Source: Slackia sp.
GTDB taxonomy: Bacteria; Actinomycetota; Coriobacteriia; Coriobacteriales; Eggerthellaceae
DNA length: 64,000 bases
Assembly: GCA_030525985.1 (NCBI GenBank)
Contig: JAUNDR010000003.1
Coordinates: forward strand, 1 to 64,000
Direction of reading: 5' to 3'
Shown one piece after another: positions 1-64,000 of this stretch. How positions within the stretch are numbered: the stretch's first letter is position 1; each line of letters starts with the position of its first letter. The position numbers and the translations under genes were made by a program. Below the pieces are notes generated by a model that saw only the letters and a list, made by a program, of their open reading frames with translations, was not told the origin of the DNA and made no database searches.

Positions 1-1179
1 CTCGCCGATGTACTTGAAACCCGTCAGCGTGCGGCGCAGCTCGAAACCGTGGGCGCGCGCCACGTCATCGGCCATCGCCGAAGAGACGATCGTGGTCACG
101 GCGATGCAGCGCGCAAGATCCTGCCCGCGCGATGCGCGCATGCGGGCGAGGTAGTCCATCAGCAGAATGCCCATTTCGTTGCCCGTGATGAGCGCATAAT
201 CGTCGCCGTCTTCGCACGCGACGCCCACGCGGTCGGCGTCGGGGTCGGTGGCAAGCAGCAGATCGGGGGCGAGACCCTCGGCCGCGCGTTCGCGGCAGCG
301 CGCGATGCCTTCTTCGAGCGCCGCACGTTCTTCAGGGTTGGGATATTCGCAGGTGGGGAAATCTCCGTCGGGTTGCGCCTGACGATCCACCACGTCGAGC
401 TGCGCAAGCCCGATGCGCGCAAGCGCCGCGCCCACGCACTCCAAGCCCGTGCCGCATAGGGGCGTATACACCACGTCGAGCGGAAGGTCTGAATCGCCGG
501 GAGCTTCCTGCGACTGGTCGAGCACCGCATCGACAAAGCGGTCGAGAACCTCGTCGTCGATCATCGACACCATGCCCGCATCGACAGCCCGGTCGAAATC
601 GATCATGCGCGCGCTGCGTTCGTCGGACTCGAAATAGCCCAGCTGCGCGATACGGGCGGAGATGTCTTTGGCGGCATCGCTTGTGATCTGGCACCCGTCT
701 GCGCCATAGACCTTGTAGCCGTTATAGGCCGCGGGGTTATGGCTTGCCGTCATGTTGATACCGGCAGAACATCCCAGATAGCGCACGGCGAACGAAAGCG
801 CCGGCGTCGGCTCGACCCGCGGATAGATATGGCAGCGAACGCCGTTGGCGGCAAGCACCCGCGCGGCGGTGCGCACGAACAGCTCGCCCTTATGACGCGA
901 ATCGCGCGCGATGGCCACGCAAGGATCGTCGAAGCGGTCGTTGAGATAATCCGCCAGGCCCTGCGTGGCGCGGGCGACCGTATAGACATTCATGCGATTC
1001 GTGCCTGCGCCGATGACGCCGCGCAAACCCGCCGTGCCGAATTCGAGATTCTGGAAAAAAGCATCGGCGATAGCGGCGTCGCCCGCCTGCTCAAGACGCG
1101 CCAGATCGGCCGCCGTGTCCTCGTCTTGCGCATGCTCGACCCAGCGCGCGAAAGCCGCACGCACATCGATTTCGCCCAT
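1..1179 (-). CDS. phospho-sugar mutase (phosphoglucomutase/phosphomannomutase family), 3' end outside window
   Basis: Alpha-D-phosphohexomutase that interconverts sugar 1- and 6-phosphates for polysaccharide precursor synthesis or glycogen/hexose metabolism in the cytoplasm. The first 393 codons are present. The phosphoserine loop TASHNP is at residues 144-149 (Ser146), followed by YNGYKVYG, and the metal-binding loop DPDADRVG is at 311-318. The phospho-loop sits about 40 residues later than in GlmM/ManB, as is usual for the longer PgcA/PGM2-like group. The ATG at 1179 is preceded by a GGGGGA ribosome site. The C-terminal sugar-phosphate-binding domain lies beyond base 1, so substrate preference cannot be judged. 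Confidence 0.93.
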   Translation of the reverse strand, partial: MGEIDVRAAFARWVEHAQDEDTAADLARLEQAGDAAIADAFFQNLEFGTAGLRGVIGAGTNRMNVYTVARATQGLADYLNDRFDDPCVAIARDSRHKGELFVRTAARVLAANGVRCHIYPRVEPTPALSFAVRYLGCSAGINMTASHNPAAYNGYKVYGADGCQITSDAAKDISARIAQLGYFESDERSARMIDFDRAVDAGMVSMIDDEVLDRFVDAVLDQSQEAPGDSDLPLDVVYTPLCGTGLECVGAALARIGLAQLDVVDRQAQPDGDFPTCEYPNPEERAALEEGIARCRERAAEGLAPDLLLATDPDADRVGVACEDGDDYALITGNEMGILLMDYLARMRASRGQDLARCIAVTTIVSSAMADDVARAHGFELRRTLTGFKYIGE

Positions 1180-1242
1180 AATCCGTCCCCCATTATGACG
1201 CGCCCGCATCGCGCGAGCTCCACTACTGATAAAGGCGAAACG

Positions 1243-1251
1243 ATTCTACCA
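1243..1251 (-). promoter_or_regulatory. extended -10 promoter candidate for the phosphohexomutase
   Basis: The minus strand reads TGGTAGAAT, an extended -10 (TG-N-TAGAAT) about 65 bases upstream of the ATG at 1179. No good -35 is visible. Confidence 0.35.
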
Positions 1252-1468
1252 ATGACCCGCCGCATGAAGGGTCGAGAAGAACGCAAAGCGACAAGCAACG
1301 CACGAATAAGGGGTAATTTCGAAAGAGCGCATATTCGCAATCGGTAAAAGTATGCCCAGGTTAACCGCCATTTTTGGCAATTTCGCCATGATTCCTTCAC
1401 ACTTCGGGTAGCGAATACACCGCCCGTTTGACGAACAGAACCATATGCCGATACGGAATGTTAAATCG

Positions 1469-1497
1469 TTGACAAATGTTACAAATCTGTGTACATC
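1469..1497 (+). promoter_or_regulatory. sigma70-type promoter for the small ORF at 1601
   Basis: A perfect TTGACA -35 (1469-1474), a 17-base spacer and TACATC as -10 (1492-1497). It lies in an AT-richer stretch and points towards the 67-residue ORF, giving a leader of about 100 bases. Confidence 0.55.
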
Positions 1498-1600
1498 TCA
1501 ACATCATCGCCGCGCGGTGTGATAATCTTTCGCCATCGTCGAAACGAAACATCGACGAACGAAGCAGATACGCCTCGGAAAAAAGGAAGGGGGCATTCCC

Positions 1601-1804
1601 ATGAATGCCTATCTCATCGCAGCGAAAGCAAACGCGTGGGAGGTTTCCCAGCATGTCGGACACGCCATCGAAGCGCACCAGCCCGAGTATCTGACCGATG
1701 CCCAGGGCCGTGGAGCCGGATGCGACCTCCGCACGAAGCGCAAGGTCATGACGCGCCCGCGCATGTTCAAAGACCTGCTCCGCGCAACGAAGTCTTTCGC
1801 GTAG
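1601..1804 (+). CDS. small protein of unknown function (67 aa)
   Basis: Not recognised. The frame begins at ATG 1601 after a GGAAGGGGG purine run and ends at TAG 1804. Third codon positions are mostly G or C, like the neighbouring real genes. The product has a neutral first half (MNAYLIAAKANAWEVSQHVG) and a strongly basic C-terminal half containing RTKRKVMTRPRMFKDLL, which would fit a nucleic-acid- or ribosome-binding peptide, though that is only inference. It sits inside its own unit with a consensus-like promoter at 1469 and an intrinsic terminator at 1875, between the divergent phosphohexomutase gene and the convergent gtrA-like gene. The alternative is that the transcript itself is a regulatory RNA and the frame is incidental. 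Confidence 0.5.
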   Translation: MNAYLIAAKANAWEVSQHVGHAIEAHQPEYLTDAQGRGAGCDLRTKRKVMTRPRMFKDLLRATKSFA

Positions 1805-1874
1805 CACGCTCGCCGAAAGGCACGCCGAAAAATCGACCGCGCAGAAGCGCGGCCCGATTGGAATCCGATTATCG

Positions 1875-1905
1875 AAGCGTCGACGATTCGTCGGCGCTTT
1901 TCTTT
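1875..1905 (+). terminator. intrinsic terminator of the small-ORF unit
   Basis: An 11-bp stem with one T-G pair (1875-1885 with 1889-1899), a 3-base loop ATT and the T-rich tail TTTTCTTT. Confidence 0.8.
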
Positions 1906-1976
1906 GAGCCCCGTTACGCCATGCAATCGATCGGTCGCTTAGTTTTAACGACCCGAACGACGGAAACGACCCGAGC

Positions 1977-2372
1977 CTATCGCCCGTCTCCCCCGTCGAG
2001 GAAGATCTTGCGCGTCACGAAGTTCCACACCATGACGATCGCCGTCGCTACGATTTTCGTCAGCAGATAATGCACGCCGAGAAGCTCGACGCCCGCCCAC
2101 ATGCAGGCGTTGTTAATCAGCAGGCCGATGACCGACAGCACGACGAAGATGACGAATTCCCGCTTGCGGCTCATTCCTTCTTTATGCGTGAAAACATAGC
2201 GCATCGAGGCAACGTAGTTGAACACGACCGATGCCGTGAACGAGATAGTCGCGCTTATCAGGTAATTCACACCGAACACTTCGGTCAGAAACGCCAAAAG
2301 ACCGTAGTCGATCACGAACGCGAGCGCGCCGACCACGCCGAATTTCATGAACTGAGCGAAAAGCTTCTTCAT
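1977..2372 (-). CDS. GtrA-like polytopic membrane protein
   Basis: 131 residues, the usual GtrA length, with four hydrophobic segments (about 10-30, 37-57, 72-92 and 99-119). The family signature starts at FMKFGVVGALAFVIDYGLL, and basic residues end the chain (FVTRKIFLDGG). GtrA proteins are thought to flip or carry polyprenyl-phosphate-linked sugars for cell-surface glycan decoration. The ATG at 2372 follows AAGG at a short distance. The next gene upstream on the same strand, 310 bases away, is a large membrane protein that may act in glycan or surface-polymer assembly, so a functional link is plausible but unproven. Confidence 0.88.
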   Translation of the reverse strand: MKKLFAQFMKFGVVGALAFVIDYGLLAFLTEVFGVNYLISATISFTASVVFNYVASMRYVFTHKEGMSRKREFVIFVVLSVIGLLINNACMWAGVELLGVHYLLTKIVATAIVMVWNFVTRKIFLDGGDGR

Positions 2373-2604
2373 AGCAACCTTCCGTATCGCGAATCATTCC
2401 AAATGCAAGAGGCCCGCCATCCGCAGCGGCTCGTTTGCGGCGGTCGTCGGGTTCGCAGCGAAGCACCGGAACCCCCGGCGACGCCCCACCCTTCCAGGAC
2501 GCCGGCCCGGTTCCATCGGGCACCAAGAAATCATCCCCGTGGACGTAAGGGGAACCCCACAGAAGGGGCGCACGAGACTCCGCGCGCAACTCCCGCACGA
2601 GCCG

Positions 2605-2623
2605 ATCGCCCCAGCGGGGCGAT
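2605..2623. other. hairpin in the 310-base gap between the two membrane-protein genes
   Basis: ATCGCCCC-AGC-GGGGCGAT, a perfect 8-bp stem with no T tract. It lies 60-78 bases beyond the stop of the large membrane protein. I see no gene in 2373-2682. Confidence 0.4.
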
Positions 2624-2682
2624 TACGCGAGCTCGGGATTGCTTGAGCATGGAGCCCCGCGCGTCCCCCGCGAGCATGCTCC

Positions 2683-4848
2683 CTACGTCCAGAACTGGAA
2701 CGTCTCCAAAAGCGCCTGATGGGCCCACGGATACGCATCGCTCCACCAGCCCGATTCCGCCGTCAGGCAGAGCAGGGCCGTATAGGCCAGGCCGACGAAC
2801 ACCGCAACGGGAAGAACGCGCAGCATCAGCGCATGAAGAGCGCTTCCGGGCGTCATATTCTCGTTCAAAACGAATATGACGAGCACCGCCGCCATCAAGA
2901 ACATGATGCTGAAATCGGCGAAATAGCGTTGCAGAATGCCCGCCACCTCCGCATCGGCGATGCCGATGACCACGCCCGATACCAGCAAGACGCCTACCAC
3001 GCCCGCAATCGTGCGCGTCTTGCGCTGCGCGATGCGCATTTTAAGCGCGATACCCGAAAACGGCAGGACCCACAAAAGCGGCAGACAGGCGAAGATGCCG
3101 CCGAACGTGGCTTCTTTCACCGTTTGGCCCAGATACGTGGTGTCGAACGGCGCCGGCTGCAGATACGGAAACACCCCCGTTGCCGCAGGAGGCTGGAAGA
3201 AGTACGCGAACAGCGCCGGCGCTATGCGCCCGACCGCCATGCCGCGCTTGGTCATGTCGTTCACCGTCAGGTTGTAATTGGCGCCGAAATCGAACAGCGA
3301 CCCGAAGCGGGCGTAGTTGTATCCCAGCACGCAGGCCAAAACCAGCACGTACGGCGCGACCAGGCATATGAACTGCCGGATGCCCGCCGCCGTCTTGATA
3401 TGGCCTTCGGTGATGAACGGGCGCCAGAACAAAGGAAACGCCAAAAAGCTCAGCATCACGATCTGCGGGCGGCATCCCACGACAAGCGCCATACACAGCG
3501 AGCCCGCGAAATACAAAAGCTCCGGACGGCGGCTCATGCGGCCCTTCATCCAGAAGTACAACCCCCACACCGAAAACGCCAAAGCGAGCATGATCGGCAG
3601 CGAGTAAAACGTCGGGAACTTCAGAAGATACATCGTGCCGCTGCATACGACCACCGCCATCTGCAAAAGCAGATACAGGCCCAGATTCACCCGCTTGAAA
3701 TGGTAGCGCGCAAAGCGGTCGAGCAGCGCCGAGATGCCGGCGATGAAGGCGGCCATCGCTATGAGTACGCCGATCGCCGTGGGGAAATTCGCCCCAGTAG
3801 CCAGATAGAACGGCAGATAGAACAGCAGCACGGGCACCACGCCGAAATACACGTAGTAATGGCCGTCGTAATACGCCACATCCCACAGATAGTTCTCGCC
3901 GGTCTCTTTCACCAGCTGATCGCGGGCGCCGCGGTCGTAGGGGTCTTCCATATTCTGGAGCCAGTTGGGCGGTTCCTCTTCGAGATAGAGCTTGCCGTGC
4001 GCCATGCTTTTGGCAAGCTCGGCGTATTGCTGCGCATTGTCGCCGCCCACCTCGAAGGTGTTCGCCAAGCTCACGCCGTCCCACGAACCCGCGTTGTACG
4101 ACGAAGTGGCAACGCCCACGAGATTCGAGCCCATGAACAAAAACGACGAGCACAGCCACACTTCAACTGCCACGATGCCGATGGCGGCGATCTTCGAACG
4201 ATGGGGATGCTGCTTGATGGAAATGCGATACAGGCCGGAACGAGGGCGGAACGCATACGCGAACGTCATCACGGCAAGCGCCGCCATAAAGCGCATCATG
4301 GAGAACGCGAACGGCTCGGGCGCATTGATCGAAACGCCGTCGAGATACAGCGGATACACCGTATCGTCTCCGCCGATTTCGATGCGCAGCTTGCCGATCT
4401 CGCCCGACGAATTCAGATTGAGATACTCGCTTTCGTCGCAGTTGGTGGCGATATTCGTCACGGGAACGCCCGAGGTGTATTCAGTATCGTCGAAATACGT
4501 CGAATGGGCATCGTCGGTGAACCATAGCTTCACCGGAACGTTTTGCGCCCCCTGATTCCAGCTGAAATCGAGCCGCACATTATGCACGGGCACGCCCAAA
4601 TGCTCGAATTCGATATCGTTATCCACGGATGATATGCGAAAACGGCCGTCGGCGGCCTCGGGCAGATCAATCCGCGAATCGAGCGTCACGGTTTGCCACG
4701 TCAGACTGCGCCAATGATTGAAGTTGAACACCGCCGTCTCAAGCACGACGGCAAGCGACACGATGATGCACGCCGCTTTGAAAAAACGGCGTATTTCCGA
4801 ATGGTGGGTGGCCGCGAATTCCCGCAGCAATGTCATGAATGCACGCAT
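2683..4848 (-). CDS. large polytopic membrane protein, GT-C-like (paralogue of the gene at 49997)
   Basis: 721 residues from ATG 4848. One N-terminal membrane helix (about 20-40) is followed by a soluble beta-rich region to about residue 170 and then roughly a dozen membrane segments. Conserved features shared with the second copy in this window are the stretch around ENPYD/MEDPYD before YFGVxPxLLxYLPxYLATG, the motif NYARFGSxFDFGAN and NDMTxRG. The architecture of a charged periplasmic loop after the first membrane pair and many helices recalls GT-C lipid-linked-sugar glycosyltransferases, but no catalytic motif is certain, so the function remains unassigned. No ribosome site precedes any of the candidate ATGs (4857, 4848, 4836). 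A TATAAT at 4856-4861 would put the mRNA start at about 4849, so the message may be leaderless. Confidence 0.8.
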   Translation of the reverse strand: MRAFMTLLREFAATHHSEIRRFFKAACIIVSLAVVLETAVFNFNHWRSLTWQTVTLDSRIDLPEAADGRFRISSVDNDIEFEHLGVPVHNVRLDFSWNQGAQNVPVKLWFTDDAHSTYFDDTEYTSGVPVTNIATNCDESEYLNLNSSGEIGKLRIEIGGDDTVYPLYLDGVSINAPEPFAFSMMRFMAALAVMTFAYAFRPRSGLYRISIKQHPHRSKIAAIGIVAVEVWLCSSFLFMGSNLVGVATSSYNAGSWDGVSLANTFEVGGDNAQQYAELAKSMAHGKLYLEEEPPNWLQNMEDPYDRGARDQLVKETGENYLWDVAYYDGHYYVYFGVVPVLLFYLPFYLATGANFPTAIGVLIAMAAFIAGISALLDRFARYHFKRVNLGLYLLLQMAVVVCSGTMYLLKFPTFYSLPIMLALAFSVWGLYFWMKGRMSRRPELLYFAGSLCMALVVGCRPQIVMLSFLAFPLFWRPFITEGHIKTAAGIRQFICLVAPYVLVLACVLGYNYARFGSLFDFGANYNLTVNDMTKRGMAVGRIAPALFAYFFQPPAATGVFPYLQPAPFDTTYLGQTVKEATFGGIFACLPLLWVLPFSGIALKMRIAQRKTRTIAGVVGVLLVSGVVIGIADAEVAGILQRYFADFSIMFLMAAVLVIFVLNENMTPGSALHALMLRVLPVAVFVGLAYTALLCLTAESGWWSDAYPWAHQALLETFQFWT

Positions 4849-4855
4849 GGCCGAC

Positions 4856-4861
4856 ATTATA
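4856..4861 (-). promoter_or_regulatory. -10 element TATAAT directly at the start of the membrane-protein gene
   Basis: A perfect TATAAT on the minus strand ends about 7 bases before the ATG at 4848. The -35 region is weak. If real, transcription would begin at or next to the start codon. Confidence 0.4.
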
Positions 4862-4914
4862 GCCGAGATGCAAATGCGCCCGCATGGCCGAGACGAGATG
4901 GCCGGAAACGCAAA

Positions 4915-4945
4915 GCGGGGGAAGGGCGCTATGCCCCTCCCCCGC
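4915..4945 (-). terminator. terminator downstream of adk
   Basis: 13-bp GC-rich stem with one mismatch (4915-4927 with 4933-4945), 44 bases after the adk stop, followed on the minus strand by a moderately T-rich stretch (TTTGCGTTT). Confidence 0.65.
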
Positions 4946-4988
4946 AAACAGCCTGTCGAACTGCGCATTTCACGCAGCCGCATGGACG

Positions 4989-5615
4989 CTACAGACCGAG
5001 CATGGCCTTCACGTCGGCATAAACCTCGTCCACCGGGCGATCGCCGTCGACGGCCTTGAGCAGACCCTTGCCCTTGTAGTAATCGATCAGCGGGCTGGTG
5101 CTCTTCTCGTACACATCGAGACGGTTGCGCACCGTGGCCTCGTTGTCGTCGTCGCGCTGATACATCTCGCCGCCGCATTTCGGGCAAGCCGCATCGGCAG
5201 CGGTGCCGATGTAGCCGCACTCTTTGCAGCAACGACGGGCGGTCAGGCGGTTCACGATGACCTCGGACTCCACGTCGACGAGCAGTGCGGCATCAAGCGG
5301 GCGCTCGAGGCGGGCGAGCATGTCGTCGAGGGCGACGGCCTGGGCCGTCGTGCGGGGGAAGCCGTCCAGAATGAAGCCGACCTGCGCGTCAGGCTCCTGC
5401 AGACGCTCGTTCATCAGGTCGATGATCAGGCTGTCGGGCACCAGGTCGCCCGCATCCATGAACGATTTGGCCTTCTTACCCAGCTCGGTCTGATTCTTCA
5501 CGGCGGCGCGAAGGATGTCGCCCGTGGAGATATGGGGCGTGCCGTACTCTTCGACGAGCTTGGCGGCCTGGGTTCCCTTGCCGGCACCGGGGGCGCCCAA
5601 CAACACGATATTCAT
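4989..5615 (-). CDS. adk: adenylate kinase
   Basis: Catalyses ATP + AMP = 2 ADP in the cytoplasm. The P-loop GAPGAGKGT is at residues 7-15, the AMP-site region HISTGDILR follows, and FILDGFPRT is at 81-89. The LID domain is the long, zinc-binding form: Cys130, Cys133, Cys144 and Cys147 form the tetracysteine ribbon typical of Gram-positive enzymes. 208 residues is a normal length. The ATG at 5615 follows AAAGGAAG. adk usually sits directly behind secY in the spc operon, but here it is a separate unit with its own terminator, about 10 kb from secY. Confidence 0.98.
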   Translation of the reverse strand: MNIVLLGAPGAGKGTQAAKLVEEYGTPHISTGDILRAAVKNQTELGKKAKSFMDAGDLVPDSLIIDLMNERLQEPDAQVGFILDGFPRTTAQAVALDDMLARLERPLDAALLVDVESEVIVNRLTARRCCKECGYIGTAADAACPKCGGEMYQRDDDNEATVRNRLDVYEKSTSPLIDYYKGKGLLKAVDGDRPVDEVYADVKAMLGL

Positions 5616-5647
5616 GAGAACTTCCTTTCGTTCAAAACAGCAGCATC

Positions 5648-5656
5648 ATTGTATCA
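5648..5656 (-). promoter_or_regulatory. extended -10 promoter for adk
   Basis: Minus strand TGATACAAT (TG-N-TACAAT), 33 bases upstream of the adk ATG. The -35 TTTCTT is poor, which is common with an extended -10. Confidence 0.45.
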
Positions 5657-5753
5657 GTGCGCATCGGGAGAAGAAACCGAGCGGCGCAAGAGGCGCGCCT
5701 GAACGGCGACGGGGCCTTTCGGGCGCATGCCTGCAGCCTTGCGCACGCCGATT

Positions 5754-6524
5754 CTATCGATGATTGCGGTGATACAGATCCCACAACCCCTTCAGCAGCA
5801 GATTGGGGTCGTGAACCACGTAGCGGCGGCACGCCGGCACGATCAGGCGCGAGATGCCGCCCGTGGCGATGGCGAGCACCGGGCCGTTCAGCTCGTCTGA
5901 AATCCGATCGACGAGCCCGTCCATCATGGCGGCGTTGGCATAGATCACGCCGCTTCTCATGCAATCGACGGTATCGCGGCCGATCAGACGCTTCGGCTGC
6001 TCGAATTTGATGAACGGCAGCGCCGAGGCCTTCGCCGTCAGGGCATCTTGGGAAATCACCACGCCGGGCATGATGATCGACCCCACGTATACGCGCTCGG
6101 CGTTGACCACCGAACACGTGGTGGCCGTGCCCATGTCGAAAATGGCGAGGTTGCCCTCGTAGTCGTTGACCGCGCCCGCAGCATCGGCGATCATGTCCAC
6201 GCCGAGCTTTTCGGGGGTGTCCATATCGATCGTCAGACCCAGGTCCATGCGATGGTTCACCACGAGCGGGTCTTCTCCGGTTTTCGCGCGCACCGACGCC
6301 ACCACCGAGTCGGTCAGTTCGGGCACGACCGAGCTGACGATCGCACCGTCGACGTTGGAGAAATCGAAGCCGTGCATGGCGACGAGCGCCTCGAACCCCT
6401 CCATGAATTCCTGGACCGTACGGCGCTTATCCGTAGGAAAGCGCAGATTGGAGGCAAGCTGTCCGCGCTCGGGCATCAGCCCCATCACCACATTGGTGTT
6501 TCCGATATCCACCGTAAGAAGCAT
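5754..6524 (-). CDS. coaX: type III pantothenate kinase
   Basis: ATP-dependent phosphorylation of pantothenate, the first step of CoA synthesis. 256 residues with the ASKHA-fold phosphate motif DIGNTNVVMGL at residues 6-16, the GVDMIADAAGA segment and the second phosphate motif FDMGTATT. ATG 6524 was chosen because the GAGGG ribosome site lies just upstream and the DIGNT motif normally follows within a few residues. It starts 4 bases after the stop of coaB, so the two are an operon covering consecutive parts of CoA synthesis. Confidence 0.95.
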   Translation of the reverse strand: MLLTVDIGNTNVVMGLMPERGQLASNLRFPTDKRRTVQEFMEGFEALVAMHGFDFSNVDGAIVSSVVPELTDSVVASVRAKTGEDPLVVNHRMDLGLTIDMDTPEKLGVDMIADAAGAVNDYEGNLAIFDMGTATTCSVVNAERVYVGSIIMPGVVISQDALTAKASALPFIKFEQPKRLIGRDTVDCMRSGVIYANAAMMDGLVDRISDELNGPVLAIATGGISRLIVPACRRYVVHDPNLLLKGLWDLYHRNHR

Positions 6525-6528
6525 GGCG

Positions 6529-7230
6529 TCAGCCCTCCCTCGCCGCAAGCGAGAACAGCGCGCTCAGCACGCGATCGGCGGCATCGAGCTTGTCCATCAA
6601 AGGCAGATCGGTCATGCCCTCGCGCGTGATCAGCGTCAGATGATTGGTCGGCGTGCCGAAGCCCGCGCCCTCTTCTTTCAGGCAGTTCGCACAGATCATA
6701 TCGACGTTTTTGCGCTCGAGCTTCGCCCGCGAGTTCTCCAGCACATCGCGCGTTTCCATCGAAAAGCCGCACAGACGCTGGCCGGCCACACGATGGGCGC
6801 CGAGCCACGACAAGATGTCGACCGTGCGCTCCAGCTCGATGACCATGTCGCCGTCTTTTTTCTTCACCTTGTCGGCGGCGGCATGCTTCGGACGATAGTC
6901 GGCAACCGCAGCGGCCTTGATCACCGCATCGCAATCGCCGTAACGCGCCGAAACGGCTTCGAACATATCCTGGGCGCTGACGACGTCCACCACCTCGACG
7001 CCCGCAGGCGGCTCGATGGACACTTTGCCCGTCACCAGCACCACCTCGGCACCGCGTTCATGCGCGCGCTGCGCAATCGCATAGCCCATGCGCCCCGTGG
7101 AATGGTTGCTGATGAAGCGGACCGGGTCGATGGCCTCCTGCGTAGGACCGGCGGTCACCAGGATGCGCCTGCCCTCCAAATCTCGCTCGGACACGGCCTC
7201 GCCAGGGACGGCTGCATCGTGTTCGCACAT
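6529..7230 (-). CDS. coaB: phosphopantothenate-cysteine ligase (stand-alone CoaB)
   Basis: Joins cysteine to 4'-phosphopantothenate in CoA synthesis. The protein begins almost directly at the CoaB domain (RRILVTAGPTQEAIDPVRF, residues 21-39), with NHSTGRMGYAIA, the KAAAVADYRP segment and the C-terminal MDKLDAADRVL. 233 residues is the length of a single CoaB domain, and the flavin-dependent decarboxylase half (CoaC) that is usually fused in front is absent here. ATG 7230 follows AGGATGG. Immediately followed by coaX. A separate coaC gene must lie elsewhere if the pathway is complete. Confidence 0.92.
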   Translation of the reverse strand: MCEHDAAVPGEAVSERDLEGRRILVTAGPTQEAIDPVRFISNHSTGRMGYAIAQRAHERGAEVVLVTGKVSIEPPAGVEVVDVVSAQDMFEAVSARYGDCDAVIKAAAVADYRPKHAAADKVKKKDGDMVIELERTVDILSWLGAHRVAGQRLCGFSMETRDVLENSRAKLERKNVDMICANCLKEEGAGFGTPTNHLTLITREGMTDLPLMDKLDAADRVLSALFSLAAREG

Positions 7231-7274
7231 CGGTCCATCCTATCTCTTAGAGTTATCGTATTCATCGATTCGAT

Positions 7275-7292
7275 ATAAAACGTCGGTTTTAT
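7275..7292. other. AT-rich perfect palindrome upstream of coaB
   Basis: ATAAAAC-GTCG-GTTTTAT, 7-bp arms, 45-62 bases before the coaB start and beyond the cdsA stop. It could be an operator or part of a leader. Confidence 0.3.
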
Positions 7293-7430
7293 GCCGAATA
7301 CGCCATCGGATAGTCTAGCCGAAAACGTGCGGGGGAACCACCGGCAAAACAGCGGAAGCTCACAGCATGGGCATCCCTGCGCATCCGAGCGGGCCGCATC
7401 GAATACGCGATCGCCGAACATCTTCCGCTT

Positions 7431-8360
7431 CTACAAAACAGACGGGATGCAGCCGCCCGCCACCATGAGCACGGCGGAAACCACCGATGCGAGAAACAGC
7501 GAGTCGCACCGGTCGAGGATACCGCCGTGGCCCGGCATGATCGTTCCCGAATCCTTCACGCCCGAATTGCGCTTGATACGGCTTTCCGCCAAATCGCCCA
7601 GCACGCCGGCAAGACCGCAGACCATGCCGAACAAAACGGCCTGCGCAAGGCTTATTTCAACGCCAGGTATATACGACATGGCGAGCCAGATGACGACCGA
7701 TCCGGCAAGACCGCCGAAAAATCCCTCCCAACTCTTCTTGGGAGAAATGCGCGGCGCGAGCTTGTGCTTGCCGAACTTGCTTCCCACCAGATAAGCGAAC
7801 GAATCGTTCGCCCATACGCTGCAGAAAACCCCCACGACGAGCACGCCGCCCCAAAACCCAGGAACCGCCTGGCGCACTACGATCAGGCTCGATAGGAGCA
7901 GACCCGTATACGCCGCCCCGAAAAACGACACGCCAACATCGCCGATGCGGGCGCGCGACCAGAATACGTACCACACGAGCAATGCGACCAGCAAGGTTCC
8001 CGTCACGATAAGCGCGCCTGCCAGGCCGAATTGCCAAACGCTCACAGGATATGCGATCGCCGCAAGGATGCCGAGCAATTCGTTGGGAAGCTTCGCGTCG
8101 CTGCGCAGCATGTAGAAAAACTCCGCGGCCGCGATTCCCGACAGCACGCACAAGAGCAAGACGGTGGTGATTTCGCTCGTAAGCACGCAGAGCATGGAAA
8201 CGCTCACGTAGACGAATCCCGTCCGGAAGCGCACCTGCAGATCGCTGGCATTCTTGAATTTATCGGGCGTTTTTTCGTAGACGAATTTCTTGGCCGCATT
8301 CTTTTTATCGACGACCGTCGATTTCGCGGAGGCATAGGCCTGGTGGGCATGCTCCTTCAT
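7431..8360 (-). CDS. cdsA: phosphatidate cytidylyltransferase
   Basis: Makes CDP-diacylglycerol from CTP and phosphatidate at the membrane, the branch point to phospholipids. 309 residues: a hydrophilic, lysine-rich N-terminus of about 50 residues, then about eight membrane helices, and the family signature in the last 50 residues (SRIKRNSGVKDSG followed by PGHGGILDRCD). ATG 8360 has GGAAAG upstream. An alternative GTG at 8378 overlaps the uppS stop as GTGA and would add six residues, which would fit translational coupling. uppS-cdsA is a conserved pair; the usual next gene dxr is not here but at 13739. Confidence 0.95.
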   Translation of the reverse strand: MKEHAHQAYASAKSTVVDKKNAAKKFVYEKTPDKFKNASDLQVRFRTGFVYVSVSMLCVLTSEITTVLLLCVLSGIAAAEFFYMLRSDAKLPNELLGILAAIAYPVSVWQFGLAGALIVTGTLLVALLVWYVFWSRARIGDVGVSFFGAAYTGLLLSSLIVVRQAVPGFWGGVLVVGVFCSVWANDSFAYLVGSKFGKHKLAPRISPKKSWEGFFGGLAGSVVIWLAMSYIPGVEISLAQAVLFGMVCGLAGVLGDLAESRIKRNSGVKDSGTIMPGHGGILDRCDSLFLASVVSAVLMVAGGCIPSVL

Positions 8361-8374
8361 TTCGCGCTTTCCGC

Positions 8375-9160
8375 TCACGCCTTCACCGCCCCGAAACGCC
8401 TGTCGCGCGCCTGGTAGTCGAGCAGGGCACGCAGGAAATCGTAGCGATCGAAGTCGGGCCAAAGCACATCGGTGCAATAAAGCTCGGAATACGCCATCTG
8501 CCACAACAAGAAATTGGAGATGCGCATCTCACCCGAAGTGCGAATGACCAGGTCGGGATCGGGAATGCCCGCGGTGTAGAGACCGCGTTCGAACATTTCC
8601 TCGGTAAGGACGGCAAGTTCGCCCGTCTCTTCGCCCTTCAAAACCGCCTCGCGCATGCACGCCTGCACGGCACGCATGATTTCCTGACGCGAGCCGTAGT
8701 TCACCGCAACGATCAACGTCATGCCGTCGTTGTCTTTCGTTTTCTCCCAAGCCTCATCGAAGGCGGCGCGGGTCTCTTCGGGCAACGTCGACAAATCGCC
8801 GATCGTGCGCACGCGCACATGTTCTTCATGCAGGCCGTCGACCTCGGCAAGCATCGTTTTGGCGAACAGGTCCATCAGTCCGACGACCTCTTCTTCGGGA
8901 CGCTTCCAGTTCTCCGTGGAAAACGAATAGATGGTCAGATACCTCACGCCCGCATCGCTTGCGCAACGGATGGTCTCGCGCACCGCGCCGATGCCGGCCT
9001 TGTGGCCCTTCAAGCGATTCAGAGCGCGCTTTTTCGCCCAACGGCCGTTGCCGTCCATGATCACGGCGACATGCGCGGGAACGCGGTCGGGATCGAGCGC
9101 GAAGGGATCGAGCCCCTCGGGAGGGTTCGGAAATATGACGTCGAGAGGCTTGTGCAGCAT
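8375..9160 (-). CDS. uppS: isoprenyl transferase (undecaprenyl diphosphate synthase)
   Basis: Adds isopentenyl diphosphate units in cis to make the C55 carrier for cell-wall assembly. 261 residues. The substrate motif VIMDGNGRWAKKR is at about residues 33-45 (catalytic Asp36), followed by YSFSTENWKRP, and the C-terminal signature RTSGEMRISNFLLWQMAYSE is intact. ATG 9160 has AAAGGGG at good spacing. Upstream sequence in frame without this start is unrelated to the family. It is followed by cdsA with a possible 4-base overlap. Preceded by a 500-base leader/intergenic region that contains a nested hairpin and a structured repeat. Confidence 0.97.
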   Translation of the reverse strand: MLHKPLDVIFPNPPEGLDPFALDPDRVPAHVAVIMDGNGRWAKKRALNRLKGHKAGIGAVRETIRCASDAGVRYLTIYSFSTENWKRPEEEVVGLMDLFAKTMLAEVDGLHEEHVRVRTIGDLSTLPEETRAAFDEAWEKTKDNDGMTLIVAVNYGSRQEIMRAVQACMREAVLKGEETGELAVLTEEMFERGLYTAGIPDPDLVIRTSGEMRISNFLLWQMAYSELYCTDVLWPDFDRYDFLRALLDYQARDRRFGAVKA

Positions 9161-9197
9161 GAGCACCCCTTTCCATCGATGCGAAATGGCGAGAACA

Positions 9198-9272
9198 CGG
9201 GCTGGAAATAGACCGAAAAAACAGCTGCCGCCCGCACCATGCGGACGGCTTTCTCGATGCATTTCCAGCCCG
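9198..9272 (-). promoter_or_regulatory. nested inverted repeat with terminator-like hairpin upstream of uppS
   Basis: An outer perfect 12-bp inverted repeat (CGGGCTGGAAAT at 9198-9209 with its complement at 9261-9272) encloses an inner 10-bp stem (9227-9236 with 9240-9249) followed on the minus strand by TGTTTTTT. The inner part looks like an intrinsic terminator ending 50 bases before the uppS start; the outer arms could form an alternative structure. It may terminate frr transcription or act as an attenuator. Confidence 0.5.
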
Positions 9273-9316
9273 GCCGCCAAAAGGCGGCACGGGCGAAAGA
9301 AGCCGGAAATCTTCCA

Positions 9317-9645
9317 GGTCGCCGCAACGCAGGCCGGCAAATCAATGCGAGAGTGCGGGCGAGGCCCCGTGCTCAAACAGTCCTGAACTCGCGCGAAAGC
9401 CACATTCGGCGGCTTTCGGCTCATGCGGAACTGCGCGCGGAACCCCGCCCGCATCTCGGAAAGCGACATCCCCGGATAGAGACGAAACGCCCGAACAGCA
9501 GCGGCACCACAACTCACCCACTGGTCACCGAAGCGTAGGCGAGAGGCGGCCTCGCCTTTCAGATGCCGCGAAGGCTTCGCGTAGCGTACTTCGGTACGTA
9601 AGCGAAGCCTGGAGCGAGCAGATGGACGGCGAGGGCGCCTCGCAG
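9317..9645. repeat. structured intergenic repeat, locus 1 (between frr and uppS)
   Basis: The motif GGTCGCCGMAACGCAGG occurs at 9317-9333 and, changed at four or five positions, at 9523-9539, 206 bases apart. The second copy runs into a two-tier hairpin. The outer arms are at 9538-9556 and 9628-9643. A perfect 9-bp stem pairs 9572-9580 with 9602-9610. The invariant core GTAGCGTACTTCGGTACG contains a 5-bp stem capped by TTCG (9585-9598). A related copy lies at 60208-60545. No protein-coding gene is visible in 9273-9659. Confidence 0.75.
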
Positions 9646-9659
9646 CCGGCCGACGCAAC

Positions 9660-10217
9660 TTAGATTTCCATAACCTCGGCTTCTTTTTTCTTCAGCATTT
9701 CGTCGACGGTAGCCACGAACTTGTCGGTGAGCTTTTGGACCTGCTCCTCAGCACGGCGGGCGTCGTCCTCGGAAATCTCGGAATCCTTCTTCTTACGCTC
9801 GATCTTGGCATTGGCGTCGCGGCGGGCGTTGCGCACCGCCACGCGGGCCTCCTCGGCGAAAGTCTTGCATTCCTTCACCATCTCCTTGCGGCGCTCCTCG
9901 GTCAGCGCAGGGATGGGAAGGCGGATGACGGCGCCGTCGTTCGAGGGCGTGATGCCCAGATCGCTCGCCATGATGGCAGCCTCGATGCCGCGCAGAGCGG
10001 ATTTGTCCCACGGCTCGATGACGAGCATGTGCGCATCGGGGGTCTTCACGGCGGCCATCTGGTTGATCGGCGTAGGAACGCCGTAGTAATCGACCCTGAT
10101 CTTATCGAGCATCATGGGATTGGCGCGACCCGTACGCACGCCGGCGAAGGCCTCTTTCAGATTGTCGAGCGCCTTGTCCATGTTGGCTTCGGCCGCAGTC
10201 ATGATTTCAGCAGTCAT
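9660..10217 (-). CDS. frr: ribosome recycling factor
   Basis: Splits post-termination ribosomes together with EF-G. 185 residues, the standard length, with the three-helix/beta architecture visible as VRTGRANPMMLDKIRVDYYG near residues 27-46 and the charged long helices RNARRDANAKIERKKKD and VQKLTDKFVATVDEMLKKKE. ATG 10217 was taken, with AGGGAAG close upstream; an in-frame ATG 15 bases later is possible. It follows pyrH by 94 bases, the common pyrH-frr order; rpsB-tsf are not in front of pyrH in this window. Confidence 0.97.
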   Translation of the reverse strand: MTAEIMTAAEANMDKALDNLKEAFAGVRTGRANPMMLDKIRVDYYGVPTPINQMAAVKTPDAHMLVIEPWDKSALRGIEAAIMASDLGITPSNDGAVIRLPIPALTEERRKEMVKECKTFAEEARVAVRNARRDANAKIERKKKDSEISEDDARRAEEQVQKLTDKFVATVDEMLKKKEAEVMEI

Positions 10218-10311
10218 ATCTTCCCTTTCTCTCCCGAACCGCCCCGAAGGCCGGTCGGGCCTTTATCCTACGTGCCGCAGGGCAACCATGCCGAAGCGGA
10301 CTTCCCTTTTA

Positions 10312-11031
10312 TTAATACACCAGCGTTCCGACGTCTTCCCCTTTGAGGATGCGGCCGATGTTGCCGTGAGCGGTCATGTCGAACACGAGCAGCGGCATCT
10401 CGTTGTCTTTGCACAGCGAAATGGCGGCGGCGTCCATGACGTTCAGCTCTTTGGTGAGCACGTCGAGATAGCTGATCTTGTCGAACTTCTTGGCGTCGGG
10501 ATTCTTCTTGGGATCGCTGTCGTAGATGCCGTCGACCTTGGTGGCCTTCATCATGCAGTCGGCATCGATCTCGCATGCGCGCAAAGCCGCCGTGGTGTCG
10601 GTGGTGAAATACGGATTGCCCGTGCCGGCGGCGAAGATGACGACGCGGCCCTTTTCCATGTGGCGAATGGCGCGCAGGCGGATGTAGGTTTCTGCTACCT
10701 GGTGCATCTCGATAGCCGACTGGACGCGCGAAGAAACGCCATGACGCTCGAGGCCGTCCTGAAGCGCGAGTGCGTTCATGACGGTCGCCAGCATACCGAT
10801 GTAGTCTGCCTGGGCACGATCCATGCCATCGGCGCTGCCCGCCACCCCGCGGAAGATGTTGCCGCCGCCGACCGTGATCGCCACCTGGACGCCGTCATCG
10901 ACGATTTCTTTGATCTGCTCGGCGAGCTCGTCGATGACCTTCGGGTCGATGCCGTAGCCGGCGTCGCCCATCAGAGCTTCGCCCGAAAGCTTCAACAGCA
11001 CGCGATGGTATTTGTACCCTTCTGCAGGCAT
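10312..11031 (-). CDS. pyrH: UMP kinase
   Basis: Phosphorylates UMP to UDP; amino-acid-kinase fold, homohexameric in bacteria. 239 residues with the N-terminal [13 protein letters not shown], the glycine loop [11 protein letters not shown] and the C-terminal segment [14 protein letters not shown]-like ([16 protein letters not shown]). ATG 11031 follows AAAGGGG. A TACAAT at 11068-11073 on the minus strand, just after the htrA terminator, is a likely -10, so pyrH-frr appear to start their own transcript. Confidence 0.98.
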
Positions 11032-11079
11032 GAAAACCCCTTTCGAAAGAATCGTGGTATTCGCATCATTGTACGATAA

Positions 11080-11115
11080 GAAAAGGGTCCCGCTACAAGA
11101 GGCGGAACCCTTTTC
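11080..11115 (-). terminator. terminator of htrA
   Basis: Stem GAAAAGGGT/CCGC with one mismatch (11080-11093 with 11102-11115), 51 bases after the htrA stop and reading into TTTTCTTAT on the minus strand. Confidence 0.8.
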
Positions 11116-11166
11116 GCATGTTCACCGAAATTGCTCGGATGCGACGGCATTCGACGCGCGGATGGC

Positions 11167-12609
11167 CTAGTAGCCGAAACCGCGCAGGCCGTATCCGTCG
11201 CCGGAGCCGTGGCCGAAGCCGCCGTTGCCGTAAGGACGGGTCTGCTCGCCCGAAGGCAGGGCGTTTTCATCGGATCCGAGCGTCACCGAAAGCGTCTGCT
11301 CGCTTCCGTCGCGGTTGACCGTCACCTCCACGACATCGCCCGGATTCTTCTCGCGCACCATCAGCTGCAGATCGGACGGCGATGCAATCGGCTTGCCGTC
11401 GAAGCCCGTGATGATGTCGCCGCGCTGCAGGCCGCCTTCCGCGGCACCCGTGCCCTCGTAGACGTTGGCCACATAAACGCCCTCGGCGGTAGGCAGGCCG
11501 TAATAGCGCGCCATCTGCTCGTCGATCTGAGCCATCGACACGCCGAGCTGGGCATGGGTGGGCGCCTTGCCGTCGATGATCTGCTGGGCGAGGTTCATCG
11601 CATAATCGACGGGGATGGCGAATCCGACGCCCGAGCTGGAACCCGAGGCGGACTGGATCATGGAGTTGATGCCGATCAGCTTGCCGTCGGCGTCGACCAG
11701 CGCGCCGCCCGAATTGCCGGGATTGATGGTGGCGTCGGTCTGGATCATGTTGGGATAGATCACCGTTTCGCCCGTGGTTTCGTCCTGCATGGTGGTGGAA
11801 CGCTGCAAGGCGCTCACGATGCCTTCGGACACCGAGTTCTCAAGGCCGAAGGGGCTGCCCAGACTCATGACCCACTCGCCCACCTGCAGATCGGACGACG
11901 ACCCGATTTCGATAGGGGCCAGATCCGTCGCGTCCACCTTGATCACGGCGATGTCGCTCGATGCGTCGCTGCCGACGAGCTGCGCGTCGTATTCCTGCCC
12001 GTTGACCGTCGCCTTCAGGGCCGTGGCGCCTTCGACCACATGATTGTTCGTGATGATGTAACCGTCTTGGGAGATGACCACGCCCGAACCGAGCGAAGCC
12101 TGCTGGAGCGCATCGTCGGAGCCTGCGCCCGGCACTTCGAAGCCGAACATCGACTGCGACGAAGATGCGGCATGTTGATACACGTCGATGCTCACGATGG
12201 AAGGAAGCGCCTTGGCCGCCACCGCTTCGGCCAGCGTGGCCTCGGTATCGGACGCGCTCACGTTCGTGCTGGAGGAAGACCCCAGATCGACAACGCCCCC
12301 GCCGTTCATGGCGTTGAAGCCGACGAATCCACCCAATCCGAGCGCCACGGCCAAGGCCGCGCCGGCGAAACTCACTCCGAAGGTCTTCGCAAGGCTCTTC
12401 TTCGCCGACGGATCTTTGGCGGGTTTCACATGGCGGGCCGCCCCCTGCGTCGCATATGCCTGATACACCTGCTGCTGGTAAGCCGCCTGCTGCTGCGCGT
12501 AGGAATCGGGCTGGGCCGCGTGCTGCGGATACGTCTGGGACGGGGATGCGGCATTCGCCTGCGGTTGAACGGAGCCGTTCTCGAAAGCATTCTTGTTTTC
12601 TTCAGTCAT
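11167..12609 (-). CDS. membrane-anchored HtrA/DegP-type serine protease
   Basis: Extracytoplasmic quality-control protease. 480 residues: a Gln/Tyr/Ala-rich cytoplasmic region to about residue 60, basic segment, one membrane helix (about 77-98), trypsin-like domain with catalytic His190 (TNNHVVEG), Asp219 (SSDIAVIKVD) and Ser300 (NPGNSGGALV), then one PDZ domain (about 375-465). The C-terminal tail is glycine/tyrosine-rich (GFGHGSGDGYGLRGFGY). ATG 12609 follows GAGGG. Single-PDZ, N-terminally anchored enzymes are the usual actinobacterial form. It stands alone between a convergent-side terminator and the divergent acetyltransferase gene. Confidence 0.95.
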   Translation of the reverse strand: MTEENKNAFENGSVQPQANAASPSQTYPQHAAQPDSYAQQQAAYQQQVYQAYATQGAARHVKPAKDPSAKKSLAKTFGVSFAGAALAVALGLGGFVGFNAMNGGGVVDLGSSSSTNVSASDTEATLAEAVAAKALPSIVSIDVYQHAASSSQSMFGFEVPGAGSDDALQQASLGSGVVISQDGYIITNNHVVEGATALKATVNGQEYDAQLVGSDASSDIAVIKVDATDLAPIEIGSSSDLQVGEWVMSLGSPFGLENSVSEGIVSALQRSTTMQDETTGETVIYPNMIQTDATINPGNSGGALVDADGKLIGINSMIQSASGSSSGVGFAIPVDYAMNLAQQIIDGKAPTHAQLGVSMAQIDEQMARYYGLPTAEGVYVANVYEGTGAAEGGLQRGDIITGFDGKPIASPSDLQLMVREKNPGDVVEVTVNRDGSEQTLSVTLGSDENALPSGEQTRPYGNGGFGHGSGDGYGLRGFGY

Positions 12610-12840
12610 GTCGTTCCCTCGCTTTTCGTTTCATTCTCAGTTGCTCTTTTCGCGGTTCACTCTACCATCCTTTCGGCATGGGAAAACGGCGGTCGAAGCC
12701 TTCGTCACCGCCGCGTTGCCCGATATACGTCGGCAAGCGTACCCGCGCCACAACACGCACACAAATCGAGCATTGCCGCCCGTCGAGGCCGCAACGCGCG
12801 CGTGTTGGCATCGATACGACATCGCGAAAGGAGAACGCCG

Positions 12841-13530
12841 ATGAATCTTTCCGGACTGATAACCGTCGAACCGACCGACCGCGAACGCATCGAACATGCC
12901 ATCGCGCTGCTCGGCGACAGCTTCCTTGAGGAAATGTGGTTTGCCACGTGGCTCGAAGCGATCGACGAGACGGGAGCCGATGACGAACGCAAGAAAACCC
13001 TGCTGCGCGCCGTCTTCGCCGACGACGTCGAAGCATTTTCGCCCTATGGAAGCATCTATCTGCTCGAGGATATGACGGCGGCCGTCGGCGGATACCGCTT
13101 CAGCGAGTTGCAGGGAGAAACCCTCAGCTCGATCGAGAGCAGGCAGGCGGGAAGGCATTTCCTCGCCGAAGCAAGCGCACAGGAGGCTGCTTTGCTCGAG
13201 CGGCGCGAACGCGACATGGAGCCCATCTCGTCGTTCGACTGGGCGCGCGAACATGCGGGCGGCGACCATATCAATTTCTTCGCATGGGCGGTCGATGAAA
13301 AGGCGCGCGGCAAAGGATCGCTTCGCCGCGCGCTCGATCCGTTTTTCGCCTACGCCGACGAGCACGAGTTGAACTGCTATCTGGAATGTTACGCCGACAG
13401 GCTGCAAAGCATGTACGAACATCTCGGCTTCGAACTGATCGACGAACTGCACGCCGACGGGTTCGACGTCTACGAGCGGCGCATGGTGCGCTATCCGAAA
13501 CAGACCGCACGCGCGGCTCATACGGCATAA
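12841..13530 (+). CDS. GNAT-like acetyltransferase domain protein
   Basis: 229 residues. The C-terminal half resembles an acetyl-CoA-binding GNAT core: FAWAVDEKARGKGSLRRAL at about 141-159 (degenerate version of the R/Q-x-x-G-x-G/A loop) followed by YLECYADRLQSMYEHLGFE, the typical last strands. The N-terminal half is acidic and not recognised. The substrate is unknown. ATG 12841 has AAGGAG nine bases upstream. Followed by a strong hairpin terminator. Confidence is high that it is a gene and moderate for the family. Confidence 0.8.
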   Translation: MNLSGLITVEPTDRERIEHAIALLGDSFLEEMWFATWLEAIDETGADDERKKTLLRAVFADDVEAFSPYGSIYLLEDMTAAVGGYRFSELQGETLSSIESRQAGRHFLAEASAQEAALLERRERDMEPISSFDWAREHAGGDHINFFAWAVDEKARGKGSLRRALDPFFAYADEHELNCYLECYADRLQSMYEHLGFELIDELHADGFDVYERRMVRYPKQTARAAHTA

Positions 13531-13546
13531 GGCAAGAAGACCAGCC

Positions 13547-13583
13547 GCGCCGCCGCACAACCGATGCGGCGGCGCGCTTCCTT
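13547..13583 (+). terminator. terminator of the acetyltransferase gene
   Basis: Perfect 10-bp stem GCGCCGCCGC / GCGGCGGCGC (13547-13556 with 13566-13575), followed by GCTTCCTT. Confidence 0.7.
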
Positions 13584-13738
13584 ATATGCTGCACGCAACG
13601 GGCATTTCACCCGACGCGTCCTCCCTGCGACCGAGCGGACGCTCGCATTCCGCCATCACAGAGCCTGCGCCGTATCGAGCGGCGCCCTCGCAAAGCCGAC
13701 GCCGCGTCGAAGGACGCCTTTCGACGCGTTTAGGTGCG

Positions 13739-14968
13739 CTATCGACGCGATGCCAAGAAATCGGCCGCCGCCGCGCGCGACCACGCGTCCACGTCCGCCA
13801 GCTGGTCGAGGCTTTCCACGCGCTCGACCCCCGCCGCCTCATGGCGCTCCATCGTATGCTCGACGCAGGCGTCGATATCAAGATAACCGCACCCGCCCGA
13901 CAAAAACGCCGCGACCGCCACCTCGTTCGCCGCATTCATCACGCACGGAAGCGTTCCTCCTACGCCGCCCGCATGATAGGCAAGGTCGAGGCAGCGAAAC
14001 GTCTCGGTATCCGCGGGATAAAATTCAAGCGATCCGAGTCGCGTGAAATCAAGCGGTTCCACAGGAGCATCCCACCGGTCGGGATAGCTCAGGGCGAACT
14101 GAATCGGAATACGCATGTCGGTGGTGCCGAGGTGCGCCTTCACGCTGCCATCGGAAAACTCTACCATCGAATGGATGGCGCTTTGCGGCTGCACGACCAC
14201 CTTGATTTTCTCGTATGGCATAGAGAACAGATGATGCGCCTCGATCACCTCGAGACCCTTGTTCATCAACGTGGAGGAATCGATGGTAATCTTCGGTCCC
14301 ATCTTCCACGTAGGATGAGCAAGCGCCTGTTCGGCGGTCATATGCGCCAAATCGGCGCGGCTCTTACCGCGGAACGGGCCGCCCGAGGCGGTAACCCACA
14401 GGGCCGTCACTTCCTTGTGACGCTCGCCGAGCAGGCATTGGTAGATGGCGCCGTGTTCGGAATCGATCGGCATCAAGGCGCCGGCGGGGCCGAATGCGGG
14501 AGCGATGCCCGCCGCAACGCGCTGCTCATCGACCTTCGCCGCAAGGGGCATGATCAGATCGCCCGCCACCACGAGGCTTTCCTTGTTAGCAAGAGCAAGC
14601 TGCTTTCCGCATGCGAGCGTTTCGTAAGATGCGCGCATGCCAGCGGCTCCGACAAGCGCATTCACCACCACGTCGACATCGTCGAGACGCACCAGGTCCA
14701 AAAGCCCCTGCTGGCCGAACCCCACCGATACGCCTCCATGGGCATTCACAAGACGAACGTCGTCTTTCAACCGCTCGGCGCCGAAGGCGATATGGCGCAC
14801 CTTGAACTCGTGGGCCTGCGCGATCACATCCTTGACGCTCGTATTGGCGGCAAGCGCCACTATCTCCAATTCGTCGGCATGGCGACGCACCACATCGAGC
14901 GTCTGCAATCCGATCGATCCCGTCGAGCCGAGCAACGCGATGCGCTTGCGCGCTGTATTTTCCGCCAT
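13739..14968 (-). CDS. dxr: 1-deoxy-D-xylulose 5-phosphate reductoisomerase
   Basis: Second enzyme of the MEP isoprenoid pathway, converting DXP to MEP with NADPH. 409 residues. The NADPH loop LLGSTGSIG is at residues 12-20, NKESLVVAGDLI follows, and the metal/substrate region shows DSEHGAIYQCL and the flexible loop VTASGGPFRG. ATG 14968 follows GAGGAG at ideal spacing; the frame stays open further upstream but without family similarity. In many genomes dxr follows cdsA; here it is monocistronic, 6 kb away. The 280 bases upstream (14969-15252) hold no gene that I can see. Confidence 0.97.
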   Translation of the reverse strand: MAENTARKRIALLGSTGSIGLQTLDVVRRHADELEIVALAANTSVKDVIAQAHEFKVRHIAFGAERLKDDVRLVNAHGGVSVGFGQQGLLDLVRLDDVDVVVNALVGAAGMRASYETLACGKQLALANKESLVVAGDLIMPLAAKVDEQRVAAGIAPAFGPAGALMPIDSEHGAIYQCLLGERHKEVTALWVTASGGPFRGKSRADLAHMTAEQALAHPTWKMGPKITIDSSTLMNKGLEVIEAHHLFSMPYEKIKVVVQPQSAIHSMVEFSDGSVKAHLGTTDMRIPIQFALSYPDRWDAPVEPLDFTRLGSLEFYPADTETFRCLDLAYHAGGVGGTLPCVMNAANEVAVAAFLSGGCGYLDIDACVEHTMERHEAAGVERVESLDQLADVDAWSRAAAADFLASRR

Positions 14969-15252
14969 CGTGAACTCCTCTTCCGAAAACGATAAATCGA
15001 CTGCATTGTAACGCCGCATAAACGCCGCCGCCCTTATGCAATCCGATTCGCATCGAAGCCGCGGCGAACGAATCCGCAACGGCGGCGCATCGATGCAGCT
15101 CTCGCCCCGGCAAACAGACCGCGCCGCATGCGATCGCATTCCCGACTGGGCAAATCGATAAGGCGCTCCGACATTCGCCTCGGCGCAAGCATCCCGTGTA
15201 CGATACGACCGCCGACACACGCCGCCGCATACCATCGCACATCGCTTGTGCA

Positions 15253-15284
15253 ACAAAAAATCCCCCGCAGGATGCGGGGGATTT
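15253..15284 (-). terminator. strong intrinsic terminator after secY
   Basis: Perfect 12-bp stem AAATCCCCCGCA / TGCGGGGGATTT with a GGA loop (15258-15269 with 15273-15284), then six T on the minus strand, 27 bases after the secY stop. Confidence 0.93.
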
Positions 15285-15310
15285 CAAAAGCACAGAGATG
15301 CTGCGAACGC

Positions 15311-16591
15311 CTATTTGAAGAAGCCTTCGTAATTGTGCATCTTCAGCTGGGATTCGATCTTGGACATGGTGTCCAAGGCAACGCCGATCATGATGAGGAT
15401 CGACGTGCCGCCGAACGCCTGGATAAGCTGGTTGCCCGTGAAGTAGAACAGAATCGAGGGCACCACGGCGATCAGGGCGATGAACAGACCGCCCGGCAGC
15501 GTGATACGGTTGATCACGCGCTTGACGTAATCGGTCGTAGCGGAGCCGGGACGAACGCCGGGGATGAATCCGCCCTGCTTGCGCAGGTTGTCGCTCGTCT
15601 CTTCGGGATTGAACACCATGGAGGTGTAGAAATACGCGAAGAAAACGACGAGGACCATGGTCAAGATCCAGTTGATCCAGCCCGTGCTCATCGCGTTAGC
15701 GGCAGCGGTCAGCCACTCGACGTTGAACAAGGCGGCAAGCTGAGCCGGGAAGTAAATCAGGCAGCTTGCGAAGATGATGGGGATAACGCCCGCCGCATTC
15801 ACCTTGATGGGAATGTAGGTGGACTGGCCGCCCATCATGCGACGACCCTGCACGCGCTTGGCGTAATTGACCGGAATGCGACGCTGCGCACGCTCCACGA
15901 AGATGATCGCGGGGATGCACAGCAGCACGATGGCCACGATGACGATCGTCACGGCGATACCCATGCCCAGATCGGCCTGCAGGTTCACGCTGCTGAAAAT
16001 AGCAGACGGAACGCGGGAGATGATCGAGGTGAAGATGATCAACGACATGCCGTTGCCGATACCGCGCTGGGTGATGAGCTCGCCCATCCACATGATGAAG
16101 GCGGTGCCGGCGACAAGCGTGAACACGATCACGATGTCGGTGACGATCTCGGGAATCTCGCTCGAGAACACCACGCCGTACTGGCTGCTCTTGAACAGGA
16201 AGAGATAGCCGATGGCGTTGATCAGGCCCAGACCGAGCGTCAGGAAACGAGTGACCTGGGTGATCTTCTTGCGACCGGTCTCGCCCTCCTTCGACCAGCG
16301 ACCCACGGCGGGAATGACGCCCTGCATGAGCTGCATGATGATGGACGCGGTGATGTAGGGCATGATGCCGAGCGAGAACACCGAGAAGTGCGAGAGCGCA
16401 CCGCCGGTAAACAGGTCCAGCATGACCATGCTCACACCGCTTGTCGCGAATGCATTCGCGAATTCGTTGAAGGGGATGCCGGGCACCGGCACGTACGCGC
16501 CGAAGCGGTACAGCGCCAGGATGCCCAAGGTGAACAGAATCTTATTCCTCAGTTCCGGCACCTTGAACGCATCGATGATGGTTCTTAGCAA
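15311..16591 (-). CDS. secY: preprotein translocase channel subunit SecY
   Basis: Core of the Sec channel in the cytoplasmic membrane. 426 residues with ten membrane helices; the plug/TM2 region [10 protein letters not shown]-like ([12 protein letters not shown]), [14 protein letters not shown] and the C-terminal [15 protein letters not shown] are recognisable. The start is a TTG at 16591: [15 protein letters not shown] matches the conserved SecY N-terminus, and GGAGGAAAGG lies about ten bases upstream inside rplO. The frame overlaps the rplO stop by 7 bases, so the two are translationally coupled. A terminator follows, separating secY from the adk-map-infA genes that commonly come next. Confidence 0.98.
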
Positions 16592-17034
16592 GACTGCTCG
16601 ACCTTTCCTCCGGCTGCCTCGATCTTGGCAACAGCGCTCGCGGAAACCTTGTCCACCTTGACGGTCAGAGCCTTGGTCAGCTCGCCGTTGCCGAGAACCT
16701 TGACCAGGGCGTCGACGCTCTTGATGATGCCCTTGGCAACGAGAGCCTCGTGATCGACGACGTCGCCGGCCTCGAACTTCAGCTCGAGACGGTCGACATT
16801 GACGGGAACGTACTCGACGCGATTGAAGTTGCGGAAGCCGGGGAGCTTCGGAAGGCGCATCGCCAGAGGAGTCTGGCCACCCTCGAAGCCGGGGCGCTTG
16901 CCGCCGCCGGAGCGGGACTTCTGGCCGTTCATACCGCGGCCGGAGGTCTTACCATGACCGGACGCGGGACCGCGACCGACGCGCTTGCGGTTTTTCGTAG
17001 AGCCCTCTGCGGGGACCAAGTCTTTGAGTTCCAT
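16585..17034 (-). CDS. rplO: 50S ribosomal protein L15
   Basis: 149 residues, normal length. The glycine/arginine-rich N-terminal region ([19 protein letters not shown] at about 17-35) that threads into 23S rRNA is intact, as is the C-terminal globular part. ATG 17034 has AAGGAAG upstream. Unlike the usual rpmD-rplO adjacency, 508 bases and a terminator separate it from rpmD. Confidence 0.98.
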
Positions 17035-17058
17035 GTTTCTTCCTTTCGCTTTTTTCGG

Positions 17059-17098
17059 ACGGGAAGCCCGTTCTCAGCCGACAGCTCGCTCGTCGGCT
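17059..17098 (-). promoter_or_regulatory. two hairpins in the rplO leader
   Basis: AGCCGAC/GTCGGCT (17076-17082 with 17092-17098) and ACGGG/CCCGT (17059-17063 with 17067-17071) lie directly upstream of the L15 ribosome site. They may be an autoregulatory leader. The rest of 17099-17510 contains no convincing gene; a 142-codon open frame on the minus strand starts inside the rpmD terminator and shows no known family. Confidence 0.4.
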
Positions 17099-17510
17099 CA
17101 CTCTGGATACGATGCTTGCTTCGGCAAATCACGCCGAGAAATACAAGCTTTCCTAGAATACACGGAAAGCAGCCCGTCGGCTAGTGGAAATAACGCGACC
17201 TTCGAAGAATCACGCAAGAAACCCTCGTCAGGCATGTTTCGCGCAAGCTCTACGGCATTGCGAAAAGCCGTATGCATCTTCACGCTCGGCAACACGGACC
17301 AACGCGTAGAACGCGGCAACCTTGCGCGATTCGCTCCCCTTCTTGCCAGGATCACAAAGAAAATATCCAGAGATACGGAACAGGACGCCGATCGACATCG
17401 ACGCCCTGTCCCAAAGAAATCTTTCCCTCGACGCACTTCATCGTGCGTTCGATTCCGCCCGCAAACCCGAATACCGGCGAAAATGCATGCGCAGCCGCGG
17501 ACCCGAGCAT

Positions 17511-17538
17511 AAAAAAGGCCGCTCATGCGAGCGGCCTT
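17511..17538 (-). terminator. intrinsic terminator after rpmD
   Basis: Perfect 10-bp stem AAGGCCGCTC / GAGCGGCCTT with an ATGC loop and six T on the minus strand, 6 bases after the rpmD stop. It cuts the spc-type cluster in two. Confidence 0.92.
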
Positions 17539-17543
17539 CCGTG

Positions 17544-17735
17544 TTAGTCTTCGACGACCTCGACGAGGTGCTTGACCTTGAAGATCATGCCTCGAATGGT
17601 CGGGCAGTCGACGTGATCGACCGTGCGGCCGATCTTGCCCAGGCCCAAAGCCTTCAGGGTAGCGCCCTGGTCGGCCTTGCGTCCGATAGCGGAACGGGTC
17701 TGGGTGATATGGAGGGTCTTCTGAGCCTCGGCCAT
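17544..17735 (-). CDS. rpmD: 50S ribosomal protein L30
   Basis: 63 residues with the L30 core ([20 protein letters not shown] then [10 protein letters not shown]). ATG 17735 with AAGGAGG eight bases upstream, three bases after the rpsE stop. Last gene before a terminator. Confidence 0.97.
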
Positions 17736-17738
17736 GAT

Positions 17739-18278
17739 TTATGCCTCCTTCTTTTCAGACCAGCCATAGATGTGAGCAACGCTCACGTTACGGCGGGCGG
17801 CAACCTCATTGACGTTGGAGAGCTCTTTGAGGCCCTCGGCAGCTGCCTTGACGATGTTCATAGCATTGTCGGAACCGAGGGACTTGCCGAACACGTTCTT
17901 GACGCCAGCCAGCTCCATGAGAGCACGAACCGGGCCGCCGGCGATAACACCGGTACCAGGGGTGGCAGGCTTGAGAAGCACGCGGCCTGCGCCGAACTCG
18001 CCCATGATCTCGTGGGGAATGGTGCCGGCCTCGGTCAGCGGGATGCTGAACATGTTCTTCTTGGCATCCTCGATGCCCTTCTTGATGGCGACAGGCACTT
18101 CCTGGCTCTTGCCCATGCCCACGCCCACGCGGCCGTTGCCGTCACCGACGACGACCAGAGCGGTCAGAGCGAAACGACGGCCGCCCTTGACAACCTTGGA
18201 AACGCGGTTGATGTAAACCACGCGCTCCTGAAGCTCAGGAACGGCAGACTGGTTCTTTTCTTCTTTGCGAGGAGTCAT
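17739..18278 (-). CDS. rpsE: 30S ribosomal protein S5
   Basis: 179 residues. N-terminal S5 dsRNA-binding fold with [20 protein letters not shown] and the [16 protein letters not shown] loop, then the C-terminal domain with [19 protein letters not shown]. The region shaping decoding fidelity and spectinomycin response (KVVKGGRR) is of the ordinary type. ATG 18278 after AAAGGGTAGGG. Confidence 0.98.
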
Positions 18279-18293
18279 TTACCCTACCCTTTC

Positions 18294-18662
18294 CTAGAAC
18301 TTCAGGCCGGCTTCGCGAGCGGCGTCGGCCAGAGCCTTGATGCGGCCATGGTACAGGTTGCCGCCGCGGTCGAAGACGATTTCGGTGATGCCGGCTTCGA
18401 CAGCCTTCTTGCCTGCGATTTCGCCGATGGCAGCAGCGCCTTCGACGTTGGCGCCGGACTTGCCGGTCGCCTTGAAATCGGGGCCCAGGGTGCTCACGCC
18501 GAGCAGGGTCTTGCCTGCAACGTCGTCCACGAACTGGATGTAGACGTTGGAGTTGGAACGGGTGACGCAAAGACGCGGACGAGCGGCGGTGCCGGAAATC
18601 TTACCGCGCACGCGACGATGGCGACGAGCCAGCGCAGCTTGTTTCTTCTGAAGTTTCTTCAT
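18294..18662 (-). CDS. rplR: 50S ribosomal protein L18
   Basis: 122 residues; binds 5S rRNA. Basic N-terminus ([20 protein letters not shown]), then [18 protein letters not shown] and the C-terminal [21 protein letters not shown]. Spaced 15 bases from rpsE. Confidence 0.98.
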
Positions 18663-18688
18663 CTTAAAATCCCTTCACACCTGAGTCG

Positions 18689-19234
18689 CTATTTGTCGCC
18701 CTTGGCGGCCTTGCCCAGCTTGCGGCGGACCTGCTCGCCGGCGTAGCGGATACCCTTGCCCTTGTAAGGCTCGGGCTTACGCCACTTGCGCACGATAGCG
18801 GCGGTCTCGCCGACCAGCTGCTTGTCTGCGCCCTTGACGGTGATGTGCGTCTGGTCGGGAACCTCGAAGGTGATGCCTTCGGGGGCCGTGACCGTGACCG
18901 GGTGGGAGAAGCCCAGCTGCAGCTCAAGGTCGGTGCCCTTGAGAGCGGCGCGGTAGCCGACGCCCACGAGCTCGAGCTTCTTCTCGAAGCCAGCGGAAAC
19001 GCCCTCGACCATGTTGGCGATGAGGGTGCGGGTCAGGCCGTGGAAGCTACGGGCCTCACGGGAATCGTCCGGACGGGTGACGATGATCTCATCGCCCTCG
19101 TGAGCGACATTCATGATGGGATTGAACTCATAGGAGAGCTCGCCCTTGGCGCCCTTGACGGTGATGTTGTTGTCGTTGATAGCGACTTCGACTCCGGCAG
19201 GAACCGGAATAGGCTGCTTACCGATACGAGACAT
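18689..19234 (-). CDS. rplF: 50S ribosomal protein L6
   Basis: 181 residues with two L6 repeats; N-terminal [17 protein letters not shown] and C-terminal signature [23 protein letters not shown] 19234 has AAGGAG seven bases upstream. Confidence 0.98.
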
Positions 19235-19252
19235 ATCTAGCTCCTTCCTTCC

Positions 19253-19651
19253 TTACCAGATGTACGCGATCACTTCGCCGCCGACGCCGGCTTTGCGGGC
19301 GTCGCGGTCGGTCATAACACCCTTGGAGGTGGACACCACAGCGGTGCCCAGGCCGCCCAGAACGCGGGGCAGCTCATCCTTGCCAGCGTAGATACGCAGG
19401 CCGGGCTTGGAAATACGCTTGATGCCGCGGATGACCTTCTCCTTCTTGTCACCGTACTTGAGGGTGATCTCGAGGATGTCGCGGGGAGCGGCCGGGGTGA
19501 TCTCAAAACCCTGGACGTAGCCCTCTTCGGTCATGATGCGGGCAATCTCGACGAGCTTCTTCGAGGACGGCATGGAAACCGTAGCCTTACCGGCAGAATT
19601 TGCATTACGCACGCGCGTAAGCATATCTGCGATGGGATCGTTCATGCTCAT
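19253..19651 (-). CDS. rpsH: 30S ribosomal protein S8
   Basis: 132 residues; binds helix 21 of 16S r[18 protein letters not shown] near the start and the C-terminal [20 protein letters not shown] are conserved. The first of two in-frame ATGs (19651) has the better-spaced AAAGGAG. Confidence 0.98.
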
Positions 19652-19749
19652 GTTTTCTCCTTTGGTTCGTGATGAGCGGAGTCGGAGGTACGTAATGGCG
19701 CCCGTAGCGCGTACGCCTTACCGACCGGCACACGCCGATGTGCGAAGTC

Positions 19750-19935
19750 TTACCAGGAAGCCTTGGTCACACCGGGCAGTTCGCCTTTGTGAGCGAGTTC
19801 ACGCAGGCACACGCGGCAGAGTCCGAACTTGCGATACACAGAGTGCGGACGGCCGCAGCGGGTGCAGCGAGAATACTTACGAGTCGAGAACTTCGGCTCG
19901 CGCGCAGCCTTGGCGATCATCGATTTTTTTGCCAT
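19750..19935 (-). CDS. rpsN: 30S ribosomal protein S14, zinc-binding type (S14Z)
   Basis: 61 residues, the short zinc form. The ligands are in CTRCGRP and CRVCLREL (four cysteines, C-x2-C...C-x2-C). The C-terminal LPGVTKASW is typical of S14Z. Spaced 98 bases from rpsH and 49 from rplE. Presence of the zinc form in the operon suggests it is the house-keeping copy. Confidence 0.97.
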
Positions 19936-19984
19936 GCTTTTCCTTCTTTCTTATTTCTTCACTCAACGAATGTCGAGTAGAAAC

Positions 19985-20533
19985 CTAGTTCTTCTTGAAC
20001 GGGAAGCCCAGGGCATCCAGAAGGGCCTTGGCGTCCGTGTTGTTTTCAGCGGTGGTGACGAAGGTGATGTCCATACCGCGGGTACGGTCGACCTTGTCAT
20101 ACTCGATCTCGGGGAAGATCAGCTGCTCGGTGATGCCGAGCGTATAGTTGCCGCGACCGTCGAAAGAGGTCGTGGGGATACCGCGGAAGTCACGCACGCG
20201 AGGAAGAGCCATGGACAGCAGACGGTCCAGGAACTCCCACATGCGGTTGCCACGCAGGGTGACCTTGCAGCCGATAGCCATGCCCTGGCGAATGTGGAAG
20301 CCTGCGATGGACTTCTTCGCACGGGTGATGCAGGGCTGCTGGCCGGTGATCACGCGCAGGTCGGCCATAGCGGCGTCGAGCTGCTTGGAGTCGGACGCAG
20401 CGGCGCCGACGCCCATGTTGACGACGATCTTCTCAAGGCGGGGAACCTTGTTGATGTTGTCGATGTTCAGGTCGCGCTCGAGCTGAGCGACGATCTCGTT
20501 GGTGTACTTTTCCTTCAGACGAGGAGTGGTCAT
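19985..20533 (-). CDS. rplE: 50S ribosomal protein L5
   Basis: 182 residues; 5S rRNA and central-protuberance protein. Conserved segments [33 protein letters not shown] and the C-terminal [28 protein letters not shown] precedes ATG 20533. A consensus promoter lies 106-134 bases upstream, so it begins a second transcription unit inside the cluster. Confidence 0.98.
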
Positions 20534-20638
20534 CTTGAAATTTCTCCTTTTCGATGATTTAAACGCAGGATTTCCGACCCTACGTCCCTACCCCCGCGCA
20601 AGACACGCAGGGAGGGTCATTGTACCAAGCAAGCGGGG

Positions 20639-20667
20639 ATTATAAAACCCCCGCTCACAAAAATCAA
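20639..20667 (-). promoter_or_regulatory. internal promoter before rplE
   Basis: Minus strand TTGATT (20662-20667), 17-base spacer, perfect TATAAT (20639-20644), starting right after the rplX stop. The -10 sits in the loop of a GCGGGG/CCCCGC hairpin, so the same DNA may also slow or end transcription from upstream. Confidence 0.65.
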
Positions 20668-20668
20668 A

Positions 20669-20992
20669 CTATTTAGCCTCGACGATGTCGGCGCCGCATT
20701 TCTTGCAAACACGGACCTTCTTGCCGTCGACGCGCTTGTTGGAAACGCGGGTCGGCTTGCCGCAGCTCGGGCAGATGAGCATGACGTTGGAGACGTGGAT
20801 GGGAGCCTCCTTGGTGACGATGCCGCCCTGCGGGTTCTGCTGCGTGGGGCGCATGGCCTTCTTGACCATGTTCACACCCTCGACCAGCACGCGCTGGTTC
20901 TGGGGGATGCCGCGCAGGACCACGCCCTGCTTGCCCTTGTCTTTGCCGGTGATGACTTCGACCTTGTCGCCTTTGCGAATGTTCATTTTCAT
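20669..20992 (-). CDS. rplX: 50S ribosomal protein L24
   Basis: 107 residues with the KOW motif ([21 protein letters not shown]) and a C-terminal extension carrying CPSCGKPTR and CKKCGADI, a four-cysteine zinc ribbon found in several actinobacterial and related L24 proteins. ATG 20992 has AAAGGAGG upstream. Confidence 0.97.
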
Positions 20993-21005
20993 GTTCTGAC
21001 CTCCT

Positions 21006-21374
21006 TTACAGCGTTTCAGGTGCCAGAGACACGATCTTCATGTACTTCTTATCGCGCAGTTCGCGAGCCACGGGCCCGAAGATACGGGTGCCCTTGGGAG
21101 CGCCGTCGTTGTTGATCAACACGGCGGCGTTCTGGTCGAAGCGGATATAAGAACCGTCGTTGCGACGGACTTCCTTCTTCACACGCACGACAACGCAGCG
21201 CACGACATCGCCTTTTTTGACGTTGCCGTTAGGAGCCGCCTCCTTGACGCTGCAGATGATGACGTCGCCAAGGCCCGCGTAACGGCGCTTCGAGCCGCCG
21301 AGAACCTTGATGCACTGCACCTTGCGTGCGCCGGAGTTGTCGGCAACGTTCAGCATGGTTTGCATCTGAATCAT
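21006..21374 (-). CDS. rplN: 50S ribosomal protein L14
   Basis: 122 residues; conserved [19 protein letters not shown] and the signature [16 protein letters not shown]. 13 bases before rplX. Confidence 0.98.
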
Positions 21375-21416
21375 TGTGCAATCCTTCCGATACTAGCTTA
21401 CGCAGAAAAGCGTAGA

Positions 21417-21680
21417 CTATTTGGCCTTTTCGATGATCTCGACGAGACGCCAGCGCTTCGTCTTGGACAGCGGACGGGTTTCCATGATGGAAACGGTATC
21501 GCCCACGCCGCACACGTTGTTCTCATCATGAGCATGGAACTTCTTGGTGCTCGTCATCATCTTGCCGTACACGGGGTGCGGCTTGCGTTCTTTGATCTGA
21601 ACCACAATGGTCTTGTTGCCGGGAGCGCTCACGACGACGCCCTGGCGGACCTTGCGGGAGTTACGGATTTCTTCAGTCAT
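21417..21680 (-). CDS. rpsQ: 30S ribosomal protein S17
   Basis: 87 residues, OB-fold; signature [21 protein letters not shown] near the C-terminus. Spaced 42 bases from rplN. Confidence 0.98.
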
Positions 21681-21696
21681 CTGTTTCCCCGAATCC

Positions 21697-21906
21697 TTAC
21701 TTCAATGCGCCGGCAGCGGCGATCTCGCGGGCACGCATCTCGGTCTGAAGACGCGCGATGTCCTTTTTGACCTGCTTGACGCGAGCGGTGTTGTCCAGCT
21801 GGCTGGTGGCCATCTGGAAACGCAGGTTGAACAGCTCGGCGCGAGCCTCTTTCAGCTTGACGTTCAGGTCGTCGGAAGAGAGTTCACGAATCTCTACGGG
21901 CTTCAT
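21697..21906 (-). CDS. rpmC: 50S ribosomal protein L29
   Basis: 69 residues; two-helix protein at the tunnel exit ([20 protein letters not shown], then [20 protein letters not shown]). The start overlaps the rplP stop as TAATG. Confidence 0.97.
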
Positions 21907-22328
21907 TATTCAGCCACCTCCGTTTCCTTGGAAACGATCTTGCACTTGATGGGCAGCTTGTTGATAGCCAGGCGGAGAGCCTCTTTGGCAGTGGCCTCAT
22001 CGACGCCGTCGATCTCGAACATGATGCGGCCCGGCTTCACGACGGCCACCCAGGCCTCGGGGTTACCCTTACCGGAACCCATGCGGGTCTCGGCGGGCTT
22101 TTGGGTGATCGGCTTGTCGGGGAAGATCGTGATCCAAACCTTACCGCCACGCTTCATGTAACGAGTCATAGCGATACGGGCGGCCTCGATCTGACGGTTG
22201 GTGATCCAATGGGCCTCGAGAGCCTGGATGCCGTAGCTGCCGTGATTGAGGGTGGTATGGCCCTTGGCCTTGCCCTTCATAGAGCCACGCTGCACCTTGC
22301 GGTGACGAATGCGCTTAGGAGCTAGCAT
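21906..22328 (-). CDS. rplP: 50S ribosomal protein L16
   Basis: 140 residues; [20 protein letters not shown] start and [20 protein letters not shown] signature. Start overlaps the rpsC stop as TAATG. Confidence 0.98.
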
Positions 22329-23050
22329 TATTTAGCACCCCTTTCGTTGCGATCGTTGCGGTCGCCGCGACGGCCGCGAGACGGACGAGAGTTGCCCTCG
22401 AGAGCAGGCTGGGGAATCTTGCCGCCGGGAAGTTTTTCACCGTGGTAGACCCAAACCTTGATGCCGATGGAGCCCATGGTGGTGGCAGCGGTGGCGAAGC
22501 CGTAGTCAATCTTCGCACGGAGGGTGTGCAGAGGCACGCGACCCTCGCGGTACCACTCGCGGCGGCTCATCTCGGCGCCACCCAGGCGGCCGGAGCACTG
22601 GATACGGATGCCCAGAGCGCCGGATTTACGGGCGGACTGGACGGCCTTGCGCATGGCGCGACGGAAAGCAACGCGACCCTCGAGCTGCTCGGCCACGGAC
22701 TGGGCGATCAGGTTCGCATCCAGCTCGGGGCGCTTGACCTCGACGACCTCGATGTTGACCGGAGCACCGACGACCTTGGCGAGCTGCTTGCGCAGGCTCT
22801 CGATCTCGGCGCCCTTCTTGCCGATCACGACACCCGGGCGAGCCGTGGTGATGATGACCTTGACCTTGTCGCCGGCGCGCTCGATCTCGATCTTGGAGAC
22901 GGCGGCTTTGGCCAGGTACTTGTCCAGGAAACGACGGATAGCGAGGTCGTTTTCCAGGTTCTTGGCGTAATCCTTGTCGGAATACCAGCGGCTACGCCAG
23001 TCTTCGGTGATGCCGAGACGGAAGCCGGTGGGCATGATTTTCTGACCCAT
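22328..23050 (-). CDS. rpsC: 30S ribosomal protein S3
   Basis: 240 residues; N-terminal KH domain with the GxxG loop [10 protein letters not shown]-terminal signature [20 protein letters not shown], and a basic Arg-rich tail ([21 protein letters not shown]-type). ATG 23050 after AGAGGAGG. Confidence 0.98.
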
Positions 23051-23052
23051 GC

Positions 23053-23394
23053 TTATGCCTCCTCTCGCGGCGCAACGATGACGGTGATGTGGCTGGTACG
23101 CTTGCGGATGCGCGAAGCGGAGCCCTTAGCACGCGGACGAATGCGCTTGAGAGTGGGACCCTCGTCGACATAGGCGGCCTTGACGACGAGATTGGCGGAA
23201 CGCATGTGATGGTTGTTCTCCGCATTCGCGACGGCGGAGTTCAGGACCTTCTCCACGACCTCGGCGATAGCGCGCTCGGAGAAGCGGAGGATTTCGCGGG
23301 CGGCGACGACGTCTTTGCCGCGAACCTGGTCGATGACGAGACGTGCTTTGCGGGGGGTCACACGCACGTACTTAGCAGTTGCTTTTGCTTCCAT
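23053..23394 (-). CDS. rplV: 50S ribosomal protein L22
   Basis: 113 residues; tunnel-wall protein with [20 protein letters not shown] and the beta-hairpin tip region [20 protein letters not shown]. Two bases before rpsC. Confidence 0.98.
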
Positions 23395-23408
23395 GTGTGT
23401 TTACCTCC

Positions 23409-23678
23409 TTACTTCTTGCCCTTGTTGGCATGGCCCTTGAACGTACGGGTGGGAGCGAACTCACCCAGTTTGTGGCCGACCATGGACTCGGTGACATAGA
23501 CGGGCACATGCTTGCGGCCATCGTGAACGGCGATGGTGTGACCCACCATTTCCGGGAAGATGGTCGAAGAGCGAGACCACGTCTTGATGACGTTCTTTTC
23601 GCCGGCAGCGTTCATCGCATTGATGCGACCGAGAAGACGCGGCTCGACGAAAGGACCTTTCTTCAAACTTCTGCTCAC
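23409..23678 (-). CDS. rpsS: 30S ribosomal protein S19
   Basis: 89 residues; [12 protein letters not shown] start and C-terminal signature [18 protein letters not shown]. Confidence 0.98.
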
Positions 23679-23702
23679 AGTTTCTCCTTAACGTTGAGTC
23701 GC

Positions 23703-24533
23703 TTACTTCTTGCGGCGACGAATGATCAGGCGGCTGGAAGCCTTCTTCGGGTTGCGGGTGCGATGGCCCTTGGTGGGAACGCCCCACGGGCTGACGGGAT
23801 GACGACCCGAAGACTTGTTCTTGCCCTCGCCACCGCCGTGCGGGTGGTCGACGGGGTTCATGACGGTACCGCGGACGGTAGGACGGATGCCCTTCCAGCG
23901 GTTACGGCCGGCCTTGCCGATCTTGATGTTGGAATGCTCGGCATTGCCCACCTCGCCGATGGTGGCACGGCAGGTCAGAAGCACGCGACGCATTTCGGAG
24001 GAAGGCATACGCAGGATGGCGTACTTGCCCTCTTTACCCATGAGCTGGATAGAGGTGCCGGCGGAACGGGCGATAGCGGCGCCCTTGCCAGGCTGGAGCT
24101 CGACGGCATGAATCAGAGTACCGACGGGAATCTCGGACAGCGGCATGGAGTTGCCGGGCTTGATGTCGGCGCCCACACCGGAAAGAACCGTGTCGCCGAC
24201 CTGCAGGCCCTTGGGGTGCAGGATGTAGCGCTTCTCGCCGTCTGCATAGTGCAGCAGGGCGATGCGGGCGGAACGGTTGGGATCGTACTCGATCGTGGCA
24301 ACCTTGGCGGGCACGCCGTCTTTGTTGCGCTTGAAGTCGATGATACGGTAACGACGCTTGGTACCGCCGCCCTGATGGCGGGTGGTGATGCGACCGTTGT
24401 TGTTGCGACCGGCCTTCTTAGGCAGCGGCGCAAGCAGCGACTTTTCCGGCTTGCTGCAGGTGATTTCGGCGAAGTCCGAAACCGTCTGGAAGCGGCGGCC
24501 GGGGCTAGTCGGCTTGTATTGCTTGATTCCCAT
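23703..24533 (-). CDS. rplB: 50S ribosomal protein L2
   Basis: 276 residues from ATG 24533 (a TTG one codon earlier is less likely; AAAGG lies about nine bases upstream of the ATG). Peptidyl-transferase-centre protein; conserved [14 protein letters not shown] near residue 224-237 including the essential histidine region, and C-terminal [10 protein letters not shown]. It is the first gene of the cluster: a 17-spaced TATAAT promoter lies 175-203 bases upstream and no rplW is in front. Confidence 0.98.
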
Positions 24534-24707
24534 CAAACAACCTTTCTTCCTTGGAGCCCTGCTCGCGTGCCACTCCTTGCACGTACCAGGCGCTCCCCTT
24601 GCATTCTGGGAAACGATTGCCGAATGGGCTGCAAAAGGGAGTGCGCAGCCTCGACTCCGTTTCCACGCGCCCGGGTGTATCCATTCACCATCAGACGCAA
24701 TTGCAGG

Positions 24708-24736
24708 ATTATAAAGCCCGGTCAGCCTTGTTGCAA
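24708..24736 (-). promoter_or_regulatory. promoter of the rplB-rplX ribosomal unit
   Basis: Minus strand TTGCAA (24731-24736), 17-base spacer, perfect TATAAT (24708-24713). It gives a leader of about 165 bases before rplB, in which 24534-24700 holds no gene and could carry a ribosomal-protein leader structure. Confidence 0.7.
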
Positions 24737-24786
24737 GAAGGTTTTTTCGCTTGTGGAGATACTGAGATGACGCGGCGGCATGCGCC

Positions 24787-25974
24787 CTACATCATGCCCT
24801 TCGGCCTGAGCGCTTCGGGCATGGGAAGAAATGCGCCGGCAGCCGTGCATACGGCCACGAGCGGAATGCTTTGCGGAGCGAATAAAAGCATCATGAAGAG
24901 AAACGCCCCGAAAAACTTTCCCACGAAAGCGCCCATGAGCGAGCAGACGACCGCGCATACGCACACCATGGCATCCGCCCCGAGCACCGACGCCAGGCCG
25001 TAGCCGAAAACGGCCGCGCAAAACACCAAAGGAAGATACGGCCCTCCGCTCCATCCCATATTCAGACAGAACGCCACCAAGCATGTCTTGGCGACTCCGG
25101 TGGCCAAAAGCATCCAGCCCGCCATGCTCTGCCAAGATTGCGCGAGCGAGCCGAATTGCTGGGTTCCGGGGAAAAGGACATAGGGCAGAAAAATCGCGAT
25201 GCCGCCGAGCACCAATCCGCATACGGTCGTGCGCAGCACGCTGCGCGTGCCGAACGCCTTGGCAATGCGCTTGCTTGCGATGACCGCCGAGCGATACAGC
25301 ACGACAAGCGCCCAGCCCGCCAATACGCCGACGAAAGCGCACAGCGCCGAATACGGAGAAAACGCCGCAGGCGCAGCGAAGCGAGGAAGCGCCATGCCCC
25401 CTGGAAGAAACGACGTATACGCGGCGACGCCGGCGATGCCGCCCGCGACACCCGCGGCGTAAACGACACGCCGCGCACCCTTCGTCAGAAACGTGCGCGA
25501 CGATCGGGCGTCCGCTTGCAGTCCGAACCTTTCCGCCAAAGCGCGCAAACGCGAACCCGCCCAGGTGCAGCCGGCGGCGATCATTCCCATAAGGCCCGCC
25601 TCCGGCCCGACGGAGCCCCCGAATGCTATCGGCAGGAAGAACGATACGGCGGAAGCGGCGGGCCGCTCGAGCCGGTAGCCCCCTTCCCGCTTGACGCGCG
25701 CCATCACCCGGTCGAACGGAATCGGGGCGCTTTTGAAACGGGCGTTCCACAAACCGATGAGCAGACCGCCCGATCCGCAGGCGATAAGCGGGAACAACGT
25801 CCAGCCCGTCATCGCGCCCGCGCCCTTCCATACCAGATCGCACAAGGCATACGCGATGCTCAAAAGGGTCCAGAGCATGAAGCCCACGGGAAGACCCAGC
25901 GCGAACGCCGCAAGCGCCAAAACGCCGACGAAGACGGCGCGCTTGGGCGCTTGCGAAGATTTCGATGACGGCAT
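24787..25974 (-). CDS. ClC-family chloride channel/antiporter-like protein
   Basis: 395 residues, about ten membrane helices. ClC selectivity segments are recognisable in order: GSGGLLIG (about residue 55), [12 protein letters not shown] (about 110, the Glu corresponding to the gating/proton glutamate of GxxGPE/GREGP) and [11 protein letters not shown] (about 305, like GGxFxP). The spacing of these motifs fits the family though overall the sequence is divergent. ATG 25974 follows AGGAGG. Only 17 bases separate it from the topA stop upstream, so it is probably cotranscribed with topA. Anion specificity and channel-versus-exchanger mode cannot be read from the sequence. Confidence 0.82.
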
Positions 25975-25991
25975 CGAAGCCCCGCCTCCTC

Positions 25992-28514
25992 TTATTTCTT
26001 TTCGGAAGTCTTTTTCGCGGCCTTCTTGGCGGGGGCCTTCGCCTTCGAAGCGGACTTCTTCGCGGCGGCCTTCGCTTCTTTCTCCTGCGCCTCCTTCTCT
26101 TTGCCGGGGCAATTGAAGTTCGGACACAACTTCCAGGGACCGCGGGCGGTTTTCACGATAACCAAGGGAGCGCCGCAGTGTTCGCATACCTCGTCGGTCG
26201 CCGTCAGCTCGCCGTACTGCGGCAGCGGATAGCTCGTCTCGCACTCGTCATAGTTCTCGCAACGGATGAAACGCTTGAGCGTGCGCGGATTCTTCGTGGC
26301 GATGAGCTTTTTCTCAAGGCCCTTCTCGGAGCACGTCGGGCACGTTCCCACCACCACATCGGGCTCTTGGTTGGTCGGGCAGCCGGGATCGATGCAGAGC
26401 ACGCGCGGTTTCGAGCGAAATGCCGTCACCTTGATCTGCGGCATCCCGCACGTGGGGCATTTCTCCTCAAGCGCCTCCACCTTGCCCTTCGGCAAAGGAT
26501 AGGTGACGTCGCAATCGGGCCAGCCTGCGCAGCCGATGAACATCGAGCGCGTCTTCGAAGACGCGCGCAGCTGCAGGTCTTTGCCGCACTTCGGACACGG
26601 GCCCACATAAGCATCGGCCGCAACGGCATCGGCCAGGGCGTCTTTGACCTCTTCTTGATGCGGCAGCAGCTCGTCGAGCACGTCGTGCAGGATATCGCGC
26701 GACAGATCGACCACGTCCTTGCGCGACTTCTCGCCCGCCGCGATCTTGTTCATATCCTCTTCGAGCGTGGCGGTCATATCGGGGCTGGTGATCTGCGGGG
26801 CGAACTTGCCCAATGCATCGCACACCGCGATGCCGAGCTGGCTCGGCTCGATCGGGTCGTTCTGCACGTATTTCACCGTATAGAGGCGCTCGATGATCGC
26901 ATGGCGCGTAGCCTTGGTGCCGAGCCCGAGCTTTTCCATCTCCTGGATGAGCTTTCCCTGCGAATAGCGCGCGGGCGGCTCGGTCTGCTTCTTCGTGCAC
27001 GTGGCGCCGCCGAAATCAATCGCCTGCCCTTCGCAAAGCACGGGCAGCTGCCCGTCTTTCTTAAGGCCGTACGGGTAAATGGCACGGAAGCCGGGCTTCA
27101 CGAGCACGTCGCCTTTCACGGCGAACGGCTCGGCATTCACGTCGATCGTCACCTTGGTGCCCTCGACCACGGCGGATTCGGAAAGCGTCGCCAGGAAACG
27201 GCGGGCGATCAAGTTGTAGAGCTTCCATTCGGGCGCGCCCAGCTTATCGGGATCTGCCGCCGCGGTGGGATGGATCGGCGGATGGTCGGTGGTCTCTTTT
27301 TTGCCGCGCGTGGCCACAAGCTCGCCTTTCGCCAGCAATTCCTGGCAATACGGCCGATATACGGCCACGTCGGAAAGCTTTTTCACCGTGCCCTTCAAAT
27401 CGAGCGATTCGGGATAGACGGTGTTGTCGACGCGCGGGTAACTGATATAGCCGTCCATATAGAGGCTTTCCGCGATGTGCATCGTGCGCGCGGGCGACAG
27501 GCCTTCGGATGCGGCGGCGGCCATAAGGCTCGTGGTATTGAACGGCGCAGGCGCCGCCACGGTGCGCTTTTTCTTCTCGATGGAAGACACCACGCCCTGC
27601 GTCGCGCCCTCCACGTGCGCCATCACGGCCTGCGCATCGGATTCCGCCTTGAAGCGCGCCGTGGCATGGGGAGCGTCGAAGGAATCGGCGCCGTGAGAGA
27701 ACGCGCCTTTGATCACCCAGTAGTCTTCGGGAACGAACTCCATGCGCTCGCGTTCGCGCGCCACGATCAATGCCAACGTGGGCGTCTGGACGCGGCCCGA
27801 AGAGCGCACGTTGCCATAGCCCGCGAACTTCACGATCGTCAGATAGCGCGTGAGCACGGCGCCCCAGATAAGGTCGATATCCTGGCGGCTCTCGCCCGCT
27901 TGGGCGAGGTCGTCGTCGAGTTCCACCAGATTCGAGAAGGCATGCTCGATTTCGTCTTTGGTGATGGCGGAATAACGCGCGCGAAATACCGGAGCCGTGT
28001 CGTTGACTTCTTTCATGCAGCTCAGCGCATCCGAACCGATCAGCTCGCCTTCGCGGTCGAAGTCGGTGGCGATGATGATTTCGTCAGCCTTTTTCGCCAG
28101 GTTCTTCAGGCTGCGGATGATGTCTTTCTCCTTCGGGCGCTTCTCGATCGGCGCATACGCCAGATACGGCAGCGCATCCATCTTCCATGCACCCATCTCC
28201 ACGCCGTCTGCCGTAAACGGCTTGCGTTTGGTTTTGAACGGCGGCTTCGGCAGGAAATCGGGAATATCGGCAGGAACCGCTTCCCCGTCGGCCGTCACGC
28301 CCCGCCATCCCGTTGATTTCTTGTAGACGATGGACGGCATGAAATCGGGTTCGAGGATATGCCCGCGCAAACCGATGGTCACCCACTCTTCGCCCTCGAT
28401 CTGAAAACGATAGACGGGCGTGTTGTAGACCTTGTCGGCCTTCGGCTTGCCGATGCCGAGCAGATCGGCGATTTTCTGAGCGGCGATGTTCTTCTCTGTG
28501 ACGACCAGTTTCAC
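25992..28514 (-). CDS. topA: DNA topoisomerase I (type IA), archaeal-like core with zinc ribbons
   Basis: Relaxes negative supercoils. 840 residues. The start is GTG 28514 (KLVVTEKNIAAQKIADLLG), preceded by GGAGG seven bases upstream. TOPRIM acid cluster DFDREGE is at 151-157. The active-site region reads YMDGYISYPRVDNTVYPES with catalytic Tyr359; YISYPRxDNTVYP and GRVQTPTLALIVARERE resemble archaeal topoisomerase I rather than the bacterial ITYMRTDS/GRVQSVA type. The C-terminal third has four Cys-rich modules (CPKC, CPTC, CPTC, CEHC) and a Lys/Ala-rich tail. The Thr normally found in PRTD is Val here. The downstream ClC gene is 17 bases away. Confidence 0.95.
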   Translation of the reverse strand: MKLVVTEKNIAAQKIADLLGIGKPKADKVYNTPVYRFQIEGEEWVTIGLRGHILEPDFMPSIVYKKSTGWRGVTADGEAVPADIPDFLPKPPFKTKRKPFTADGVEMGAWKMDALPYLAYAPIEKRPKEKDIIRSLKNLAKKADEIIIATDFDREGELIGSDALSCMKEVNDTAPVFRARYSAITKDEIEHAFSNLVELDDDLAQAGESRQDIDLIWGAVLTRYLTIVKFAGYGNVRSSGRVQTPTLALIVARERERMEFVPEDYWVIKGAFSHGADSFDAPHATARFKAESDAQAVMAHVEGATQGVVSSIEKKKRTVAAPAPFNTTSLMAAAASEGLSPARTMHIAESLYMDGYISYPRVDNTVYPESLDLKGTVKKLSDVAVYRPYCQELLAKGELVATRGKKETTDHPPIHPTAAADPDKLGAPEWKLYNLIARRFLATLSESAVVEGTKVTIDVNAEPFAVKGDVLVKPGFRAIYPYGLKKDGQLPVLCEGQAIDFGGATCTKKQTEPPARYSQGKLIQEMEKLGLGTKATRHAIIERLYTVKYVQNDPIEPSQLGIAVCDALGKFAPQITSPDMTATLEEDMNKIAAGEKSRKDVVDLSRDILHDVLDELLPHQEEVKDALADAVAADAYVGPCPKCGKDLQLRASSKTRSMFIGCAGWPDCDVTYPLPKGKVEALEEKCPTCGMPQIKVTAFRSKPRVLCIDPGCPTNQEPDVVVGTCPTCSEKGLEKKLIATKNPRTLKRFIRCENYDECETSYPLPQYGELTATDEVCEHCGAPLVIVKTARGPWKLCPNFNCPGKEKEAQEKEAKAAAKKSASKAKAPAKKAAKKTSEKK

Positions 28515-28619
28515 GGTGTTTCCTCCGATACGGGTCAATATATGCTTTATCTTCGGATGCGCGGCTCGAAAGAGCCCGACAACGATTCAACGGGTCGATA
28601 GCATACACGATTTTCCCCG

Positions 28620-28700
28620 ATGCGGCGAAAGCCCCTGTCAACCTTTCAAGGGAATGCCGCGCTCCGCCAAATCGTGCGGCGCGATATCCTGGCCGTGCGG
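28620..28700. repeat. 81-bp direct repeat, copy A (3' end of the DUF2442 gene)
   Basis: Matches 29333-29413 at 78 of 81 positions. This copy contains the last 21 codons of the DUF2442 gene (HGQDIAPHDLAERGIPLKG) and its downstream bases. Confidence 0.9.
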
Positions 28701-28901
28701 CCATACGATGAAGTCGCGGAATCCGGACTCCACCTTCACCTGGCGAAAATACCCTTGATCGGCCAATTCGCCGAACCAATCCCCCTCTATATAAGGGGAG
28801 ACATCGAACAGACGCTTTTCGCCCGTCTCATACGACAAAACCACCTTGTAGCCGTCGGCGGGGGAAACGCTTGCGATTTTGGAATCGGCCGTGACAACCA
28901 T
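28638..28901 (-). CDS. DUF2442 family protein
   Basis: 87 residues, the usual size. Family features: a short beta-rich domain with VVLSYETGEKRLFDVSPYI and the C-terminal VWPHGQDIAPHDLAERG. DUF2442 genes are often paired with DUF4160 genes, as here (8 bases between them), and such pairs behave like small accessory modules; a toxin-antitoxin role has been suggested for pairs of this kind but is not shown by the sequence. GGGGGT precedes ATG 28901. The 3' end is duplicated 713 bases away. Confidence 0.88.
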   Translation of the reverse strand: MVVTADSKIASVSPADGYKVVLSYETGEKRLFDVSPYIEGDWFGELADQGYFRQVKVESGFRDFIVWPHGQDIAPHDLAERGIPLKG

Positions 28902-28909
28902 GATACCCC

Positions 28910-29176
28910 CTAGCGAAGAGGCTCGATCCGGTAAGGACGTTCACCGCATGATAACAGATGCCAATCCGCTTCGAGTTCGTCCCGATGCAAAGACGCCCAC
29001 GCCACGACAAGCTTGGTTTGACGACTGGGAAAATCCCCTGCCAACAGGCATCCATCGAAATCGAACTCGGCTTCGTATTCCGCATATCGTGCGTGGAAAT
29101 GCGGCACGTTATGCCGCTGCCCCGCCTCTTTGAACATCATGATGACGATTCCGTAAAACATGCTCAGCGTCGGCAT
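28910..29176 (-). CDS. DUF4160 family protein
   Basis: 88 residues from ATG 29176 with GGGGA upstream. Typical opening PTLSMFYGIVIMMF and the HFHARYAEYEAEFDFDG segment (family H-x-H-A-x-Y), followed by LVVAWASLHRDELEADW. Translationally close to the DUF2442 gene. Function unknown. It may contact the same target as DUF2442. Confidence 0.9.
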   Translation of the reverse strand: MPTLSMFYGIVIMMFKEAGQRHNVPHFHARYAEYEAEFDFDGCLLAGDFPSRQTKLVVAWASLHRDELEADWHLLSCGERPYRIEPLR

Positions 29177-29332
29177 CGCTTCCCCTTTCGCAGGCGTCGC
29201 TTCCGGGAAAAACGATACTCCTGGCATCCGGCCGATATTCGTGAGAACCCGTCACGAAATCCGGATAGAAACCGGCCGCCTCCCGATTGCACTTCGCCGA
29301 ATCTTTCTTGCAAACCGCACGAACCGACGCGA

Positions 29333-29413
29333 ATGCGGCGAAAGCCCCCGTCAACCTTTCAAGGGAATGCCGCGCTCCGCCAAATCATGCGGCGCGATGT
29401 CCTGGCCGTGCGG
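29333..29413. repeat. 81-bp direct repeat, copy B (remnant DUF2442 3' end)
   Basis: Three differences from copy A. On the minus strand it can encode the same HGQDIAPHDLAERGIPLKG tail but no upstream part of a gene, so it looks like the relic of a second DUF2442 copy or a recombination scar. It lies 8 bases from the MFS stop. Confidence 0.85.
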
Positions 29414-29421
29414 GCGTCGCC

Positions 29422-30609
29422 TTAAGAATGCGCCTTCGCATGGCGCATGGCGGGAACGAGGAAAAACGCGCATGCCGCCACGCCTGCTGCGCCGATAAGC
29501 GCGCCTGCGGCACCGACCCAAGCAACCGATGCGGCCGACGCCACCGCGCCCCCGATCGCCGAACCACCCCCGATGCCGAGATTGAAAATCCCCGAGAACA
29601 TGGACATGGCAACCGACGCTCCCCCTTCGGGCGCATATCTGAGGATTTCCGACTGCAGCGACACGTTGAACGCCGTGGCGCAAGCACCCCACAGCACGCA
29701 TACGGCGATAACACCCGGCGCGCTCGCCGATGCAGGTGCCATGAGCGCGAGAGAAACGGCGATTCCCGCCAGCACCGTCGATAGAAAGACCCGACGACGG
29801 CGCCCTTCGTAAAGGCGCGCGAACAACATGCTGCCGCCGATTCCCGCAACGCCGAAAACGGAAAGCGCAATCGTGATGAACCCGTCGGAAAAGCCGCCCG
29901 CCTGCTGCAGGAACGGTTCGATATAGCTGTAACCCGTGTAATACGCCGTGGCGATGAGAGCCGTCACCGCATAAATCGCCAAAAGCACCCGGTTTTTCAA
30001 CAGCGCGGGAAGATCGCGCACCGAAAAACGCTCGCCGGCATCAAGCTTCGGAAACACGAAGAACAAATACGCAAGCACCAGAAACGACACGGCCGCGATG
30101 CAGAGAAACGTCATGCGCCAGCCGAGCGCCAAACCCACGACGCGCCCGAGCGGCAAGCCGCATATCATGGCGACCGACGAGCCCGCGACGATAGCCGAAA
30201 GCGCAAGCGAGGCATGCTCGGGGCGAACCACACGCACGGCGGCCGGAGATGCGATCGACCAGAACACCGCATGGGCGCATGCCACGCCGATACGCGCCGC
30301 CATCAGCGTCCAGTAGCCGGGAGCGACGGCCGAAAGGACCTGGCAGGCCCCGAAGAGCGCCGTCAAAAACAGCAGGATCTTCCTGAAACCGAATCGGGAG
30401 GCGAACACCATCAAAGGCAGCGAAAGCAGACACACCGCCCATGCGTATGCCGTGACCAGCACGCCCGCCCGGGATTCGGAAATTCCGAAATCGGCCGCAA
30501 TGTCCACCAACAAGGCGATCGGCATGAATTCGGAGGTATTGAACACGAATGCCGCAACGGCGATACCGACCAAAGGAAGCCGCTCTTTTGCTGTCATGAT
30601 GTTTTGCAC
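29422..30609 (-). CDS. MFS transporter, AraJ/sugar-efflux (DHA1) type
   Basis: 395 residues with twelve predicted membrane segments. N-terminal TSEFMPIALLVDIAADFGIS is characteristic of the SotB/AraJ/YdhP efflux group, and the A-motif-like loop between helices 2 and 3 reads MVFASRFGFRKILL. GTG 30609 was taken as start: GGAAGGG is just upstream, whereas the ATG four codons later is too far from it. The exported compound is unknown. The divergent-side neighbour upstream, a TetR regulator on the same strand 115 bases away, is the probable controller. Confidence 0.88.
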   Translation of the reverse strand: MQNIMTAKERLPLVGIAVAAFVFNTSEFMPIALLVDIAADFGISESRAGVLVTAYAWAVCLLSLPLMVFASRFGFRKILLFLTALFGACQVLSAVAPGYWTLMAARIGVACAHAVFWSIASPAAVRVVRPEHASLALSAIVAGSSVAMICGLPLGRVVGLALGWRMTFLCIAAVSFLVLAYLFFVFPKLDAGERFSVRDLPALLKNRVLLAIYAVTALIATAYYTGYSYIEPFLQQAGGFSDGFITIALSVFGVAGIGGSMLFARLYEGRRRRVFLSTVLAGIAVSLALMAPASASAPGVIAVCVLWGACATAFNVSLQSEILRYAPEGGASVAMSMFSGIFNLGIGGGSAIGGAVASAASVAWVGAAGALIGAAGVAACAFFLVPAMRHAKAHS

Positions 30610-30724
30610 GCAACCCTTCCACGCATCGCAAGTCGCATCGAATCCGCACCCTGCGCCTCGGCATACGGCGGAGGCTGAAATGCGGACGGATTATAAAACA
30701 GCGGCGAAGGCATCCGCGGCACAT

Positions 30725-31267
30725 TCACGATGAACGCTCTTCGAACACCCCCGCAGCCATCGAGCAGAACGTGCGAGCCATCTGTTCGGGGGATTCGTCC
30801 ATCCCCCGCTCGAGCCATTTCACATAAACGCTGAAAAGCGCACCCGCGAAAAACGAGGCACGATAGCTCGATGCGGCATCCGAGCCCGCGACGCCCATCC
30901 GTTCTTGCACGTAATCGGCGAACAGCCCTTCATATATGCTCGTGAATCCCGCACGATGCAGGGCGAGCATCGGTTCGCGGTATTGCAGGAAATAGCGAAA
31001 CGTCCTTGCAACCTCTTCGTAATCGCAGCACGCCTCCTCGACGCCTTCCCTATTCCGTCGAAAATCATCGATGATCATGCGGCCCGCTTCGGAAAGCACC
31101 TCCTCTTTCGAGTCGTAGTTTCGATAATACGACGCACGGGCCACCCCCGCTTCTTCGACGATGTCGGTCACCGAGATGTCGGAAAGGTTCTTCCTTTCAA
31201 GCAGCCGCACCACCGCCTTGATGATGCGCAACCGCGTGTCCCTGTTCGCTTCGACGCGCTTGTCCAT
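30725..31267 (-). CDS. TetR/AcrR family transcriptional regulator
   Basis: 180 residues. N-terminal helix-turn-helix: RIIKAVVRLLERKNLSDIS then VTDIVEEAGVARASYYRNYDSKEEVL (about 14-58). The C-terminal ligand domain is of the kind with a TetR_C_7/8-like FRYFLQYREPMLALHRAG segment. ATG 31267 has AAGGAGG. Located directly upstream of the MFS exporter gene on the same strand; local control of that exporter is the natural inference. The gene is divergent from degV. Confidence 0.93.
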   Translation of the reverse strand: MDKRVEANRDTRLRIIKAVVRLLERKNLSDISVTDIVEEAGVARASYYRNYDSKEEVLSEAGRMIIDDFRRNREGVEEACCDYEEVARTFRYFLQYREPMLALHRAGFTSIYEGLFADYVQERMGVAGSDAASSYRASFFAGALFSVYVKWLERGMDESPEQMARTFCSMAAGVFEERSS

Positions 31268-31411
31268 CGCCGCCTCCTTCGAAACGTCCAACCGTTGCCT
31301 TTTTGTAATGCGGCCCGTATTGCCGCACGGCAAACGACTTCTTAAGATAGATGGAATATGAGTCATTTTGTATCATGCAGCCCCATCGACACGCATAAAG
31401 AGGACGAAATT

Positions 31412-32257
31412 ATGATGATCGTCACCGACACCGCGTCGGACATCCTTGAAAGCGAAGCCGCCGAGCTCGGAATACGGCTTGCGCCGCTCGATATCGCATT
31501 CGGCGACGTGCATTGCTCGCGCAATACGCCCGAGATGCTCGACGAATTCTACCGCCTACTGACGACCTCCGAAGAATTCCCCAAAACCAGCCAGCCCGCG
31601 CCCGATACCTGGCTCGGGCTTTTCCGCGAAGCGCAGGATGCGGGCGAAGACGTGCTCGTGCTTACGATGACGTCGGAAATATCGGGAACCTACGAATCGG
31701 CCTGCATGGCGGCACGTCTGTCCGGATACGACGACCACATCGCCGTCGTCGACACGCGCCAGGCCATCATCTGCCAATACATCGTGGTGCGCTATGCGGC
31801 GGCTATGCGCGACGAAGGAAAATCACTCGATGAAATCGTCGAGCTGGTGAACGAATTCACCAAGCGCGTGCACGTGCACGGCATTCTGGGAACGCTGACC
31901 TACCTGCGCAAAGGCGGACGCATTCCGGCGTCGGCGGCGGCGATCGGCAACCTGCTTAAAATCAAGCCGACCATCAGCATCGATAGCGGCGAGCTGGTCG
32001 GCCCCGCCAAGGCGAAGGGCACGGCTGCAGCTAAAAGAATCATTTGGAAAGACCTCGAAACCGCCGACCTCGACCCGGAATGGCCGGTGTATTTCCCTTA
32101 CACCAGCGACCGTGCGGCGGCCGAAAAGCTGCATGCCGAAACGATCGACAAATTCGGATTCGATGCCCGAAACACCCGCTTCCGCCAAGTCAGCGGAACC
32201 ATCGGCGCCCACCTGGGACCGGGCGCTTTCGGATTCGCCTACGTCACGAAAGCATAG
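31412..32257 (+). CDS. DegV family protein (fatty-acid binding)
   Basis: 281 residues. DegV/FakB proteins bind a single fatty acid and, as FakB, present it to the kinase FakA. Seen here: the N-terminal MIVTDTASDI, SQPAPDTWLGLF, the TSEISGTYESA ligand loop, GTLTYLRKGGRIPAS and the C-terminal GTIGAHLGPGAFGFAY, where the His/Gly stretch positions the carboxylate. ATG 31412 (an ATG-ATG pair) follows AGAGGA. No fakA-like gene is adjacent. Confidence 0.95.
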   Translation: MMIVTDTASDILESEAAELGIRLAPLDIAFGDVHCSRNTPEMLDEFYRLLTTSEEFPKTSQPAPDTWLGLFREAQDAGEDVLVLTMTSEISGTYESACMAARLSGYDDHIAVVDTRQAIICQYIVVRYAAAMRDEGKSLDEIVELVNEFTKRVHVHGILGTLTYLRKGGRIPASAAAIGNLLKIKPTISIDSGELVGPAKAKGTAAAKRIIWKDLETADLDPEWPVYFPYTSDRAAAEKLHAETIDKFGFDARNTRFRQVSGTIGAHLGPGAFGFAYVTKA

Positions 32258-32384
32258 CGTCAGCTTTCCGTGACGAACGCCTGGAAAACGACGGCGTTTC
32301 CGCTCCGATGATGGCGGCTCTTCCGCACCGGAAAACCGCCTTGCGCGCAAGCGAGACCGGCACCCACATCGCCTGACTTCGAAA

Positions 32385-32428
32385 CGAAACGGCCGGAAAG
32401 CCCCCCGAGGAGCCTTCCGGCCGTTTCG
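32385..32428. terminator. bidirectional terminator between degV and the convergent small gene
   Basis: 15-16-bp stem CGAAACGGCCGGAAAG / CTTCCGGCCGTTTCG (32385-32400 with 32414-32428). T-rich arm ends serve either strand. Confidence 0.8.
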
Positions 32429-32496
32429 CATGTTACCCGGCATCGCCGCCGAAAAAACAAGCGGCCTTGCGGCCGCCTGCTTCATATATATGTTGC

Positions 32497-32793
32497 TTAT
32501 TCCTGGATGCTCTTATAGAACTTCGCGTCGGCGAACGCATCCTCGATGGTCTTGCCGTCGAGGCAAGCCAGGCCGAGCAGGTCATTGAGCGTGGCCACCA
32601 GCTCGGAACAATCGGTGAAATGGCCTTTTTCGTTGAGCTCGGAGCAATCCTGCACACGCCAGTATTCATCGGTATGGGTGAGATAGTACGTCTTCTCGCC
32701 GACCTCCATGAACACGCGCGTGTTGGCGCGAAGATAGTTCACGAACTCGTCGAACGAAGCCAGTTCGAGCGCCTCCTCAGCTTGAACTCCCAT
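32497..32793 (-). CDS. conserved-looking small acidic protein, unknown function
   Basis: Not recognised. 98 residues, acidic, with YYLTHTDEYWRVQDCSELNE and a mirrored FTDCSELVATLNDLLG; the repeated DCSEL may mark two short repeats. AAGGAG at good spacing before ATG 32793 and a terminator beyond its stop argue that it is real. A TATAGT at 32858-32863 on the minus strand is a possible -10. Confidence 0.75.
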   Translation of the reverse strand: MGVQAEEALELASFDEFVNYLRANTRVFMEVGEKTYYLTHTDEYWRVQDCSELNEKGHFTDCSELVATLNDLLGLACLDGKTIEDAFADAKFYKSIQE

Positions 32794-33032
32794 GGCTGCT
32801 CTCCTTCCGACTCGGATAACGGCGCTTCCTGCGCCATCGGTGCGATACCTGCATCTTACTATAACGGCAGGCGCATCCACCTGCGATTCTTTCCGTCTCG
32901 ACACCACGCGCCCGCGTGAAGCCGGCGGCGCATGGCGGCGGATGCGAACACCCGCCGCAGAAGACGGCCTTCCGACCGAATGCAGTGCATTGCGATATTC
33001 GCACCGCAGAATTGCCGCAGCTATGCCATACT

Positions 33033-33061
33033 GATGTTACGGAATTGTAATTCGTAACATC
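33033..33061 (+). promoter_or_regulatory. 29-bp palindromic operator candidate before the ABC importer operon
   Basis: GATGTTACG-GAATTGTAATT-CGTAACATC: the arms are perfect 9-mers and the centre continues the symmetry (GAATT-GT-AATTC) apart from one inserted G. It ends two bases before the AGGAGG ribosome site of the substrate-binding-protein gene, an ideal place for repression by a metal- or cofactor-sensing dimer. It could alternatively act as an mRNA hairpin covering the ribosome site. Confidence 0.7.
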
Positions 33062-33072
33062 TAGGAGGCTCC

Positions 33073-34200
33073 ATGAGCATCGAAAAACCCCTCATGCGAG
33101 CGATAAGCGCGTGCGTTCTTGCGCTCTCGCTTGCGTTCGTCGCGACGGGCTGCGCATCGCAACCGCAGGAAGAGGCCGCTCCCGAAGCGCCCGCGCAAGC
33201 CGCGTCCAATCAGGTGACCGACGCCTACGGCCGCGCCGTCGAACTTCCCGACAGCGTCGAAAGCGTGGCGACGGTTGGATCCGGCGCGCGTTTCGTCGTA
33301 TATGCAGGCGGTCAAGACAAGCTGATCGCGGCCACCGACAAGGAAACCGAACCCGCGCCTGTGCGTCCCTACACCATGGTTTACGCCGAGCAGTTCAGCG
33401 CCCTTCCGTCCACGAGCAACGGCAACCATCTCATGGAAACGAGCGTCGATGCCGAGCAGCTGCTCGAGCTTGCCCCCGACGTCATCGTCTCCAGCCGAAG
33501 TGCTCAGGAATGCGACCAGCTGCAAGAGCAGACGGGCATTCCCGTGATCGGCATCTCGTACCAAGATCAGCTCTTCGCCGACGACGTATATGCATCCATC
33601 CTGGCAGTCGGACAGGCACTCGGCACTGAAGAACACGCCCGGCAGGTGGTCGACACCATGAAAGGCTGGCAGGCCGACCTGCAAGAGCGCACCGGCTCGA
33701 TCCCCGATTCCGAAAAGCCCGCCGTCTACACCGGCGCTGTGAACTTCAAGGGCGCCAAAAGCTTCGGCGGCACGTACGCCCAGTATGCGCCGTTCATGGC
33801 CGCGAACGTGAAAAACGTCGCCGACGAAACCGGCCAGAAGGGATCTTTCGACGTCGACCTTGAGCAGCTTGCCGCATGGAACCCTGACATCATGTTCCTC
33901 AATGCCGGCAACATGGACTTGATGAAGCAGGATTACGAGGCGAACGCCGCCCTGTTCGATTCGCTTTCCGCATTCCAAAACGACAAGCTGTACACGCAGC
34001 CTGCGTTCAACTTCAACGGCACCAATATCGAAATGGGCATCTGCGACGCATACTTCGTCGGTTCGGTCGTCTACCCCGAAGCATTCGCCGACCTCGACAT
34101 GCCCACCATGTACGACGAGATTTTCAGCACCATGCTCGGCAAGGACTATTACGAAGACATGAAGGCCGCCGGCATGGACTTCAAACAGATCTCTTTCTAG
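33073..34200 (+). CDS. ABC importer substrate-binding lipoprotein (FecB/BtuF type)
   Basis: 375 residues. A lipoprotein signal ends at FVATGC (lipobox; Cys27), followed by an Ala/Pro/Glu-rich linker and a two-lobe TroA/FecB-like domain: VTDAYGRAVELPDSVESVATVG (first strand), ELAPDVIVSSRSAQ, IPVIGISY and a long interlobe helix. The family captures iron chelates, haem, cobalamin or other metal complexes outside the membrane; the substrate cannot be read from the sequence. AGGAGG stands 7 bases before ATG 33073. First gene of a four-gene operon behind a palindromic operator. Confidence 0.93.
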   Translation: MSIEKPLMRAISACVLALSLAFVATGCASQPQEEAAPEAPAQAASNQVTDAYGRAVELPDSVESVATVGSGARFVVYAGGQDKLIAATDKETEPAPVRPYTMVYAEQFSALPSTSNGNHLMETSVDAEQLLELAPDVIVSSRSAQECDQLQEQTGIPVIGISYQDQLFADDVYASILAVGQALGTEEHARQVVDTMKGWQADLQERTGSIPDSEKPAVYTGAVNFKGAKSFGGTYAQYAPFMAANVKNVADETGQKGSFDVDLEQLAAWNPDIMFLNAGNMDLMKQDYEANAALFDSLSAFQNDKLYTQPAFNFNGTNIEMGICDAYFVGSVVYPEAFADLDMPTMYDEIFSTMLGKDYYEDMKAAGMDFKQISF

Positions 34201-34227
34201 AATCGTCAGCCTATACCCCGATAGAAC

Positions 34228-34256
34228 AGCCTGCCGCCATGCGCGGCAGGCTTTTT
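34228..34256 (+). terminator. attenuator/terminator between binding protein and permease
   Basis: Perfect 10-bp stem AGCCTGCCGC / GCGGCAGGCT with a CATGC loop, then TTTTA. The T run is followed immediately by the AGGA ribosome site of the permease. Partial termination would keep the binding protein in excess over the membrane parts. Confidence 0.85.
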
Positions 34257-34264
34257 AGGAAGCA

Positions 34265-35353
34265 ATGGAAGAAGAATCCCTCAAAACGCGCCACGCCGGA
34301 TCGCCCGTGCGCAACGGCAGGCAGCGCTACCAAGGCTACATCCGCCACAAAATGCTTGCCCTCGCAGGCATTTCGGCCATCACGTTCTCGCTGATAATAG
34401 CCTCGCTTATGGCAGGGTCGTCCGATATGGGCATACGGGAGGTGCTCTCGGGCCTTTTCATGACAGGCGACGAGCATGCGCGCATCGTCGTTTGGAACCT
34501 GCGCATGCCGCGCATTCTGACGGCGCTCGTGGGCGGGGCAGCGCTCGCGTTGGCGGGATGCGCATTTCAAAGCGTGCTGCGCAATCCCCTGGCATCCGCC
34601 AGCACGCTGGGCATTTCGCAAGGAGCGGCCTTCGGCGCATCGATAGCCATCGTTGTCATCGGCGGCGGGGCGGCCATGCACGAAGGGGTCAGCTTCGGCA
34701 ATCCGTACATCACCATCATCTGCGCCTTTGCGGGAGCCCTTTCTTCGACGATCGTCATATTGGCGCTTTCGCGCTTTCGCGACATGACGCCCGAAAGCAT
34801 CGTGCTCGCAGGCGTCGCTATTTCGGCCGTTTTCACGGGAGGAACGGCGCTTGTCCAATACTTCGCCGAAGATACGCAGGTGGCGGCCGTGGTGTTTTGG
34901 ACCTTCGGCGACCTGGGCCGCGTCACCTATCGCGAACTCGCCATCATAGCAATCGTCACCGCCGCCGCAGCCGTCTTCTTCCTCTTGAATCGATGGAACC
35001 TCAACGCCATGGAGTCGGGCGAAGGGTCGGCCCACGGACTCGGCGTAAACGTTTCCTCCGTGCGCCTTGCATCCATGTTCACGGGTTCGGCCGCCGCCAG
35101 CACCGTCATCGCATTCTGCGGCACCATCAACTTCATCGGCCTGGCGGCGCCGCATATCACACGCCGCTTGATAGGAAGCGATTACCGTCATCTTCTGCCC
35201 GGATCGGCGATCATGGGGGCGGGGTTGCTTTTGGCAAGCGATTTGATCGCACGCTCGGCGCTTGCGCCCGTCATTCTGCCCATCAGCGCCATCACCTCGT
35301 TCGTCGGAGCGCCGATCTTCCTCTATCTGCTGATGAAAGGAAGCCGCCGATGA
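34265..35353 (+). CDS. ABC importer permease, FecCD/BtuC family
   Basis: 362 residues with about ten membrane helices. FecCD markers: RMPRILTALVGGAALALAGC (the R-x-P-R entrance), NPLASASTLGISQGAAFGAS, the cytoplasmic coupling loop and FCGTINFIGLAAPHITRRLIG before LLPGSA. AGGA is four bases from ATG 34265. It overlaps the ATPase start as ATGA. Works as a homodimer with the next gene product. Confidence 0.95.
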   Translation: MEEESLKTRHAGSPVRNGRQRYQGYIRHKMLALAGISAITFSLIIASLMAGSSDMGIREVLSGLFMTGDEHARIVVWNLRMPRILTALVGGAALALAGCAFQSVLRNPLASASTLGISQGAAFGASIAIVVIGGGAAMHEGVSFGNPYITIICAFAGALSSTIVILALSRFRDMTPESIVLAGVAISAVFTGGTALVQYFAEDTQVAAVVFWTFGDLGRVTYRELAIIAIVTAAAAVFFLLNRWNLNAMESGEGSAHGLGVNVSSVRLASMFTGSAAASTVIAFCGTINFIGLAAPHITRRLIGSDYRHLLPGSAIMGAGLLLASDLIARSALAPVILPISAITSFVGAPIFLYLLMKGSRR

Positions 35354-36135
35354 ATCTCGAAGCCAGCGACATCGCTTTCGCGTACGGACACGGCGGCCGC
35401 CAGGTATTGCGCGCGGTGGCGGCGGATATCGCGCCAGGCTCGTTTCTTGCCATTCTGGGCGTGAACGGGTGCGGCAAATCAACGTTTCTCGACTGTCTCG
35501 ACGGCATGCTCGCGCCGCAACGCGGATGTGTCAGGCTCGGCGGCGTCGACCTGGAAAGCATCGATCGGCGAACAAGGGCGCAATCGATTGCATACGTGGC
35601 GCAGCACAGCCATGCCAACCGCCTTGTCGTCTACGACGCTTTGCTCCTCGGGCGAAAGCCCTTCGTCAAAACAGGGCCCTCCGAAGACGATTTCGCGATC
35701 GTCGATGCCGTCATAGCCGATATGGGCCTGGACGATCTGGCATTCCGCTATGTCGACGAGCTTTCGGGCGGCGAATACCAAAAGGTCGTCATCGGCCGCG
35801 CGCTCGTGCAATGCCGCGACGTCCTTTTGCTGGACGAGCCCACGAACAACCTGGATATCGCCAATCAGATAGAGGTGATGGAGCTGGTCAGGCGCGCCGT
35901 GGACGAACGAGCGATCGCGGCGGCGGCCGTCATGCACGACATCAACCTGTCGCTTTCCTACTGCGACCGCTTCCTCGTTCTCAAACAGGGAGAAGCGGCG
36001 GCATACGGCGGCCCCGAAGTCGTGACGGAAGACCTGCTGAAAGATGTCTACGGCATTACCGCCGACATCATCGAATGGAACGGAAAGCGCGTAGTTGTGC
36101 CCTATGGGCGCCACGCGGGAAGAGAGGACCTATGA
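35350..36135 (+). CDS. ABC importer ATP-binding protein (FepC/BtuD type)
   Basis: 261 residues. Walker A LGVNGCGKST at about 37-46, Q-loop YVAQHSH, signature LSGGEYQKVVIGRAL, Walker B DVLLLDEPTNNLD and switch His in VMHDINLS. The NNLD after the Walker B Glu matches the iron-chelate/B12 group. Start and stop overlap both neighbours as ATGA, so the whole importer is translationally coupled. Confidence 0.96.
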   Translation: MNLEASDIAFAYGHGGRQVLRAVAADIAPGSFLAILGVNGCGKSTFLDCLDGMLAPQRGCVRLGGVDLESIDRRTRAQSIAYVAQHSHANRLVVYDALLLGRKPFVKTGPSEDDFAIVDAVIADMGLDDLAFRYVDELSGGEYQKVVIGRALVQCRDVLLLDEPTNNLDIANQIEVMELVRRAVDERAIAAAAVMHDINLSLSYCDRFLVLKQGEAAAYGGPEVVTEDLLKDVYGITADIIEWNGKRVVVPYGRHAGREDL

Positions 36136-36851
36136 CAGACGAACGAACCTGCCGCACGCCTGAAGCGTGCGACGAGAACGTGCGGCGCGAGCATCTGCGC
36201 TGCGTTCGCCGATTCGGTACGCAACCGCACATGGCGCAATATTTCGACGGCCTTTCCCGCACCTGGGAGGAAAACATCGAACCCTGCGGGGCGAAGCACG
36301 ATGCGACGGCCTTTCTCGCAGGAATCAAGCCCGGCGCACGCGTGCTCGATGTGGGCTGCGGCACCGGCATCATGGCCCAGGCCTATCTCGATGCGGGGGC
36401 TGCGGAAATCGTGGCGCTCGACGTGGCGCCCGGCATGATCGAAATAGCGCGTCGGAAGTTCGCCCACGAGCCGCGCGTACGCTTCGAATGTGCAAGCGTT
36501 TACGAATTCGAAGACGAGCAGCCCTTCGACGCTTTCGTCGTCTACAACGCATATCCCCACCTGATGGATAAAGAAGGCCTTGCGCGCAAAGCGGCAGCAT
36601 TGCTCGCGGAAAACGGACGCTTCCTTGTAGCCCACGGCCTTGGGCGCGCCGCCATAAATGCGCACCACAGCCACGTGCCCGAAAATATCTGCACGCATCT
36701 GGAATCCGCCCGCGAATCGGCGCGTGCATGGCAGGGGCTTTTCGCCATCGACCGGCTGATAGATGCGGACGACTACTACTGCTTCGGCGGCGTTTTGAAA
36801 GACGAGGCGAATCAGGCGGACGACGAGCAGAGAGGCGGATCGCTCGTATAG
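36132..36851 (+). CDS. class I SAM-dependent methyltransferase in the importer operon
   Basis: 239 residues. Motif I VLDVGCGTGIMAQ at about 71-83, acidic loop VALDVAPGM, motif post-I and a VVYNAYPHLMD segment where motif IV would be. It starts inside the ATPase stop (ATGA), so it belongs to the importer operon. SAM methyltransferases are recurrent partners of FecCD importers in anaerobes, and could modify the imported chelate or its chelator; the acceptor is unknown. HGLGRAAINAHHSHVPE is His-rich and might bind metal. Confidence 0.88.
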   Translation: MTDERTCRTPEACDENVRREHLRCVRRFGTQPHMAQYFDGLSRTWEENIEPCGAKHDATAFLAGIKPGARVLDVGCGTGIMAQAYLDAGAAEIVALDVAPGMIEIARRKFAHEPRVRFECASVYEFEDEQPFDAFVVYNAYPHLMDKEGLARKAAALLAENGRFLVAHGLGRAAINAHHSHVPENICTHLESARESARAWQGLFAIDRLIDADDYYCFGGVLKDEANQADDEQRGGSLV

Positions 36852-36860
36852 ACGCACGCG

Positions 36861-36890
36861 TGCGGGAAGGGGGCGGCGACCCTTCCCGCA
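36861..36890. terminator. shared terminator between the importer operon and metH
   Basis: Perfect 11-bp stem TGCGGGAAGGG / CCCTTCCCGCA (36861-36871 with 36880-36890) between convergent genes. Confidence 0.75.
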
Positions 36891-36900
36891 TATGACGGAG

Positions 36901-39363
36901 CTACCCCAGCACCTCCGCGCAGATGCGTGCGCCCTCGGCGGCATCTTTGGCGTAATAATCCGCACCCACCATCTGCGCATATTCGGGCGTAAGCACTGCC
37001 CCGCCCACGAACACCTTCACGCCGGGAGCCTGTTCGCGCAAAAGCGCGATGGTTTCTTCCATGCCGCGCACGGTGGTGGTCATCAGCGCCGAAAGACCCA
37101 CCAGCTTGATATCGTGCTCCTTCACGCAATCGAGCACGACCTGCGGATCGACATCGCGCCCCAGGTCGTAGACCCTGTAGCCGTAGTTTTCCAGCAGCAT
37201 GCGCACGATATTCTTGCCGATGTCGTGGATATCGCCTTTCACCGTGGCCACCGCGACCGAGCCCTTATCGGCAACCGCCGAGCCCGCATTGCGGCGACGG
37301 ATCACGTCGAAGCCCGCCTTGGCCGCCTCCGCCGATGCCATGAGCTGCGGCAGGAAGAACGCGCCGCGCTCGAAACGCGCGCCCACCTCGTCGAGCGCGG
37401 GAATGAGATGGCCGTCGATCGCCTCCATGGCCGATACGCCCGCGTCGAGCATGCGGGCGACCTCGTCGGCCGCCGCGGCCTTCCGGCCGGTTATCACGCA
37501 GTGGCGCAGGCTTCCCGGCTCGCCGTCTGCGGCAGCCCCCGCCGTCGCAGACACAGAGGGAGCGGACGTCGCTGCCACGGCAATCGTCTTGTTCGCATAA
37601 CCTTCGATATAGCGGGCCGCCCCTGCGTCCTGGCCGCACAGCACGCGCCACGAATCGACCACTTCGCAATAGCGCTGCGAAAGCGGATTCAGAATGGGCA
37701 TGTCGAGGCCCGCGGAAAACGCCGCCGCCAAAAACGTGGCGTTGACCACCTCGCGCAGCGGCAGGCCGAAGCTCACATTGGACACGCCGAGCACCGTGCG
37801 CACGCCGAGACGTTCCTTTACCATCGTGATGGCGCGCAGGATTTCGACCACTTCCTTCTGATTGGTGGAAGCAGCCATGACCAGGCAGTCGATCAGCACG
37901 TCCTGGCGCGGGATGCCCGCTGCCTCGGCGGCCGACACGATGCGCTCGGCGATGGCGAAACGCTCCTCCGCCGTCGGAGGAATGCCGCCTTCGTCAAGCG
38001 TCAGGCCCACGATCGCGCAGCCGTAATGCTTCGCGATCGGCAAAACGGCCTCCAAGCTTTCGCGCTTGCCGTTCACCGAGTTGATGATCGGCTTGCCCGC
38101 ATACACGCGCACGGCGGCCTCCACCGCCGCCGGATCGGACGAATCGATCTGCAGCGGCAGACCCGTGACGCCTTGAATCTTTCCCACCAAATCGACCAGC
38201 ACGGCGGCCTCGTCTATCTCCGGCAGACCGGCGTTGACATCCAGAATGTCGGCCCCCGCCTCGGTTTGAGAGATGGCCTCGTTAATCACGTAGTCGAAAT
38301 CGCCCGTGCGCAAGGCCTCCTTCAAGCGCTTCTTGCCCGTGGGATTGATGCGCTCGCCTATGGTGGCGACATCGCGTCCCGTCAGCACCACGGCCTCCTG
38401 GGCACTTGTCACGCTGCACAACGGCTCGGGAAGCATGCGTTGCGGACGACGGCCCGAAACGATGCGCGCCACCCCTTCTATATAGGTCGGATTCGTCCCG
38501 CAGCAGCCGCCCACGATGGACACGCCCGCCTCCACCATATGCGCGACGCTTTCCGCGTAATCGGCAGCGGAAATCGAGAACACGGTGACGCCGTCTTCCA
38601 CATGCGGAAGGCCCGCGTTCGCCTGCACCATGACCGGGCACTGCGCCACGGCAAGTATGTCGTCCACGAGAGGCTGCAATTCGTCGGGGCCGAGCGAGCA
38701 GTTCACGCCGAGCGCGTCCACCCCGAGAGCCGAAAGCGTCAGCGCCGCGTTTTTCGGATCGGTGCCCAAAAACGTGCGGCCGTCTTCGCCGAAGGTCATC
38801 GTGGCGAAGATGGGAAGGTCGCAGCACTCCTTGGCGGCAAGCACGGCGGCCTTCATTTCGAGCAGGTCGGCCATGGTTTCGATCAAAACGATGTCGGCGC
38901 CCGCCGAAACGGCGGCGCGCATCTGCTCGGCGAACAGGTCGTACGCCTCGTCGAAGCCCATGGTACCGAGCGGCGCGAGCAAGGCGCCCGTCGGCCCGAT
39001 ATCGGCCGCCACGTAGCGCGCTCCCGAAGCGCGGGCGCAGCGGATTGCCGCTGCGAAGATTTCTTCGACCGACGCCGCGCCGTCGAGTTTGTGGGCATTC
39101 GCGCCGAACGTGTTGGTGGTGACCGCCCGACTGCCCGCTTCCACGTATGCGCGATGAATGGCCGTGACGCCCTGCGGATCGCTCAGGCACAGCATTTCGG
39201 GAAGCGCGCCCGCCTCGAGGCCCGCCGCCTGAAGCATAGTGCCCATGGCGCCGTCGAAAACGAGATACTCCTCGCCCGCCAGAACACGCGCAAGATAGTC
39301 GTCGGCCACGCGCATATGCGCGCGCCGATCGGGCAAAACGGCATGAGATGTTATCGGTAGCAT
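36901..39363 (-). CDS. metH: B12-dependent methionine synthase lacking the activation domain
   Basis: Transfers methyl from methyl-tetrahydrofolate via cobalamin to homocysteine. 820 residues from ATG 39363 (AGGAAATCC upstream). Homocysteine domain with zinc ligands Cys222 (GVNCSLGP) and Cys287-Cys288 (GGCCGT); pterin-binding domain from about residue 331 (TIGERINPTGKKRLKEAL); cap and cobalamin-binding domains from about 615 with the lower-ligand motif DIHDIGKN (His713). It ends after the B12 domain, so the SAM-binding reactivation domain of the 1200-residue E. coli enzyme is missing; the preceding gene supplies it. Start overlaps that gene by 13 bases. Confidence 0.96.
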   Translation of the reverse strand: MLPITSHAVLPDRRAHMRVADDYLARVLAGEEYLVFDGAMGTMLQAAGLEAGALPEMLCLSDPQGVTAIHRAYVEAGSRAVTTNTFGANAHKLDGAASVEEIFAAAIRCARASGARYVAADIGPTGALLAPLGTMGFDEAYDLFAEQMRAAVSAGADIVLIETMADLLEMKAAVLAAKECCDLPIFATMTFGEDGRTFLGTDPKNAALTLSALGVDALGVNCSLGPDELQPLVDDILAVAQCPVMVQANAGLPHVEDGVTVFSISAADYAESVAHMVEAGVSIVGGCCGTNPTYIEGVARIVSGRRPQRMLPEPLCSVTSAQEAVVLTGRDVATIGERINPTGKKRLKEALRTGDFDYVINEAISQTEAGADILDVNAGLPEIDEAAVLVDLVGKIQGVTGLPLQIDSSDPAAVEAAVRVYAGKPIINSVNGKRESLEAVLPIAKHYGCAIVGLTLDEGGIPPTAEERFAIAERIVSAAEAAGIPRQDVLIDCLVMAASTNQKEVVEILRAITMVKERLGVRTVLGVSNVSFGLPLREVVNATFLAAAFSAGLDMPILNPLSQRYCEVVDSWRVLCGQDAGAARYIEGYANKTIAVAATSAPSVSATAGAAADGEPGSLRHCVITGRKAAAADEVARMLDAGVSAMEAIDGHLIPALDEVGARFERGAFFLPQLMASAEAAKAGFDVIRRRNAGSAVADKGSVAVATVKGDIHDIGKNIVRMLLENYGYRVYDLGRDVDPQVVLDCVKEHDIKLVGLSALMTTTVRGMEETIALLREQAPGVKVFVGGAVLTPEYAQMVGADYYAKDAAEGARICAEVLG

Positions 39364-40028
39364 GGATTTCCTGCCTTTCGCAGCGAGCAATGCGCGGCGC
39401 ATGCGCAGCCGGCGCAGGTTCGTTTCGTATGCGCCCGAGGCTCGTCGAACAGGCCGACGAACGCCGTGACGCTTTTCACGGGAATGAGAAGGTCGCTTTT
39501 CGTGACCGTGATGCCGAGCTTTTTATCGGCGGAAAGAGCGCGTACGATGGCGGGCTGGATCGAAAGCGGCAGATCGCCGTAGCCCGGGCTGAAACGCCAG
39601 TTCGTATGCAGGCCGCGACGCGCGCCGTCGGCCACGATGGCCGCCTCGCACGCATCGGCCGCGCATTCCACCAAAGAAGAGCCCGCCGCGCCGAACACGA
39701 GCGCGTCGAGCGCGCCTTTCGCCTTCATGCGCTGCGCCGCGACCTCGTTGGCAAGCCCCAGCGTGCACGCCATGACGGCGCACTCGCGCGCACCGTGCAG
39801 ATGCGCGCGGATATCGTCTCCCTCGAGCAGAAGCGAGCTTCCCACGAGGCGCACGCCCTCCTCGGTTTCTTCCACGGGGAAGATCCGGTAGAGAAAGTCG
39901 GGCTTCGACAGGCGTTCGCACGACTCGATCAGCTCGTCGATCCGATCGTCGAGCAGGCCGTCGGTCGCCTGGCCCGCATACCCCAAGTAGCGCAGCGCCT
40001 CGGCCTTGTTCACGCGATAGACCGGCAC
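39351..40028 (-). CDS. stand-alone methionine-synthase activation domain protein
   Basis: 225 residues. Resembles the vitamin-B12-dependent methionine synthase activation domain (reductive remethylation of inactive cob(II)alamin with SAM): YRVNKAEALRYLGYAGQ, then GARECAVMACTLG, the SAM-contacting region WRFSPGYGDLPLSIQ (RxxxGYG), and a C-terminal cysteine cluster TCAGCACAAHCSLRK that might accept electrons or metal. The GTG start at 40028 shares one base with the metF stop (TAGTG). Operon order metF, activation protein, metH. Confidence 0.92.
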   Translation of the reverse strand: MPVYRVNKAEALRYLGYAGQATDGLLDDRIDELIESCERLSKPDFLYRIFPVEETEEGVRLVGSSLLLEGDDIRAHLHGARECAVMACTLGLANEVAAQRMKAKGALDALVFGAAGSSLVECAADACEAAIVADGARRGLHTNWRFSPGYGDLPLSIQPAIVRALSADKKLGITVTKSDLLIPVKSVTAFVGLFDEPRAHTKRTCAGCACAAHCSLRKAGNPCYR

Positions 40029-40891
40029 TAGGCCACCGCCCCGCTCGCACGAAGGGCCTCGCATGCGGCGCGCGCAATCGAGGGCTGGTTCATCGTGTAG
40101 ACATGCAGGCCGTCGACGCCTGCATCGGCCAGGCCTTCGAGCTGTTTGCACGCGTATTCGATGCCCGCCGCGCGCAGGGCCGCAGGGTCGTCTTCGTAGC
40201 GGGCGAGCAACTTGATGATCGGCGACGGAAGGCTTGCGCCGCACATGAACACCATGCGCGAAATCTGCGCTTTGGAAAGAAACGGCATGATGCCGAACGT
40301 GATCGGCACCGTGATGCCTTCATTGCGGGCGGCATCGAGGAAGCGCAGGGCACATTCGTTGTCGAAGAACAGCTGCGTCACGAAAAACTGCGCTCCCGCA
40401 TCCTGTTTTTCCTTCAAATGGCGGATGCTAGCATCGAAATCGAGGCAGTCGATATGGCCCTCGGGATACGCCGCCGCACCCACGCAGAAGCCCGCCTCGC
40501 GCACCACGGGAATGAGCTCTTTGGCGAAATGGAAATCGCTGGTCTCTTTTCCCGGCACGGCATCGCCGCGCAGCGCAAGCACGTTTTCGATGCCCGCCGC
40601 ACGCATGGAGGAAAGAACCTGCGCCACGTCGTTGCGCGTTGCGCCCATGCAGGTCAGATGCGCCATCATATTCAATCCGAAATCGTCTTTCGCCATGCGG
40701 GCCACGTCGATCGTACGCTCGCTGTTGCCGCTGCCGCCCGCGGAATACGTCACGGAGACGAACGCGGGGTCGAGCGGAGCGAGCTCGGCCGCAAGAGCAT
40801 GGGCCGTCTCCACGGGAAGATCGCCCTTCGGAGGGAAGATCTCGAATGAGACGGGCAGGGAGTCGTTTTCGAATAGCTGCGAAATCTGCAT
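40028..40891 (-). CDS. metF: methylenetetrahydrofolate reductase
   Basis: Reduces 5,10-methylene-THF to 5-methyl-THF, the methyl donor for MetH. 287 residues, FAD TIM barrel: PVSFEIFPPKGD, VSVTYSAGGS, HLTCMGATRNDV, LALRGDAVPG and QLFFDNECALRFL in the expected order. AGGA is seven bases before ATG 40891. No NADH-linked extra domain. It heads the metF operon; I looked for, and did not find, a cobalamin-riboswitch box or S-box in the 260-base leader. Confidence 0.96.
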   Translation of the reverse strand: MQISQLFENDSLPVSFEIFPPKGDLPVETAHALAAELAPLDPAFVSVTYSAGGSGNSERTIDVARMAKDDFGLNMMAHLTCMGATRNDVAQVLSSMRAAGIENVLALRGDAVPGKETSDFHFAKELIPVVREAGFCVGAAAYPEGHIDCLDFDASIRHLKEKQDAGAQFFVTQLFFDNECALRFLDAARNEGITVPITFGIMPFLSKAQISRMVFMCGASLPSPIIKLLARYEDDPAALRAAGIEYACKQLEGLADAGVDGLHVYTMNQPSIARAACEALRASGAVA

Positions 40892-40949
40892 GGTCGGTCC
40901 TTTCTCGTCGCCGCGCGATATTGTAGCGTTAAATCGGCCGATGCGCTTT

Positions 40950-41150
40950 AGCATGATGAAGTGCAACGTGCTTGAAACATGCAGGACGAGCGTATGCGGC
41001 GGCGCCCCCTCCCACCGGCGCCGTTCGTCGCATGCGTGACACGAAAAATACAGCGGAAGCGATTTGCGCTGCACGATGATCGCCACGCAAACGACTTTCG
41101 TGGCAGAAATATTGCAACAAAAGTGGTTTTCGTCGCACGCCGCATGCCAC
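40950..41150. repeat. degenerate inverted/direct repeats between metF and the RM gene
   Basis: On the minus strand, TTTTTCGTGTCACGCATGCG and TTTTTTCGTGGCATGCGGCG are related copies, each running on into GCGACGAA. Complementary GCCACG/CGTGGC pieces lie between them. No coding frame with a known family is present. It looks like intergenic repeat DNA. Confidence 0.5.
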
Positions 41151-41151
41151 G

Positions 41152-41186
41152 AAAAAACCTCCGTCGTTTGCAAAATACGACGGAGG
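41152..41186 (-). terminator. terminator of the restriction-modification gene
   Basis: Perfect 10-bp stem CCTCCGTCGT / ACGACGGAGG (41158-41167 with 41177-41186), then six T on the minus strand, 26 bases after the stop. Confidence 0.9.
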
Positions 41187-41211
41187 CTTTCGAGAGGTTC
41201 GTTCGCCCGCC

Positions 41212-44031
41212 TTAGCTCGTCAGCTCGGCATAAAGCTTGAACAGATGCGCGACGATGCGCTCTTCGTCACCGTTGAAATCGACGCCGTACGCCGCCTCGA
41301 CCGCAGTATCGAGCGCTTGATGCGCGGCAAGCAAATCGGCGGGCATCTTGTCGGGATCGTAAAGATCGGCAAGCGTTTTATCGGGATGTGCCGCACGAGC
41401 ATCGAGCACCGCCTGCGCGCAGGATTCGATGCGAGAGCGCACTTCAGGCGCAACTGCTTCTTCGACAGGCGCATCCAACGTTTCGCGCGTCACACCTGGC
41501 CAGGCGAAGTTGTTGTAAACCACGCCTCCCGAATAGCGATAACGGCTCTCCAGCCTGCCGCATACCGTTCGCATCCAGGCATTATGGAATTGCGAATGAA
41601 GCACGCCGAAATGATAAAGAGTGGCGTCGGGAATCAAAAATACCAGATCGCTGCAAAGAGTCTCCGGTCCGATAAAACCCATCGGAACATACCGCCGACG
41701 CTCGGATGACACCTTGGGCACAATAATAGAGGTGCTATTCGGGATTATCTCCGTGCCAAAATGCTCGGGCTTCGCCGCGGCCTTCACGGTCTGGGATCGT
41801 TTGCTGGAGAGCCTGAACTCGCGAACCGCCTCGATTCTTTTTCGACATTCCGGAAGCCCATCGAGGTCTTCAGGGGTGGCATTGCCTAACCACAAAACCC
41901 AGCGAGGACACCCGTTGAGAAATTCCCGTGATCCCAGCCATTCGCGAAAGAACTTGGCCGCAGCCGGCTCGGTCTCGAGAAAAGCCTCCTTCTCTTCGAT
42001 CGTGAAGAGGTAATTCCCATCATCAATCGGCTGAGAACCGATGCCAATCAACGGGATGGCGCAAAGGGGCTTTTTCCTGTTGCAAACGAACGTGTCGGGC
42101 GCAGGCGAAAGATACGCATTGATGACATCGGGATGAGATGCCACGGATTCGGCATCGGGAGAAACATGGTGGAAAAGCGTCTTCTCTTTCGCGCCGCATT
42201 TTGAGAACCCGACGATGATGACGAACACATGAGCCTGCCCGCTCGCCTCATTGCGCCATCTGAACGTGTCGTACGCAAAATCGATATGCACGCCCGTTTC
42301 GTACACCGGCTTCCACACGCTGGCAACTTGTTCGCCCTGGCAGATCGAGTTGGTGGAAACGAACGCAGCGCGCGTCCTATCCGACATGTATTCCGCAGCC
42401 TTGATATACCAGCCGGAAACATAATCGACCGTTCCGCAATTCTTCGCCCCGTGAAATACTTCGAACAAATCGGCACGCTGGGAATCGCTTTGCATCTTCG
42501 CTCCGTAAAATGGAGGATTGCCTACGATGAAACTGCATTCTTCCGCCGGCAGAACATCGCTCCAATCCATACGAAGCGCATTGCCCTCGTGGATGTTGCC
42601 GTTGCTTTTAAGCGGCAGGAAGTCGAACGGCTGCAGGAGAATCTCGCTCGTCTCTTCCATCATCTGCTCTTCGGCAATCCAGAGCGCCGTTTTCGCAACG
42701 CTCACCGCGAAATCGTTGATTTCGATGCCGTAGAACTGATCGATCGACACCTCGATGGGCGTGCTTTCGTCGCCGAATCCCATGCCGATCTGATCGCCCT
42801 GCAAGCTTTCGAGCACGCGATTCTCCAGCCTGCGCAGGCTCAGGTAGCTTTCCGTCAAGAAGTTTCCGCTGCCGCACGCCGGATCGAAAATACGCAGGCT
42901 GCCGAGCTTTTTCTGGAAACGCTTCAGCTTGAGCTTGCGGTTCTTCTCTATTTTCTCGCCCTCGATTTCGGCAAGTTCGGCACGCAAATCGTCCAAGAAC
43001 AACGGGTCGATCACCTTATGGATATTCTCGATGCTCGTGTAGTGCATGCCGCCCGCACGTCGCGTGGCAGGATTCAGCGTGCTTTCGAACGCCGCGCCGA
43101 AAATGGTGGGGCTGATGCCCGACCAATCGAATTTCTGCGATGCCTCAAGCAACAGATCAAGACGGATATCGTCGGTGAACTGCGGAACCACGATGTCGTC
43201 GCCGAACAAACCGCCGTTCACGTACGGAAACGCCAGCAGATTCTCGGGCAGATACGGATCGCGCTGTTCTTCGGGCGTGTCGAGCACGCGGAACAAATCG
43301 ATCAGCGCCTGACGCATCTGATCGGCGCGGTAGTCCTTCAGGTAATTCAGCACCGCATCTTTCTCGTGCATGAGGCCGGAGTCTTCCGCATACAGCAGAA
43401 AAACCAGCCGCACGATCAGCACGTTCAAGCTGCGCTGCTCGCGCGCATCGGTTTCGATGTTTTTATACTGACCCGAAAGCTGCGTATACAGCTTTCCCAC
43501 CAGCTCGCCCGCCTGCACCGACAGCTGCTTCTCGCGCTCGATGCGCGAGTTTTTCGCGTCGGTGAGGAAACCCAGCAGGTGCAGCTGCTCGAGAAGCTCG
43601 TCAAGAGCGAGCGAAACATATTCCTCTTGGCGCTCTTTTTCCTGGTCGTAAATGCGGAACTCGTCGAAGTTGCAGGTGACGATCCAGCGCGGACGAATGG
43701 AGAACGGCAGGTTGTCAGCGTACCATTTCGCCTGTTGATACGGTGTTTCGGGACCCGCCTTCTTGCTGCGCACGGTGGCTTCGTCAAGGCTGATGCCGCG
43801 GCCTTTCATCTCCACCAACACGCCCATGTCCTCATAGAACACGTCGATTTTGCGGCCTTTGACTTTGCGCTCGAATTCAAGCGCATGCGTCGCGTTCTTC
43901 AGGCCGTACACGTCTTGAAGAAGCTCGATCCAAAACGAACGGGAATGCTCCTCCTCCACGCACGCAAGCGTTTTCCACCGCTCGACGAATGCCTTCGCCG
44001 CGCGCTTTTGTTCCGCCATCGAAATTCCCAT
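41212..44031 (-). CDS. MmeI-like type IIG/IIL restriction-modification enzyme
   Basis: 939 residues, one chain for cutting, methylation and recognition. N-terminal PD-(D/E)xK-like nuclease: Asp63 and Glu74-x-Lys76 in KIDVFYEDMGVLVEMKG. Helical connector about 160-300. N6-adenine methyltransferase core with motif I FDPACGSGNF (382-391) and motif IV NPPFYG (505-510), then a target-recognition region (about 600-830) and a helical C-terminus. ATG 44031 has GAGGAA six bases upstream. Bases 41560-42550, covering the end of the methyltransferase and the recognition part, are visibly AT-richer than the rest, as expected if the specificity region was exchanged. The single-polypeptide MmeI group modifies one strand of an asymmetric site. 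Confidence 0.9.
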   Translation of the reverse strand: MGISMAEQKRAAKAFVERWKTLACVEEEHSRSFWIELLQDVYGLKNATHALEFERKVKGRKIDVFYEDMGVLVEMKGRGISLDEATVRSKKAGPETPYQQAKWYADNLPFSIRPRWIVTCNFDEFRIYDQEKERQEEYVSLALDELLEQLHLLGFLTDAKNSRIEREKQLSVQAGELVGKLYTQLSGQYKNIETDAREQRSLNVLIVRLVFLLYAEDSGLMHEKDAVLNYLKDYRADQMRQALIDLFRVLDTPEEQRDPYLPENLLAFPYVNGGLFGDDIVVPQFTDDIRLDLLLEASQKFDWSGISPTIFGAAFESTLNPATRRAGGMHYTSIENIHKVIDPLFLDDLRAELAEIEGEKIEKNRKLKLKRFQKKLGSLRIFDPACGSGNFLTESYLSLRRLENRVLESLQGDQIGMGFGDESTPIEVSIDQFYGIEINDFAVSVAKTALWIAEEQMMEETSEILLQPFDFLPLKSNGNIHEGNALRMDWSDVLPAEECSFIVGNPPFYGAKMQSDSQRADLFEVFHGAKNCGTVDYVSGWYIKAAEYMSDRTRAAFVSTNSICQGEQVASVWKPVYETGVHIDFAYDTFRWRNEASGQAHVFVIIVGFSKCGAKEKTLFHHVSPDAESVASHPDVINAYLSPAPDTFVCNRKKPLCAIPLIGIGSQPIDDGNYLFTIEEKEAFLETEPAAAKFFREWLGSREFLNGCPRWVLWLGNATPEDLDGLPECRKRIEAVREFRLSSKRSQTVKAAAKPEHFGTEIIPNSTSIIVPKVSSERRRYVPMGFIGPETLCSDLVFLIPDATLYHFGVLHSQFHNAWMRTVCGRLESRYRYSGGVVYNNFAWPGVTRETLDAPVEEAVAPEVRSRIESCAQAVLDARAAHPDKTLADLYDPDKMPADLLAAHQALDTAVEAAYGVDFNGDEERIVAHLFKLYAELTS

Positions 44032-44099
44032 ACCGGTTCCTCTCGCCCTCGAAACCTGCAATGCTTTTCCAAGCACTCACATATACCCGCTCACACACC

Positions 44100-45599
44100 T
44101 TACAGCGAGCGCCCCACGTCCTGGCCTTCGCGACGGATACGCAGGATATCGCGTTCGTGCAATTCGAACGGCACGGTGAACGAATAGCGCTCCATCGTCC
44201 GGTTCGCCACGCCCACCGCCACCAACATGCCTCCTTCGCACGTCGGGTCGGAGCCGACGATGCGCCCGATGCCGTCGCGCTCGATATCCGCCAGGTCGGT
44301 CTCGGGCGCGGCGTGCCACAGCAGGTTTTCCACGCGCACCGTGCGCACATCGGCATCGGGGCTGATGACCTCGAGTTCTTCGCCTTCGAAGAAGCGGTTG
44401 CGACACAGCACATCCACGCGGAAAGACGCTGCGATACATTCGTTTTCATTGTTGGAAGGAATACGGGAAGCACAGCAGGCGGCTGGATACGGCGTACCGG
44501 GCTCCCGTTGCCCGAGCGAATCGCCAGCCGCCTGCAACGGCAGCATAGCGTCTTTATCGCCCGAGGTCAACGCCGTATTTTGCGCGCGGCCGGCAGCAAG
44601 CGCCCCATCTTCGGCCGCGCAGCCCACCACGCGCGCCACCATCTGATGCGATCGGGCATATTCCACCGTACCCTGATTCTGCCCCGGGTCCCCGAAGTAG
44701 AAACCCGTCGAATACGGGCGATGGCTCGTGGTTTCAAGCTCCGCCTGCCACGCGTCGGCGGGCGCGCCGTCGAGCACATGGCGGTACGCGGTCACCGTCG
44801 ACGCCACGTAGTAAGCGCCCTTCGCACGACCCTCGATCTTCACGCTGTTCACACCAGCATCCGCCAATTCCTGCAGATGGGAAAGCATGTTCATGTCATT
44901 CGAACTCATGATGAACGTGCCGCGATCGTCCTGCTCCACCGAGAAATACTGCCCCGGACGCGTTTCTTCCACCAGCGCATATTTCCAGCGGCACGGCTGG
45001 GCGCAATGGCCCACGTTCGCCCCGCGGCCCGCCAAATGATCGCTGATGAGGCATCGTCCCGAATACGCCATGCACATGGCCCCGTGCACGAACGCCTCGA
45101 GCTCTATTTCGTCAGGCAAGCGGCGGCGCATCTCTGCGATGGCGGCAAGGCTCATCTCGCGCGCGAGCACGATGCGCGATACGCCGAGGCTCGCATAGAG
45201 CTTCGCCGCCTCCGCATTCATGCATGATGCCTGCGTGGACAGATGAACCGCCACGCTCGGCGCAGCCTCGCGCGCCGCGGCGAGCGCTCCCATATCGCCC
45301 ACGATGACCGCATCCACGCCCGCCGCCTCGAGCACGCCGAAATAGCGCGGCAAATCGTCGATATCGGCATCGGTCATCATGGTGTTCACCGTGACGTGCA
45401 CGTCCACCCCATGGGCATGGGCATACTCCACCACGCGCGGGAGGTCTTCTTCGGAGAAATTATCCGCTCGCCGGCGCATGCCGTAGCGCTGCGACGCCAG
45501 ATACACGGCATCGGCGCCGAAATGAATCGCGTATTCGAGCTGCTCCCAACCTCCTGCGGGCGCGAGCAATTCCATGGTTTTGCAAGATGATGCGGGCAT
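44100..45599 (-). CDS. peptidase U32 family protein (TrhP/RlhA-like)
   Basis: 499 residues. The U32 signature is complete: EAFVHGAMCMAYSGRCLIS at about 166-184, followed by CAQPCRWKY; the four cysteines of this region are thought to hold an iron-sulphur cluster in the RNA-hydroxylating members. N-terminal MELLAPAGGWEQLEYAIHFGADAVYL is the usual TIM-barrel opening. Many members hydroxylate tRNA or rRNA rather than act as peptidases. After about residue 325 there is a low-complexity insertion of some 55 residues (from EDGALAAGRAQ to SNNENECIAAS) not expected in the family, before the beta-barrel C-terminal domain. AGGA precedes ATG 45599. Confidence 0.93.
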   Translation of the reverse strand: MPASSCKTMELLAPAGGWEQLEYAIHFGADAVYLASQRYGMRRRADNFSEEDLPRVVEYAHAHGVDVHVTVNTMMTDADIDDLPRYFGVLEAAGVDAVIVGDMGALAAAREAAPSVAVHLSTQASCMNAEAAKLYASLGVSRIVLAREMSLAAIAEMRRRLPDEIELEAFVHGAMCMAYSGRCLISDHLAGRGANVGHCAQPCRWKYALVEETRPGQYFSVEQDDRGTFIMSSNDMNMLSHLQELADAGVNSVKIEGRAKGAYYVASTVTAYRHVLDGAPADAWQAELETTSHRPYSTGFYFGDPGQNQGTVEYARSHQMVARVVGCAAEDGALAAGRAQNTALTSGDKDAMLPLQAAGDSLGQREPGTPYPAACCASRIPSNNENECIAASFRVDVLCRNRFFEGEELEVISPDADVRTVRVENLLWHAAPETDLADIERDGIGRIVGSDPTCEGGMLVAVGVANRTMERYSFTVPFELHERDILRIRREGQDVGRSL

Positions 45600-45816
45600 G
45601 TTGTTCCTATCGAAGGGCGCGCGTGTCGGCGCGGGATTTCGCTGTTTCGGCGGTTCAGTATAGCGAAGGCCGGCAGCACGCGCGGCGCATCCGTCAAAAG
45701 AGCGCAGGCGAAGGACCGGGCCGAGGGCCTACGTCGCGCGCCTTCTTCATTGCGCGCGTTTTCGCCCGTGCGCCGCTTTCTCCCCAAGGCACCTTCGCTC
45801 CTCGCCCTCACCCCTT

Positions 45817-45975
45817 CGTCGGCCCTCGCCTTTCGGATTTCTTACTCGTCAACTCCCCCGCCTTTCGGGCTCTTTGCCTCGTTCGTCGGCTTTTCCCGCC
45901 GCCTTTCAGGACCGGTCGGCAAATTCGCCGCCTTTTCATGTTGGTCGGCAAACCCCCTGCGCTTTTTCGGACCGC
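45817..45975. repeat. degenerate tandem repeat, about five units of 30-37 bases
   Basis: Units begin with GTCGGC or GTCAAC and contain CGCCTTTCGG or a variant (CGCCTTTCAG, CGCCTTTTCA, GCGCTTTTTCGG). It lies in the 470-base gap 45600-46071, in which I see no gene. Confidence 0.55.
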
Positions 45976-46071
45976 AATCCTTTTCGACCTGAACGCCATT
46001 TTCGTCGCGCATCTTGCCGCACGCCGCCTCTCGCGCATGCGACAATAGGGCATCGACGAAAGGAGATTCCT

Positions 46072-46572
46072 GTGCATATCGACATCGACCTTCAAAACGG
46101 CTTTCTTCCCGATGCATACGGCAAACACGCCGATCCCGCCGACTGTCACGGATGGAGCTGCCGGCGCTCCTTCCCCTTCGAAGTGAACGGCATTCCTGCC
46201 GAAGCGAAAGCGCTCGCATTCATTTTCATGGATTGGGACAGCACGCCCGTATGCGGCTTTCCGTGGATTCACTGGTGCGCCTATGCGAACGGCCCCTTCG
46301 ACGGCACGTTCTCGTTGGCCGATGACGCCAGCCGCAAGGGCGCCGACGGACTGACGCAGGGCTACAACAGCGCCGCGAAATCCGAGCCCGAACGCGGCAC
46401 GGGATACGTCGGTCCCTGCCCGCCCGACCTCGACCACGTGTATACGCTGCGCGTTGTCGCCCTTGATGCGACCATCGATTTGACGGAGCCGTTTTGGGCG
46501 AGCGAGCTTGTCTCCGCAGGACGCGGACACGTGATCGACGAAGCGAGCATCGACATGATCGGCCGCTGCTAG
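46072..46572 (+). CDS. YbhB/YbcL family (PEBP-like) protein
   Basis: 166 residues from GTG 46072, AAGGAG six bases upstream. PEBP ligand-pocket motifs: MDWDSTPVCGFPWIHWCAYAN corresponds to the family DPDAP...WVHW segment (Asp and His retained, Pro shifted), and GYVGPCPPDLDHVYTLRVVALD to GYxGPxPP...HxYxFxxYALD. Bacterial PEBPs are small cytoplasmic or exported proteins of uncertain ligand; some affect signalling. No signal peptide. It stands alone. Confidence 0.92.
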   Translation: MHIDIDLQNGFLPDAYGKHADPADCHGWSCRRSFPFEVNGIPAEAKALAFIFMDWDSTPVCGFPWIHWCAYANGPFDGTFSLADDASRKGADGLTQGYNSAAKSEPERGTGYVGPCPPDLDHVYTLRVVALDATIDLTEPFWASELVSAGRGHVIDEASIDMIGRC

Positions 46573-46750
46573 ACGAATGTCCGCATCGGCTGCGACCGCA
46601 GCATTCCCGACTCGCCATCCTTTGGTCGAGGAGCGCCGTGCGATCATAGCGGCATCTGGCCGATATCGCACCTTACCCAAACGCATCGCATTCGAAAAGG
46701 CGGCCCGATTGCAGCGAATCATGCATTCGAGCCGCCTTTTCATGCCGGAA

Positions 46751-46875
46751 TTTTGGAGTTCTGCCACAAAAAAGCAGCCTCGATATGGCTTTCACAGGCT
46801 AAATCCGCATCGAAAATCATGTTTTCCCAGGTCATGAAAATCGCTCTTGAGTCAATTCGTGGCAAAACTCCAAAA
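46751..46875. mobile_element. MITE-like palindromic element A
   Basis: 125 bases ending in 17-bp inverted repeats that differ at one position (TTTTGGAGTTCTGCCAC at 46751-46767 and its near-complement at 46859-46875). No gene inside, AT-rich. Shares GAGTTCTGCCACAAAA and the internal CCCAGGTC with element B at 55468-55620. The remaining 46573-46750 and 46876-46953 contain no gene. Confidence 0.65.
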
Positions 46876-46953
46876 AATTGACCAACGAGGTCCTACTTTT
46901 GTCAAAACCAACGATGGCGGCGTCAAATTCCGGATTTGCGCCTTTTACAAAGC

Positions 46954-46981
46954 GAGGGTGCGGCCATGCGACCGCACCCTC
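46954..46981 (-). terminator. terminator of the ispG-proS operon
   Basis: Perfect 10-bp stem GAGGGTGCGG / CCGCACCCTC (46954-46963 with 46972-46981), 48 bases after the proS stop. Weak T tract (GCTTTG). Confidence 0.7.
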
Positions 46982-47028
46982 ACGCATCGTTGCTTATATC
47001 TTTCCGCCTCGAACTCGCCTTACCGGTT

Positions 47029-48741
47029 TTAGAGCAGCGCCTCCACGGCAGCTTGCACGTCGGCAAGGGCGACGGAGGTTTTCTCGCCCGTCGCACGGTT
47101 TTTCACCTCGACGGAGCCTTCGGCCAGTCCGCGCTTGCCCACGACCACCTGCACCGGCCAGCCGATCAGGTCGTTGTCGGCGAACTTCACGCCCGCGCGC
47201 TCGTTGCGGTCGTCGATGACCACCTCGAGGCCTGCGGCGGCAAGCTCTTTCGCCAGATTCTCGGCGGCTTCGGTCACCTCGTCGGGCTTGGCCGACAGCG
47301 GAATGACGCACACATGAGCAGGGGCGATTCCCGCAGGCCACACGATGCCGAACTCGTCGTAGCTCTGCTCGACGGCAGCAGCCATGGTGCGCGAAACGCC
47401 CACGCCGTAGCAACCCATCATGAACGGCTTTTCGGAGCCGTCTTCATCCATGAACGTAGCGCCCATGGCCTTGGAATACTTGTCGCCCAGCTTGAAGATC
47501 TGCGCCACCTCGATACCGCGGGCAGCCTTCAGGGGCAGGCCGCAGTGCGGGCAGGCGTCGCCCTCGCGCACGGTGCACAAGTCGGCCCAAGCATCCACCT
47601 GGAAATCCTCGCCATGCTTCGCGCCCACGAAATGGAAGCCGTCGTCGTTGGCGCCCACGACCCAGCGCTCGATGGCGCGCAGGCTCTCGTCGGCGGCGAC
47701 CTTCACGCCCGCAGGCAGACCCACAGGACCCATGGAGCCCTTGGTCAGACCCGCATTCACCATCTCCTCGTCGGTCAGCGGCGTGAAGCCGGGCACCAGT
47801 CGATCGGCCTTGCACTCGTTGACCTCGTAGTTGCCGGGGACGAACAGCACCCAGATGGAGCCATCTTCGCCCTTGCCGGAAAACGCCTTGGCGGTGGCGC
47901 TTTCCTCGCAGTTCAGGAATGCGGCCAATTCGGCGATGGTATGGACGCCCGGGGTTTCGACCTTTTCTATAGCGTCGGCGGCATATTCCGTAGGCTGCGG
48001 ACGGCACTCGCCCACCTCCACGTCGGCGGCATAGCCGCAATCGCAATAGACCAGCTCGGCCTCGCCCGTATCGGCCAGTGCCATGAACTCCTCGGTGGCA
48101 TTGCCGCCAATCTGGCCCGGGTCGGCCTGCACGATGCGGTACTTCAGGCCCATACGATCGCACATGTTGGTATAAGCGTCGCGCATGAGGTCGTAGGTTT
48201 CATCGAGACTCGCCTGGTCGGCGTTGAAGCTGTAGGCATCCTTCATGATGAACTCGCGACCGCGCAGAAGCGCGAAGCGCGGACGGCGCTCGTCGCGGAA
48301 TTTCACCTGGATCTGGTAGAGATTCTTCGGCAGGTCCTTGTAGCTGCGAAGCTCGTTGCTCACCAAATCGGTGATGACCTCTTCGTGCGTGGGGCCGAGG
48401 CAGAACTCGTTGCCGTGACGGTCGGTGACGCGCAGCATTTCGGCTCCGTAAGCGTCCCAACGGCCCGAACGGTGCCACAAATCGGCAGACTGCACGAACG
48501 GCATGAGCACTTCCTGACCGCCGTGGGAATCCATCTCTTCGCGCACGATGTTCTCGATCTTGCGGATGACGCGCATGCCCAGCGGCAAGAAAGTGTACAG
48601 ACCGGCGGCCTCTTTGCGGATCATGCCGGCGCGCGTCAAAAGCTTCGCGGATGCGATGTCGGCGTCAGAGGGATCCTCTTTCAGCGTGGGAGCGTAGATA
48701 TCGCTCATGCGCAATACCGCACGATTGATGTATTTGTTCAT
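47029..48741 (-). CDS. proS: prolyl-tRNA synthetase, bacterial (ProS) type
   Basis: 570 residues. Class II motifs: motif 2 region VKFRDERRPRFALLRGREFIMKDAYSF (arginines and the E-F-x-M-K), motif 3 GCYGVGVSRTM, and an editing domain insertion between motifs 2 and 3 (about 225-385, with ATAKAFSGKGEDG) that hydrolyses Ala-tRNA(Pro). Anticodon-binding C-terminus with DLIGWPVQVVVGKRGL. ATG 48741 lies 6 bases after the ispG stop. Confidence 0.98.
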   Translation of the reverse strand: MNKYINRAVLRMSDIYAPTLKEDPSDADIASAKLLTRAGMIRKEAAGLYTFLPLGMRVIRKIENIVREEMDSHGGQEVLMPFVQSADLWHRSGRWDAYGAEMLRVTDRHGNEFCLGPTHEEVITDLVSNELRSYKDLPKNLYQIQVKFRDERRPRFALLRGREFIMKDAYSFNADQASLDETYDLMRDAYTNMCDRMGLKYRIVQADPGQIGGNATEEFMALADTGEAELVYCDCGYAADVEVGECRPQPTEYAADAIEKVETPGVHTIAELAAFLNCEESATAKAFSGKGEDGSIWVLFVPGNYEVNECKADRLVPGFTPLTDEEMVNAGLTKGSMGPVGLPAGVKVAADESLRAIERWVVGANDDGFHFVGAKHGEDFQVDAWADLCTVREGDACPHCGLPLKAARGIEVAQIFKLGDKYSKAMGATFMDEDGSEKPFMMGCYGVGVSRTMAAAVEQSYDEFGIVWPAGIAPAHVCVIPLSAKPDEVTEAAENLAKELAAAGLEVVIDDRNERAGVKFADNDLIGWPVQVVVGKRGLAEGSVEVKNRATGEKTSVALADVQAAVEALL

Positions 48742-48746
48742 AGTGC

Positions 48747-49841
48747 TTAACCCTTTATCTCGAGCTTTTCGATCTCTTCACTCAAAGCATCAACGATACC
48801 GCCCTCGTCCACCTTGCGCAAGACTTTTCCCTTCGCGAAGATGACGCCCGAGCCGGCGCCGCACGCCACGCCCAGATCGGCGTCGGCGGCCTCGCCGGGG
48901 CCGTTTACCACGCAGCCCATGACGGCCACTTTGATGGGGGCCGTGCAACGAGCCAGCCGCTCGTCGACGCGCTTCGCCAGGTCGATCAGGTCCACCTGGC
49001 AGCGTCCGCAGGTGGGACAGCTGATGATTTCGGGGCCGCGGCGGCGCAAATCGAGCGCCGAGAGCAACATCCAGCATGCACGCACCTCGGCGGCAGGCTC
49101 GTCGGTCAACGAGATGCGCATGGTGTCGCCGATGCCTTCTTCGAGAAGAATGCCCAGGCCGCTGGCCGATTTCACCACGCCTTGCAGAAGCGTTCCCGCT
49201 TCGGTCACGCCGATATGCAACGGCACGCGGGGAATCTCGCGCGCGAGGATGCGATAGGTCTCCACCGTGGTCATGACGTCGTGCGCCTTCGCCGAAGCCA
49301 CCACGTCGTAAAAGCCGCGCTCTTCGAAATGCGCGACGTATTCCTGCACCGATGCCGCCAGCTTTTCGGGAAGCGTGAGATCGGTGCGCGCCTTGAGCGC
49401 CTCGTCGAGCGAGCCGGCATTCACGCCGATGCGGATGGGGATGCCGGCTTCGCGCGCGGCTTCGATCACCGAATCGGTCTTTTCCCAACCGCCGATGTTG
49501 CCCGGATTGATACGCAGTTTCGCAGCGCCGCGGCGGGCGGCCTCGATGGCGATCTGCGCATCGAAATGGATGTCCGCCACCACGGGAATCGGGCTTTTCG
49601 CACACACTTCCTCGAAAGCGTCCAGGCAAGCGCGGCGCGGAATGGCCATGCGCACTACCTCGCAGCCCGCTTCGACAAGCGCGTCGATCTGGGCGAGGTT
49701 GGCCGCCGCATCATCGGCGGGCGCGTTGAGCATCGACTGCACCACGCACGGCGCGCCGCCGCCCATGGGCACATCGCCCACCATCACGCGGTGCGTGAGC
49801 GTGTTCGGCTTGGGCGCTCGCCCGCTCGCATTGTTCGTCAT
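48747..49841 (-). CDS. ispG: 4-hydroxy-3-methylbut-2-en-1-yl diphosphate synthase
   Basis: Penultimate MEP-pathway enzyme, [4Fe-4S]-dependent. 364 residues, the two-domain bacterial form. GDVPMGGGAPCVVQSMLN near the N-terminus, ADIHFDAQIAIEAA, KLRINPGNIG, and cluster cysteines in SCPTCGRCQVDL with the third later in VMGCVVNGPGEA. AAAGGGG precedes ATG 49841. Coupled with proS, the remains of the dxr-rseP-ispG-proS order. Confidence 0.98.
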   Translation of the reverse strand: MTNNASGRAPKPNTLTHRVMVGDVPMGGGAPCVVQSMLNAPADDAAANLAQIDALVEAGCEVVRMAIPRRACLDAFEEVCAKSPIPVVADIHFDAQIAIEAARRGAAKLRINPGNIGGWEKTDSVIEAAREAGIPIRIGVNAGSLDEALKARTDLTLPEKLAASVQEYVAHFEERGFYDVVASAKAHDVMTTVETYRILAREIPRVPLHIGVTEAGTLLQGVVKSASGLGILLEEGIGDTMRISLTDEPAAEVRACWMLLSALDLRRRGPEIISCPTCGRCQVDLIDLAKRVDERLARCTAPIKVAVMGCVVNGPGEAADADLGVACGAGSGVIFAKGKVLRKVDEGGIVDALSEEIEKLEIKG

Positions 49842-49869
49842 CGAAACCCCTTTCGTCGGTTCGGTTCAG

Positions 49870-49898
49870 TGTATCCCAAGCAATCGGGGCGGATGCAA
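49870..49898 (-). promoter_or_regulatory. promoter candidate for ispG-proS
   Basis: Minus strand TTGCAT, 17-base spacer, GATACA. It would give a leader of about 22 bases. Confidence 0.4.
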
Positions 49899-49996
49899 GA
49901 CGATGGCGCATCCTACGAAACGGACGAAAGCAACGCGGTGTTTGGAGGGAGGTCGAACGCAAAAACGCACCGTCCTTCCCGAAAACAGCACCGCTA

Positions 49997-51903
49997 TCAG
50001 TAGACAGGGGAAAACGCCGCATAGGAGAACTGAAGAACAACCGATAGCGCAAGAAGCGCTGCCATCGAAACACGAGTAAATCTTTCAGCCCTTCCTGTAT
50101 TTTCACACCGAGAAAAGAGTGCGACCTGAACGAGAACGACCGGAAGCGCCAAGAAGAAACCGAAGTCGCTGAAATAACGCACAAGCACGCCCGCCCCCAT
50201 TCCATCAAAAACAATAAGAACAAGAGCGACTAACATAGAAACAATACCCAAGCACCTGACCAGCGCATTTTTCACGAAGGACTTCGAACAGACAAACGCT
50301 CCCACAACTAAAACGGGCGTCATGGATAGAATGCCTCCAGGCAGCCCCTGAGTAATCATGTTCCCCAAAGACCACGACTGCGGCATTCCGAGATTAACGT
50401 ATGGAAGCGACGAGCTTATAGATAGAGGAAAAACAAGATAGTAGTAGAGGGATTCGATTGACTGAACAAGCGAAAAGCCGCGATGCGTCATATCGTTGGT
50501 GGTAAGATTGCAATTGGCGCCGAAATCGAACGGAGAGCCGAAGCGTGCATAATTGTAGTATCCGACAAGCATAGCAACTGCAAGAAGCGGGACGAACACA
50601 GCAAGCGTCTTCATCCCACGACCCGCTCCCCTTTTAAGAGCCTCAACGAAAAGCAGCAATCCGAATATGCTCACAAGAAATAACTGCGGTCGGCATGCAA
50701 GCGTAAGCGATGCGAATAACGTGCCGAGGGCGGCTTGCGAAGTTTTTATTTTTTTACCCTTTGTCGACAATATCCAGCACGCCAAAGCGAAAAACACGCA
50801 CACAAGCCCCGTTACAATCGGTACGGAATAAAGATTCGCATGACGAATTCGAAAAACTCCCCATGTTCCTACTAGCAAAACGACATAGCCGAAAAGATAC
50901 GAACCCCAAGAAATGCGAGGAAACCATCGTTTCGCAATAGCACTCATCAATGCGATGCTTCCCGCAATTAAAAGCAAAAGCGAAATGAAAACGGCCCACT
51001 CGTTAAGAAATTCCCCTCCTGTCGCAAGATACCAAGGAAGATAATAAAGAAGGCACGGCAACACTCCGAAATAGCAGTAGTAGCTCCCTTCGAAATAAGC
51101 GTAATCCCAGAAATACGGAACCGCTCCTATTTCCCTGGCGGCCGTGTCGTAAGGATTTTTCATAGAAGCAAGCTCAGGAGAAACAGGCAAATCAAGGGCG
51201 ACATTCCCCTGTGAGAGCGCTTTTGCGAGCTCGAAATACTCATGATTCTGAAACGAATCATAAACGGCAACCTGCGCATTATAGGGAAACGCAAAGAAAA
51301 GAAGCGATATAAGAAGCGGAATAGCTGCAGCAGCCCATAACACAACATAAACCAGTGCGCCTCCTTTAAACGGGCGCAAAAGAAAAGAGCAAGCCCTGCC
51401 TCCCCACACGGAAAGAATAGCAATTCCGAGCATGATTATTGCCAACCGCTTCACGGACATATCGAACGGTATAGCAACGTTAACGCTTATCGATGCGAAG
51501 TCCTGCACTGCGCTTTCGTCACATGGCGCTTCGACAATAAGCGAGTCCGCTTTGCCCGCCAAATCGACAAGCGCATAACCCGATTGGGAATTTTGCGAAT
51601 CGGAAGCAATCTCTCCTATTTTGTAAGGATGTCCATTTCCCTCATCGGTCGCGTAGAGAGTAACCCCCCCCCGCATGGCGGAACAAGAACGCTTCGTATC
51701 TCGGAATCGGGAATCTCAAAAAACGAGCGAACGGTACCAGCCTCAACGTCATACGATACCTCAGAAGAATAAAGCTCGGATTCGCTCGCAAACAAAGTTG
51801 CAACACTCGGAAGATTGAACAGCACCAATTCGACAATCAGCGCACCGAAAACGACCGCGATCGCCCTCCGTAAAAACCAATGCGCATCAGCCGTCAAAGT
51901 CAT
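49997..51903 (-). pseudogene. large membrane protein interrupted at a run of nine G (phase-off or broken), GT-C-like
   Basis: Paralogue of the gene at 2683-4848: an N-terminal membrane helix, an extracellular beta region, then about twelve membrane segments with NPYDTAAREIG, YFGVLPCLLYYLPWYLATG and NYARFGSPFDFGAN. Frame 1 runs from ATG 51903 (MTLTADAHWFLRR; GGGGG seven bases upstream) through SVLVPPC into a run of nine G at 51664-51672 and then stops at 51616. The body of the protein is in another frame that continues from the same G run (RGGVTLYATDEGN) to the stop at 49997. Ten or seven G would restore one frame of about 635 residues. The region 50000-51900 is much lower in GC than its flanks. 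Either a phase-variable gene in the off state, a sequencing slip, or a dead gene. Confidence 0.75.
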
Positions 51904-52018
51904 CCCCATTCCCCCTTTGCAAGATACCGCACAAAATAAGCCTTAGAGCGTTTCAGCACAGCGCGTCTCCGACGTCGCACGCATGCCGAAGCGAACGCAG
52001 GTAGCGCCTTACGATATA

Positions 52019-52054
52019 CGAAAGTCCCGCTTCCCACGTCGAGAAGCGGGACTT
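52019..52054 (-). terminator. terminator of the secDF-DUF1292 unit
   Basis: Perfect 12-bp stem AAGTCCCGCTTC / GAAGCGGGACTT (52022-52033 with 52043-52054), about 100 bases after the DUF1292 stop, followed by TTTCGTAT on the minus strand. Confidence 0.8.
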
Positions 52055-52151
52055 CGGAAGCCGGTTTCCGCGCAATCGCGAACCGACCGGCAATCGAACG
52101 AGACCATCCGCCTGGCACCTTAGCGCCAAGCAGATGGCCTCCTCGAAGCGC

Positions 52152-52481
52152 TTACACGAAGCGATAGATATCCTTGGTGGCCTCGACGAATGCGTTATAG
52201 ACCTCCTGGGCGATCCCCTCATCGACCAAAAGCTCGAAAGCGGCAGGCTGGCCGTCTTCGTCAAGCTCGGTCACTTCGAGAATCAAAACTTCGCCCGAAG
52301 ATCCCGCAGGGGCATCCTCGTCCACCGGGAAAAAGAACCCGTAACGGCGGTCGTTATGCAGAATCAGACCCAGGAATTCGAGCTGCTCGACCTCGCCCTT
52401 CTCGTCGGCGAACTCGAACACGATGCCCTCCTGGACAGGCGGCGCGAAATTGGGATTGCTTCCCTCGCGAATTTCAGCCAT
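52152..52481 (-). CDS. DUF1292 family protein
   Basis: 109 residues, acidic. DUF1292 pattern: FEFADEKGEVEQLEFLGLILHNDRRYGFFFPVDE (short beta-rich repeat with the Y-x-x-x-x-P step) followed by EVLILEVTELDEDG. DUF1292 proteins are common in Gram-positives, usually near yrrK/ruvX and alaS, with unknown role. Here it begins 2 bases after the secDF stop, so it is probably made from the same mRNA. Confidence 0.88.
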   Translation of the reverse strand: MAEIREGSNPNFAPPVQEGIVFEFADEKGEVEQLEFLGLILHNDRRYGFFFPVDEDAPAGSSGEVLILEVTELDEDGQPAAFELLVDEGIAQEVYNAFVEATKDIYRFV

Positions 52482-52483
52482 GG

Positions 52484-55063
52484 CTATTTTCCCTTCTTCT
52501 TATGATTGACGGCCGCGTCGTTGCGGGCGTCCTGGTTTTGGTCGGTCGACGTCTGCGTCGCCTCGCCCGCAACCTGCTCGGCACCGGCGCCGGCAGCGAC
52601 GGGCGCGGCGGAGCTTGCAGCGACAGGAAGCTTATTCAGGAAGAAGCGCTGCACCTCGACGCCGTATTTCTTCTGCAGCTTGGAAAACTTCGGCTCGCGC
52701 GTCTTCCAAATGGCGTAAAGCGGCGTGGCGATTGCGATCGACGAATAGCAGCCCGTCACCAGGCCGATGGTCATCGCCAGGGCGAAGTCCTTCAGCGTTT
52801 CGCCGCCGAACAGCAGCATGGCCACAACCGGGATAAGCGACGTGATCGACGTGTTAAGCGAACGGATGAGCACCTCGTTGACCGAATGGTTCGCCATGCT
52901 CATGAACGTGCATTTCACCGAATCGGACTTCATGTTCTCGTTGATGCGATGGAACACGACCACCGTGTCGTAGAGGGAGTAGCCCAGAATGGTGAGCAAC
53001 GCCGCAATGGTGTTCGGCGTGACCTCATGTCCCAGAATGGCGTATACGCCGAAAACGATCACCAGGTCGTGCAGCAGCGCGACCACCGCGGTGACGCCCA
53101 TCTTGTAGTCGCGGAAACGCACCGAAATATACGCGATGATCAGCACGAGTGACACGACGAACGCCAGAATGGAGCTTTGGATGACCGAAGCGCCCCAGTC
53201 GGGACCGATCGTGGTCACCTCGAAGCTGTCCGTCGACCAGCCGAACGTATCGGCCACCTGATTGGCAACCGATGTGGCGTCTTCCGCCGACGTGGAGGCG
53301 GTGCGCACGAGGAAGCCCTCCTCGCCGTCGGTCGTCGTGGTTTGGACGACCGCATCTCCCTCGCCTGCATCGGCGAACGCATCGCGCACCTGCTCGATCG
53401 GCACGTCGCCCGTGCCGTGGAAGGAGATGGAGGTGCCGCCGACGAATTCGATGCCGAAATTGATGCCGCGCACGCCCACGACCACGACGATCAACGCCAT
53501 GACCACGCATGCCGCGGTCAGGAAGTATTTACGCAGGCCCAGGATGTCGAAATCGCGCTTGATGAAGCGGCCGCGCAGCTTCTCACCCTTGGCAAGCTCT
53601 TTCTCACCATCGAAATACGGCGCCGCCTTCTGCGAGTCGGAGATGCCCCAGAAGCCGGGGTGCTTCGCGATGGCGCGCGGCGCGAGCAAACGAATCAACG
53701 GCGCCTTGAACAGCAGCATCATCGCGATGTCGCACAGAATGCCAAGCGCGAGCGTCAAACCGAAGCCCTTGACCGAAGCACTCGCCAGGAAAAACAGCGT
53801 CAACGCAGAAACGAGCGTCACCAAGTCGGCGTCGATCGACGTCATGATGCCGTGGCGGACGCCGGTCTTCGAAGCCGCACGGACGCTGCGGCCCATGCGG
53901 ATCTCTTCGCGGAAACGCTCGAGCGTCAGAATGGACGAGTCGGCCGCCATGCCGATGGTCAGCACGATGCCGGCGATGCCCGCCAAAGACAGGCTGAACA
54001 GTCCGAAATGCGAAAGCGCCGCAAGAATGCCGAGGTACAGCGCCGCGAACACCGCCATGGCAGCGGCGGTAATCAGGCCCAGGCCCTTGTAGAAGACCAG
54101 CAGGTACAGCATGACCAGGGCAAGACCGATACCCGCGACCAGCACGCCCGAAGCGAGCGCATCCTGGCCCAAGGTGGGACCGACCGTCTGGCTCTGGGCG
54201 AACTCGAAGCTCACCGGAAGCGAGCCCGACTCGAGCACGGTCTGCATGCTTTTCGCCTCGTCCAGCGTGTATCCGCCCGTGATGGAAACGTCGCCGTTGG
54301 GAATTTCGCCCTGCACGGCGGGAGCAGACTGCACCACGCCGTCCAAGATGATGACGATTTTGCCCTTGGTGGGAGCAAGCTCCTTCGTAGCCTGGGCAAA
54401 CGCCTTCGCTCCTTCGCCATCGAGCTTAAGGTTGACGGCGTAATCGGTAGCCGCCTCGGTGGCCTGACCCACCGTGACGTTCTGGATATCGTCGCCCGTG
54501 ACGATCGGCGTGTAGGTGCCTTCTTCGACATTCATCGTGAGCTCTTGCTCGCCCGTGGGGAAGCGATTGCCCATCGCATCGGTGACGCTTTGCTGCTCTA
54601 TATACTGGCCGCTCTCGATCTTCGTGCGCACCGCCTCGTCGGTAAACGAATCGAGGCGCGCGAATTCCAGCTTGCCGGTTTTTCCGATCGTCGCAAGCGC
54701 GTCTTCGGTATCGGACAAACCGGGAATCTGCACCAGAATCTGGTCGGCGCTCTGCAGGGCGACCGTCGCCTCCGACGCACCGAGCGAATTCACGCGGCTT
54801 TCGATGATGGCGCGCGACTTCTCCATATCCTCGGCGGAAACGGCAGAGCCGTCATCGCCCTTCGCGGTCAGAACCACCGACAGACCACCCTGGATGTCGA
54901 GGCCCTGATTGATCTTTTCTTGCGGAGGCGTGAACATGAACACCGAACCGACGACAAGCAGCGTGGTGACGATAAGCAGCCACACATTGCGACGGTTCAC
55001 GTGTTGAGATGTTTTCCTCCGCTTCTTCGATGCGCTCGAAGAGCTGGAATTGGAAGGCTTCAT
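52484..55063 (-). CDS. secDF: SecD-SecF fusion protein
   Basis: 859 residues. Uses proton motive force to pull exported proteins after SecYEG. Charged Ser/Lys/Arg-rich N-terminus, TM1 (about 27-46), SecD P1 region starting GLDIQGGLSVVL with the SecD motif LEFARLD, four to five further helices with GIAGIVLTIGMAADSSIL, then a basic linker and the SecF half from IKRDFDILGLRKYF (about 505) with GINFGIEFVGGTSISF and LTILGYSLYDTVVVFHR. ATG 55063 follows GGGAG. The C-terminal tail after about 810 is Ala/Gln-rich. Fusion of SecD and SecF into one chain occurs in several Gram-positive lineages. Confidence 0.96.
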   Translation of the reverse strand: MKPSNSSSSSASKKRRKTSQHVNRRNVWLLIVTTLLVVGSVFMFTPPQEKINQGLDIQGGLSVVLTAKGDDGSAVSAEDMEKSRAIIESRVNSLGASEATVALQSADQILVQIPGLSDTEDALATIGKTGKLEFARLDSFTDEAVRTKIESGQYIEQQSVTDAMGNRFPTGEQELTMNVEEGTYTPIVTGDDIQNVTVGQATEAATDYAVNLKLDGEGAKAFAQATKELAPTKGKIVIILDGVVQSAPAVQGEIPNGDVSITGGYTLDEAKSMQTVLESGSLPVSFEFAQSQTVGPTLGQDALASGVLVAGIGLALVMLYLLVFYKGLGLITAAAMAVFAALYLGILAALSHFGLFSLSLAGIAGIVLTIGMAADSSILTLERFREEIRMGRSVRAASKTGVRHGIMTSIDADLVTLVSALTLFFLASASVKGFGLTLALGILCDIAMMLLFKAPLIRLLAPRAIAKHPGFWGISDSQKAAPYFDGEKELAKGEKLRGRFIKRDFDILGLRKYFLTAACVVMALIVVVVGVRGINFGIEFVGGTSISFHGTGDVPIEQVRDAFADAGEGDAVVQTTTTDGEEGFLVRTASTSAEDATSVANQVADTFGWSTDSFEVTTIGPDWGASVIQSSILAFVVSLVLIIAYISVRFRDYKMGVTAVVALLHDLVIVFGVYAILGHEVTPNTIAALLTILGYSLYDTVVVFHRINENMKSDSVKCTFMSMANHSVNEVLIRSLNTSITSLIPVVAMLLFGGETLKDFALAMTIGLVTGCYSSIAIATPLYAIWKTREPKFSKLQKKYGVEVQRFFLNKLPVAASSAAPVAAGAGAEQVAGEATQTSTDQNQDARNDAAVNHKKKGK

Positions 55064-55467
55064 AATCTCCCTCTACAGTCTCCCTGGGCGACGGCGCCCC
55101 ATGCGTCGCCGCAATTTATGCATAACTTCGTCATTGTGCCACAATGCGAACCGTTAGGCTCGATGTTTCGCGCAACAAAGATAAAGCGCGGGCGCAAGAC
55201 CGCCGTGCGCGATGAGCGCAACTGCGCTCCGCAGCCGATGCACGCCCTGCATGGATTCCACGCCGCCGCGTGCCGGCGGCGGTCGCAATGCCGATTCTCC
55301 ACCGGCGGTCGTAATGCCGATTCGCAACGCCAACCCCTCTTGCATGCTCGCGCGGCCCTGCATGAAACCGCAACGCTTGGCGCTTCCTGGTCGATTGGCT
55401 TCAATCATGCCTGAAACCCGCATTCGTTCGCTCCGGCAAGGCGACGGTGAACAAATCGATAGCGGTC
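55064..55467. other. intergenic region without a gene
   Basis: I see no coding gene. It contains short repeated pieces: GCCGGCGGTCGCAATGCCGATTC followed 38 bases later by ACCGGCGGTCGTAATGCCGATTC, a local tandem duplication around 55272-55325. The secDF promoter should lie here but no clear consensus was found. Confidence 0.4.
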
Positions 55468-55620
55468 AGGCCAATTTTCCCGAGTTCTGCCACAAAATCC
55501 CTTGCCGCCCAACGGTTTCGAAGGCATCTTCTTGCCGCTATGTTGCATTTGCCCAGGTCGCAAATCGCAGAGGAAACGACCGCCAGGCTTTTCTGTGGTA
55601 CAAGTCGGAATAATTGGCCT
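55468..55620. mobile_element. MITE-like palindromic element B
   Basis: 153 bases with 27-base inverted ends matching at 22 positions (beginning AGGCCAATT). It carries GAGTTCTGCCACAAAA near the left end and CCCAGGTCGCAAATCGC internally, like element A at 46751. It abuts the 3' end of the next gene, 10 bases from its stop. Confidence 0.6.
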
Positions 55621-55630
55621 TCGGAACCGA

Positions 55631-56605
55631 TTATTTGTAAAGAAGCACCTCGCGCAAACGCCTTTGACGCTCCTTGTAGCCCGCATCCTCTTTTCTGACC
55701 CGAACGCCGATGCTCTTTGCGAGCAATCGAGCCACCCTGTCCAGTGAGTCGCAATCGTAAAGCTGCCCCTTCGTCACTGTTATCACGGAAAACCCCGTAA
55801 GACCAAGCTCGCTACGACGCCAAGAATCGTGAGCAATTCTGTCGGAACCCGTATGGAAGGCATCGCTGTCGTATTCGACGCACACATTCGCTTTCGGCCA
55901 ACATATATCCCCCTTGAAGAAATTCGGTCGCGCAGCCGAGCCGAGCATGCCCCTCTCGTATTCTGCGGCGTTTATTCGCATGTTCATGACGGGCTTGGGC
56001 AATCCGTAGCCTCCCAAAGCACGTGGCATGCTCAAAAGCAACGCCAAAACCGTCTCCATCGGCGATGCGGAGTCATCGACCACGAAGCGCAATGCACGAC
56101 GCGCCCTATCCACGCCGTACGCGCCCTTCGCGCGTTCGATGAACGACTCCAAACGCGAACGACTCGTCAAAGGTTCGCGCGACGAAAGAAACCCTTCATC
56201 GGAGATGGCGTAACGGGAACAAAGCTCCGTGCCCGCAACCGCGAGCCTTTCCACTGAAAGAGAGCGCGCCATCTGCAAAAACGTAAGAGCGGGAGAAGCG
56301 ACGGCCAAGCCTTTCTCCAACGCGACGAACGAACCGGCGGGATAGATCGATGTACAAACATGGCAAACGACACCACGAGGGCGGCGACGCGCATCGCAGG
56401 TGGGAACCATAATGTGAATGGGCTCCGCAAACCATCCGAGCGTGCGCACTTGTTCCAGCTCGGAGCGCATGGCCGCCCTTTTAGCCGTGACCCGCGTCGT
56501 CCTATACGCCGACTGCGATCGGCTCGAATCGAGAAGAACGCGCCAGCCATCGTCGGCCTGGCGCCAGAATTCGTACGCCGATTCATAGCCGATGAAAATC
56601 GTCAT
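55631..56605 (-). CDS. protein with a C-terminal PD-(D/E)xK/Vsr-like domain, unknown function
   Basis: 324 residues from ATG 56605 (CAGGAG upstream). The last third reads CWPKANVCVEYDSDAFHTGSD...HDSWRRSELGLTGFSVITVTKGQL, the strand-helix pattern of DUF559/Vsr-type nuclease folds (E-Y-D ... H ... D-x-x-R ... L ... G). The N-terminal part (YRTTRVTAKRAAMRSELEQV; CHVCTSIYPAGSFVALEKGLAVASPALTFLQMA) resembles the layout of AbiEi-like/winged-helix plus DUF559 proteins that are multicopy in some actinobacteria. A defence or regulatory role is possible but unproven. It stands alone beside MITE-like element B. Confidence 0.75.
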   Translation of the reverse strand: MTIFIGYESAYEFWRQADDGWRVLLDSSRSQSAYRTTRVTAKRAAMRSELEQVRTLGWFAEPIHIMVPTCDARRRPRGVVCHVCTSIYPAGSFVALEKGLAVASPALTFLQMARSLSVERLAVAGTELCSRYAISDEGFLSSREPLTSRSRLESFIERAKGAYGVDRARRALRFVVDDSASPMETVLALLLSMPRALGGYGLPKPVMNMRINAAEYERGMLGSAARPNFFKGDICWPKANVCVEYDSDAFHTGSDRIAHDSWRRSELGLTGFSVITVTKGQLYDCDSLDRVARLLAKSIGVRVRKEDAGYKERQRRLREVLLYK

Positions 56606-56892
56606 GGCGTGCTCCTGCCGAATACGAACGAATCCGATATATTTCGATGTTAGCAAGCCAACCCGGCAGGCATCAGGAAGGCTTTGCCCGCAAATCCGGC
56701 AGACTCCGCGAACGCAACCCGCGTCGCACTTGCCGAAATCTCTATCGCATCCGGTAAAATCCAGCGGAATTCAAAGGCATCGAGCTCAAAGGGCCGAAGC
56801 GAGCGGCGTAGAACACGAGACGCTTCGAGGAACTATCGAAAACCGCCGCACGCGCACCACGTCGCCCTTTATCTACATGAGGTCGAAAGCGA

Positions 56893-57702
56893 TTATGCAA
56901 GCGAATCGTAGACCGTAGCCTCCACGGGCTCGAGCCATTCATTGCGGCAGTTTTCGCCAGGTGCCTCGAACGCCACATGGGAAAACCAGCTGTCTTTCGC
57001 CGCGCCGTGCCAATGCTTCACGCCTGCAGGAATGAACACTGCATCGCCCGGATGCAGTTCGCGAGCCCCTCCGCCCCACTCCTGATACCAACCTCGGCCA
57101 TCGGTACACAGCAGAATCTGCCCGCCGCCGACATCGGCATGATGAACATGCCAATTGTTGCGGCATCCCGGCTCGAACGTCACGTTCGCAACGGATACGG
57201 TCTGCGCGGGGTCGGTAAGCTGATTCAGATACGAATTTCCCACGAAATATCGCGCATATGCCTCGTTGGGCGAGCCGAGACCGAACATGCAGCTTCGAGG
57301 ACCCGCAGACGAATCGGAAGCAAAATCGCCGGTGCGGATATCGGCTCCGGCACGACCTTCGTCGCAACCGGAAGCAGACGGCTTTTCGGCATACGCTTCC
57401 ACCGCCATGCGAAAGGCTGCCCAAGCGTTCGGCCAACCCGCGTAAAATGCCAGATGGGTAAGGATTTCCGCCATTTCCTCCCCGGTCACGCCGTTGTTTT
57501 TCGCCGTCGAAAGATGGTATGCGAAAGAGCTGTCGACCAATCCTTTGCCCACAAGCGCCGCGATCGTGATGATGGACCGCGTCTTCAAATCGAGCGCACC
57601 CTCCCGCGACCAAACCTCGCCGAACAACACGTCGTCGTTGAGCGCGGCGAATTCGGGGGCGAATACCCCTAGTACATCCCTGCCTGCCGTCTGCGTAACC
57701 AT
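56893..57702 (-). CDS. carboxymuconolactone decarboxylase-cupin fusion protein
   Basis: 269 residues. N-terminal AhpD/CMD-like helical domain (about 1-107: LKTRSIITIAALVGKGLVDSS, YHLSTAKNNGVTGEEMAEIL), with the conserved His but no CxxC pair, so not an AhpD-type peroxidase partner. C-terminal cupin (about 165-260): WHVHHADVGGGQILLCTDG, then HPGDAVFIPAGVKHWHGA, giving His ligands for one metal. CMD-cupin fusions are widespread small enzymes of poorly known substrate, sometimes near quinone or lactone metabolism. GAGGA precedes ATG 57702. No operon partner. The 287-base gap 56606-56892 holds no gene that I can see. Confidence 0.92.
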   Translation of the reverse strand: MVTQTAGRDVLGVFAPEFAALNDDVLFGEVWSREGALDLKTRSIITIAALVGKGLVDSSFAYHLSTAKNNGVTGEEMAEILTHLAFYAGWPNAWAAFRMAVEAYAEKPSASGCDEGRAGADIRTGDFASDSSAGPRSCMFGLGSPNEAYARYFVGNSYLNQLTDPAQTVSVANVTFEPGCRNNWHVHHADVGGGQILLCTDGRGWYQEWGGGARELHPGDAVFIPAGVKHWHGAAKDSWFSHVAFEAPGENCRNEWLEPVEATVYDSLA

Positions 57703-57833
57703 GGAATCCTCGCTTTCCTCTCAAGGGCTGCCGCCCTGCAACACGCATCCTAGAGCCTGGAGTTCGCTTCAGGTCAAGAAGCGATTTCGACGAAAGGGAG
57801 ATAAAGCGTCAATAAGAAAAAGCGGCGGCGGAC

Positions 57834-58340
57834 GTCGCAAGGTCGCCAGAACGCGGGGTCGCAAGGTTGCGGGAACATGGAATCGCAGGTCGCAGGGTAA
57901 AATCGAGTGCGGCTTCGCGACAATCGCCCCCATCGAAAGCGGGGCGGAAAACGGCTCCGCCGGATGCCTCAAGACCGAGCGCGCAGCTTCACGGCAACCG
58001 CCCCGCCGAAAGGATGGGACGGAACGGAGAACGACAGGGCGGCCGTCTGCCTGAGACCCAAGGGATTGCAGGAAAACACGCACCCCGAATAGGCTTGCAG
58101 GGCAAAAACGCACAGGCCGAATAGGCTCATAGGGCAAACATGCCCATCGATTTCCCTGATGAGACGGAAAGAATCGCGCCTCGCGTTTGCCTATAGGGCA
58201 AAAACGTGGCTTATAGGGCGAAACGTGCACCCCGAATGCCATCGATCCGCCCGATGGAGACAGGAGGAATCGCCCCTCGAGTTGTCGACACCGCTCTGCA
58301 ACTCGAGATGTTGGCACCGCCCCGCAACCGAACAACGGGC
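57834..58340. repeat. repeat-rich intergenic region with diverged tandem units
   Basis: Three layers. GTCGCAAGGT-type 24-base tandem repeats occur at 57834, 57858 and 57881. Four copies of AGGGCAAAAACG-like motifs occur at about 58098, 58130, 58195 and 58214. Two diverged units at 58130-58183 and 58214-58281 share TGCC-ATCGAT...GATG-GAGAC...GGAATCGC-CCTCG. No gene in 57703-58405; the open frame of 198 codons on the minus strand is built from these repeats and resembles no family. Confidence 0.6.
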
Positions 58341-58405
58341 CGCCCTGCCGACAAGAGACCTTCAATGCACAAAGAAGCCCTCATACGAGGGCTTCTGAAG
58401 ATTCG

Positions 58406-58482
58406 TGGTAGCCTGGAGGGGATTCGAACCCCCGATCTTCGCCTTGAGAGGGCGATGTCCTAAACCGCTAGACGACCAGGCC
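58406..58482 (-). tRNA. tRNA-Glu (CTC)
   Basis: 77 nt including an encoded CCA. Acceptor GGCCTGG pairs with CCAGGCT, T-arm GGGGGTTCGAATCCCCT, anticodon loop CTCTCAA in a CGCC/GGCG stem, so the anticodon is CTC (codon GAG). It lies 21 bases downstream of tRNA-Gln and is probably cotranscribed. Confidence 0.95.
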
Positions 58483-58503
58483 ATATATTCTGCGCTGTGA
58501 AAA

Positions 58504-58577
58504 TGGCTGGGGTGGAAGGAGTCGAACCCTCACATACGGCACCAGAAACCGCTGTCCTGCCATTAGACGACACCCCA
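58504..58577 (-). tRNA. tRNA-Gln (CTG)
   Basis: 74 nt with encoded CCA. TGGGGTG acceptor with the unusual U1-A72 end and G73 discriminator typical of tRNA-Gln; anticodon loop TTCTGGT gives CTG (codon CAG). Confidence 0.94.
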
Positions 58578-58607
58578 GTGCGTATCGCATCTCAAGCGCG
58601 AGTCAGA

Positions 58608-58636
58608 ATAATAACGGCATTGCCCATTCCCGTCAA
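58608..58636 (-). promoter_or_regulatory. promoter of the tRNA-Gln/tRNA-Glu unit
   Basis: TTGACG (58631-58636), 17-base spacer, TATTAT (58608-58613) on the minus strand, about 30 bases before the tRNA-Gln 5' end. Confidence 0.75.
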
Positions 58637-58853
58637 CATCCTTTTTGAAAAATTTTGAATTCGCGACGGAAAACGAGCCGTGCGAATCAAAAGCACCCGG
58701 CAAAACGCGACGAGACCGGCTTGTCCACAGCGAGTCGATCGCGCACGATTCGAGCACGACGCGCGCCATCTCAACGATAGGCGGCGTCGCATGCCGAAGG
58801 CACGATAATCCGATCGGAGCCACTCGTCATGACGGAACGGAAGAGAAGGACGT

Positions 58854-58881
58854 CGGCGGCACATCGGCCGAAATGCCGCCG
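58854..58881 (-). terminator. possible terminator hairpin after tgt
   Basis: CGGCGGCA / TGCCGCCG stem (58854-58861 with 58874-58881), 30 bases after the tgt stop. The following minus-strand sequence is pyrimidine-rich but not a T run. The rest of 58637-58853 holds no gene. Confidence 0.45.
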
Positions 58882-58910
58882 TCCGATTCGAGCGCAAAGG
58901 CCCCTTCGAC

Positions 58911-61668
<2,758 letters not shown>

Positions 61669-61669
61669 G

Positions 61670-62404
61670 CTATTCGCCGTTCTGACGAGCGGCTTCCTCC
61701 TTCATCTTCTTCAAGAGCGCACGCTGGCGCTGCCTTTTCTCGTTATATGCCTGTTTTTCCGCCCGTTTGCGCGCACGCTCGGCCTCTTCGGCCGCCCGCT
61801 TCGGAGCCTCGGCGGCCTCTTTCGCCGCCTTCGCCGCAGCGCGTTCGGCCTTTCGCTGCTCGCGCTCTTCCGCCGCCTCCACCTTGGAAAACGCACATCC
61901 GCAGTAATTCTGGCGATACATGCCAAGTGCCTTGCTGCGGCGCGTGGCCTCGGGATACTGCTCGCGGAAATCCTGGAACACCGGCTCGATTCCCGCGGCC
62001 GCGCACGCCGCGGAAAGCTCTTCGTGAATCGTATCGATGTATTGGTACGGGCTCACGGTGAGCGTGGTGGCCAGGCCTTCGAAGCCATGGTCGGCGGCAT
62101 AGCGCGCCGCCTCGTCGAGACGCAGACGATAGCAAGCGCGGCATCGGTCGGGACGCGCCGCGGGATCGGTACCGAAAACGCCCGCCGCATTCGCCCATGC
62201 CTGCGGTTCGTACGCCCCTTCGATCACGGATATTCCCTGCTCATGAGCGAAATCAAGCATCGTTTGCAGACGATGGTCGTATTCGGCGGCGGGATGGATG
62301 TTGGAATTCATATACGCGATCGAGATATCATGGCCCGCCTCGAGCAGCAGGCGAAGCGGTTCGAGGGAACACGGCCCGCAGCACGCATGCAGAAGCAATT
62401 TCAC
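61670..62404 (-). CDS. queH: epoxyqueuosine reductase QueH
   Basis: Last step of queuosine synthesis, the non-cobalamin alternative to QueG. 244 residues. Cysteine motifs for the iron-sulphur/iron site: LLHACCGPCSLEPL at the N-terminus, PDRCRACYRLRL in the middle and NYCGCAFS. TTLTVSPYQ is the usual nucleotide/substrate segment. After about residue 175 there is a 70-residue, Ala/Glu/Lys/Arg-rich helical tail, longer than the usual end of the family. The next two genes downstream are queA and tgt. Confidence 0.95.
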   Translation of the reverse strand: MKLLLHACCGPCSLEPLRLLLEAGHDISIAYMNSNIHPAAEYDHRLQTMLDFAHEQGISVIEGAYEPQAWANAAGVFGTDPAARPDRCRACYRLRLDEAARYAADHGFEGLATTLTVSPYQYIDTIHEELSAACAAAGIEPVFQDFREQYPEATRRSKALGMYRQNYCGCAFSKVEAAEEREQRKAERAAAKAAKEAAEAPKRAAEEAERARKRAEKQAYNEKRQRQRALLKKMKEEAARQNGE

Positions 62405-62537
62405 GCGGTTCCTCTTTTCCGGCCGCAGCGGCCTCTGTCTTTTACGTATGCGAACGCGCTTTCGACGCGCCCTGAAACCGCACTATATTACCATGCTGCT
62501 TTACCCGTTCTCCATCCTTCAGAAAAGGACGATACCC

Positions 62538-63272
62538 ATGAATGAACCGCGCGCATACACCACCGTTTTCTTCGATTTGGACGGCACGCTTCTGCCCATC
62601 GATACGGGCGAATTCATGAGGGCCTACACGGTATCGCTCGGCGAGTTCGCCCACGACAACGGCCTCGACGGACGCGGCGTCATGACCGCATTGCTCGAAG
62701 GTGTGAAGGCCATGGCGACGCATGACGGAACGCATTCGAACCACGACGTGTTCTGGAGCGCCTTCGCGAAATCATCCGGACTCGACGCCCAGACGACTGA
62801 AACCCTGTTCGACCGCTATTACGAGGAGCGCTTCAACGACATCGCCCGCCTCGTCACGCCGAATCCGGCGGCGGCGCGCGCGATCGCCACGTTGAAAAGC
62901 AAGGGTTACGCCGTAGCGCTCACCACCATGCCGATGTTTCCCCTGAAAGCCGTGCATGCGCGCCTGAAGTGGGCGGGGCTCGATGCCGCCGATTTCGCCT
63001 TCGTCACCGATTACGCCACCGCCACTTCGGTCAAACCGCAGGTCGCCTATTACGAAGAAGCGTTGCGCCGCGCCGGCGTCGATGCTTCCAACGTGCTTAT
63101 GGTGGGCAACAACACCCGCGAAGACGGTGCCGCCTACCGTGCCGGCTGCGACATCTATTTCGTCACCGACAATCTGATCGAATCCGAAGACGGTCTCGAT
63201 GCGGAAAGCCACAAACACGGCACCCTGGAAGACTTCGCCCGATTCTGCGAAGAACTTCCGAGCATCGCGTAA
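62538..63272 (+). CDS. HAD-superfamily hydrolase
   Basis: 244 residues. HAD motif I FFDLDGTLLPID (nucleophile Asp, general acid two residues on), motif II LTTMPMF (Thr in place of Ser/Thr), motif III Lys in TSVKPQVAYY and motif IV MVGNNTREDGAAY with the metal acids replaced by NN/ED arrangement typical of YjjG/Gph-like members. Cap type C1 helical. Substrate unknown. AAAGGAC precedes ATG 62538. Divergent from queH. Confidence 0.93.
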   Translation: MNEPRAYTTVFFDLDGTLLPIDTGEFMRAYTVSLGEFAHDNGLDGRGVMTALLEGVKAMATHDGTHSNHDVFWSAFAKSSGLDAQTTETLFDRYYEERFNDIARLVTPNPAAARAIATLKSKGYAVALTTMPMFPLKAVHARLKWAGLDAADFAFVTDYATATSVKPQVAYYEEALRRAGVDASNVLMVGNNTREDGAAYRAGCDIYFVTDNLIESEDGLDAESHKHGTLEDFARFCEELPSIA

Positions 63273-63365
63273 AACCACGCTTGCATCCGTCGCGTTCTCG
63301 CACGAAGACGCAACGAAAGCGGATGCCGGCGCCGCAACGCCGCATGGGATATACCTGCGTAAACG

Positions 63366-63395
63366 GAGAAGGGGAGGCGAATGCCTCCCCTTCTC
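63366..63395. terminator. hairpin between the convergent HAD and csp genes
   Basis: Perfect 13-bp stem GAGAAGGGGAGGC / GCCTCCCCTTCTC with a GAAT loop. No T run on either side, so it may act as a bidirectional barrier or an mRNA end protector. Confidence 0.55.
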
Positions 63396-63456
63396 GCTCA
63401 AGAGCATAACGTTCGAACGATCCTTCGACGCGCACGGCGCGAAGGCGCGGTTCCCG

Positions 63457-63660
63457 TTACAGCTTGACGACGTTGCTGGCCTGCTTTTTGCCGTTCTGGC
63501 CCTCGGTCACCTCGAAGGACACGCGTGCGCCTTCGTCGAGGGTCTTATAGCCGTCCATCTTGATTTCCGAGAAATGCACGAACAGGTCTTCACCATCCTC
63601 CTGGGAGATGAATCCGTAACCCTTCTCAGCATTGAACCACTTGACAGTTCCTTCAGCCAT
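63457..63660 (-). CDS. cold-shock protein (CspA family)
   Basis: 67 residues, OB-fold RNA chaperone. RNP-1 KGYGFI at 13-18, RNP-2 DLFVHF at 25-30, and [11 protein letters not shown] at the start. ATG 63660 with GGAAAGAGG about seven bases upstream. The leader of this gene contains three stable hairpins (63676-63774), as in cold-regulated csp mRNAs. Confidence 0.97.
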
Positions 63661-63675
63661 CTTCGGCCTCTTTCC

Positions 63676-63774
63676 CTTCTCTCGAAAGAGAAGTTAACAC
63701 CCCGGAATCGCCCGGGTAAACCCATCCTATCGAGTGATAGGACCACACGAATCCTACCGTCGGAGACGATAGGA
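63676..63774 (-). promoter_or_regulatory. structured 5' leader of the cold-shock gene
   Basis: Three hairpins in a row. CTTCTCT/AGAGAAG with a TTCG loop on the mRNA (63676-63693) stands right before the ribosome site. TCCTATC/GATAGGA is at 63725-63742. A 10-bp TCCTATCGTC/GACGGTAGGA stem including one G-U pair is at 63752-63774. The two outer ones share the CCTATCG sequence, so alternative pairing between them is possible; a temperature-dependent leader is the likely role. Confidence 0.55.
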
Positions 63775-63913
63775 GAATAGCCTACCATCTTTTGGGCCGC
63801 CGAATACGCAGCATGAGCGAGCGGCGCGGTTTTTCCCCTATCGCCGCAAGAAATACAGAACGCGTACCGCACCCGGAGGACGGCGCAGGCAGCGCAAGCA
63901 TGCCCGTTGCCGC

Positions 63914-64000
63914 CTAGAGAGAATCGCCATCGACGCCGTCTTCGGCAAGAAGCTCATCGAAATCGGCCGCGCAGGGGATGTCGTTGGGACCGGGAGCGTC
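63914..64000 (-). CDS. C-terminal end of an unidentified gene
   Basis: An open frame enters from the right edge and ends at TAG 63914-63916. The last 28 residues are acidic (ADFDELLAEDGVDGDSL) and match nothing that I recognise. Assigned only by an open frame with host-like GC-rich third positions. Confidence 0.4.
   Translation of the reverse strand, partial: DAPGPNDIPCAADFDELLAEDGVDGDSL

Follow-up and report, generated by a model that had tools for sequence, protein, structure and literature searches.

Glycosyltransferases are among the members of the poly-G/C phasomes of Campylobacter and Neisseria. Two accounts of these contingency loci (PMC6321876, PMC5953494) present a phasome as a group of genes for surface structures and glycans, in which every gene has a G or C run of its own. 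In Bifidobacterium breve UCC2003, the pilus genes bbr_0113 and bbr_1889 contain G-tracts directly behind the secretion signal, and changes in the length of these tracts turn on the pili (Penno et al., 2022; PMC9187656). A general survey of homopolymers at the 5' ends of genes found an enrichment of poly-A/T, but in general none of poly-G/C (Orsi et al., 2010; PMC2831843). Here, we describe a membrane protein gene of a Slackia sp. whose reading frame is broken at a run of nine G. The explanation that we consider best, with a probability of roughly 0.8, is that the gene is phase-variable through slipped-strand mispairing at this run.

The window, that is the whole 64,000-nucleotide stretch of DNA that was analysed, belongs to contig C4 of a genome of 1.93 Mb (G000). 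The neighbours of the target gene are named from their sequences, and we take them to be ispG and secDF. The features needed for what follows are these:

51664..51672, minus strand: G9 homopolymer (C9 on the plus strand), the proposed slip site and the frame break
51616..51903, minus strand: upstream ORF, first transmembrane helix (TM1) and start of an extracytoplasmic beta region, a 95-aa stub as the putative OFF-state product
49997..51676, minus strand: downstream open frame of 559 aa, the remaining beta region and a predicted 12-helix GT-C glycosyltransferase-like body
48747..49841, minus strand: presumed ispG, which also adjoins the orthologue in another Slackia genome (G002)
52484..55063, minus strand: presumed secDF, the neighbour on the other side, likewise in G002
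2683..4848, minus strand: intact distant paralogue, which has no G tract and is the copy retained throughout the family

The coding strand around the run reads CCG CCA TGC GGGGGGGGG TTA CTC, with the nine G at 51664-51672. The upstream ORF starts at the ATG at 51903, which is preceded by AAAGGGGGAATGGGG, a Shine-Dalgarno-like sequence at normal spacing (AGGGGG, 7 nt 5' of the ATG); it encodes one transmembrane helix and then part of the beta region, runs into the G9 and meets a stop at 51616. The downstream frame, from 51676 to 49997, comprises 559 codons without a stop up to its natural end, and no Shine-Dalgarno sequence was found before its first ATG. The two frames coincide only if the run has 3n+1 G. 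The first-pass annotation had placed the frame break exactly at the nine-G run on the coding strand and had stated that ten or seven G would restore a joint frame; both statements were borne out. In the family alignment, the N-terminal helix comes from the upstream piece, which carries the conserved E-x-[FL]-x-F-N motif of the family at the end of TM1, and everything after it comes from the downstream piece. Both halves belong to one family by this alignment, with the length of the run apparently setting whether the frame is full-length or truncated, and judged in this way the upstream and downstream ORFs are one gene, not two. Over its ~640 codons we found no other lesion, neither a stop nor a further frame break.

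The gene at 2683-4848 had been put forward as an intact homologue along the whole length of the joined protein. Homology was indeed found for the body (29% identity over 554 columns, E 2e-58), while the upstream piece, though it has the family motif, gave no match to this gene in pairwise BLAST. As a comparison gene it is a homologue, but a distant paralogue (33% identity), and a far closer relative (65% identity) is present in another Slackia species. Intact relatives of the target are present in many genomes of the family.

To predict the structure of the protein, we used a 30-sequence family alignment as input for AlphaFold2, and the resulting model has a pLDDT of 83 and a pTM of 0.85. GT-C members head both fold searches of the PDB: the leading Foldseek match is ArnT (E 3.4e-5, TM 0.38) and the best VIA-align match is ALG12 (Z 17.7, 337 residues, rmsd 4.8 A), with further VIA-align matches to Pmt, OST, AftB/D and other GT-C members. 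The 12-helix body is therefore predicted to have the GT-C glycosyltransferase fold. The family alignment contains conserved acidic residues, e.g. D177 and D191 in A1, among which there may be candidates for the catalytic Asp/Glu that GT-C enzymes have in their first extracellular loop. At the level of sequence, 2 of the 30 relatives match NCBIfam NF047440 (LA_3751/LA_3752 putative glycosyltransferase; best E 2e-6). The target protein itself (P0001) matched no curated GT-C family, a Pfam search with P0001 returned no family, and the family profile matched none of the sequences in the PDB. The fold searches refine an earlier description of the product as a surface-type membrane protein: the body is predicted to be GT-C glycosyltransferase-like. 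With such a fold, switching would probably affect a glycan of the cell surface and not an adhesin.

A close relative of the target was found in only one of the 11 other Slackia genomes, the MAG S30M_St_16 (G002), so that the gene is present in 2 of 12; a scan of genome contigs for further relatives returned the same orthologue only, and a search of viral contigs with the flanks gave no match. The G002 orthologue is likewise flanked by secDF and ispG. It has a G9 run of its own, at which its frame is also broken, located just after TM1 and about 38 codons upstream of the site of the run in the target. Each species has ordinary sequence at the position of the other's run, and the two G9 runs are therefore of independent origin. 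As in the target, no second lesion was found in the G002 orthologue, neither a stop nor another frame break. Between the two bodies, pN is 0.22 and pS 0.76, and the differences by codon position (0.29/0.17/0.59) fall mostly at third positions. By these measures the gene is under strong purifying selection between both species, which does not fit a plain pseudogene. A gene long broken in both lineages would look otherwise, and a gene that is ON in part of the population would fit.

We also examined the surroundings of nearly all listed G/C runs of at least 9 in the twelve Slackia genomes (for G004, one run only). Many of these runs fall between genes. Some nineteen are found in the first ~165 codons of a gene; it is the coding strand that carries the G, except in one orthologous pair, where the tract is poly-C. 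These N-terminal runs in surface genes are 9-11 long, some in frame and some out. The tally and the gene starts rest on inspection by eye, aided by a simple home-made gene finder, which served as a guide only and misses the target gene because of its atypical composition. The genome of the target contributes the following:

Contig C5, 49760 (L006): SLH+DUF285 surface protein, G10, in frame
Contig C32, 32193 (L010): BspA-type LRR protein, G10, out of frame
Contig C33, 7066 (L013): TetR-family regulator, G9, out of frame
Contig C4: target gene, G9, out of frame

In the other Slackia genomes, the tract genes encode proteins with Listeria-Bacteroides repeats (List_Bact/LRR_5), signal-peptide proteins, a pectate-lyase-like adhesive domain, an LPXTG anchor, a VWA domain, ChW repeats, a LytR-CpsA-Psr enzyme and a DUF6020 membrane protein. 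Most of the Slackia tract genes have surface functions.

A simple excess of poly-G was considered as evidence and rejected. The window is depleted in runs of at least 6 (4 observed vs 23 expected), yet contains one of 9, dinucleotide shuffling of the whole window revealed no poly-G excess, and the genome as a whole has about ten runs of at least 9, near expectation. The case therefore rests on the position of the runs and on comparison, not on counts. In a gene of the target's composition, about 0.007 runs of at least nine G are expected on the coding strand, and the chance of two independent runs in orthologues is near 5e-5. Of the coding tracts, which number about 25, 19 are placed in the N-terminal part; against an approximate null of 40%, a rough binomial estimate is 3e-4. 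The comparison of Slackia with three other genera (19/94 vs 2/47, p 0.012) is likewise rough and points to an only moderate difference. Among runs of at least 8, 10 of 15 reach at least 9 (24% expected).

Several other G runs are recorded here as observations in their own right. Many runs of G9-G13 lie 40-250 nt upstream of genes with G on the sense strand and are possible promoter or leader tracts (for example L094, L101, L116, L123, L140 and L157 in Slackia, and L239 and L240 in G016). In genus g4 (G014), L248 and L267 are in-frame G10 runs early in a DltA-like AMP-binding enzyme and in a GDSL esterase with an N-terminal helix, and a stretch of ~100 bases in the same genome (C1 225277-225380) consists mostly of long G runs. 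At L129 (G009 C1 1763458 and 1763870), two G tracts ~400 nt apart lie in one long tail-protein-like frame without a Pfam match. G021 has 354 G10 match starts. In G001, G005, G014 and G016, the strand of the G runs changes in blocks along contiguous chromosomes, or is the same throughout, perhaps following the direction of replication. Within the window, 60199-60600 is a GC-rich intergenic region with a G8 run and near-repeats (GCCCGCCCTCGCCTG.GTTTCGGCGA), upstream of a tgt-like gene.

Where a tract is conserved between species, its phase can differ. The tract in the TetR-family gene is G9 and out of frame in G000, and G10 and in frame in G005 (82% identity); none was found in the TetR orthologues examined from other genera. 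In the gene of one signal-peptide protein, the tract is C10 and out of frame in G002, and C9 and in frame in G006, between the same flanks; in the gene of another such protein, it is G9 and in frame in both of these genomes. Such phase differences, read from assembled sequences of one genome per species, are what a length switch predicts, here between species rather than within one. Out-of-frame tract genes are concentrated in fragmented genomes (9 of 11 vs 0 of 7 in the contiguous genomes G005-G008, leaving out one more out-of-frame case, the LytR-CpsA-Psr gene of G003), and this excess may stem from wrongly called lengths in the assembly of metagenomes, or from selection during culture. It suits the possibility that the G9 of the target is an error of sequencing or assembly, the true run being in frame in all cells and the gene simply intact. 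Poly-G is difficult to sequence, and Penno et al. (PMC9187656) warn that tract lengths in databases can be wrong. An error would account for the number nine, but not for the placement of tracts in the N-terminal parts of surface genes, for the double origin of the run in this gene or for the retention of runs between species, and even a miscalled run would remain a slippery tract. We consider this explanation unlikely.

The tract might instead be of fixed length, with transcriptional slippage or ribosomal frameshifting at the G9 giving both products at a set ratio. RNA polymerase can slip on runs of nine identical bases, and both orthologous copies of the target gene (2/2) have nine G. The other tract genes, however, vary in length and phase between species, as predicted for a switch at the level of DNA, and the comparable G-tracts of B. 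breve vary at that level (PMC9187656); we regard slippage as somewhat less probable still than an assembly error. The GC content of the target gene is 48%, against about 65% for ispG, and this low value suggests that the gene was horizontally acquired. That it is a plain pseudogene, with a frameshift in a decaying acquired gene, would suit this composition and its presence in so few Slackia genomes, but is the least probable of the three given ~640 codons free of other lesions in either species, the strong purifying selection and the independent G9 in both.

The candidate phase-variable gene named in the first-pass annotation is thus supported by the independent G9 in the orthologue, by purifying selection, by the N-terminal tracts in surface genes and by the phase differences between species. 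In the mechanism that we propose for this phase variation, the G9 run would gain or lose one G by slipped-strand mispairing during replication. At 3n+1 G, one membrane protein would be made, consisting of TM1, the extracytoplasmic beta domain and the GT-C body. Judging by its predicted fold, the body is a probable sugar transferase that uses a polyprenyl-phosphate carrier as donor and a surface glycan or protein as acceptor. At other lengths, including the nine of the assembly, translation would end soon after the run and leave only the 95-aa stub. The target would be one of a set of Slackia surface genes switched by poly-G or poly-C, so that members of one clone may carry different surfaces. 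That the gene switches in the cells of one strain and that its product is an active enzyme are inferences, as is the benefit, which would be phage or immune escape, or altered adhesion. Somewhat more tentatively, we favour the view that a poly-G phasome extends across the genus Slackia, and perhaps to related Eggerthellaceae. It would randomise a TetR regulator, proteins of the surface and enzymes that act on surface glycans (GT-C, LytR-CpsA-Psr ligase, DUF6020), and one gene could acquire its tract more than once, each time at a separate position.

If the tracts switch, each clone of Slackia, a genus that is common in the gut and mouth but has received little study, could have many surface states, with consequences for phage escape, immune recognition and colonisation. 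Annotation pipelines would label tract genes as pseudogenes or split them in two, and surface functions in this group may therefore be undercounted. The repeated gain of a G-tract in one glycosyltransferase gene is also a natural test of how contingency loci originate.

Our search returned no report on phase variation in Slackia, Eggerthella or Coriobacteriia, subscription papers being mostly outside it. Switching by poly-G/C is well known in pathogens and in Bifidobacterium, and as far as we found, the novelty lies in its occurrence in this genus, in the repertoire that is apparent there and in a glycosyltransferase as the target. The predicted fold of the downstream body is that of the GT-C glycosyltransferases (ArnT, PglB/AglB, Pmt, ALG12, AftB/D), from which the target differs by an extra N-terminal transmembrane helix and a beta domain and by the lack of a Pfam or PDB sequence match; its likeness to the LA_3751/LA_3752 family runs through the two relatives noted above (best E 2e-6). 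Like the tracts of Orsi et al., those of Slackia lie early in the frame, where a slip abolishes the product, but they are poly-G. Campylobacter and Neisseria are Gram-negatives in which many switches have been proven, whereas each genome of the high-GC, Gram-positive genus Slackia has few tracts, all of them candidates. The closest known kind appears to be the pilus G-tracts of B. breve, like Slackia a commensal gut actinobacterium: in both, a G run follows an N-terminal secretion signal, a short well-initiated ORF precedes a long ORF without a Shine-Dalgarno sequence, and run length would decide between ON and OFF. For B. breve, detailed accounts cover only pilus loci, and there the lengths were measured and shown to vary, whereas in Slackia variation is deduced from comparison and the tracts lie in a membrane glycosyltransferase gene, in other surface genes and in a regulator. 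The target is a polytopic protein encoded between secDF and ispG, not an LPXTG sortase-dependent pilin in a pilus cluster; by analogy, it would work like the B. breve switch without being such a locus.
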